Source: Alphaproteobacteria bacterium (lineage in GTDB: Bacteria; Pseudomonadota; Alphaproteobacteria; Rhodobacterales; Rhodobacteraceae). Taken from it: a stretch of DNA of 37,985 nt. Of this stretch, positions 1 to 37,985 are shown piece after piece. The stretch covers positions 1-37,985 of the forward strand of contig JAAAPG010000200.1 of the NCBI GenBank assembly GCA_009908405.1, given 5' to 3'. The notes beneath the pieces were generated by a model. It saw only the letters and a program-made list of their open reading frames with translations. It searched no databases and was not told the DNA's origin. Positions within the stretch are counted from its first letter, which is position 1; each line of letters begins with the position of its first letter. The position numbers and the translations under genes were made by a program.

Positions 1-372
1 CGAATCGCGGTCGGCCATGCCCAGCAGGTTGCTGGCCAGCCGCATGAAGCCGTCTTCCTCGAAATCGCGGGCCTCATCCGCCAGCACCACGCGCCACAGG
101 TCTTGCAAGTACCCCATGCGGTCTTCATGCGCGATCTGGTCCTTGATCGCCTTGGTCAGATGGACCGTGTCGCCGGCATTGGCCTCCATCACCTCGGCCT
201 GCGGCAACAATTCGGCGCTGCCATACCGGCGGGTCAGGATGTCCTGGATCACGGCACGCTCGGCTTGCGCATACTCGCCATCCGTGCGCGCCACCCGCAC
301 CAGCAGCGCCGCGACGGCCACGCGACCGTCGGGCGCTTCGGGTTCTGGCTTGCGAAACAACCGCCCGATCAT
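1..372 (-). CDS. TerB-family (tellurite resistance-like) protein, C-terminus cut by window edge
   Basis: The first 124 residues are visible; the frame is still open at position 1. The sequence has the helical, acidic TerB pattern: an N-terminal stretch with AALLVRVARTDGEYAQAE (about residues 21-38), then a helix with the KAIKDQIAHEDR segment (about 75-86) and a second DGEY-like acidic turn, DFEEDGFMRLASNLLG, near 103-118. TerB-like domains are small metal-binding helical bundles tied to tellurite or membrane stress, but most chromosomal copies have no tested role. The ATG at 372 overlaps the msrB stop (ATGA), so the two are probably translated from one mRNA. The family call rests on pattern recognition; function is not established. 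Confidence 0.7.
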   Translation of the reverse strand, partial: MIGRLFRKPEPEAPDGRVAVAALLVRVARTDGEYAQAERAVIQDILTRRYGSAELLPQAEVMEANAGDTVHLTKAIKDQIAHEDRMGYLQDLWRVVLADEARDFEEDGFMRLASNLLGMADRDS

Positions 373-890
373 GCCGCAGGCACCGGACCGCCCTCGACCT
401 GCCCGGTGTCGTCCGGTGTGAAGGTCATGGCCAAGCCGTTGATGCAATGGCGTTTTCCGGTCGGCGCGGGGCCATCGTCAAAGATATGTCCCTGGTGCCC
501 GCCACAGTTGGCGCAATGCACCTCGGTACGCACCATGAAGAAGCTGCGATCTGCGCGCGTGCCCACAGCCCCGTCCATCGCCTGCCAGAAGCTGGGCCAA
601 CCGGTGCGGCTGTCGAACTTGGTTTCCGAGCGGTACAGCGCCTGGCCGCAGCCTGCGCAGTTATAGGTGCCCGCGCGATCCTCTTTCAGCAGCGGAGAGC
701 GTTCGCCCATCAGTGCATTGGTAAAGGCGCGCTCGGTCGCCTCTTCGCGCAACACGGCGAATTGCGCCGGCGTCAGGCGGTCGCGCCATTCGGCGTCGGT
801 CAGTGTCAGCGGAAAGTCGCCTCCGGATGCCCCGGCGCGCGCGCCGTAGAATGCCAGCCCCGTGGCGGCCAGAAATGTGCGTCGGTCCAT
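369..890 (-). CDS. msrB: Peptide-methionine (R)-S-oxide reductase, exported
   Basis: Reduces the R-epimer of methionine sulfoxide in oxidised proteins. The 173-residue protein starts with a twin-arginine-like leader (RRTFLAATGLAF, residues 3-14), so it is probably exported to the periplasm already folded. The core is typical MsrB: two CxxC zinc pairs (C78/C81 and C126/C129), the GWPSFW segment (97-102), H132/H135, and the catalytic cysteine C149 in RHCINGLAMTF, where most family members have RYCxNSAAL. The start at 890 is followed directly by the leader, and the gene is divergent from dnaG. The stop overlaps the TerB-like start. No frame damage is seen. Confidence 0.93.
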   Translation of the reverse strand: MDRRTFLAATGLAFYGARAGASGGDFPLTLTDAEWRDRLTPAQFAVLREEATERAFTNALMGERSPLLKEDRAGTYNCAGCGQALYRSETKFDSRTGWPSFWQAMDGAVGTRADRSFFMVRTEVHCANCGGHQGHIFDDGPAPTGKRHCINGLAMTFTPDDTGQVEGGPVPAA

Positions 891-1009
891 GAAACCCTCC
901 TGTTTCGATCATGCCCTGTTTACGCGGGCACATGGCGATTGGTTTCACATATAGGATAAGTTCACGTCACAGCTTCAACAAGCCCGCGTGATCTGCCAAT
1001 ATTCCCGCC

Positions 1010-2893
1010 ATGAGTCTGCCTCCCGGTTTCCTTGATGAATTGCGCAATCGCGTCACGATCTCGTCCGTTGTCGGGCGCAAGGTCGTATGGGACATGCGCA
1101 AGTCCAACCAGGCCAAAGGCGATTTCTGGGCGCCCTGCCCGTTCCACCAGGAAAAAACCGCCTCTTTCCATGTCGATGATCGCAAGGGGTTTTATTACTG
1201 TTTCGGCTGCCACGCCAAAGGCGACGCGCTGACATTCTTGCGCGAAAGCGAAAACATGTCCTTCATGGAAGCGGTCGAAACGCTGGCCCGCGAAGCCGGT
1301 CTGCCCATGCCCGAACGCGACCCGCGCGCCGCCGAAAAGGCCGACCGGCTGTCGGAACTGGCGCAGGTCACGGAAGCGGCTTTGCGGTTTTTTCGGATGC
1401 AACTGAATACCGGGGCCGCGTCCGGCGCGCGCGATTACCTGGAGGGCCGCGCGCTGGCGCAATCGGCGCTGGACCGGTTCGAGATTGGCTATGCCCCGGA
1501 CGCGCGGCGAGCTTTGTGGGACGCTTTAACCGGCGCAGGCATCGCGGGCGACAAGATCATCGAGGCGGGGCTATGCGCCAAGCCCGATGATGGCGGCGCG
1601 CCCTATGACCGGATGCGCGGGCGCATCATCTTTCCCATCCGCGACGCACGCGGGCGCTGCATCGGGTTCGGGGGTCGCGCGCTTAGCCCCAATGCACGCG
1701 CCAAGTATCTGAATTCGCCCGAAACCCCTTTGTTCGACAAGGGCCGGGCGCTGTATAACCTTGGCCCTGCGCGCAGCGCGTGCGGCAAGGGGCAACCGCT
1801 GATCGTGGCCGAGGGCTACATGGACGTGATCGCGCTGTCCGAGGCCGGGTTCGAAAGCGCCGTCGCGCCCCTTGGCACCGCGATTACCGAAGACCAGTTG
1901 CGGCTGATCTGGCGCGTGTCGCCCGAACCGGTGATCGCGCTGGATGGCGACACGGCGGGCTTGCGGGCGGGCTACCGGTTGATCGACCTGGCCCTGCCGC
2001 TGCTGGGACCGGACCAGTCGCTGCGCTTCTGCCTGCTGCCGGAGAAAATGGACCCGGATGACATTCTGCGCCAAGGCGGGGCATCCGCCATGGCCAGGCT
2101 GATCGACGGCGCGGTGCCCCTGGTGCAGCTTTTGTGGCAGCGCGAAACCGACGGGCAAGTTTTCGACAGCCCCGAACGCCGCGCCGCGCTGGACAAGCGC
2201 CTGCGCACGGCCTTGGCAAAGATCGCGGATCCGGGTTTACGCGGGCATTACACCGACGAAATAAAGCGGCTCAGGTTCGAGTTCTTTCGCCCTGCACAGC
2301 GCGCGTGGACACCGCGCGGGTCTCGTTTCGTGCCGCCTGCCAAACCGCTCAGCGCGACCCGCAGCACAAGGCTGGCCAGCGCCCCGGACGACGCGATTGC
2401 CGACGCGATGCGCGAAGAACTGATTCTGGCGACCCTGCTGCGCCACCCAGCCCTTGTGACAGAGTTCGAGAGCGACCTGGAACGCTTGTCCTGCCACGAC
2501 CCGACCCTGTCGCAGCTTTGCGCCATGCTGCTTGCCGGCGAAACGCCGTCCCCCGACCACATCGAGGCGTTGATGGCCCTGCCCCATGTCGCGATCGCGC
2601 CACCGGTACGCACCGATGATCCCGATTTCGCACGCTTGTGCCTGCGCGATGAACTGTCGAAGTATTTCGCGCGCGACGGGCTGGACGCGGAATTGCGCGA
2701 CGCGGTCGAAGACTTGGGCGATCTGGCCGATGAAGGCGTCACCTACCGTTTGGCGCGTGCCAGTGCCGCACGCAACGAATCAGAACGCTCGCGCCTGAGT
2801 GATTCGACCGATCTGGGCGAGGATCGGGCCGCATTGTCAGGCGAATTGCAGCGACTCATCGAATCGGAAATCTGGGTAAAACGGAAAAAGTGA
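1010..2893 (+). CDS. dnaG: DNA primase
   Basis: Makes the RNA primers for chromosome replication at the fork, with DnaB helicase. The 627-residue protein has the bacterial order: CHC2 zinc finger near the N-terminus (C43, H46, C64, C67), RNA-polymerase domain with a TOPRIM core (E268 in AEGYMDVIAL; D312 and D314 in ALDGDTAG), and a variable C-terminal helicase-interaction region from about residue 430. The ATG at 1010 gives the usual MSLPPGFLDELR beginning; no strong Shine-Dalgarno precedes it. rpoD follows after 158 bp, the common dnaG-rpoD arrangement, here without rpsU. Full length and intact. Confidence 0.97.
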   Translation: MSLPPGFLDELRNRVTISSVVGRKVVWDMRKSNQAKGDFWAPCPFHQEKTASFHVDDRKGFYYCFGCHAKGDALTFLRESENMSFMEAVETLAREAGLPMPERDPRAAEKADRLSELAQVTEAALRFFRMQLNTGAASGARDYLEGRALAQSALDRFEIGYAPDARRALWDALTGAGIAGDKIIEAGLCAKPDDGGAPYDRMRGRIIFPIRDARGRCIGFGGRALSPNARAKYLNSPETPLFDKGRALYNLGPARSACGKGQPLIVAEGYMDVIALSEAGFESAVAPLGTAITEDQLRLIWRVSPEPVIALDGDTAGLRAGYRLIDLALPLLGPDQSLRFCLLPEKMDPDDILRQGGASAMARLIDGAVPLVQLLWQRETDGQVFDSPERRAALDKRLRTALAKIADPGLRGHYTDEIKRLRFEFFRPAQRAWTPRGSRFVPPAKPLSATRSTRLASAPDDAIADAMREELILATLLRHPALVTEFESDLERLSCHDPTLSQLCAMLLAGETPSPDHIEALMALPHVAIAPPVRTDDPDFARLCLRDELSKYFARDGLDAELRDAVEDLGDLADEGVTYRLARASAARNESERSRLSDSTDLGEDRAALSGELQRLIESEIWVKRKK

Positions 2894-3051
2894 CTGATTC
2901 GTAACAATAGCGGCTTCTCAAGAGGCCAAATATGCACGGCATAACTGGAAAATCAGTCTATCTGCCCCTACATCATATCCAGCACCGATGCGCCAGAGTT
3001 TGATTCGTTCGAACCGTCCAGCGTGTCTTCGCATTTTACTCGGGAGCTTCC

Positions 3052-5043
<1,992 letters not shown>

Positions 5044-5064
5044 GTTCGATCGGCCAGATACACG

Positions 5065-5090
5065 AAAGGGCGCGGATTTCCGCGCCCTTT
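5065..5090 (+). terminator. Intrinsic terminator of rpoD, possibly bidirectional
   Basis: A perfect inverted repeat AAAGGGCGCGGA / TCCGCGCCCTTT (12 pairs, closing to a tight ATTT loop) begins 22 nt after the rpoD stop. The A and T ends of the stem give a short U-tract on both strands, so it may also end transcription of the converging acidic-protein gene. Confidence 0.88.
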
Positions 5091-5109
5091 TACCTGACCT
5101 CCGTCACAT

Positions 5110-6009
5110 TCAGTGACCGTCGTCCTCGTCTTCGTCTTCGTCGTTGTCATCATCGGACGGCAGATCATCATCCGATGCCTCGCCCGTTGACAGGCTGTCC
5201 ATCGTGTCATCGTCCTTCGGGACCAGCACGGTGTTGCCGTCGTCATCGGTGTCCAGTTCATAATCCGTGAACACTTCGTTCCCGTCTGAATCGGTGCTGA
5301 CGATGGTCACCTGGTAAACTTCGCCAATCTCGATGTCTTGTTCTTCCAGGTCAGCTTCAAGATCAGCGATCAGCGAATCCAGTTCAATATCTTCCAGCTC
5401 CGTGCCTTCGGGCAGTTCGACAGTCGTGAACTGCAAGCCGAAGTCATTGGTCGCGGATTCATTGCCATCTTCATCGACCGTCGTGTAGAAGAATTTGATA
5501 TCGTCCAAGGTGTCACCCGTGTCGTCGCCGGGCGTATCATCGTCGTCATCATCCTCGTCGACATCATCGTCGTCTTCGTCGACGTCGTCCTCGTCTTCGT
5601 CGTCATCGTCATCATCGATTTTATCGTTGATCTTATCGGCCTTGGCTTGCCAATGGGCGGCTTTCGCATCATAGCATTCGGCCTTGGCATCACCCAGCTT
5701 CTCGATCTTGGCGGCTTTGTATTCACCAATCTTTTCGACCCTGGCCGCCAGATGATGATAGCCGTAATCCTTCAGAGCCTGCACCTTGTGGGCCGTGTGG
5801 TCACGGATCGCATCTGCCTTTTCCTGAGCCTTGTCGCGTATCGCGTCAGCCTTGTCCGAATACTTGTCGGCCAAATCCTGATACGTGTCCGCCAGCTTCT
5901 GTAGCTTGTCGGAATTGTCGGCATCATTCGATTTGCTGTGGCCATATTTCGAGTATCTCGAGTACCCACCGAATTTGGACCCGAAGCCGAACGATCTGAA
6001 AAAAGACAT
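5110..6009 (-). CDS. Hypothetical highly acidic protein with helical N-half and Asp/Glu tract
   Basis: Not recognised as a known family. The 299 residues fall in four parts. Residues 1-30 are rich in Gly, Ser, Phe and Tyr, with no signal peptide. Residues about 35-130 are charged, Ala/Lys/Asp-rich and helical, with repeated units such as DKADAIRDKAQEKADAIRD, suggesting a coiled coil. Residues about 131-160 are almost only Asp and Glu. The C-terminal part has beta-like segments with D-x-D-x-D-G turns (TDSDGNE, DTDDDGNT) resembling calcium-binding loops, and ends in a second acidic tail. A GGGG-containing Shine-Dalgarno lies before the ATG at 6009. Low-complexity composition makes homology calls unsafe; secretion, calcium binding or surface roles are only guesses. 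Confidence 0.72.
   Translation of the reverse strand: MSFFRSFGFGSKFGGYSRYSKYGHSKSNDADNSDKLQKLADTYQDLADKYSDKADAIRDKAQEKADAIRDHTAHKVQALKDYGYHHLAARVEKIGEYKAAKIEKLGDAKAECYDAKAAHWQAKADKINDKIDDDDDDEDEDDVDEDDDDVDEDDDDDDTPGDDTGDTLDDIKFFYTTVDEDGNESATNDFGLQFTTVELPEGTELEDIELDSLIADLEADLEEQDIEIGEVYQVTIVSTDSDGNEVFTDYELDTDDDGNTVLVPKDDDTMDSLSTGEASDDDLPSDDDNDEDEDEDDGH
5536..5618. repeat. Imperfect GAY/GAR trinucleotide tract coding for poly-Asp/Glu
   Basis: On the plus strand this is a run of cgt/cat/ctc/ttc triplets; on the coding minus strand it gives consecutive Asp and Glu codons. It stays in frame and mixes GAC, GAT and GAG, so the composition rather than an exact DNA unit is kept. Confidence 0.7.
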
Positions 6010-6061
6010 TTTGGAACCCCATCCGAGTTATTTCATGTAGGCGTCGCTTTAGCAGCGATCC

Positions 6062-6076
6062 TCAAAAATTCCTTAA
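6062..6076. promoter_or_regulatory. Possible CtrA-like half-perfect site upstream of the acidic-protein gene
   Basis: TCAA-N7-TTAA, one mismatch from the CtrA full site TTAA-N7-TTAA, lies about 53 bp before the start of the acidic-protein gene. The surroundings are A/T-rich (a run of eight A follows), so chance is a real alternative. The rest of 6010-6237 holds a 12-bp palindrome GAAGAATTCTTC (6127-6138) and no gene. Confidence 0.25.
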
Positions 6077-6237
6077 AAAAAACACAATCGCGCCACCATG
6101 CCCCTGCTCATCCGGGAGGTTTCTTTGAAGAATTCTTCGCAGAATCGAAACAATCCGTGGAACGAACCGCGAATGTTCGTGAACCGTTTAAAAGTGAAAC
6201 AAAGACCCTCAGCTTGCCTTGTATTCTTGACGTCGCG

Positions 6238-7197
6238 CTACGGATTGATTCGGGTCTCGATCCCGCAATGCCACAATTCTGCCTCGATTTCAGAGGGGTT
6301 GGCGCGACTGTGCCATAAGCCGCCGCCCTTCAGATCGTGCAATGCGCGTTGCATTTCGGTATCGGCCGCGACCTGTTCCACCACCCACCAGCGATTCCAT
6401 TCATAGGCCAGCGACCAGTCGCTTTCATCCAGCCGGGTTTCCGGCAAACGGTAGTGAAAGGTCGGGCGCCCGCCTTTCAGGTGGTCGGGCGGCACATCGG
6501 CCAATATATCGGGCACCGCGTCTTGCAACAGGGGCAGCAGGTCCAACCCGTAATGGCGCGACGGCGCGTGCTGCACATAGGCGCGGCCCAGATCGGCCAG
6601 CGTCCAGCCGTCTGCCCCGGCCAGCGCATCGACCAGGGCGCGCGGCCACGGGTCCACGAAGGGCATGACGCGCCGCGCCGGGTCCAGCGGGTCCGACGCG
6701 CGCAGCCAGTCTTCCAGCAGCGCGTAGGCGCGGACAATGGCCAAGGTGGCCGCGTCATCCGGGCGCTCGGTGTTCAGGTGAATGCCGAATCCATAGCCCA
6801 GTCCCGCGCGCGACCCCTTGGCCCCGGCCTGCGCCAGCTTGGCCAGAAGCGCCTCTACCTGCGGCAGCTTCGCCTGTGCCAGGGGCGCGGTCACGATCTC
6901 GACCGGGACAAGGTCGCCGAGGATGTCGGCGGCCATGTCTTCGACCCAGCGGGTTTTCAGGGTGATGTCCAGCTCGACCTTGACCTTGCCGAAACGCCCG
7001 TCGGTCACGACCAGATCGCGCGGGCCTTCGCGGGTGACCGTGCCGCCCCATTGGTCTTGCACGATCTCTGCCGCCTGTTCCGGGGATAGCCCGGCAAATT
7101 CCACTTCAACCCCGGTGCGGCGGTCAGCGCTGGGGGTGGCGTGATCCGGCAAGGGCAGGAACCGATCACGCGGCAGGGCGCTGTGCAGGTCATCCAT
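6238..7197 (-). CDS. Amidoligase-like enzyme (putative, glutamine synthetase-fold family)
   Basis: 319 residues. The N-terminal third carries the pattern of the putative amidoligase family: RRTGVEVEFAGLSPEQAAEI (about 26-45), where the acidic pair in GVEVEF matches the metal-binding Glu of the glutamine-synthetase fold, then VTDGRFGKVKVELD (64-77) and the GFGIHLNTE segment (about 136-144), a His/Asn site typical of these ligases. Such enzymes join a carboxylate to an amine using ATP. The start is 3 nt after the stop of the cyclotransferase-like gene, so the two form one unit, which suggests formation and breakdown of a gamma-glutamyl-type amide; the substrate is unknown. Last gene of the murD-coupled run. 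Confidence 0.75.
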   Translation of the reverse strand: MDDLHSALPRDRFLPLPDHATPSADRRTGVEVEFAGLSPEQAAEIVQDQWGGTVTREGPRDLVVTDGRFGKVKVELDITLKTRWVEDMAADILGDLVPVEIVTAPLAQAKLPQVEALLAKLAQAGAKGSRAGLGYGFGIHLNTERPDDAATLAIVRAYALLEDWLRASDPLDPARRVMPFVDPWPRALVDALAGADGWTLADLGRAYVQHAPSRHYGLDLLPLLQDAVPDILADVPPDHLKGGRPTFHYRLPETRLDESDWSLAYEWNRWWVVEQVAADTEMQRALHDLKGGGLWHSRANPSEIEAELWHCGIETRINP

Positions 7198-7200
7198 GTT

Positions 7201-7641
7201 TCAATCCTCGATCGCGTCCATCCCCTGCGCCCCGATCAGGCGGTAGACCCAGGCGCTTTCCCCGTCTTCCAACACCATCAGGTCGCGCCGATACTTTCGC
7301 CCGGTCCGCTCGTAGCGGTCAAGGCGGATCATCTCTGCCGGGGTCACGTCGAACACCACGCCGTCCAGCACCATATCCGCGCCCTCGGCAATGTTGCGCC
7401 CGTCCCCGCGCTGCCAGCCGCGCAACTGCGCCGGTGCGCTTGGCACCCAACGGCCTATCACCACCAGCCGCACAATCGGGTTGGTCAGCGTGGCGAAGCC
7501 GAAGACCCGCGCCGGGCCATCTGGGGGCGCGGGCGTGGCGGCATCCGCGGGCGGCAGGTAGAACGGCGCGCGGGTGATCGCATACCACAGCACGGCGATC
7601 ACGATCAGGGCGATAAAGGTCATCTGGGTCATCCCGGTCAC
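7201..7641 (-). CDS. Gamma-glutamylcyclotransferase-like protein with N-terminal membrane anchor
   Basis: 146 residues. Residues 7-21 form one hydrophobic segment, followed by a short proline/alanine linker and an AIG2/GGCT-like domain from about 46: VFGFATLTNP corresponds to the YGSLxxP substrate loop, and E111 in LDRYERTGRKYRRD is at the position of the catalytic Glu. GGCT-like enzymes release 5-oxoproline from gamma-glutamyl amines or peptides. The GTG at 7641 overlaps the rarD stop (GTGA); ATG codons at 7632 and 7623 are alternatives that keep the domain. It lies directly before the amidoligase-like gene, a pairing that suggests opposite steps on one amide bond. Confidence 0.75.
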   Translation of the reverse strand: MTGMTQMTFIALIVIAVLWYAITRAPFYLPPADAATPAPPDGPARVFGFATLTNPIVRLVVIGRWVPSAPAQLRGWQRGDGRNIAEGADMVLDGVVFDVTPAEMIRLDRYERTGRKYRRDLMVLEDGESAWVYRLIGAQGMDAIED

Positions 7642-8525
7642 GGCCTTGCCGCGCGGCGCGCGCGCAGCACCTCCGAGATATAGAGCGCCATGGCCGCCCA
7701 GATCATGGGGAAGGCGATTAGTCGCGCCCCCTCGAACGGTTCACGAAAGGCAAGGGTCGAGATGAGAAAGATCATGGTGGGAATGGCATAGCCCGAAATC
7801 GCGATGGTGGACAAGCGCAACCCCTTGGCCGCGTTGGCATAAAGGATCAGCGGGGTGGCGGTGATGACGCCGCAACCCAGCAGCAGTGCCCAATCCATCG
7901 CCCCGGCCTGTACGGTAAAAAGCTGGCCTTGCGCGGCTTGCCAGGCCAGGTAGGCCAGCGCGGCGGGCAGCAGGATCATCGCTTCCAGCGCAAAGCCCTG
8001 GTTGGGGCCAATCGGCAGCGCGCGCTTGAAATACGCGTAACCGCCCCAAGAAAACACGATCAAAAGCGCACCTGTCGGCAGGCGTCCCGCGTCAACCGTC
8101 AACACCACAACGGCGGCGAAGGCCAGCGCAACAGCCCCCCATTGCCGCGCGCTGAGCCGTTCGCCCAGGAAGATCGCGCCAAGAAACACGCTGAAGATGG
8201 GATTGATATAATACCCCAAGGCCGCCTGCATCGCCTGACCGGACTGGATGAGCCAGACATAAGCGCCCCAGTTGATCGAGATCAGCGCCGCCGTGACCGC
8301 CGCCATGCCCAACATGCGCGGGGTGCGGATGGCCGCGCGCAGATCGGCCGTGCGACCCAGGTAAAGCAACCAGGCCATCGCCAGCGGCAAGGCCCAGATC
8401 ACGCGGTGCGCCACCACTTCCGGCGTCGGCACATGGTCGAGCGCGCGAAAGTAGAATGGCAGCGTGCCCCAAATGGCGAAGGCGGCAATGGCGAGGGCAA
8501 AGCCGCGCGGGGTGTCTTCGTTCAT
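7638..8525 (-). CDS. rarD: EamA-family permease, RarD type
   Basis: A 295-residue inner-membrane protein with about ten hydrophobic segments and two EamA halves. The start ([20 protein letters not shown], residues 8-27) and the motif [14 protein letters not shown] near 41-54 are typical of RarD, named for chloramphenicol sensitivity; the natural substrate is not known. Its ATG at 8525 overlaps the murD stop by 4 bp and its stop overlaps the next start, so it is part of the murein-precursor transcript. In many relatives ftsW follows murD here. Confidence 0.88.
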
Positions 8526-9925
8526 ATGCGGCCAAGCTCCGCCTGCACGGCGGCGATAAAGGCCGCGCCGCGCGCCTCGAAATCGGGAAACTGGTCGAAG
8601 CTGGCGGCGGCGGGGGCAAGCAGCACGGTGTCGCCCGGTTGGGCGTCGGCCATGGCGCGAGCGGTGGCCTGCTCGATCGTGTCGAACACCTCGTGCGGGT
8701 GTTCGCCCAGTTGCAAGGCGAACTCGCGCGCCGAATGGCCGATCAGATAGGCCTTGGCCACGCGGTCCAGGTGCGGGACAAGCGGCGCGATGCCGCCATC
8801 CTTGCCAAGCCCGCCCGCGATCCAGCGGATGCGGTCGAAGGCTTGCAGCGCTTTCGCGGCGCTCTCGGCATTCGTCGCCTTGGAATCGTTGACGTAGCGC
8901 ACGCCGCCCGCTTCGGCGACCAACTGGCTGCGATGCGGCAGGCCGGTGAAACTGGCCATGGCGTCCTCAACCAGCCGCGGCGCGGCGCCAAGGCTGCGCG
9001 CCACGGCGTAGGCGGCGCAGGCGTTCTGATGATTATGCGCGCCCGGCAGGCCCGGCATGGCGCGCAGGTCGATGGAGGCCACCTGCCGCCCGGCGCGGTA
9101 TTCGGCCAGAAACCCCTTGCGCGCAAAGACGTTCCAGCCCGGCCCGGCCAGCTTCTGCCCCGAGGAGACGCGGATCACGCGCGCATCCTCGCGCGCCTCT
9201 GCCAATTGCCCGGCCAGGAACTGCCCTTCGACCTCGTCCACACCGATGATGGCGCGGTCCGGCCCGCCTTCGGCAAACAGCCGCCGCTTGGCCGCGAAAT
9301 ATCCGCCCATGCCGCCATGGCGGTCCAGGTGGTCGGGCGACAAGTTGGTGAACACGGCGATATCCGGCGTCAGCGCGCGGGCCAGTTCGGTCTGGTAGCT
9401 GGACAGTTCCAGCACGATCACCGCGCCGTCCTGCGGCGGGTCGATGGACAAGACCCCTTTGCCGATATTGCCCGCCATCTGGCAAGGCCGCCCCATGGCG
9501 CCCAGAATATGCGCAATCAGCGCCGTCGTGGTCGATTTGCCATTCGACCCGGTGACCGCGACCACCTTGGGCGGAAGGTCCATGGCCATTGTCTGCGCGG
9601 TTGCAAAGCTGCGGAAAAACAGGCCGATATCATTATCGACCGGCACCCCCGCCATCAGGGCTGCCGCAATATGGCGGTTCGGCGCGGGATAGAGGTGCGC
9701 AATACCGGGGCTGGTGACAAGCGCCGCGATCTGCGACCAGTCGGCGCGCGACAGGTCTTGCAGGGCAATGCCCTCTGCCTCTGCGCGGGCGCGGGCATCG
9801 GGGCTGTCATCCCAGGCCACCGGCTTCGCGCCGCCCGCCGCCAGCGCGCGGCATGTCGCCACGCCGGACCGCCCGAGCCCCAGCACGGCGACCGCGCGCC
9901 CCTCATAGCCTTGCACCGGGATCAT
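8522..9925 (-). CDS. murD: UDP-N-acetylmuramoyl-L-alanine--D-glutamate ligase
   Basis: Cytoplasmic ATP-dependent ligase adding D-glutamate to UDP-MurNAc-L-Ala. 467 residues from the ATG at 9925, which gives [20 protein letters not shown] and has GAAAGG-like purines (AAAGG) before it; an upstream in-frame extension to 10048 runs through the intergenic repeat and is not likely to be translated. The Rossmann-like uracil-binding start, the P-loop [14 protein letters not shown] (about 123-136), the [12 protein letters not shown] metal/ATP segment and the NDSKATN motif are all present. It is preceded by a 132-bp repeat-containing gap after mraY and coupled to rarD by a 4-bp overlap. Confidence 0.96.
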
Positions 9926-9945
9926 GTCAGAGCCTTTCAACCGGA

Positions 9946-10043
9946 CGGGGCTGCGCCCCGACGCCTTTTGTTCAGGGGGCTTTGCCCCCGGTCTGGCCCA
10001 TTCTGGCCAGCCCTCCCCCAGAGTATTTGCGGCAAGATGAAGG
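9946..10043. repeat. Dispersed Rhodobacterales-type intergenic repeat, copy 1
   Basis: Between mraY and murD. It has three compact hairpins, CGGGGC-TGC-GCCCCG (9946-9960), GGGGGC-TTT-GCCCCC (9975-9989) and CTGGCC/GGCCAG (9993-10010), and then a conserved-looking tail of the form CCCCCAGAGTATTT...GGCAAGATGAAGG (10015-10043). The same tail recurs after mmsA near 36058-36089. I recall closely similar tails in many Rhodobacterales genomes; role unknown. Confidence 0.65.
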
Positions 10044-10057
10044 TGCAAGAGACGCGG

Positions 10058-11143
10058 TTAGCGGACCTTCAGCGTCGCCAGCCCGATCAACGCCAGAACC
10101 AGCGCGATGATCCAGAAGCGGATGACGATCTGCGGCTCTGCCCAGCCCTTCTTCTCGAAATGGTGGTGGATCGGGGCCATCAGGAACACGCGCTTGCCGG
10201 TCGTCTTGTAATACAGCACCTGGATGATGACCGACAGCGTTTCGACCACGAAGATGCCGCCGACGATTCCCAGCACGATTTCATGCTTGATGGACACGGC
10301 AATCGCGCCCAGCGCTCCGCCCAGGGCCAGGCTGCCGGTGTCGCCCATGAACACCGCCGCCGGCGGCGCGTTGTACCACAGGAATCCAAGCCCGCCGCCG
10401 GCCAGCGCGGCGGTGAAGATCAGAAGCTCCCCCACACCCGGCACGTAATGCACGTCCAGGTAGGCGGTGAAATCGACCCGGCCCACGGCATAGGCGATCA
10501 CGCCCAGCGTGGCACCGGCGATCATCACCGGCATGATCGCCAGCCCGTCCAACCCGTCCGTGAGGTTGACGGAATTGGCCGCGCCCACGATGACGAAAGC
10601 ACCAACGGGGACGAAGAACCAACCCAAGGTAATCAGCACCTCGGAAAACACCGGGACCGCAAGCTGTCCCTGCAGCCCTGTCGGGTGGACATACATCGCG
10701 GCCGCGCTCGCCAACACGCCGATCAGCGCGCCCAAGGCCAGCCGCACCCGGCCCGGCACGCCTTTGACATTGCCTTTGGAGACCTTGGCAAGGTCATCGG
10801 CAAATCCGATCAGGCCAAACCCGATGGTCACCAGCAGCACGATCCAGACATACGGGTTGTCCAGCCGCGCCCAGAGCAGGGTCGAGACACTCAGCGCCGA
10901 AAGGATCAGCAAACCACCCATGGTGGGGGTGCCGGTTTTCGTCAGCAAGTGGCTTTCTGGGCCATCCTCGCGGATCGGCTGACCATTCGACTGGCGGCGC
11001 TTGAGCAGGTTGATGAGTGGCGGGCCGAAAAAGAAACCGAAGACCAGCGCGGTGAAGAACGCCGCGCCCGCCCGGAAGGTGATATACCGGAACAGGTTGA
11101 ACCCCGGCAGGGTATCGGCGAACTCGGTCAACCAGAAAAACAT
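10058..11143 (-). CDS. mraY: Phospho-N-acetylmuramoyl-pentapeptide-transferase
   Basis: Inner-membrane enzyme that transfers phospho-MurNAc-pentapeptide to undecaprenyl phosphate, giving lipid I. 361 residues with about ten membrane segments. Family motifs are all seen: GTPTMGG (about 71-77), the DD pair in GFADDLAKV (about 113-121), [13 protein letters not shown] (about 190-202), and the C-terminal histidine cluster [11 protein letters not shown] (about 325-335). The ATG overlaps the murF stop by one base (TAATG), so translation is coupled. Confidence 0.97.
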
Positions 11144-12558
11144 TACGAACCCTTCTTGTGGGAAGGCGCGGAATCGAGACCGCGCAATGCATCGACAACG
11201 CGCGACACGCGACTGCCCTTGGAGCCTTTGACCAGGACCACATCACCGGGGGCGACAAGCGTGTGGACGTGATCGAGCAGTTCTTCGGCCGTGCCAACCC
11301 GGCGCCCGCGTTGGCGCAGCGGCAGCGCCGCGTGCAGCGCGGTCATCCGCGATCCGACACAATGCACCTGTCGAACATCGGCCATCGCGGGATCATCGGC
11401 GAGGGCCGCGTGCATCGCGCTCTCGTCCGGGCCGAGTTCCAGCATATCGCCCAGGATGGCAATGCGCCGCCCACCCGGCGCGGGCTTGGTCTGGCCGAGC
11501 AAAGACAGGGCCGCCGCCATCGAGGCCGGGTTGGCGTTGAACGCGTCGTCGATCAGCGTGAAGCTGGCCTCTTCGACCGGGTCGAGCAGGATGGTTTGGC
11601 GAAGTCCCCGTCCGGCGGGGGGGTGCCAGCGCCCCAGCGCCAGCGCTGCGCGCGCAAGGTCCAGACCCAGAGCATGGGCCGCGCCCAGACAGGCCAGCGC
11701 GTTGCTCGCGGCATGGGCCCCGGAATTGACCAGCCGCACCGCCAGCGCCATGCGCCCGACCTTGGCGCGTAGCACAAGCGCCGTGTCGGTCTGGCGGATG
11801 CCATGCAAATGCAGGGGCTGATCGTCCTGCCCCAAGGGCAGACATGTCGCGGCATGGGCGCGGGCGGCTTGCTCCAGAATAGGGCTTGTCGGCAAATCGG
11901 CAGGAAAGATGGCGGTGCCACCGGGTTCCAGCCCTGTAAAGATACTTGCCTTTTCCTGCGCTATCGCTTCCAAAGAGCCCAAGGATTCAAGGTGGGCAGG
12001 CGCGATCGCTGTCACTATTGCAACATTCGGGCGGGCAAGCGCGGTCAGGGGTGCGATTTCGCCCGCATTGCTCATCCCCATCTCGACCACGGCAAAATCG
12101 GCGTCTTGCGGCAGGCGTGCCAGCGTGATCGGCACGCCCCAATGGTTGTTGAAGCTGGCTTCGGCGGCATGAACCTTGCCGAATTCCGCCAACATCTCGC
12201 GCGCCATATCCTTGGTCGAGGTCTTGCCGACAGAGCCTGTAATGCCGATGATCTTTGCCCGGCTGCGCATCCGGCCGGCTGCCCCCAACGCTCGCAGGGC
12301 TTCCATTACATCGGGCACCAGGAGCAAGGGCGCATCCGGTGAAACGCCTTGGGGAATGCGTGAAACAAGCGCGGCGGACGCTCCTTTCGCGAGCGCATCG
12401 GCGACGAAATCATGCCCATCGCGCGCGGCGGAGAGGGCTATGAACAAGTCCCCCGGCTGCAGGCTACGCGTATCCATGGAAATGCCGCGGGCCTGCCAAT
12501 CGGTCGTTGCACGCCCGCCCGTGGCGGTGGCCGCATCGGCGGCGGTCCAGAGCGTCAT
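11143..12558 (-). CDS. murF: UDP-N-acetylmuramoyl-tripeptide--D-alanyl-D-alanine ligase
   Basis: Adds D-Ala-D-Ala to the UDP-MurNAc-tripeptide in the cytoplasm. 471 residues with a Mur N-terminal domain, the P-loop [14 protein letters not shown] (about 104-117), the FNNHWGVP segment, and the [11 protein letters not shown] motif in the C-terminal half (about 336-346). The start overlaps the murE stop by 4 bp and the end overlaps mraY by 1 bp. Complete. Confidence 0.96.
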
Positions 12559-14039
12559 GCCCGCTCCTCCAACGCGGCGATGGCCAGCGATGCCTGTTCC
12601 AGATCGTCGAACGGGTAAACCGTATCACCCACGATCTGCCCGGTTTCGTGCCCCTTGCCGGCGATCAGCAGGGCATCGCCCGGCCCCAGCGCATCGACCC
12701 CACGCAAGATGGCCTCGGCGCGGTCTGCGACTTCGGTTCCCGTGGGACAGGCTTTCAGAATCTCTGCACGGATACCGTCTGGATCTTCGGATCTTGGGTT
12801 GTCATCTGTCACAAACACAACATCGGCGTGTTCAGCCGCCGCACCCCCCATCAAGGGACGCTTGCCCCGATCACGATCACCGCCCGCGCCAAAAACGACC
12901 ACCAAACGCCCCATGACATGCGGGCGCAGGGCTTGCAGCGCGACGCCCAAAGCATCGGGCGTATGCGCGTAATCGACGAAAACGGTCGCCCCGTTGGCGC
13001 GCGTTCCTGCATGCTGCATGCGCCCGCGCACGCCATCCAGACGGGGCAGTTGCGCGGCGGCCTCTGACGGGTCGGCGCCGCAGGCCAACACAAGGCCATA
13101 GGACACAAGCACGTTCTGCGCCTGAAAACCGCCGATCAACGGCAGGGTTTGCTGGTGGGTCACGCCATCATAGGAAAAGCGCAGAACCTGACCGGACGGG
13201 TCAAACCGTTGACCCAAAAGCCGGATATCGGCATCGTCATCGCGCCCCACGGTCAGCGTGCCCAAGCCGCGCGCTTCGGCAATCGCCAACAGGTCGGCCC
13301 CGCGCGGGTCGTCCATGTTCAGCACGGCAACACCATCTTCCGGCAGGATGCGTTCGAACAACAACGCTTTCGCTGCGAAATAGGCGTCCATCGTCAGATG
13401 GTAATCCAGATGGTCTTGCGTGAAATTCGTGAAACCGGCAGCGCGCAGGGTCACGCCGTCCAGTCGCCGTTGTTCCAAACCGTGCGAGGACGCTTCCATC
13501 GCGCAATGGGTCACACCCTCGTGCGCCATGTCCGCCAGCAACCGGTGCAATGTCACGCTATCGGGCGTGGTGTGGCCCAAAGGCGCGCTATAGGCGCCTT
13601 CGACCCCGGTGGTACCCAGATTGGCGGCCTCTAGCCCCAAAGCGGCCCAAAGCTGGCGCGTGAAGCTGGCGACAGAGGTCTTTCCATTGGTGCCCGTCAC
13701 CGCGGCCATGACAGCCGGTTGCGCCCCGAACCACAGGGCCGCCGCCCCGGACAAGGCCGCGCGGGGGTCTTCGGCCAGCACCAGTGCTGCATCGGACGCG
13801 GACAGCGCATCCGCCGCGATCTCGGCCCCCGCGCGGTTTGTCAGGATGGAGCTTGCACCGCGCGCCAAGGCCGTCGCGATATACTCTGCCCCGTGCACCC
13901 GGCTGCCGGGAAGGGCCGCGAACAACATGCCCTTCTGGACAGAGCGGCTGTCCAACCCGATACCGCTGACGGCAACATTCCCGCCCCGGCTGGGGTTCAG
14001 GCCAAGCTCTGACAGGCGTCGGGCTGGACGGTCGGACAC
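12555..14039 (-). CDS. murE: UDP-N-acetylmuramoyl-L-alanyl-D-glutamate--meso-diaminopimelate ligase
   Basis: Adds meso-diaminopimelate to the stem peptide. The DDNPRSEDP motif in the C-terminal part is the DNPR signature of the DAP-adding type rather than lysine. P-loop TGTNGKTSVASF is near residue 115. I prefer the GTG at 14039 (494 residues, MSDRPARRLSELGL) because an AAGGA box lies about 8 nt before it; the TTG at 14045 is in frame but lies too close to that box. There is no ATG nearby. A gap of about 96 bp separates it from ftsI, with a short CCCGGC/GCCGGG-like hairpin. Confidence 0.94.
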   Translation of the reverse strand: MSDRPARRLSELGLNPSRGGNVAVSGIGLDSRSVQKGMLFAALPGSRVHGAEYIATALARGASSILTNRAGAEIAADALSASDAALVLAEDPRAALSGAAALWFGAQPAVMAAVTGTNGKTSVASFTRQLWAALGLEAANLGTTGVEGAYSAPLGHTTPDSVTLHRLLADMAHEGVTHCAMEASSHGLEQRRLDGVTLRAAGFTNFTQDHLDYHLTMDAYFAAKALLFERILPEDGVAVLNMDDPRGADLLAIAEARGLGTLTVGRDDDADIRLLGQRFDPSGQVLRFSYDGVTHQQTLPLIGGFQAQNVLVSYGLVLACGADPSEAAAQLPRLDGVRGRMQHAGTRANGATVFVDYAHTPDALGVALQALRPHVMGRLVVVFGAGGDRDRGKRPLMGGAAAEHADVVFVTDDNPRSEDPDGIRAEILKACPTGTEVADRAEAILRGVDALGPGDALLIAGKGHETGQIVGDTVYPFDDLEQASLAIAALEERA

Positions 14040-14135
14040 ACGCAAGTTCCTTCAAGTCGGCCAGTTGATCGGCCAGGTCGCAGTGGTGTTACCCCGTTTT
14101 GCCGGGCGGGTTCAATGGCCCCCGCACGACAGGGA

Positions 14136-15923
14136 TCATTGCGCGCGCGCGTCCGCGCGCAAACGCGCCTCGGCCTCCGCACGGGCTGTCGGACGAACCC
14201 CAAGCAGCGGGGCGACCCTGCGGATGACCTCTGCCGCGACGGGCACCGCGGTCCACCCGGCGGTGCGGCGCGGTTCCGGCCCGGTTGTGTCAATGGCTTC
14301 GTCCAGCGTCACGATCAGCACGTATTTCGGGTCATGCGACGGGAAGACACTGGCGAATGTGGCCAGCACCGCGTCCTCTTCGTAGCCCCCGTTCGGACCC
14401 GGTTTGTCGGCAGATCCGGTCTTGCCGCCGACGGGGTATCCAGCAATCCGCGCGAAAGAGGCGGTCCCCTCATGCACCACCTTGTGCAGGATATGGCGCA
14501 TCCGGGCCGAGCTTTGCGGGCTGATGATCTGCGCACCCTCTTGCGGTGCGTCACGGCGCAACAGCGTGGGCGTTATCTTTTGCCCCCCATTGACCAGGGT
14601 CGCATACCCTGCTGCCAGCGCCAGCGGACTGGTCGTCATGCCATGCCCGTAGGAAATGGTCATGGCCGACAGTTCTGACCACGGATCGGGCAAAATCGGC
14701 TTTGCGCGCGCGGCCTCGGCCAGTTCGATCCGCGCAGGGTCCAGAAACCCGAAGCCGCGCAGAAAGGCTTTCTGTCGTTCCGCGCCGATGGCCTGAATCA
14801 TGCGCGCGGTCCCGATATTCGAGGATTTGATCATCACCTTGGTCACCGACATCTCGGACCCGTAATCGCGGAAATCCTCGATCTCGAACCGGCCCCATTT
14901 CAGCGGACCGCGGGTATCGATGACCGTGTCGGGCGTGACATCGCCCTGGTCCAGCGCCTGCGCCACGGCGAAGGATTTCATGACAGACCCAAGCTCGTAA
15001 TACCCCTGCACCGCGCGATTGAAAATCGGGCTGTCGGCCGGGTCGCCCTCGGTCGGCGGGGCCGGTCGGTCATTGGGGTCGAAATCCGGCAAGGACACCA
15101 GGCTGAGCACTTCTCCGGTCTGCGCATCCATCATGACCGCGCTCGCCCCGCGCGCATTTAGCACGGTCATACCCCCCGACAGCACTTCGGTTATGGTGGC
15201 CTGAAGCGGCAGGTCGATCGACAAGCGCAGCGGCTCAGTGGCGCGGGCCGGGTCGCGCAGGCGCTCCTCGAAAAACAGTTCTGCCCCGGCCACGCCCAGC
15301 AATTCCGCCGCGCGCACGCCCTGCTCGCCAAAGCGGGCACCGCCCAGAACATGCGCCGCGATGCGCCCGTTGGGGTAGACACGCATCTTGCGCGGGCCGA
15401 ACATCAGTCCCGGCTCTCCGATATCATGCACCGCTTGTTGCTGTTCCGGTGACAAGCGCGTGCGCACCCAGACGAATTTCCGCGCGGGGTCGGTAAAGCG
15501 CGCCGCAAGACGCTCGGCGTCCATATCCGGGAAAATGCGGCCCAGTTCGCGCGCCGCGCGCTGCGGGTCCACCATGCGGCGGGTTTCGGCGTAGAGTGCA
15601 TGCGTGGCAAGATTGGTCGCCAGAACGCGGCCGTTGCGGTCGGTAATGTCGGCGCGCGCACCGGAGATGTCCTCGACCAGTCCGGCCCGGACCTGCAACG
15701 GTTCGGTTGCGGCCAACAGCCCCATCCGTGCGCCCAGAAGCACGAAACCCGACAGGAACAGCAGTGCCAGCACCAAAAGCCGCAGCTCTGCCCGCACACG
15801 TCCGGTATCGCGCAGGGCCTGACGGCGCAAACGCAGGTTTTCCTGTTCGATATGGTCGGGATCTTCGCCTTGCGCACGGGCTTGCAAAATACGCGCGAGG
15901 GGTCTCAGGGGCGTGCGGATCAT
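14136..15923 (-). CDS. ftsI: Septal peptidoglycan transpeptidase (PBP3)
   Basis: Class B penicillin-binding protein that cross-links septal murein in the FtsW-FtsI-FtsQLB divisome. 595 residues from the ATG at 15923, which overlaps the ftsL stop (ATGA) and has GAGGAG upstream. One membrane helix lies at about residues 47-68 (RLLVLALLFLSGFVLLG), then the PBP dimer domain, then the transpeptidase with the nucleophile motif SVMK (in YELGSVMKSF), the SSN motif (KSSNIGT) and KTG (VGGKTGSAD). The in-frame stretch upstream to 16142 is within ftsL and is not part of the gene. Confidence 0.95.
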   Translation of the reverse strand: MIRTPLRPLARILQARAQGEDPDHIEQENLRLRRQALRDTGRVRAELRLLVLALLFLSGFVLLGARMGLLAATEPLQVRAGLVEDISGARADITDRNGRVLATNLATHALYAETRRMVDPQRAARELGRIFPDMDAERLAARFTDPARKFVWVRTRLSPEQQQAVHDIGEPGLMFGPRKMRVYPNGRIAAHVLGGARFGEQGVRAAELLGVAGAELFFEERLRDPARATEPLRLSIDLPLQATITEVLSGGMTVLNARGASAVMMDAQTGEVLSLVSLPDFDPNDRPAPPTEGDPADSPIFNRAVQGYYELGSVMKSFAVAQALDQGDVTPDTVIDTRGPLKWGRFEIEDFRDYGSEMSVTKVMIKSSNIGTARMIQAIGAERQKAFLRGFGFLDPARIELAEAARAKPILPDPWSELSAMTISYGHGMTTSPLALAAGYATLVNGGQKITPTLLRRDAPQEGAQIISPQSSARMRHILHKVVHEGTASFARIAGYPVGGKTGSADKPGPNGGYEEDAVLATFASVFPSHDPKYVLIVTLDEAIDTTGPEPRRTAGWTAVPVAAEVIRRVAPLLGVRPTARAEAEARLRADARAQ

Positions 15924-16303
15924 GGCTGCTCCTCGGCTTCGGTGGGGCGCGCGCCGGACAAGGCCTCGAGTGATCCGAACACCTCGACCCCGGCGCCCAG
16001 GTCCAACCTGGCCTGTGGCGCGGGATAGGCGATATCGCCGATCTCTCCGAAATGTTCGGCCGTGATTGGCATCAGCTTTAGCGCTTCGAAATTCACTTCG
16101 ACCAGCGCGCGCAACCGATCGGGACGGTTCAGATAGGCCCATTCCACGCGCTGCACCGCGATCTCTGCTTCCAGACGGGCGATCTCACGCTCCAGGCTGG
16201 CGCGGGTATTCATCGCCTGTTGGGTCAGATGGTTTTCGCGATACGCCCATGTCGCCAGCCCGATGACCGCAAGCGCCGTGACCAGATAAAGAATACTTCG
16301 CAT
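15920..16303 (-). CDS. ftsL: Cell division protein FtsL
   Basis: Small bitopic divisome protein. 127 residues: membrane helix at about 3-20 (SILYLVTALAVIGLATWA), followed by a coiled coil with NTRASLEREIARLEAEIAVQ (about 32-51), then the RPDRLRALVEVN segment that is typical after the FtsL zipper. Position between rsmH and ftsI is diagnostic. It is 3 nt downstream of rsmH and overlaps ftsI by 4 bp. Confidence 0.92.
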   Translation of the reverse strand: MRSILYLVTALAVIGLATWAYRENHLTQQAMNTRASLEREIARLEAEIAVQRVEWAYLNRPDRLRALVEVNFEALKLMPITAEHFGEIGDIAYPAPQARLDLGAGVEVFGSLEALSGARPTEAEEQP

Positions 16304-16306
16304 GGG

Positions 16307-17284
16307 TTACACCTCTGATATCCGGGGCAGACCAAGGGCGGCGCGATCGGCCGGACCGGCAGGCGCATCCGTGCGCTGCGCCAGTCGCAACCGGGCTGAC
16401 CGCGCGCGTGGGTTGGCGCGCAGCTCGGCCTCGTCGGCGGCGATGCCCTTCTTTTCGATCAGGCGAAAGCGCGGCTGAACCTGCGGGGCTTCGGGCGCGA
16501 AACGGTTGCCGCCGCCGCCCTGCGCGGCGCGCTGCGCCAGGAAGCGCTTGACCACCCGATCCTCCAGCGAATGAAAGCTGACAACGGCCAGCTTGCCGCC
16601 GGGTTTTAGCGCGCGTTCCGCCGCTTCCAGCCCGTCGATCAAGGCATCGAATTCGGCATTCACCGCGATACGCAAGCCTTGAAAACTGCGGGTCGCGGGA
16701 TGGATTTGCCCCGGCTTGGGGCGCGGCAGGCAACCGGCGACGATCTGCGCCAACTGGCCGGTGCGCTCTATCGGGGCCTCGGCGCGCGCGCGCAGGATCG
16801 CGCGGGCAATCCGGCGGCTGGCGCGTTCCTCGCCATAGTGGAACAGGATATCCGCCAGCGCGCTTTCCGACGCGCCGTTGACAATGTCACGCGCGGACGG
16901 CCCGGATTGCGACATCCGCATGTCCAAGGGGCCATCCTTGCCAAAGGAAAATCCGCGTTCGGGCAGGTCCAACTGCATGCTGGACACACCAAGGTCCAGA
17001 ACAACCCCGTCAAGCGGCTGGCCCGCATGCGCATCGAGCCGGGCGAAATTGCCCTGCACCAGCCGTAGCCGTTCGCCAAACTCCGCCCCCCAGTCGCGCG
17101 CCATGTCCAGCGCCAGGGGATCGCGGTCCACGCCGATCAACTGGTCCACCCCGGCGCGCAACAATTCACGCGCGTAACCGCCCGCGCCCAGCGTGCCGTC
17201 CAGCCAGACCCCCGAAATCGGGGCCAGGTGCGTCAGGATGGGCTGTAACAGAACCGGGATATGCGGGCTTGCGTCTGGCATCAC
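16307..17284 (-). CDS. rsmH: 16S rRNA (cytosine(1402)-N(4))-methyltransferase
   Basis: Methylates N4 of C1402 in the decoding centre of 16S rRNA using SAM. 325 residues with [10 protein letters not shown] at the start, the SAM-binding [14 protein letters not shown] (about 30-43), GVDRDP, the [20 protein letters not shown] segment (about 95-114), and [12 protein letters not shown] near 242. A GTG (17284) and an ATG (17281) stand side by side; either could be used. It starts 2-5 nt after the mraZ stop. Confidence 0.95.
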
Positions 17285-17286
17285 AC

Positions 17287-17868
17287 TCAGCGACGGCGGG
17301 ACAGGGTGTCGCGCAACAGGTCGGCCTCTGTCCCCACCGCGCTTGACGGACGCGGCGGCAGATGTATGCGCGCATCGAAATCGGGGGCCTGGTCGGCGAG
17401 GAACACCTCCGTGCGGCTGGACTTGACGGCTTTGAACGTGTCTTCTTTCCAGATCTGGAAATGATCGCCCTTGGCAATGAAGAACGCGGCCTCGTTCGGG
17501 TCCAGCTCCAGCTTGTCACGCAGGCGTTGCGGCAACACGATCCGCCCGTCCTCGTCGATCTGGGCATCGGCGGCATGACCATGGAAGGTCAGCTCCAGCG
17601 TTTCGCGCTCCGGGCTGCCGGGCTGCATCAGGTCAATCCGATCCTCGATATCCTCGATGGCGTTCAACGTGTAGCAATCCAGCCGCTTCTGGCTGTCCAG
17701 ACCGTAAACGATAACAAGATTGGGGCGCAGGCCGTCGGTCCAGTCCGGGTCGCCCACTTCGATCACGCGTCGGAAGCTGGCCGGGATCGAGACCCGGCCT
17801 TTGCTATCCACCTTCTGGTGGAAAGAGCCTCTGAACCTGCGTGCCACCTTGGGCGGTCCTTCGTCCAT
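17287..17868 (-). CDS. mraZ: Transcriptional regulator MraZ, first gene of the dcw cluster
   Basis: DNA-binding protein that usually represses its own dcw operon. 193 residues with two tandem SpoVT/AbrB-like MraZ repeats; both signature DxxxR motifs are seen (DSKGRVSIP at about 21-29, DEDGRIVLP at about 105-113). It is longer than the usual 140-170 residues because of a C-terminal tail after about 150. Upstream I do not see the TGGG-type repeats bound by MraZ in enterobacteria; instead there is a long leader with a terminator (next entries), suggesting control at elongation. Confidence 0.93.
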
Positions 17869-17896
17869 GCGCGGCGCGCGTCACGCGCCAGAAATG

Positions 17897-17936
17897 AAAA
17901 CGGCGGATCGAGCTGCTGCCACTGCCCGATCCGCCG
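17897..17936 (-). terminator. Terminator/attenuator inside the mraZ leader
   Basis: Perfect 10-bp stem CGGCGGATCG/CGATCCGCCG (17901-17910 and 17927-17936) with a 16-nt loop, followed on the minus strand by TTTTCATTTC. It lies between the leader and the mraZ start, so it would end most leader transcripts or be read through to express the dcw genes. Confidence 0.85.
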
Positions 17937-18199
17937 ACTGTCCCATCGCTGGGTGCCCGGTTGGCGCTCGCTTCCTTGGGGGGAGGGGATGCTGCTCGCG
18001 AGCGCGCCGGATCTGTGTTTTGGAAGATAAAGCGGGTGCCTGTATGAACTCTGCCTCTGCGGGGTCTTGGTGCCCCTGTGATGCCCGTTTATCTTGGAAC
18101 AATGATTGCCATGGGATTTCATGGTAATCAATCATCTTCTGGCAGATTTTTGAAAAATATCCTGGGAGACCGACCCCAACATACAGAATTAAATCTCTG
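17897..18199 (-). ncRNA. Long 5' leader of the dcw operon; UpsM-like sRNA
   Basis: The region upstream of mraZ has no gene but holds an intrinsic terminator 29 nt before the mraZ ATG. In Rhodobacter sphaeroides the same place gives an extended dcw leader that, when terminated, releases the sRNA UpsM, which RNase E cleaves under stress. The arrangement here matches: order, strand and terminator position. Three structured parts are visible on the minus strand: a dyad at 18103-18130 (11 pairs with one mismatch), a hairpin GGGG/CCCC near 18061-18076, and a stem 17964-17970/17999-18005 enclosing a C-rich loop with CCCCTCCCCCC. The 5' end is inferred from a weak promoter candidate and may be wrong by 60 nt or more. 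Confidence 0.72.
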
Positions 18200-18205
18200 A
18201 TATTG

Positions 18206-18234
18206 ATAATCCTATCTACATATTGTGAGAACAA
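18206..18234 (-). promoter_or_regulatory. Candidate promoter of the dcw leader
   Basis: Within an A/T-rich island, minus strand TTGTTC (18229-18234), a 17-nt spacer and GATTAT (18206-18211) make a weak sigma-70-like pair. Transcription would begin near 18199, giving a leader of about 330 nt. Matches to consensus are partial, so a start nearer 18140 is also possible. Confidence 0.35.
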
Positions 18235-18261
18235 AAATAGATCACATCTAAATAAGTTGTC

Positions 18262-18296
18262 GGAACAGGCCTGTCCAAGGATGATGCATCTGTTCC
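18262..18296. other. Inverted repeats between the dcw leader and the apbC terminator
   Basis: GGAACAG (18262-18268) and CTGTTCC (18290-18296) form a 7-bp inverted repeat, and the left arm also lies in ACAGGCCTGT, a 10-bp palindrome. It is upstream of the dcw promoter candidate and outside any gene; an operator or an unrecognised RNA are possible. The rest of 18297-18382 shows nothing I can name. Confidence 0.35.
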
Positions 18297-18382
18297 CGTA
18301 AAATCCCGATATCTTGCCGACCAGTACCGGAGTGTTGCGGTTCTGACACAGGCTTAACGGCTTTCGGCGCGAAAGCGCATGA

Positions 18383-18419
18383 AAAATACGCCCGAATCAC
18401 GGCCAAGTGATTCGGGCGT
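18383..18419 (-). terminator. Intrinsic terminator of apbC
   Basis: A perfect 13-bp stem ACGCCCGAATCAC/GTGATTCGGGCGT (18388-18400 and 18407-18419), loop of six, then ATTTTTC on the minus strand. It lies about 60 nt after the apbC stop. Confidence 0.9.
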
Positions 18420-18481
18420 TACGCCAATCAAAGGGCACATCGCAGATTCCATGTAATCCCGAAAGGCGAGCGGCAGAAGGC

Positions 18482-19540
18482 TCAGAGCGATGCGATCAAT
18501 TGATCTGCAATCCGCGCATAGGCTTGCGCGACCAAGCTGTCCGTGGCCGCGACCGGCACACCGCCGTCCCCGGACAGGCGCACTTCCAGGCTGAGCGGCA
18601 ATTCTCCCAGAAAGGGCAGGCCCTGTTTTTGCGCCTCGCGCCGGACCCCGCCCTCGCCGAAGATATGCTCCTCGTGCCCGCATTGCGGGCAGATGAAGGT
18701 GGACATGTTTTCGATCAGGCCAAGCACGGGGGTTTTCAGAGTGTCGAACGCGCGCAGCGCCTTGCGCGCATCCAGCAGCGCCACATCCTGCGGGGTCGAT
18801 ACGACAATTGCGCCACGCACATCGAACTTGCTGCACAAGGTAAGCTGTATATCTCCCGTGCCCGGTGGCATGTCCACGATCAGGACATCCAGCGCGCCCC
18901 ATTCAACCTGTGTCAGCAATTGTTGGAGCGCGCCCATCAGCATCGGCCCGCGCCAGATGACGGCCTCGTCCGCTTTCATCATCAGCCCGATCGAGATCAT
19001 GCGCACGCCATGCGCTTCTGGCGGAATTATGCGCTTGCCATCGGGGGACGCCGGGCGCTTGTCGACACCCATCATCTTTGGCTGGCTGGGGCCGTAGATA
19101 TCGGCATCCAGCAGGCCCACGCGCAGCCCCTTGCGCTCAAGGGCCACTGCCAGGTTCGCCGCGACCGTCGATTTGCCGACCCCACCCTTGCCAGAGCCGA
19201 TGGCGATCAGGTTGGCCACACCGGGAACGGCCTGCCGCCCCTCTTGCGGCGTCGGATGGCGTCCGATCTTCAGCTTGGGTTCCGGTTTCGGCGGTGTATG
19301 CGACGTCAACGCGACCGCTGCCGATTGGACGCCGGGCAGCTCGGTCACAACGCGTTCGGCCTGCGCGCGTACCTCGGAATACGCCTTGGCGATCTCGGCT
19401 GACGGAGTTTCAATCACGAAACGGACGGATTGACCATCAACGACCAAGGCGCGAACCAGGTCTCGGGCGACAAGAGTGCCCCCATCCGGCAAGGCAACCG
19501 TGTCGAGCGCGGCCAATATGTCGTCATGCGTTGGGGTCAT
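18482..19540 (-). CDS. apbC: Mrp/ApbC iron-sulfur cluster carrier ATPase
   Basis: P-loop NTPase that carries and delivers [4Fe-4S] clusters to apoproteins. 352 residues from the ATG at 19540, with GGAG 6 nt before it; the in-frame extension to 19696 has no Shine-Dalgarno. An N-terminal MIP18/DUF59-like domain (1-90) is followed by the deviant Walker A GSGKGGVGKST (115-125), the Mrp signature VDMPPGTGD (222-230), and the CPQC pair (C284, C287) that bridges a cluster between subunits. It stands alone, closed by its own terminator. Confidence 0.95.
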   Translation of the reverse strand: MTPTHDDILAALDTVALPDGGTLVARDLVRALVVDGQSVRFVIETPSAEIAKAYSEVRAQAERVVTELPGVQSAAVALTSHTPPKPEPKLKIGRHPTPQEGRQAVPGVANLIAIGSGKGGVGKSTVAANLAVALERKGLRVGLLDADIYGPSQPKMMGVDKRPASPDGKRIIPPEAHGVRMISIGLMMKADEAVIWRGPMLMGALQQLLTQVEWGALDVLIVDMPPGTGDIQLTLCSKFDVRGAIVVSTPQDVALLDARKALRAFDTLKTPVLGLIENMSTFICPQCGHEEHIFGEGGVRREAQKQGLPFLGELPLSLEVRLSGDGGVPVAATDSLVAQAYARIADQLIASL

Positions 19541-19787
19541 CTGTGGCTCCGTTTCTAAACTCGATGATAAAATGGGCATGACGCGGCGGGCGACAAGGGC
19601 CAAAACACCGCCGCAGGCGCGGCACGCGCTGTGGGGTCCTACCGTGTCAGAGACCTTTGCCGCGGCTTCGCCGATGAATTGGCGCCTTCTTCGCACATGT
19701 TTTTACCAGTTGATCGAAGGCGCGCCCATTCTTTGAGCGGAATCCGAATTTACCCAACGTAAGCATGACTCTAGCGCATAGCGGCAT

Positions 19788-19829
19788 TGCAGCATTCTCC
19801 ATTGTGCAAATGCAGCATTCTCTTATCTT
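19788..19829 (+). promoter_or_regulatory. Promoter candidate of the DUF1127-sRNA operon with 12-bp direct repeat
   Basis: TTGTGC (19802-19807), a 16-nt spacer and TATCTT (19824-19829) form a promoter candidate about 50 nt before the DUF1127 ATG. TGCAGCATTCTC occurs twice, at 19788-19799 and 19811-19822, 23 bp apart: one copy just upstream of the -35, one filling the spacer. The R. sphaeroides counterpart is driven by RpoHI/RpoHII; the boxes here are compatible with but do not prove such a promoter. The rest of 19541-19878 shows no gene. Confidence 0.5.
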
Positions 19830-19878
19830 CATTTGTAACAGGCCGGGTTGGCCGAGACAGTTTCAAAGGTGCTTCGAA

Positions 19879-20091
19879 ATGGCGCATATCGCAGAAAATA
19901 GCGGCACGGTTGGCGCAAATCTGCCCTTCTTCGGGCTGGTGAAGCGTATCTCGGACGCGGTCGCACGCCGCCGGGTCTACAACCGAACATATGCCGAGCT
20001 GAATAACCTGACCACCCGTGAACTGGATGACCTGGGGATCAGCCGGTCGATGATTTCGCGCCTCGCCTATGAGGCTGCATTCGAGAATTGA
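19879..20091 (+). CDS. DUF1127 small basic protein, CcaF1-like
   Basis: 70 residues. The C-terminal half is a DUF1127/YjiS-like helix-turn: RRRVYNRTYAELNNLTTREL followed by DDLGISRSMISRLAYEAAF, with the arginine run near 29-31. In R. sphaeroides the DUF1127 protein CcaF1, encoded directly before the CcsR sRNAs, binds RNA and affects sRNA maturation and RNA turnover. The same neighbourhood here, with the sRNA hairpins starting 5 nt after the stop, makes this the likely counterpart. The ATG at 19879 is chosen because it starts the conserved protein and follows an AAAGG box; an in-frame upstream extension to 19765 would include the promoter. Confidence 0.88.
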   Translation: MAHIAENSGTVGANLPFFGLVKRISDAVARRRVYNRTYAELNNLTTRELDDLGISRSMISRLAYEAAFEN

Positions 20092-20095
20092 GTTT

Positions 20096-20122
20096 CAGGC
20101 CCTACCCTCCTCCCGGGGCTTG
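20096..20122 (+). ncRNA. Cuckoo hairpin 1
   Basis: Stem CAGGCCC (20096-20102) with GGGCTTG (20116-20122), one G-U pair; the 13-nt loop carries CCTCCTCCC at 20106-20114. It begins only 5 nt after the DUF1127 stop, the closest of the six. Confidence 0.8.
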
Positions 20123-20127
20123 ATTAC

Positions 20128-20162
20128 GGCGGCGGCTGTTTCCTCCTCCCTCGGCCGCCGCC
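20128..20162 (+). ncRNA. Cuckoo hairpin 2
   Basis: Perfect 9-bp GC stem GGCGGCGGC/GCCGCCGCC (20128-20136, 20154-20162); the 17-nt loop contains CCTCCTCCC at 20142-20150. Confidence 0.88.
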
Positions 20163-20201
20163 AGATATACCGCATCGGTTTTCGGACCTGGCTGCGGAAC
20201 A

Positions 20202-20236
20202 GAACGTTCGCCCTTATCCTCCTCCCAAGGGCGTTC
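20202..20236 (+). ncRNA. Cuckoo hairpin 3
   Basis: Core stem CGCCCTT/AAGGGCG (20209-20215, 20227-20233), extended past a 4-nt left bulge by GAA/TTC; the motif is at 20218-20226. The 39 nt before it, from 20163, hold no motif. Confidence 0.85.
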
Positions 20237-20240
20237 GCAA

Positions 20241-20272
20241 GGTCGCCGGCGTCCTCCTCCCTGCCGGTTGCC
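20241..20272 (+). ncRNA. Cuckoo hairpin 4
   Basis: Stem GGTCGCCGGC/GCCGGTTGCC (20241-20250, 20263-20272) with two G-U pairs and one C-U mismatch; the 12-nt loop carries CCTCCTCCC at 20253-20261. Confidence 0.83.
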
Positions 20273-20300
20273 TTCACGAAGGGGCCCTAGGCCCATGACA

Positions 20301-20338
20301 TTGTTTCGGCCCCCCTCCTCCTCCCTGGGGTCGTACAA
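20301..20338 (+). ncRNA. Cuckoo hairpin 5
   Basis: Inner stem CGGCCCC/GGGGTCG (20307-20313, 20327-20333) and outer TTGT/ACAA across a small internal loop. The motif is extended by one CCT unit, CCTCCTCCTCCC (20314-20325). The preceding 20273-20300 contains GGGCC-CTA-GGCCC but no motif. Confidence 0.86.
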
Positions 20339-20343
20339 AAATC

Positions 20344-20390
20344 GGCGGCAGTCCCCTCCTCCTCCCTGGGACTGTCGCCTTTTTGTTTTG
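20344..20390 (+). terminator. Cuckoo hairpin 6 combined with the operon terminator
   Basis: A 12-bp stem GGCGGCAGTCCC/GGGACTGTCGCC (20344-20355, 20368-20379) with one G-U pair encloses CTCCTCCTCCC-type loop sequence (motif 20358-20366) and is followed by TTTTTGTTTTG. One structure thus presents the sRNA motif and ends transcription. Confidence 0.9.
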
Positions 20391-20404
20391 GCAGGGCCAA
20401 ACCG

Positions 20405-21133
20405 CTAGAAATAGCTGCGGACCAGCGCTTCCGAAATCAGACGCCAGCCATCCGCGATCACAAAAAACGAGAGCTTGAACGGCAGCGATACGATCGCTGG
20501 CGGCACCATCATCATACCCATCGACATCAGCACTGCCGCGACGACCAGGTCGATGATGAGGAACGGCAAAAAGATCAGAAACCCGATCTGGAACGCCCGC
20601 GCGATCTCGCTGAGCATGAAAGACGGCACCAGCAAGGACAGGGGCGCGTCGGGGCCAAGCGCGCCCTGTGCCTGCGGGCGCAGGCTGGCAAGGCTGTCAT
20701 AAGTTTCCGGATCGATGCGTGCGGCCATGAACAGGCGAAACGGCTCCGCGGCACGCACGAACCCTTCCTCAACAGAAATACTGCCCTCGTTCAACGGCAC
20801 GATCCCGTCCTGCCACGCGGCGACCAGAACCGGCTCCATCACAAAATAGGTCAGGAACAGCGCCAAAGAGACCATCAGCATGTTCGGCGGCGACTGCATC
20901 AGGCCAAGGGCCTGGCGCAAGATTGCCAAGACGGTCACGATAAACGGAAAACAGGTCACCATGACCAGAATTCCGGGCACCAGGCTGAGCAGCGTCAGCA
21001 ACACCAGAAGCTGCGCGCCGCGCACCGCCAAAGAGCCATCCGCCCCGAATTGCAGGCTTATATCCTGCGCCAGCGCCGGTGTCAGCGCCGCGCACCAGAT
21101 CGCAAGCCCCAAGGCGATGGAAGACCGGCGCAT
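20405..21133 (-). CDS. fliP: Flagellar type III export gate protein FliP
   Basis: Core of the FliPQR export gate at the base of the flagellum. 242 residues: a cleavable signal peptide (1-22, ending ALAQD), then four membrane segments; the family motif FPFIVTVLAILRQALGLMQSPPN is split over about 63-85, and the C-terminal half has PSFMLSEIARAFQIGFLIFLPF (in two runs) and MGMMMVPPAIVSLPFKL. It starts 3 nt after the fliN stop. It is last in the fliF-fliH-fliN-fliP run and ends opposite the sRNA terminator. Confidence 0.95.
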   Translation of the reverse strand: MRRSSIALGLAIWCAALTPALAQDISLQFGADGSLAVRGAQLLVLLTLLSLVPGILVMVTCFPFIVTVLAILRQALGLMQSPPNMLMVSLALFLTYFVMEPVLVAAWQDGIVPLNEGSISVEEGFVRAAEPFRLFMAARIDPETYDSLASLRPQAQGALGPDAPLSLLVPSFMLSEIARAFQIGFLIFLPFLIIDLVVAAVLMSMGMMMVPPAIVSLPFKLSFFVIADGWRLISEALVRSYF

Positions 21134-21136
21134 CGT

Positions 21137-21433
21137 TCAGAGCATCTCGTCAAGATTGGCCAGCTCGGTCAGGCGGACGCCAAGAAAACCTGCCTGATCG
21201 CCGTCCAATTCCTGCAACTCGCCGCGCGCGATCAGCTTGTCGCCGATATACAGTTCTACCGGATCGTCTATCCTGCGGTCCAAAGGCAGCACAGAGTCGC
21301 GTTGTAGCCGCATCAGGTCTCGAACCACGGGGCGTGCGAACCCGACAGATACGGTGATTTCTATCGGCACCTGTCCGAGTATCGTGGCCCCGTCGCGGTC
21401 GGGGACGGATTGAGGAAGTGCGGTATCATCCAT
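21137..21433 (-). CDS. fliN: Flagellar motor switch protein FliN
   Basis: C-ring component. 98 residues forming one SpoA/FliN domain: VPIEITVSVGFARPVVRDLM (about 22-41), the PVELYIGDKLIARGELQELD strand pair (about 58-77), and a short RLTEL ending. The start overlaps the fliH stop by 8 bp, so translation is coupled. Confidence 0.9.
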   Translation of the reverse strand: MDDTALPQSVPDRDGATILGQVPIEITVSVGFARPVVRDLMRLQRDSVLPLDRRIDDPVELYIGDKLIARGELQELDGDQAGFLGVRLTELANLDEML

Positions 21434-22019
21434 GGGAACTGTCCTTTTGGTCGTCAGATGTCGCGATGCCGGACTTGAGCGCGGCCGTTACGCTGTCTAA
21501 ATCAATCAGCCGGGTGCTTTGATCGACCCGAATCATGACCTGCGCGTCCGAGAAGCTCTCTTCCTCCAACAATGTCGCGTCGAGGCCCGGTATTTCCGCA
21601 AGGATCTGGCTCAGGCTATCCTTGACGCTTGGGGCGCACAGCACGTCCAGCCGACCGGTAAATTGTCGTTGGACCAGTTCGCGCAATTCGCGTTCCAGCA
21701 ACCGCCGCAACGCCTCCGATGTCAGATCGGGCAGGACGGTCGCGATCATCGTCGCGGCAAGATCCATGAAACTGCTCTCCAGTTCGGCACGGGCTTCCGC
21801 GTAGCCGAATGCGACGGCCTGCAATGCCTCTTGCGCGGCGCCGCGACGAAGCGCGTCTTCATTGCGCATCTGGTCGAGCGCATCTGTCCAGCCGGCCCCG
21901 TAGCCTTCCTCGAATGCGCGGGCCCGCAGGGTTTCAGCGTCATGCGGGGTGATCGGGGTGGTTTCTTCCAGAACACGGTCGCTGTCGAAGCTCTCCAGCT
22001 TCAGGAAGGCCATGGTCAT
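21426..22019 (-). CDS. fliH: FliH-like flagellar assembly protein
   Basis: 197 residues. FliH holds the export ATPase FliI in check and docks it at the C-ring. The middle region has the Ala/Glu-rich helix with EEGYGAGWTDALDQM (about 37-51), a FliH-like GxxxG/A-rich region, and the C-terminal half ends in a small beta domain with DAQVMIRVDQS. Sequence similarity in this family is low, so position between fliF and fliN carries much of the call. ATG overlaps the fliF stop by 4 bp. Confidence 0.78.
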   Translation of the reverse strand: MTMAFLKLESFDSDRVLEETTPITPHDAETLRARAFEEGYGAGWTDALDQMRNEDALRRGAAQEALQAVAFGYAEARAELESSFMDLAATMIATVLPDLTSEALRRLLERELRELVQRQFTGRLDVLCAPSVKDSLSQILAEIPGLDATLLEEESFSDAQVMIRVDQSTRLIDLDSVTAALKSGIATSDDQKDSSHG

Positions 22020-23581
22020 GAGCGCTCCTTTCGGTCTTCCATCCAGTGCCGAAGCAACTGTGCCGATTCGTCCTGTCGTTCCTCTATCATTCGGCGCAAC
22101 CGGGCGACCGGGTCATCCGGCGTGCCCAGCGGGGCGGCCGGATCATGCGCATCGAACCTCTGCACGCCGTCGTCCGCGGCTATGGCCGGGTCCAATGCCA
22201 GCAGGTCGTCCGAACGCGGCGCGTTGCCCTCGCGCGCCGCGCGCAATATGGGGCGCAGCACGAACAGGATGAAAATTGCCAGGACGGCCAGCAAGAACGC
22301 CCAGCGCAACAGGGTCATCAGGTCGAGGTCCGAATTCGCGAACAGGCCCGACCGCGCTTCGGTGCCCAGCGCAGGCGCGGGTTCAAAACGCAACGACTCC
22401 AGCGTTATGATATCGCCACGTGATTCGTCGTAGCCGACCGCCGACGCCACCAGCCCGCGCAGGGTTTCCAGCTCTTCCTCGTTTCGCGGGCGCCAAACCG
22501 GCGGGCCGTCGGCCTGCGGCTCCTCCACTCCATCAATCAGAACGGCAACCGTCATGCGCCGGATCGCACCGGGACCGCGCTCAACTTCGCGCAAGGTCTC
22601 TGACATGTCGTAATTCGTGTTCTGGCGGGTCAGGGTTTCGGTATTCTCTGCCGCGCCATCTTCGGCACGCGCATCGCCATCGGGCAGATTCGACGCAACC
22701 GTAACCCCCTGCGCCCGCGAATCCGTGCTGGAACTGCGCGATTCTTCTGTCTCTGCGCGAACCGCAACCCGGCTCTCGGGGTCTATGCGCCGTTCGGTAA
22801 TCGTCTCGCGGTCCGTCACGGTTTCTATGGACAGTTCCACCACGGACCGGCCCGGCCCGACATGTGCCTCCAGCAACCGTTCCACGTTCCGGCGCAGGTC
22901 GCGCGCCCGGTCGGCGGTCTGGCCAGCAGGATGCTGGGTTTCATCAGGGCCAAGCACCAGACCGTTCGCACCGTCGATGATCGACACATCCTCGGGGGTC
23001 ATACCGGGCACGGCGGAGGCCACAAGAAAGCGCAGGGCCCGCGCCTGGTCTGGTGTCATGGCCGCGCTCGCAGTGGTCACCGACACAGACGCCGAAGGGG
23101 CGACATCACGCTGGAAAGCAGTGTTGACACCCTGTGAAATGTGGACCCGCGCGCTGCGCAGATGCGGGCTGGCGACAATCGTGCGCGCCAATTCACCCTC
23201 TTTCGCGCGCCAATAGGCGGCATCGAACATTTGCGAGGTCGTTCCGAAACCGGTCAACGTATCGAGCAGTTCATAACCGGTATGCGAATTGGCTGGCAAA
23301 CCGGCGGACGCGAGCATCAGTCGCAACTCGTCACGGACAGGCGCCGGGACATAGATCGCGTCGCCCCGTACTTCATATGCAACATTACGCGCTTCAAGCG
23401 CCTGAATCACTTCGCCCGCAGCCCCTTCTTCGAGGCCGGCATAGAGGAGCGCCTGACTTGGCTTGAGCCCCTGCTGCGCGATCAGCGCTATCACAAGCGC
23501 CGCGAAGAGCCCAAGCCCTGCGGTTATAAGCCGGCCCCGTGTGTCGAGTCCCGTCCAGAACGCCTGAACCTGCTGCACCAT
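22016..23581 (-). CDS. fliF: Flagellar MS-ring protein FliF
   Basis: Forms the inner-membrane MS ring on which the rotor and export gate are built. 521 residues from the ATG at 23581, with GGAAGGGAG before it; the in-frame extension to 23893 runs back over the control region and part of fliL and is not real. Membrane helices lie at about 18-37 and 422-444. Ring-building domains include the LYAGLEEGAAGEVIQALEA start and SARVHISQG segment. The C-terminal tail RLRRMIEERQDESAQLL is the FliG-binding part. Confidence 0.95.
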   Translation of the reverse strand: MVQQVQAFWTGLDTRGRLITAGLGLFAALVIALIAQQGLKPSQALLYAGLEEGAAGEVIQALEARNVAYEVRGDAIYVPAPVRDELRLMLASAGLPANSHTGYELLDTLTGFGTTSQMFDAAYWRAKEGELARTIVASPHLRSARVHISQGVNTAFQRDVAPSASVSVTTASAAMTPDQARALRFLVASAVPGMTPEDVSIIDGANGLVLGPDETQHPAGQTADRARDLRRNVERLLEAHVGPGRSVVELSIETVTDRETITERRIDPESRVAVRAETEESRSSSTDSRAQGVTVASNLPDGDARAEDGAAENTETLTRQNTNYDMSETLREVERGPGAIRRMTVAVLIDGVEEPQADGPPVWRPRNEEELETLRGLVASAVGYDESRGDIITLESLRFEPAPALGTEARSGLFANSDLDLMTLLRWAFLLAVLAIFILFVLRPILRAAREGNAPRSDDLLALDPAIAADDGVQRFDAHDPAAPLGTPDDPVARLRRMIEERQDESAQLLRHWMEDRKERS

Positions 23582-23640
23582 GATGCTCCCTTCCAGCGGG
23601 CCTTCTGCCCGTTCGACACATTCAACATCGCTGGCAGGGC

Positions 23641-23655
23641 TTAAGATTCGGTTAG
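23641..23655. promoter_or_regulatory. CtrA-type box in the fliF/fliL control region
   Basis: TTAA-N7-TTAG, one base off the CtrA full site TTAA-N7-TTAA, lies 60 bp before fliF and 49 bp before fliL. CtrA controls flagellar genes in several Rhodobacterales. One site in a 122-bp divergent region could serve both operons. Confidence 0.6.
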
Positions 23656-23703
23656 TGACATTGTGGCAGAAAGAGAAAAACCACAGACGCGATGCGAGGA
23701 CCC

Positions 23704-24192
23704 ATGGCGCAGGATGCAGACGCTCCGAATATGGAAGAGAAACCACTAAAAAAGAGAGGGTTAATGCCCATCCTGATCGGCATGGCCGGCGCGTTGGTGC
23801 TTGGTGGCGGCGGTTTCTACGCTGTGTATTCGGGGCTGATTCTGGGTGGGCAGGACAAGGCGATAGAAGACGTGAAAGCGAATCCAAAGACATTGCCGAC
23901 CTACCTGGCGATCGAGCAGCTTACCTTGTCGTTAGCGGAACCCGGCGGCGCAGAGCATCTCAGGCTGTCGGCGCATGTGGAAATCGCCGATGGGCGCTTG
24001 GACGAGGCTGAAGCGTATCGCCCCCGGTTTCTGTCGGTCATCAACACCTATTTACGCGCCGTTGAGCCCGACGATTTGCGGGAGGCAAATGCTCTTATCC
24101 GGCTGCGCGCACAGATCTTGCGCCGCCTTCAAATGGTCGCGGGGGCAGATCTGGTCGACGATTTTCTGATCACAGAATTCATACTGAATTAA
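23704..24192 (+). CDS. fliL: Flagellar basal body-associated protein FliL
   Basis: Membrane protein near the stator, supporting motor torque. 162 residues: a lysine-rich cytoplasmic start, one membrane helix at about 21-43 (MPILIGMAGALVLGGGGFYA), and a periplasmic FliL domain with LTLSLAEPG and the RRLQMVAGADLVDDFLITEF ending typical of FliL. I prefer the ATG at 23704 because GAGG lies 4 nt before it; an ATG at 23692 is in frame but has no such box. Confidence 0.92.
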   Translation: MAQDADAPNMEEKPLKKRGLMPILIGMAGALVLGGGGFYAVYSGLILGGQDKAIEDVKANPKTLPTYLAIEQLTLSLAEPGGAEHLRLSAHVEIADGRLDEAEAYRPRFLSVINTYLRAVEPDDLREANALIRLRAQILRRLQMVAGADLVDDFLITEFILN

Positions 24193-24203
24193 GGAGCCGA
24201 ACG

Positions 24204-24632
24204 ATGGAACTCTTTGCCGATATCGCAATCGGGGCAGGCGCGCTCTTGGCCGCAGCGTATTGCATGTTGTTGTCGCGCAGGCTGCGCGCATTCACTCGGC
24301 TGGACGGCGATGTCGGGCGGGCGATTGCCGTGTTGTCGACACAGGTCGACCAGCTGACGCGCGCACTGGCAAGCGCCGAATCAGGGGCGGCCTCGCGCGA
24401 AAGCGCTTTGGGCGCGCAGATAGCCGCGGCGGAACAGGCGGCGCGACGCCTCGAACTGCTGATGGCGGCGGAGCGTCCGCAAAAGCCGAAACCGGCGCCG
24501 GACATACCGTCCGCGACGGCGACGCAAGCAGTTTGGTCCCAAGCGGATCACGGATTCGAACCTCTTGAACGGGCAACCAGCACCGACAACAGGTTACGCA
24601 CCACCCGATCCCGCGGCGGAGGCAGGATATGA
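24204..24632 (+). CDS. Flagellar-locus protein with N-terminal membrane helix (DUF6468-like)
   Basis: 142 residues. One membrane helix at about 5-23, then LSRRLRAFTRLDGDVGRAI, which resembles the RRLRALRDG element of the DUF6468 proteins found next to fliL in alphaproteobacteria, and a predicted coiled coil to about residue 90. The C-terminal part is Pro/Ala-rich. AAGGAG 7 nt upstream supports the start. The stop overlaps the motE start. Function not known; presumably a motor-associated scaffold. Confidence 0.72.
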   Translation: MELFADIAIGAGALLAAAYCMLLSRRLRAFTRLDGDVGRAIAVLSTQVDQLTRALASAESGAASRESALGAQIAAAEQAARRLELLMAAERPQKPKPAPDIPSATATQAVWSQADHGFEPLERATSTDNRLRTTRSRGGGRI

Positions 24633-25201
24633 CCGACCGATCAAAGGCTCGGAGCACCGGTCTGGGGATGGTGCTGATGCTGTTGGCCGGGCTGTTCTTC
24701 GCCTCTGGCCTGTCGCGGCTTAGCTTGGGCGTGGTTGGCGTGGTGGCCGCCGAAAATGGCCTGCCGGAAGAAACAGAGGCAGAGGATGCAGACGCGTCCG
24801 GCGGCGCCTTGTTCGAAGCGCTGCGCACCCGAGAGGCGCGTCTGGCGCAGCGAGAACAAGCATTGCAAGAGCGTGCCGACGCGTTGCGGACCGCAGAAGA
24901 AAGGGTGCGCGCGCAAATCGCGGAAATGCAGGCTACGGAAGAGCGCCTGGCCGCAACCCTAGCGCTGACCGAAAGCGCCGCAGAGACGGATCTCACGCGG
25001 CTGACCACGGTTTTCGAACACATGAAGCCGCCCCAGGCGGCAGCTTTATTCGCAACCATGGACACTGAATTCGCTGCCGGTTTCATTGCCCGCCTGGAAC
25101 CGCAATTCGCTGGCGAGGTCATGGCAGAACTGGACCCGACGCTGGCTTACGGGATCAGCGCCGTGCTGGCCGGGCGGCATGCAAGCACACCGCGCGAATA
25201 A
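24629..25201 (+). CDS. motE: MotE-like flagellar motor chaperone
   Basis: 190 residues. One membrane helix (about 10-28), a long charged coiled coil (about 64-115, LAQREQALQERADALR), and a C-terminal MgtE-N-like/FliG-middle-like repeat: VFEHMKPPQAAALFATMD and FIARLEPQFAGEVMAELDP. MotE in rhizobia is a periplasmic protein that stabilises MotC and helps motor placement. Its start overlaps the previous stop (ATGA). A 114-bp gap to motA follows. Confidence 0.82.
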   Translation: MTDRSKARSTGLGMVLMLLAGLFFASGLSRLSLGVVGVVAAENGLPEETEAEDADASGGALFEALRTREARLAQREQALQERADALRTAEERVRAQIAEMQATEERLAATLALTESAAETDLTRLTTVFEHMKPPQAAALFATMDTEFAAGFIARLEPQFAGEVMAELDPTLAYGISAVLAGRHASTPRE

Positions 25202-25315
25202 GATCGGAAAACCTTTGAAAACGGCGTCTTCGGCAACCGAACGTTAAGCTCCGCCTGCAAAACTCGCGATGGGCGACATCGTGCTTCAATGGTGTTCAAA
25301 TAACGAGGGATCAAC

Positions 25316-26185
25316 TTGTTACCGATTATTGGAATATTGCTCGTCATCGGCTTGGTCTTCGGCGGCTACCTTGGCGCCGGCGGTTCGCTGACGATCATTC
25401 TCAAGGCCTTGCCTTTTGAAATGATCATGATTGGCGGCGCAGCAATCGGTGCGTTCGTTCTGGGCAACGATATGCCAACCATCAAGGCATCGGGCCGCGA
25501 TATTCTACGGGTGTTCAAGGGGCCGAAATGGCAGGCGTCGGATTATCGTGATCTATTGTGCCTTCTGTTCCAGCTAATCTGGCTGGCACGGCAAAATCCT
25601 GTTGCCATAGAAGAACACATTGAAGCGCCAGAAAGTTCATCGATTTTTGGTGCTTACCCGAAAATTCAAAAAGACCATGATGCCGTTGAACTGATCTGCG
25701 ACACCTTGCGCGCGGCTTCGATGAACTATGACGATCCGCATCAGGTCGAAGAGGTGCTGGACAAAAGGCTGGATGCACAGCGCCAACATGCACTTCATTC
25801 CAGTCACGCGGTTCAGGTGGTCGCCGACGCACTCCCCGCTTTGGGAATCGTCGCGGCGGTTCTCGGGATCATCAAAACGATGGGCGCGATTGACGAACCC
25901 CCTGAAGTGCTGGGCAAGATGATCGGCGGCGCCTTGACCGGCACGTTCCTGGGCGTTTTTCTGGCCTACGGTTTCGTCGGCCCCATCGCCGGTCGCATGA
26001 GCGCGATCGTCGTGGAAGATGACCATTTCTTCCAGTTGATACGAGAGGTTCTCATCGCAAACCTGCACGCCCACCCGGCAAATATCTGCATCGAGGTTGG
26101 ACGGCAGAACACACCACATCATGTCCGCCCGGATTTCTCGACTTTGGAGGAGGCCATGCGCGATCTCAAGAAAGCGGCTGCCTGA
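25316..26185 (+). CDS. motA: Flagellar stator protein MotA
   Basis: Proton-channel stator subunit. 289 residues with four membrane segments (about 2-20, 32-50, 168-190, 200-225), the large cytoplasmic loop between TM2 and TM3, and the MotA signature VADALPALGIVAAVLGIIKT near TM3 plus GGALTGTFLGVFLAYGFVGP in TM4. The start codon is TTG, with GAGGGA 5 nt before it; no ATG fits. motB is not in the window. Confidence 0.95.
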   Translation: MLPIIGILLVIGLVFGGYLGAGGSLTIILKALPFEMIMIGGAAIGAFVLGNDMPTIKASGRDILRVFKGPKWQASDYRDLLCLLFQLIWLARQNPVAIEEHIEAPESSSIFGAYPKIQKDHDAVELICDTLRAASMNYDDPHQVEEVLDKRLDAQRQHALHSSHAVQVVADALPALGIVAAVLGIIKTMGAIDEPPEVLGKMIGGALTGTFLGVFLAYGFVGPIAGRMSAIVVEDDHFFQLIREVLIANLHAHPANICIEVGRQNTPHHVRPDFSTLEEAMRDLKKAAA

Positions 26186-26188
26186 ACC

Positions 26189-28453
26189 ATGCTGCGGATT
26201 CTGTCGCTTTTGCTGGTATTGATGCTCTGGGTGCCGATGCCATTCGCCCGAGCACAAGACGTGAACGTCGTCCTAAGGGCTGGTGAGCACAGGGATTTCA
26301 CGCGAATTGTGTTGTCACTGCCAGAGACCGTCTCATGGCGCTTGGAGAGAAGTGCAACATATATGGATCTGATCGTGGATGACGACTCCGTTGTATTCGA
26401 TCTTTCCAGAGCATTTGACCGCATCCCGAAAACCCGCTTACGTGCAGTCGAGCAGAACTCTTCCGGCTTACGGTTCCATTTGGGCTGCGAGTGCACGGTT
26501 CGTCGCGTGAACGGCATTGCAGGGCAAGTCGTTTTTGACTTGGTAACACCATCCGAGACACCGGTTGAAACGCTTTTTCAAACGATGCCCAACGCGACGC
26601 CGCGACCGAGGCCGCGCCCATATCTAGCAGATTCGAAGACACCATTTGTCCGAGACCAGTCCGTCGCAAAACGCGCCGGGGCGCGCCTTGCACAATTGCT
26701 TCGCGAGGAGGACATGCCGGTCGACTCGGATCGTTTTTTACTGCCCCATGTGCCTGTTGTGGTCCCCGGCTCGGAACATCGGGCCGCAAATCTCGAGGAC
26801 GAGAAGAGCAGGTCAACAGAAGCTGCCCAATCGCTCACCGACGCACTCACAAAGGCTATATCCGGCGCTGTGTCGCGCAACCTGTTGTCGGCGGAATCCC
26901 AGTTTTCAAGACAGGATCAAACCGTAACGTCCTTGCTTGCCGATTCTGCGGCCAGTCACGTCCGCTCGCAGACGTCGCGTGGCAAACTCCAGCCGGTCGA
27001 CGCAGAAAACAGGTGCGCCGAAGCCGTGACAAAGCAGGTTCCAGACTGGAGCAGCCCACCCGCAAACATTTTGCAAGAACAAGACTGGGCTGCCCTCTAT
27101 GACCCGCTCGACAGGATAGATCCGCAAACGGCCCACTCACTCGGGGTCAACCTGCTGCGCCTTGGTTTCGGAGCCGAGGCGCGCGCCCTTTTCATGATGG
27201 CACCGGCGACAGACGCAACCGACAGCTTGCAAGCCGTTTCTTATCTGCTCGACCAAGAGCCCGCACCAAACCCGGAGGTGCTTTTGCGCTTCGCCCATTG
27301 TTCCGATCTGGATGCGTTCTGGGCGTTTTTGTCTGCGCCCGAGCGCAGCGTTGGCATGGCGGACACAAGCCACAGCCTCGTGCGGGCAATCCAAGCCCTG
27401 CCCCGCGCGATGCGCGCACGGCTCGGTCCAAGTGTTGTGCAACATCTGCTGCGCAACGATGACCCCGACACAGCTGGATTGGTTCAAGCTGCAATCGCGC
27501 GTGCACACCCGGATGGCGGCAAGTCTCGGGTATCTGCCAAACCTGAACTGCTGCGTGCTTTGCCTGCACAAATGGAAACGCTCGACGCAAACTCCGCGAT
27601 GGAGCTGACCGATGACGAGCTACTGCTGTTGCTGGAAAATGCCGAGTCCCTTGAGGTCGCCGTGCCGCTGGACCTGCTCGAACACGCTGTCGAGCGCCAG
27701 TTTGCGCTTCGACGTGGCTCCATGGGGCGCACCATGGCGCAGGCAGCGGCGCGCGGCTTGGCGCGCGCCCTCGAATTCAAGGCTGCATTCGACCTGGCGA
27801 CCGCCCGCGAGTCGGACCTGTCCGACGCGACGCGCGACGCACTGCTGTCGGATCTCTACCTCCGGCTTCTCGACGACGCTGACGACACGGCTTTTGTAAC
27901 GACAGTTTTTAACTATCTGCCAAGGACCAGCGACGATTTGGAGCCCGCAGTTGTGGAAAAACTGTCGGCCCGCCTGACTGCGCTCGGCTTTGCGTCAGAA
28001 GCCAGCGCATTGCGCGCAGAACATGATGACACACCTGAATCGGATCCCGCAATTCCGGCCCCAACGGATATCCCGGACTCGACGTCGGCCGCGCGCGACA
28101 TGGGCACGGCCTTGGAAGAACCGCTTGGCTCCCAACTCGCTTCAGCGCCAATCTTGCAAAGCGACGCATCTCAACCGGCGCCTACCGACACGGCACGGGG
28201 CGCAACTGTGCCCCAAACCGCCCGCACCGCGTCAGTGGAGGATAATCTCCCCGTCAGCGCGGTCGATGTATCGGGCCAGACCGCGCCTGTGCCCCCCCCC
28301 GGCGGGCCCGACATCACAACATTCGATCAAGGCTCGGACGCTGTTCCAACCGATACGCAAGACGAGGGGCTTTTGACCCAAGGCCGGTCCATCCTGCGCG
28401 ACGCCGAGGCACTGCGGGCGCAACTGAACACGCTTCTGGACGCGGGTCCTTAG
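26189..28453 (+). CDS. Large exported protein downstream of motA, unknown function
   Basis: 754 residues, 3 nt after the motA stop. A clear signal peptide (1-22, ending FARAQD) precedes a beta-rich AMIN-like segment (about 25-115: FTRIVLSLPETVSW, TYMDLIVDDDSVVFDL). AMIN domains bind murein. Residues about 300-590 look like helical repeats; the C-terminal 120 residues are low-complexity Pro/Thr/Ala-rich with two DT-rich stretches. No family name can be given. Its place after motA recalls MotC, a periplasmic motor protein in rhizobia, but I see no clear MotC motif, so this is inference from position only. Confidence 0.78.
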   Translation: MLRILSLLLVLMLWVPMPFARAQDVNVVLRAGEHRDFTRIVLSLPETVSWRLERSATYMDLIVDDDSVVFDLSRAFDRIPKTRLRAVEQNSSGLRFHLGCECTVRRVNGIAGQVVFDLVTPSETPVETLFQTMPNATPRPRPRPYLADSKTPFVRDQSVAKRAGARLAQLLREEDMPVDSDRFLLPHVPVVVPGSEHRAANLEDEKSRSTEAAQSLTDALTKAISGAVSRNLLSAESQFSRQDQTVTSLLADSAASHVRSQTSRGKLQPVDAENRCAEAVTKQVPDWSSPPANILQEQDWAALYDPLDRIDPQTAHSLGVNLLRLGFGAEARALFMMAPATDATDSLQAVSYLLDQEPAPNPEVLLRFAHCSDLDAFWAFLSAPERSVGMADTSHSLVRAIQALPRAMRARLGPSVVQHLLRNDDPDTAGLVQAAIARAHPDGGKSRVSAKPELLRALPAQMETLDANSAMELTDDELLLLLENAESLEVAVPLDLLEHAVERQFALRRGSMGRTMAQAAARGLARALEFKAAFDLATARESDLSDATRDALLSDLYLRLLDDADDTAFVTTVFNYLPRTSDDLEPAVVEKLSARLTALGFASEASALRAEHDDTPESDPAIPAPTDIPDSTSAARDMGTALEEPLGSQLASAPILQSDASQPAPTDTARGATVPQTARTASVEDNLPVSAVDVSGQTAPVPPPGGPDITTFDQGSDAVPTDTQDEGLLTQGRSILRDAEALRAQLNTLLDAGP

Positions 28454-28460
28454 TCAGCAC

Positions 28461-28493
28461 GTCACGCCGAGGCGCCGCAGAAACGCCCGTGAC
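28461..28493. terminator. Weak hairpin between converging genes
   Basis: GTCACG (28461-28466) pairs with CGTGAC (28488-28493), and GGCG/CGCC pair inside. No U-tract follows on either strand, so a terminator function is doubtful. It lies between the motA-linked gene and nadK. Confidence 0.3.
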
Positions 28494-28508
28494 ACACCCA
28501 CGCCTCGT

Positions 28509-29270
28509 CTAGACGAATTGTTCTCGGATCAGCCGCTCTTCCAGACCGTGACCCGGGTCGAACAACAACCTGTGAACAATATCCTCGCGCGAGGTGATAT
28601 CCACGGACACGACGTTTCGGACTGATCGGCTATCGGCATCTGCCATGACAGGGCGTTTGTCAGGTTCTACCACCTCGAAGCGGACGGCGCTGGATTTGGG
28701 CAGAAGTGCGCCGCGCCAGCGCCTTGGACGAAACGCTGCAACAGGGGTCAGCGCCATCACGTCGGACCCTACCGGCAAGATCGGGCCATGCGCAGAATAA
28801 TTATACGCCGTGGAGCCGGCGGGGGTGCTGAGCATTGCGCCATCGCATACCAGTTCCGGCAGTCGTTCGCGGCCATCTATCAGGATACGCAACTTGGCGG
28901 CCTGCGCCCCTTGACGCAAGAGCGAGACTTCATTGATCGCCAAGGCCTGCGAAAACGACCCGTCCATGCGCTCTGCGTGCATTTCCAAAGGGTTCAACAA
29001 GGCCGTTTCAGCGATTGCCAGCCGGTCGTGCAGATTGTCGCGCGCATAGGCATTCATCAAGAATCCAACGGTTCCGCGGTTCATGCCATAGACCGGCAAA
29101 TCAATATGTTGCGTCGCATGCAGGGTCTGCAGCATGAACCCGTCGCCCCCGAGCGCGACGATCACGTCTGCCTTGTCCAGCGGAACATTGCCGTAGAAAT
29201 CCGTCAATTCAGCCAAAGCGGCCTGCGGCGAGTCTACCGAGCTGGCGACGAAGGCGATCTTTCGGGTCAT
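28509..29270 (-). CDS. nadK: NAD kinase
   Basis: Phosphorylates NAD to NADP. 253 residues from the ATG at 29270, preceded by GGAGGAG at 8 nt; an upstream in-frame extension to 29546 overlaps glyA on the other strand and lacks support. The GGDG motif ([13 protein letters not shown], about 38-50), the NEV segment (about 122-125) and the [18 protein letters not shown] nucleotide-binding loop (about 152-169) are all present. Stands divergent from glyA. Confidence 0.95.
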
Positions 29271-29469
29271 GGCGACGCTCCTCCATTTGCGCGATCCGCG
29301 GGATGTCACCTGCAAAGGGGTCGCTTGGCAAGCACTTGATGACCGGTTGCGCCGCTCGACACCGCGCTCCGGCGTCGGGGTTGCGGCGAAATGCGGCGCA
29401 AACAAGCCTTCCAAGGCGGCGGCACATGCTCTAAGGAAGCAGCATCCCAACCCTTTGCCGGAGGCCGCC

Positions 29470-30765
29470 ATGGATATCACGACCCGCGATACAGGCTTTT
29501 TCACTGAAACGCTCGACACTCGCGATGAAGACCTATTCGCGGCCATGCAGCAGGAATTGGGACGTCAGCGCGACGAGATCGAACTGATCGCGTCGGAAAA
29601 TATCGTGTCCGCCGCCGTGATGCAGGCGCAAGGCTCCGTGTTGACCAACAAGTATGCCGAAGGGTATCCGGGCCGACGCTATTACGGCGGTTGCCAGTTT
29701 GTCGATATCGCCGAGAACCTGGCGATAGAGCGCGCCTGCAAGCTGTTCGACTGCGCTTTTGCGAATGTGCAGCCCAACTCGGGCAGCCAGGCCAACCAGG
29801 GCGTGTTCACGGCACTTCTGAAACCGGGCGAGACCATCCTGGGCATGAGCCTGGATGCAGGCGGGCACCTGACCCACGGCGCCAGGCCCAACCAGTCGGG
29901 CAAGTGGTTCAACGCCGTGCAGTACGGGGTGCGCGAAGGCGATTACGCGATCGACTATGACCAGATCCAGGCGCTGGCCACCGAACATCAACCCAAGATG
30001 CTGATCGCAGGCGGCTCCGCCATTCCGCGCGTGATCGACTTTGCCCGGATGCGCCAGATTGCCGACAGCGTCGGTGCGTATCTGCTGGTGGATATGGCGC
30101 ATTTCGCGGGGCTTGTCGCGGCGGGCCTGTATCCCAGCCCCTTCCCCCACGCGCATGTCGCCACCACGACCACGCACAAAACCCTGCGCGGCCCGCGCGG
30201 CGGCATGATCCTCACCAATGACGAGTCGATTGCGAAGAAGTGCAACTCGGCCATTTTCCCCGGCATTCAGGGCGGCCCGCTGATGCATGTCATCGCCGCA
30301 AAGGCCGTGGCATTCGGCGAGGCGCTGCGCCCCGGGTTTCGTGACTACCAAAAGCAGGTGATCGCCAACGCGCAAGCCATGGCCGACCAGTTGGAAAAGG
30401 GCGGCCTTGCGACCGTGACGGGCGGGACCGACACGCATTTGCTGCTGGTGGACCTGCGTCCGAAAGGCGTGAAAGGCAACGCGACCGAGACGGCGTTGGG
30501 CCGCGCGCATATCACCTGCAACAAGAACGGCATCCCGTTCGACACCGAAAGCCCGATGGTCACAAGCGGCATCCGTCTTGGCACACCTGCTGGCACAACG
30601 CGCGGCTTTGCCGAGGCCGAATTCCGTCAGATCGCGGACTGGATCGTCGCGGTGGTCGACGGGCTGGCGGCCAACGGCGAAGACGGGAACGCCGAGGTGG
30701 AAGCGCGGGTCAAGGCCGAGGTGGCCGAACTTTGCGCCCGGTTCCCGATCTACCCGCAGCCTTGA
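29470..30765 (+). CDS. glyA: Serine hydroxymethyltransferase
   Basis: PLP enzyme converting serine and tetrahydrofolate to glycine and methylene-THF. 431 residues from the ATG at 29470, where GGAGG lies 5 nt before the codon. ASENIVS (41-47), [15 protein letters not shown] (60-74) and the PLP lysine K237 in [14 protein letters not shown] are clear. An upstream in-frame extension overlapping nadK is not counted. No glycine or folate riboswitch is seen in the 199-bp gap. Confidence 0.97.
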
Positions 30766-30782
30766 TGCAGCCTTGATGCAGC
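30756..30782 (+). repeat. 11-bp tandem duplication at the glyA/hydrolase junction
   Basis: GCAGCCTTGAT is repeated exactly (30756-30766, 30767-30777) and followed by GCAGC. Each unit carries a TGATG, so the glyA stop overlaps one ATG, and the hydrolase start is the ATG of the second unit, 11 bp later and in another frame. Confidence 0.85.
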
Positions 30783-31543
30783 TTGCGCAGGTCAGCCATG
30801 GTACTGCAGGGGCGGCACCGCCCCTGTTGGTCGTGCATGGCCTGTTCGGATCGGCCCGAAACTGGGGTGCGATCGCCAAGCGGTTGGCCAGTGATCGCCA
30901 CGTGATCGCGGTCGATATGCGCAACCATGGCGACAGCCCCTGGGACGATGCGCAGGACTACCCTGCCATGGCGGAGGATCTGGCGAAGCTTGTCAGCGAA
31001 CATGGCCAGCCGATGGATGTGCTCGGTCACTCCATGGGGGGCAAGGCCGCGATGATGCTCGCACTTGCGCGACCGGATCTGGTCAACCGCCTGCTTGTCG
31101 CGGATATCGCGCCGGTCGTTTACGCGCACACGCAACGTCCGTTGGTTGCCGCGATGCGTGGCTTGGATGTGAGCAAGCTCTCATCGCGCGCCGAAGCCGA
31201 CGCGGCACTGGCCGAGAGTGTCGCTGACCCCGGCGTGCGCGCGTTCCTGTTGCAGTCGCTGGACCTGCGCGCGACGCCGCCACGGTGGCGGCTGAACCTG
31301 GACGCACTCGACCGCGAGATGGACAAGATCACGGGCTGGCCTGACCGGGTCGACGGCAAATTCGACGGTCCCGCCCTGTTCCTGAGCGGTGCCAAATCGG
31401 ATTACCTGCTGCCAGAGCACCGCCCGGCGATCAAAGCGCTGTTTGCGGACGCGAAATTCGCCAAGATCCCGGATGCGGGCCATTGGCTGCACGCCGAGAA
31501 TCCGCGCGCGTTCGAGCAAACCGCGCGCGCGTGGTTCGATTAA
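30776..31543 (+). CDS. Alpha/beta-fold hydrolase (YbfF-like esterase)
   Basis: 255 residues. The oxyanion part LLVVHGLFGSARNWG (about 17-31) is followed by VDMRNHGDSP, the nucleophile elbow GHSMGG (S86) and a C-terminal DAGHWLHAENP with the catalytic His; this is the pattern of small esterases such as YbfF. The substrate is not known. It begins 11 nt after the glyA stop without a strong Shine-Dalgarno, within the duplicated junction, and probably depends on glyA translation. Confidence 0.85.
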   Translation: MQLAQVSHGTAGAAPPLLVVHGLFGSARNWGAIAKRLASDRHVIAVDMRNHGDSPWDDAQDYPAMAEDLAKLVSEHGQPMDVLGHSMGGKAAMMLALARPDLVNRLLVADIAPVVYAHTQRPLVAAMRGLDVSKLSSRAEADAALAESVADPGVRAFLLQSLDLRATPPRWRLNLDALDREMDKITGWPDRVDGKFDGPALFLSGAKSDYLLPEHRPAIKALFADAKFAKIPDAGHWLHAENPRAFEQTARAWFD

Positions 31544-31546
31544 CGG

Positions 31547-31738
31547 TTACGCGGATTCGTTGGCAAGGATCATCTTGGCAACGATCCAGCTGGCTACCAG
31601 CCCGACGACCGTCCCCGCAGCGGCCCATGCCAGGATCGGGTTCAGCGTGTCCTGCCCGATCACCAGCGCGATCACGACGCCGATCCCGGCGCAGGTCGCC
31701 CCGGCGATACTGAAGATAAGCGAAAACAGGCGGAACAT
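31547..31738 (-). CDS. Small two-TM membrane protein
   Basis: 63 residues with two hydrophobic segments, about 3-23 (RLFSLIFSIAGATCAGIGVV) and 36-56, and a GAGGAG box before the ATG at 31738. Similar short Rhodobacterales proteins are often labelled CTP synthetase, for which I see no basis in the sequence. Converges with the hydrolase gene 3 nt away. Confidence 0.75.
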   Translation of the reverse strand: MFRLFSLIFSIAGATCAGIGVVIALVIGQDTLNPILAWAAAGTVVGLVASWIVAKMILANESA

Positions 31739-31817
31739 GGCGACACTCCTCGGTTCGTGTATGTGGCAGAAGACTAGCAATTCGAACGTCAACCCGCCTT
31801 GATCTGGCGCAAACTGG

Positions 31818-32123
31818 TCACGTTTTGCAATCGAGGCGCGCGCGCAAGACGCCGATATCCCCGTCCACGCTATCGGGCCGCAAGCCGCAGCCCGTCGCGT
31901 CGCGCATCGCCTGCATCAGCGTTTCGCGCAACTGTCCCTTGTCGGCGTGTTTGGCAAAGCCGTGGCGAATAGCCTCGACCCGGTCATCGGCGCGCCAGAC
32001 GGTGATATCGTACCCCCCGCGCGTCAGGCGAACCGGCTCCGCCGCGCCCAGCAAGGGCGACGGGCTATCGCAGGCCGCGAGCGCCAAGACACATGCAAGA
32101 ATGGAAAGAGGATAAGTTCGCAT
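31818..32123 (-). CDS. Small lipoprotein
   Basis: 101 residues. Signal peptide with lipobox LALAAC, C18 followed by DSPS, so it should be anchored in a membrane. The mature part has no recognised domain and ends RARLDCKT, with cysteines at about 79 and 99 that could form a disulfide. A perfect CtrA-type box sits 25 bp before its start. Confidence 0.8.
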   Translation of the reverse strand: MRTYPLSILACVLALAACDSPSPLLGAAEPVRLTRGGYDITVWRADDRVEAIRHGFAKHADKGQLRETLMQAMRDATGCGLRPDSVDGDIGVLRARLDCKT

Positions 32124-32147
32124 GCCGCGATCGTGGTCTGAAAGCGG

Positions 32148-32162
32148 TTAACAAGCCCTTAA
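32148..32162. promoter_or_regulatory. Perfect CtrA-type box upstream of the lipoprotein gene
   Basis: TTAA-N7-TTAA without mismatch (32148-32151 and 32159-32162), 25 bp before the lipoprotein ATG. It is the best such match I found in the window and lies in non-coding sequence. Confidence 0.6.
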
Positions 32163-32249
32163 TACCGCCCGGCTCCGGGGGCAAAAAGCGGTTCGTGTCA
32201 AAAAACCAGCCCGGCCACGCCCACTCGGGAGGCGCCGGATCCCCGCCTG

Positions 32250-32963
32250 GAAATTGCGTGTCGCCCCAAGCGACAGCTTGATGTTGTTATAACTGCGCGT
32301 CGGCACATTGCTTTTTTGCTGTTCCAACACGACCTTGACCATCGGGGCAAATCCGCCGTTTCCAGGTGCCGCCCAGGCCAAGTTCCACCCCTGTCGCGCG
32401 CTCCACCTGCGGCAAGGGCAGCACCAAGTCGCCGCCAATATCGACGTGGCGCTGCCCGCAGCGGCGCCACGGGTTGGATTGCGGCACCATCGCGATCCGT
32501 GCCTGTCCGCGCCAAGTGTTACGCGTATCCATGGCGGCCAGGTATTCCTGCACCGCCTGTATCTCGCCAAGTGTCCGCTCTCCGGACAAGGCATCGTCGA
32601 AATGATGCCGCGCGCGCGCTTGGGCTTCGGTCAAAAACAGCGCGCGAGCCAGTTCCAGTCGAAAGCGGCCATTGGCGGGGCGCTGCGATACCAACTTCTC
32701 CAGCAGCGGTAGCGCGGCGCGCGGAGCGCCTGTTGCAAATGCACCAAGGCTTGTTGCAATTCTGCGGCATCCGCGGGATCTGGCGCGTCATCGTTTGGCG
32801 CGACGCCCTGTGACAGCGCCACGTGCCCTGTTGGCTGGCCCTGCCCCGGCTGCCGAGCATGGCCTCACCCCGCGCCCATGACAAGCACAAGGCTTGCCGC
32901 CCGCTGCATCCCGGTCAATCCCGTCAAAATCCGCTCGATCCGATTGGCGCTCTGACGGCGCAT
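32250..32963 (-). pseudogene. Decayed Slam-like outer-membrane protein gene (DUF560-type)
   Basis: The remains of a surface lipoprotein assembly modifier-like gene. It starts with a plausible signal peptide (MRRQSANRIERILTG... to VMGAG) that runs in frame into a TGA at 32865-32867; the same frame then continues as GHARQPGQGQPTGHV and ALVHLQQAL. Near 32725 the frame shifts into RPANGRFRLELARALFL...FDDALSGE...EYLAAMDTR, the TPR-like part typical of the family, and near 32340 it shifts again into LSLGATRNF, a beta-barrel-like ending. The total is roughly 710 bp against about 1.4 kb expected, so most of the barrel is deleted. Family assignment is by pattern; decay is directly visible. Confidence 0.68.
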
Positions 32964-33025
32964 CTCGATCACGATCGATAGAGATTAACCAACAAGTCAA
33001 CATTCCGGGCCGAACCGCCCACGGC

Positions 33026-33040
33026 TTAACGGTTCTTGAA
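33026..33040. promoter_or_regulatory. CtrA-like site upstream of the PilZ gene
   Basis: TTAA-N7-TGAA, one mismatch, ends 50 bp before the PilZ gene. PilZ genes are often in the CtrA regulon of alphaproteobacteria, but one mismatch in non-coding DNA can arise by chance. Confidence 0.35.
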
Positions 33041-33090
33041 CCACCCATGGGCTTTTCTTGTAGCAGATCAGGCACAAACCGGGGGTCAAG

Positions 33091-33417
33091 ATGCGACAAG
33101 CCAAACGAATACGGACAACCGCCGCGGTGGCGCTCATTCGAAATGGACAGCGGGAAACGGCGCATCTATGCGATTATTCGCGAGACGGGGTCTGCCTGCA
33201 AGGGGTGCGCGGCGTGATGGCGGGCGATGTCCTGGAACTGCATTGCAAGGGCGCGCGCATCGGTGTCGAGGTGCGTTGGCTGCGCGCGAACCACGCTGGC
33301 ATGTGCTTTTTGCCGGATGGGCGTCCAAGCGAAAAGGCGCGCTTTCTGGCGGCCATTTCCCGCGGCGCAAAGCCAGCCCAAGCGGCGCGCATCTTCGGGT
33401 TTTCGGAACTGGCATAA
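33091..33417 (+). CDS. PilZ-domain protein, probable c-di-GMP receptor
   Basis: 108 residues forming one PilZ domain: the RxxxR switch as RQAKR (2-6), DYSRDG (28-33) as the D/NxSxxG motif, and a closing barrel with VRWLRANHAGMCFL (about 61-74). These are the residues that bind c-di-GMP. The protein is stand-alone, so it probably acts on a partner such as motor or exopolysaccharide machinery. A GGGGG-type box lies before the ATG. Confidence 0.87.
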   Translation: MRQAKRIRTTAAVALIRNGQRETAHLCDYSRDGVCLQGVRGVMAGDVLELHCKGARIGVEVRWLRANHAGMCFLPDGRPSEKARFLAAISRGAKPAQAARIFGFSELA

Positions 33418-33512
33418 GGTCCGGTTGGCGGCAATGGCACGCGATGCGGCGCGCCCGAAACGCGCGCCGAGCTCAGCTTCGCAAGCCGCCGCCGGAGCGG
33501 GCACGCTGTTTT

Positions 33513-34421
33513 TCAGCCCGTGTTCTCCGCGTCATGGACTGCCCTTTCCAGATATGCCACCTGCCGGCGCACCCCCTCTGCCAGTGCATCGGCAAAGCGC
33601 GCAAGGCGCATGTTGCGTCGGTCATCGGCATGGCGGATCAGGTAGAACGCGCGCGTCAAGTGAAACTGGTCCACCAGCACGCGCCGCAGATCGGGCGCGT
33701 GGCCCAAGGCAAAATCATGCACCACCCCCAGCCCGGCACCATGGCACAGCAGGTTCAATTGCACCGGGACCGAATTGGAAGTCACTTGCGCCGTTGGCAG
33801 GTCCAGCCGCGCAAGGTAATCCAGTTCGCGGTCGAAAATCATATCTGGAATATACCCGACCAGCCGATGCTCTCGAAGATCGGACAGCCGCGCCACGGGT
33901 CCGTGTTGCGCAAGATAGGCCCGTGTCGCCGCAAAATGCAGGTGATATTCGGTTATCTTGCGCACGTCCAGACGCTGGGCTTGCGGAGCGGATACACCGA
34001 TGGCCATATCCGCTTCGCGGCGCGACAGGTTGAACAGGCGTGGCAGGGCGACGATCTGAACCTCCAGCGCGGGATGGTCCGCACAGATCTGCGCGATGAC
34101 CTGTGGCAGCAGGTAATTCGCGCAGCCATCGGGCGCGCCCAGCCGGATCTGGCCGCTCAACCCCTGCCCCGGCGCACCCGGCGCTTCGGCCGCGCGCAAA
34201 TGCGCTTGCGCGGCCTCTATATGCGGCAGCAGGCGCAGGCCCTCTTCCGTCAGCGCATAGCCTTGGTGCGAGCGTTGGAACAACCGCCGCTCGAGCCGCG
34301 TTTCCAGCCGAGAGACGCGGCGACCGACGGTCGCCGGGTCCATCTTCAACACTTGCCCCGCGCGCCCAAGGCTTGCCGCCCGCGCGAGCGCCAGAAAGAC
34401 GCGCATATCGTCCCAATCCAT
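33513..34421 (-). CDS. LysR-family transcriptional regulator, divergent from mmsA
   Basis: 302 residues from the ATG at 34421 (a TTG at 34439 is in frame but less likely). N-terminal winged helix-turn-helix (MDWDDMRVFLALARAASL, then GRAGQVLKMDPATVGRRVSRLE) and a C-terminal LysR substrate-binding domain with RREADMAIGVS and GLGVVHDFALG. The divergent position and shared palindromes suggest it controls mmsA in response to a valine-pathway metabolite; this is inference from position. Confidence 0.9.
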   Translation of the reverse strand: MDWDDMRVFLALARAASLGRAGQVLKMDPATVGRRVSRLETRLERRLFQRSHQGYALTEEGLRLLPHIEAAQAHLRAAEAPGAPGQGLSGQIRLGAPDGCANYLLPQVIAQICADHPALEVQIVALPRLFNLSRREADMAIGVSAPQAQRLDVRKITEYHLHFAATRAYLAQHGPVARLSDLREHRLVGYIPDMIFDRELDYLARLDLPTAQVTSNSVPVQLNLLCHGAGLGVVHDFALGHAPDLRRVLVDQFHLTRAFYLIRHADDRRNMRLARFADALAEGVRRQVAYLERAVHDAENTG

Positions 34422-34433
34422 CTGCCCGAACCC

Positions 34434-34466
34434 TTGCAAATTTGCAATACTGCATTGGTATATTGC
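34434..34466. promoter_or_regulatory. LysR-type operator candidates between the regulator and mmsA
   Basis: TTGCAAATTTGCAA is a perfect 14-bp palindrome (34434-34447). Overlapping it, GCAATA (34444-34449) and TATTGC (34461-34466) form an inverted repeat with 11 bp between, the T-N11-A geometry of LysR boxes. Confidence 0.55.
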
Positions 34467-34525
34467 GCCTTCCCAAGGCGAAAACGCAAGGATACTCTAC
34501 GCCCGAACAGCGATTGGAGGACGCG

Positions 34526-36025
34526 ATGGAAGAGCTTTCACATTGGATTGACGGCGCGCGCGTGGCGGGCACATCGGGCCGGTTTGCCGATGTCTACAAC
34601 CCCGCCACGGGCGAGGTGCAGGCGCGCGTGCCACTGGCCAGTCAAGCCGAGATGGACGACGCGGTCGCCCGCGCCGCAAAAGCACAGCTCGCATGGGGCG
34701 CGACCAACCCGCAAAAGCGCGCGCGCGTGATGATGGCCGCCGTGGGCCTGATAAACCGCGACATGGACAAGCTGGCGGAAAAGCTGTCCTCGGAACATGG
34801 CAAGACCTTTGTCGATGCCAAGGGCGATGTGCAGCGCGGGCTGGAGGTGATCGAATATTGCATCGGCGCGCCGCAATTGCTGAAGGGTGAATACACCGAC
34901 AGTGCCGGTCCCGGCATCGACATGTATTCCATGCGCCAGCCCTTGGGCGTGGTCGCGGGTATCACGCCCTTCAACTTTCCGGCCATGATCCCGCTGTGGA
35001 AAATGGGCCCGGCGCTGGCCTGCGGCAACGCGATGATCCTGAAACCGTCCGAGCGTGACCCGTCAGTGCCGTTGATGCTGGCCGAGATTTTCAAGGAAGC
35101 GGGCCTGCCCGATGGCGTCTTGCAGGTCGTCCATGGCGACAAGGACGCGGTCGATGCGATCCTCGACAATGACACCGTGCAGGCCGTGGGCTTCGTCGGG
35201 TCCACCCCCATCGCGCAATATATCTACGCGCGCGGCTGCGCGAACGGCAAGCGCGTGCAATGCTTTGGCGGCGCGAAGAACCACATGATCATCATGCCCG
35301 ATGCCGATATGGACCAAGCCGCCGACGCGCTGATCGGCGCGGGCTATGGCGCGGCGGGCGAACGCTGCATGGCCGTATCCGTGGCCGTGCCCGTGGGCGA
35401 CGGCACGGCGGACGCGCTGCGCGACCGGCTTGTGCCCAAGATCGAAGCGCTGAAGGTCGGGCCGTGGACGGCAGGGGACGATGTCGATTACGGCCCCGTC
35501 GTGACCGCCGCGGCGAAGGACAACATCCTGCGGCTGGTCGAAACCGGCGTGGATCAGGGTGCAGAGCTTGTGGTCGATGGCCGCGATTTCAGCCTGCAAG
35601 GTTACGAGAACGGCTTTTTCGTCGGCCCGCACCTGTTCGACCATGTGACGACCGAGATGGACATCTACCGGCAGGAGATTTTCGGCCCGGTCCTGTCGAT
35701 GGTGCGCGCGAACAGCTATGACGACGCAATCGGCATGGCGATGGACCACGAATACGGCAACGGCACCGCCATTTTCACCCGCGATGGCGACACGGCGCGC
35801 GATTTCGCGCATCGCATCAATATCGGGATGGTGGGGATCAACGTGCCGATCCCGGTGCCGCTGGCCTATCACACTTTCGGTGGTTGGAAGAAATCGGGCT
35901 TTGGCGATCTGAACCAGCACGGGCCGGACGCGTTCAAGTTCTACACCCGCACCAAGACCGTGACCTCGCGCTGGCCCAGCGGGATCAAGGAAGGTGCGGC
36001 CTTCAACTTCAAGGCCATGGACTAA
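34526..36025 (+). CDS. mmsA: Methylmalonate-semialdehyde dehydrogenase (CoA-acylating)
   Basis: Converts methylmalonate semialdehyde, NAD and CoA to propionyl-CoA in valine breakdown. 499 residues from the ATG at 34526, with GGAGG 5 nt before. Catalytic C281 (GERCMAVSVAV), the N150 of TPFNFP, and VGFVGSTPIA for cofactor binding are seen. The usual ALDH general-base Glu is replaced in the CFGGAKNH segment (246-253), as known for the CoA-acylating family. Its partners hibch-like and mmsB genes follow at 36829, past the oxidase on the other strand. Confidence 0.96.
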   Translation: MEELSHWIDGARVAGTSGRFADVYNPATGEVQARVPLASQAEMDDAVARAAKAQLAWGATNPQKRARVMMAAVGLINRDMDKLAEKLSSEHGKTFVDAKGDVQRGLEVIEYCIGAPQLLKGEYTDSAGPGIDMYSMRQPLGVVAGITPFNFPAMIPLWKMGPALACGNAMILKPSERDPSVPLMLAEIFKEAGLPDGVLQVVHGDKDAVDAILDNDTVQAVGFVGSTPIAQYIYARGCANGKRVQCFGGAKNHMIIMPDADMDQAADALIGAGYGAAGERCMAVSVAVPVGDGTADALRDRLVPKIEALKVGPWTAGDDVDYGPVVTAAAKDNILRLVETGVDQGAELVVDGRDFSLQGYENGFFVGPHLFDHVTTEMDIYRQEIFGPVLSMVRANSYDDAIGMAMDHEYGNGTAIFTRDGDTARDFAHRINIGMVGINVPIPVPLAYHTFGGWKKSGFGDLNQHGPDAFKFYTRTKTVTSRWPSGIKEGAAFNFKAMD

Positions 36026-36036
36026 CGGAAAAGGCG

Positions 36037-36089
36037 GAGGGGGGTGCACCCCTCGCACCCCCCGCAGGATACTTGGACAAGGATGAAGG
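36037..36089. repeat. Dispersed Rhodobacterales-type intergenic repeat, copy 2
   Basis: After mmsA: a GAGGGG/CCCCTC hairpin (36037-36054; GGGGTGCACCCC is a palindrome), then a tail of the form CCCGCAGGATACTT...ACAAGGATGAAGG ending near 36089. It aligns with the tail of copy 1 near 10015-10043. Confidence 0.65.
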
Positions 36090-36091
36090 GG

Positions 36092-36736
36092 TCAGTCGCG
36101 CGCACCGTCGCGAATGTCGTTGGCATAGCCGTGGTTGTGGTCGCGATGTGCGGCCTCGTCCGCGCGCACCGCAATGATCAACTCGCGCAAGCGGGCATCG
36201 GGGGCCAGCTTCCAGTAGTCGATGGCCATTTGCGGGGCAGGCACGTTTTCGACAGCACCTTTGTCGACCTGTTCAAGGTATTGCGTGTAGCTGATGACGG
36301 CCTCTTCTTCCAGGTAACCCACCACGCGATGCGCGGTCTTCGGGGCGACAAGGTAAAGCACGAAATACAGGTTGAAGAACACGCCCTGCGCGATCAGGAT
36401 AATCGCGCGTTCCAGCCAGTTGGGCTGGGCGATTTGAATAAAGGCCATCAGATGCATGCGCTCGTTTTCGGCTTCGTCCAGAAGCTCGCGGATCCAGCCC
36501 TGGTCGTCGCGAATACGGCGAATGGCCTTGAGGTGCTGCAACATGCCGCCCACCATGCCCGGCACGGCGGCGACGGTTTCCAGCACCACGGCACGGTGGC
36601 CGTAGCGCTTGGCGAAAAAGGCATCGGCGAAGACGCGCATGAATTTGACCACCCGCAGCGCGACCCGGTCCGACAGGTCGCGCGGGGCGTGGTGTTGGGT
36701 GAGGTTGATGTTTTGGTGTTCCTTGAAATCAAACAT
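36092..36736 (-). CDS. aox: Alternative oxidase (ubiquinol oxidase, non-electrogenic)
   Basis: Di-iron carboxylate enzyme passing electrons from ubiquinol to oxygen without pumping protons. 214 residues from the ATG at 36736, with GGAG 6 nt before. The ligand motifs are seen in order: [10 protein letters not shown] (E53), NERMHL (E92, H95), [10 protein letters not shown] (E143-E145) and [12 protein letters not shown] (E194, H197). The fourth has Ala where many have His (RADEAHHR), which leaves the ligands intact. It is oriented against the flanking valine genes and has no regulator next to it. Confidence 0.93.
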
Positions 36737-36828
36737 CGCAATCTCCTTTCTGATATACAGATGGGCGCGCGGGTCGGGCGCGCAACGGGTTGCGACGCTG
36801 TGCCCCATAGGCCGTGGGCGCTGGCGGC

Positions 36829-37875
36829 ATGAGCGATCTGCAAATCCGACGCGAGGGGCGCGCGGGCCGCATCACGCTGGACCGGGGCCATGCGCTGAAC
36901 GCACTGAGCTACGCGATGTGCCGCGCGATTGACGCGGCTTTGCTTGACTGGGCCGGGGATGATGCGGTCGCGCTGGTGGTGATTGACGCCACCGGTGACC
37001 GCGCGTTTTGCGCGGGCGGCGATCTGGGCGAAATGTATGCCACGGGTCGCGCGGGCGATCATTTGTATGGCCGCCGCTTCTGGGCCGATGAATACCGTAT
37101 GAATGCCCGGATCGCGGACTACCGAAAACCCATCGTGACCTTGATGCAAGGCTATACGCTGGGCGGTGGCGTGGGGCTTGGCTGCCATGCCAGCCATCGG
37201 GTCGTGTGCGAGAGCAGCCGCATCGCCATGCCGGAATGCGCCGTCGGGATCATCCCGGATGTGGGTGGCTCTCGATTGCTTGCGCGTGCGCCGGGGCGGG
37301 CGGGGGCCTATCTGGGCCTGACCGGCGCGCGCATGGGGCCGGGTTGCGCGATCTGGGCGGGGTTCGCGGACAGGTTCGTGCCACGTGCGGATTGGGCGCG
37401 ACTGTTGGCCGATCTGGTAGCGACGGGGGATGTGACCGCGATCCCGGCGCATTCCGCACCCGACAGTGCGCTTGCAGCGCAGGCGGCACGGATCGACCGG
37501 CTTTTCGCGGGGCGCACAGGGGCAGAGATCAGCGCCGCCTTGCAAGCCGATGACAGCGCCTTCGCGCAAGAGACGCGTGCGCTGTTATCGCGTGGTTCGC
37601 CCTTGGCGCAGGCTTGCGCGCTGGAGATACTGGCGAGGCTTGGCCCCGCGCCCGGAATTCGCGACGCTCTGGCGCAGGAATACCGTTTCACCCATCGCGC
37701 GACAGAGCGGTCGGATTTCCTGGAAGGCATTCGCGCCGCGATCATCGACAAGGACCGCCGCCCACGCTGGCGGCATGGCAGCTTGGCCGATGTGATTCAG
37801 GCAGAGGTTGAGGCTATGCTGGCACCGCTTGATGCGGCAGAACTGACATTCAAGACAGAGGGAGAGAGGCCATGA
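36829..37875 (+). CDS. 3-hydroxyisobutyryl-CoA hydrolase, enoyl-CoA hydratase fold
   Basis: Cleaves 3-hydroxyisobutyryl-CoA to 3-hydroxyisobutyrate in valine degradation. 348 residues from the ATG at 36829 (a GTG at 36814 is in frame). Crotonase-fold oxyanion loop [11 protein letters not shown] (59-69) and [19 protein letters not shown]136 (MPECAVG) and D144 (PDVGGS) stand 8 apart as the catalytic pair in this family. The stop overlaps the mmsB start (ATGA), so the two are coupled. Confidence 0.9.
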
Positions 37876-37985
37876 AAATCGGGTTTATCGGCTTGGGCAA
37901 CATGGGCGCGCCGATGGCGGCCAACCTGGCCAAGGCGGGCCATGCGGTGGCGGGGTTCGACCTGGCCGCGCCTTGCCCCGATGGC
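37872..37985 (+). CDS. mmsB: 3-hydroxyisobutyrate dehydrogenase, N-terminal part only
   Basis: 38 codons visible before the window ends. The start GFIGLGNMGAPMAANLAKAG is the Rossmann dinucleotide-binding motif of the family. With the upstream hydrolase and mmsA it makes the expected valine series, from 3-hydroxyisobutyryl-CoA through 3-hydroxyisobutyrate and methylmalonate semialdehyde to propionyl-CoA. Confidence 0.88.
   Translation, partial: MKIGFIGLGNMGAPMAANLAKAGHAVAGFDLAAPCPDG

Follow-up and report, generated by a model that had tools for sequence, protein, structure and literature searches.

We conclude that the leader preceding mraZ on the minus strand of the window (the whole 37,985-nt stretch of DNA analyzed here) is very likely the Roseibaca homologue of UpsM, together with the termination/read-through and StsR-dependent mechanism that belongs to it. 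UpsM (RSs0682) is the 5'-UTR-derived sRNA of the dcw cluster in Rhodobacter sphaeroides (Weber et al. 2016, PMC5089854), where the dcw mRNA carries a 268-nt 5' UTR whose terminator releases the 206-nt UpsM and lets ~1 in 100 transcripts read through (PMC5089854). The initial annotation had recognized an UpsM-like arrangement in front of mraZ, and the relationship proved to be one of homology, beyond mere layout: the model of the window genus matches the leader of Cereibacter (R. sphaeroides group, genome G110) over its full length with E = 2.3e-31, and the four regions R1 to R4 described for UpsM (PMC5089854) are shared. UpsM and its occurrence throughout the Rhodobacteraceae have been known since 2016, when long terminator-bearing dcw leaders were reported as a family trait (PMC5089854), and the link to StsR was published in 2021. 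New here are the location of the partner RNA in the window genome and the tracing of both RNAs through the family, the distribution of the StsR-like RNA being our own result.

Organization of the dcw leader

The draft assembly of the window genome measures 2.58 Mb. Homology places the RNA between ~18096 and ~17896, which leaves 18097-18199 as promoter and upstream DNA; of the stretch first delimited at 17897-18199, only the rest would thus belong to the RNA. The covariance-model match (17890-18096, minus strand, 246 bits) outlines an UpsM homologue of ~201 nt (17896-18096), which would form the 5' part of a dcw mRNA leader of ~249 nt upon read-through (18096 to 17848, minus strand). The predicted UpsM/dcw promoter consists of a -35 element TTGATT (18126-18131) and a -10 element AATCAT (18102-18107), both on the minus strand and both kept in congeners and in family leaders; the -10 element is a weak match to the consensus, and the position of the promoter agrees with the transcription start deduced from R. 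sphaeroides. All parts of the RNA are on the same minus strand. R1 (18024-18095) has a closing stem AAGATAAACGGG / CCCGCTTTATCTT around a GGGG/CCCC hairpin (18076-18061), R2 is a long bulged hairpin (17956-18012), and R3, supported by structure and alignment, is a 4-bp hairpin CCCA-GCGA-TGGG (17942-17953) that precedes the terminator hairpin R4. The leader had been annotated as gene-free, and indeed it holds no recognizable gene; a sORF has been reported for R. sphaeroides UpsM (PMC5089854).

The longest mraZ open reading frame opens at ATG 17868, and the GTG at 17847-17845, 21 nt 3' of this ATG, is conserved in close relatives, with a ribosome-binding site GAAGGA (17857-17862, minus strand) 9 nt before it. 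Judging from the sequence, mraZ almost certainly starts at GTG 17847 and not at ATG 17868 (17287-17847, minus strand; Pfam MraZ, E = 1.7e-16; start kept in relatives). The gap between terminator and start is therefore ~50 nt, and the 29 nt given previously had been counted to an ATG that is absent from close relatives. The leader is followed by mraZ, mraW, ftsI, two Mur ligase genes, mraY, and a further Mur ligase gene, a gene order in agreement with the murein/division cluster named in the initial annotation. We also searched for MraZ-type TGGG repeats: the only TGGG-N6-TGGG in the whole window sits within another gene, and autoregulation by mraZ through such repeats was rejected on this ground. 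On the other side of the leader, a strong 13-bp terminator (18419-18388, minus strand) follows the upstream Mrp/NUBPL-type gene and should thus insulate the dcw leader from that gene.

The terminator hairpin R4

R4 (17901-17936, minus strand) pairs CGGCGGATCG (17936-17927) with CGATCCGCCG (17910-17901) in a perfect 10-bp stem with 16 nt between the arms, and the whole reads CGGCGGATCG-GGCAGTGGCAGCAGCT-CGATCCGCCG-TTTTCATTT over positions 17936-17892. The stem can be extended from 10 to 13 bp by one G-U and two G-C pairs, which leaves a 10-nt loop AGTGGCAGCA (17923-17914, minus strand). It is followed by UUUUCAUUU, that is, TTTT (17900-17897) and then CATTT; this U-tract TTTTCATTT (17892-17900, minus strand) is T-rich in relatives as well and is predicted to hold the 3' end of the sRNA. 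A pattern defined as a perfect stem of at least 10 bp, a loop of at most 16 nt, and TTTT within 2 nt was present a single time in the 542-nt leader and absent from all 1,000 dinucleotide shuffles, which confirms the perfect 10-bp stem with U-tract (17936-17901 plus TTTT) first noticed before mraZ. A generic terminator scan missed R4 solely because its loop limit is 8 nt.

Of 76 family leaders, 72 keep the loop of R4, AGUGGCAGCA, as GUGGCAGC / GTGGCAGC on top of a freely covarying stem. No partner was found for the loop AGTGGCAGCA. A tentative possibility is that the loop serves as a docking site for a protein or RNA that sets the read-through into the division operon, or as the seed with which UpsM pairs to other mRNAs.

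Conservation and covariation across the Rhodobacteraceae

Congeners of the window genome include Roseibaca domitiana V10, R. ekhonensis, and Roseibaca sp. Y0-43, the nearest having a MraZ 94% identical to that of the window. Their leaders are conserved from CAAGATAAACGGGCA (18096) to the U-tract, with a mean column identity of 87% over 27 aligned leaders. A first covariance model built on the 27 congener leaders was searched against whole genomes. It gave matches in 221 of 249 family genomes, which nearly all represent different genera, and in none of ~285 other genomes of the class (289 drawn, four of them being family members); the covariance search that the initial annotation had proposed thus places an UpsM-type leader in most of the family. 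Among the 28 family genomes lacking a match with this model, some are good assemblies. A second model, built on 64 family leaders, picked up six of 20 missed family genomes and likewise had no match beyond the family. The UpsM-type leader is restricted to the Rhodobacteraceae in these searches, and in nearly all of the 76 family leaders inspected a MraZ-like start lies just 3' of the RNA, at a spacing of ~25-85 nt.

In the 64-leader alignment, 94.4% of cells can pair, and a change on both sides is seen for 19 of 35 pairs. None of 500 shuffles reached the observed covariation on any of five measures, and sliding the partner by 1 to 3 columns abolished the signal, every slid control falling below the observed value. 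R4 alone has 99.2% of cells paired and 10 of 13 pairs with a change on both sides, and R2 has 91.3% of cells paired and six such pairs. Since the R1 closing stem aligns poorly, its 5' and 3' arms were compared without alignment: arms of the same genome pair at -16.7 kcal/mol versus -13.2 kcal/mol with arms of other genomes, and none of 5,000 permutations was as good. R1, which Weber et al. (PMC5089854) had called hardly conserved, is thus variable in sequence but has a covarying closing stem.

The window leader is 76-83% identical to Cereibacter UpsM depending on the alignment (82.5% over aligned columns, ~76% in a separate comparison). The match in G110 (694,639-694,847, contig C4) falls inside the published mraZ ChIP peak of R. 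sphaeroides (694,110-695,200; PMC7240162). Cereibacter johrii carries exactly the G110 leader, and Luteovulum (Cereibacter) azotoformans has one that is 99% identical to it; in G110, the 67 nt from stem to GTG correspond to the published 268 - 206 = 62 nt plus ~5 U's. We consider that G110 is very probably R. sphaeroides 2.4.1. Against this assignment, a ChrR family search of G110 was empty and RpoE gave only weak matches, although R. sphaeroides is known to have RpoE and ChrR.

A StsR-like RNA and its complementarity to the leader

In R. sphaeroides, as described in PMC8307010, PMC8625941, and PMC11354728, StsR (RSs0827) is a stress-induced RNA of 72 nt. It pairs both with UpsM and with the dcw 5' UTR, alters their structure, opens them to RNase E, and lowers dcw mRNA. 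Two stretches of the leader are conserved beyond the needs of its stems, namely UUCAUACAGGC, which follows the R1 hairpin, and the R2 sequence CGAGCAG; CATACAGGC is found in 72 of 76 family leaders, and so is CGAGCAG. When the reverse complement GCCTGTATGAA was searched in four genomes, including that of the window, a single intergenic locus was common to all. In the window genome, this locus (L161) encodes an RNA of 76 nt on contig C263 (4997-4922, minus strand), with a CTTGGA/TATA promoter of the RpoH type, a hairpin, a terminator, and a core of 40-odd nt that scarcely varies, upstream of a gene resembling 3-hydroxybutyrate dehydrogenase. The model of this RNA matched 243 of 249 family genomes, that of the window included, and outside the family gave only four marginal matches (E ~3e-4 to 9e-4). 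The R. sphaeroides assembly G110 has one suitable locus, with the same core and a similar dehydrogenase gene adjoining it. On the basis of promoter type, length (72 nt published versus 76-77 modelled), and complementarity, the 76-nt RNA is very probably StsR, and its promoter is, by sequence, of the RpoHI/RpoHII type.

The window leader is complementary to the StsR-like RNA of the same organism, the predicted partners (leader/StsR-like RNA) being UUCAUACAGGC/GCCUGUAUGAA. The duplex combines GAGGCAG/CUGCCUC with a 12-bp UUCAUACAGGCA/UGCCUGUAUGAA helix and reaches -45.4 kcal/mol in RNAduplex versus -30.8 +/- 3.3 kcal/mol for shuffled partners, the best of 500 shuffles (-44.9 kcal/mol) coming within 0.5 of it. 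Pairing site 1, GAGGCAGAGTTCATACAGGCA (18037-18057, minus strand) with its core TTCATACAGGC (18048-18038), is identified by conservation and complementarity, and cofolding, which allows no pseudoknots, pairs it fully. CGAGCAG in R2 (17992-17998, minus strand) complements CUGCUCG near the 5' end of StsR and is a candidate second site, being paired in RNAduplex and not in the nested cofold. Upon cofolding, the R1 3' arm and the linker become more open, their mean unpaired probability going up from 0.47 to 0.69 for the window leader and from 0.23 to 0.47 for that of Cereibacter. Counted on the Cereibacter leader, the published cleavage of the 206-nt UpsM to a 130-nt product (PMC5089854) would fall near this R1 3' arm, in keeping with the published proposal that a double-stranded region is made accessible to RNase E by the pairing. 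The terminator is left intact in the cofold, and StsR is therefore not predicted to act as an antiterminator.

LexA-type and DnaA-box-like elements upstream of the leader

Upstream of the promoter, 20 of 26 congeners have a GTTC-N7-GTTC motif, a LexA-type (SOS) box, at a fixed distance of ~120 nt from the leader start. GTTC-N7-GTTC is the form that the LexA box takes in alphaproteobacteria. Members of the Roseibaca group, the window (18241-18227, minus strand) among them, have the degenerate form GATC-N7-GTTC, and the box is absent before the leader from 29 other genera examined. In this genus, the lexA genes are themselves preceded by GAAC-N7-GAAC, the same type of box read on the other strand, in all nine cases with readable upstream DNA. 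We regard the box before the dcw leader as putative and genus-specific. Moreover, DnaA-box-like sequences TTATCCACA and/or TGTGGGTAA (TGTGGATAA in L030) lie between the LexA-type box and the UpsM promoter in nine of 26 congeners (L014-L019, L024, L029, and L030), the window being without them. The genus-specific LexA-type box and the R4 loop are the parts worth a second look.

Discussion

We propose a model in which a single promoter (~18131-18102) would start all dcw transcription near 18096. Most polymerases would stop at R4 and release a sRNA of ~201 nt, and a minority would read through to give the mraZ-mraW-ftsL-ftsI-mur mRNA with its leader of ~249 nt. During stress or stationary phase, the 76-nt StsR homologue would be made from its RpoH-type promoter elsewhere in the genome; it would base-pair to the R1 loop motif UUCAUACAGGCA and perhaps, in addition, to CGAGCAG in R2. 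This pairing would open the R1 closing stem and expose an A/U-rich strand to RNase E, resulting in less sRNA and less dcw mRNA. By analogy with R. sphaeroides, in which Hfq binding and RNase E cleavage of UpsM are known (PMC5089854), the transcript ends, read-through, Hfq binding, RNase E cleavage, and stress control would be the same in Roseibaca, and the dcw operon would likewise be controlled by termination and read-through. StsR, which the initial annotation did not name, is a more specific part of this mechanism than termination alone.

Other readings of the leader were weighed against this model. It could be a plain intergenic sRNA gene whose terminator stands by chance before an independently transcribed mraZ, and the great excess of the R. 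sphaeroides sRNA over read-through RNA, ~700-fold over an amplicon spanning into it (PMC5089854), would suit such a gene. Nevertheless, reporters and 5' RACE revealed no promoter between UpsM and mraZ in R. sphaeroides (PMC5089854), a promoter scan of the minus strand of the window found no separate mraZ promoter, and a chance terminator is hard to reconcile with a mraZ that keeps so close to the RNA in nearly all of the 76 leaders; we thus hold this reading to be very improbable. A ligand-binding riboswitch steering R4 through an alternative fold would account for the strong sequence conservation outside helices, and Weber et al. (PMC5089854) did propose a R2/R4 refold for R. sphaeroides. The same authors, however, found this refold not to be conserved in the Rhodobacteraceae, and complementarity to StsR accounts for much of the conserved single-stranded sequence, so that a riboswitch appears highly unlikely. 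A riboswitch of a known class was rejected, the window having no Rfam match at the gathering score.

The remaining alternative concerns the action of StsR itself, which, or another RNA, could invade the 5' arm and loop of R4 as a direct antiterminator. In both the window and Cereibacter, 10 pairs, one of them G-U, are possible between ACUGCUCGAU of StsR and AUCGGGCAGU of R4, and a later paper of the R. sphaeroides UpsM group states that StsR interaction and cleavage affect read-through also. Against it, cofolding keeps R4 intact, and no more than 24 of 76 leaders have the full complement ATCG[AG]GCAGT, since StsR is constant and the stem is not. We consider direct antitermination unlikely, and as a general mechanism it was rejected, the complement not being kept across the family. 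The model of termination at R4 with StsR acting through R1 is therefore the one we retain.

Altogether, a brake on cell-wall and division genes that works through RNA, and that has so far been studied in one species, is probably ancestral and kept in nearly all Rhodobacteraceae, and its stress-induced partner RNA has probably been kept alongside the UpsM-type leader across the family. The link from stress to division thus becomes testable in marine and soda-lake relatives, and the alignments separate conserved parts that are explained (StsR sites and stems) from the R4 loop.

Compared with known systems, the window leader resembles UpsM of R. sphaeroides in its position before mraZ, its length of ~200 nt, the R1 to R4 regions, the 3' intrinsic terminator, homology, and family restriction. 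It differs in its shorter gap from stem to GTG (53 versus 67 nt), in the longer apical part of R2, and in R1 arms that diverge by compensatory changes. The partner RNA is likened to published StsR (RSs0827) by promoter type, terminator, length, and complementarity. SreA and SreB of Listeria, terminated riboswitch leaders acting in trans according to the discussion in PMC5089854, have in common with UpsM a 5' leader that yields a stable sRNA upon termination, whereas for UpsM no ligand or aptamer is known.
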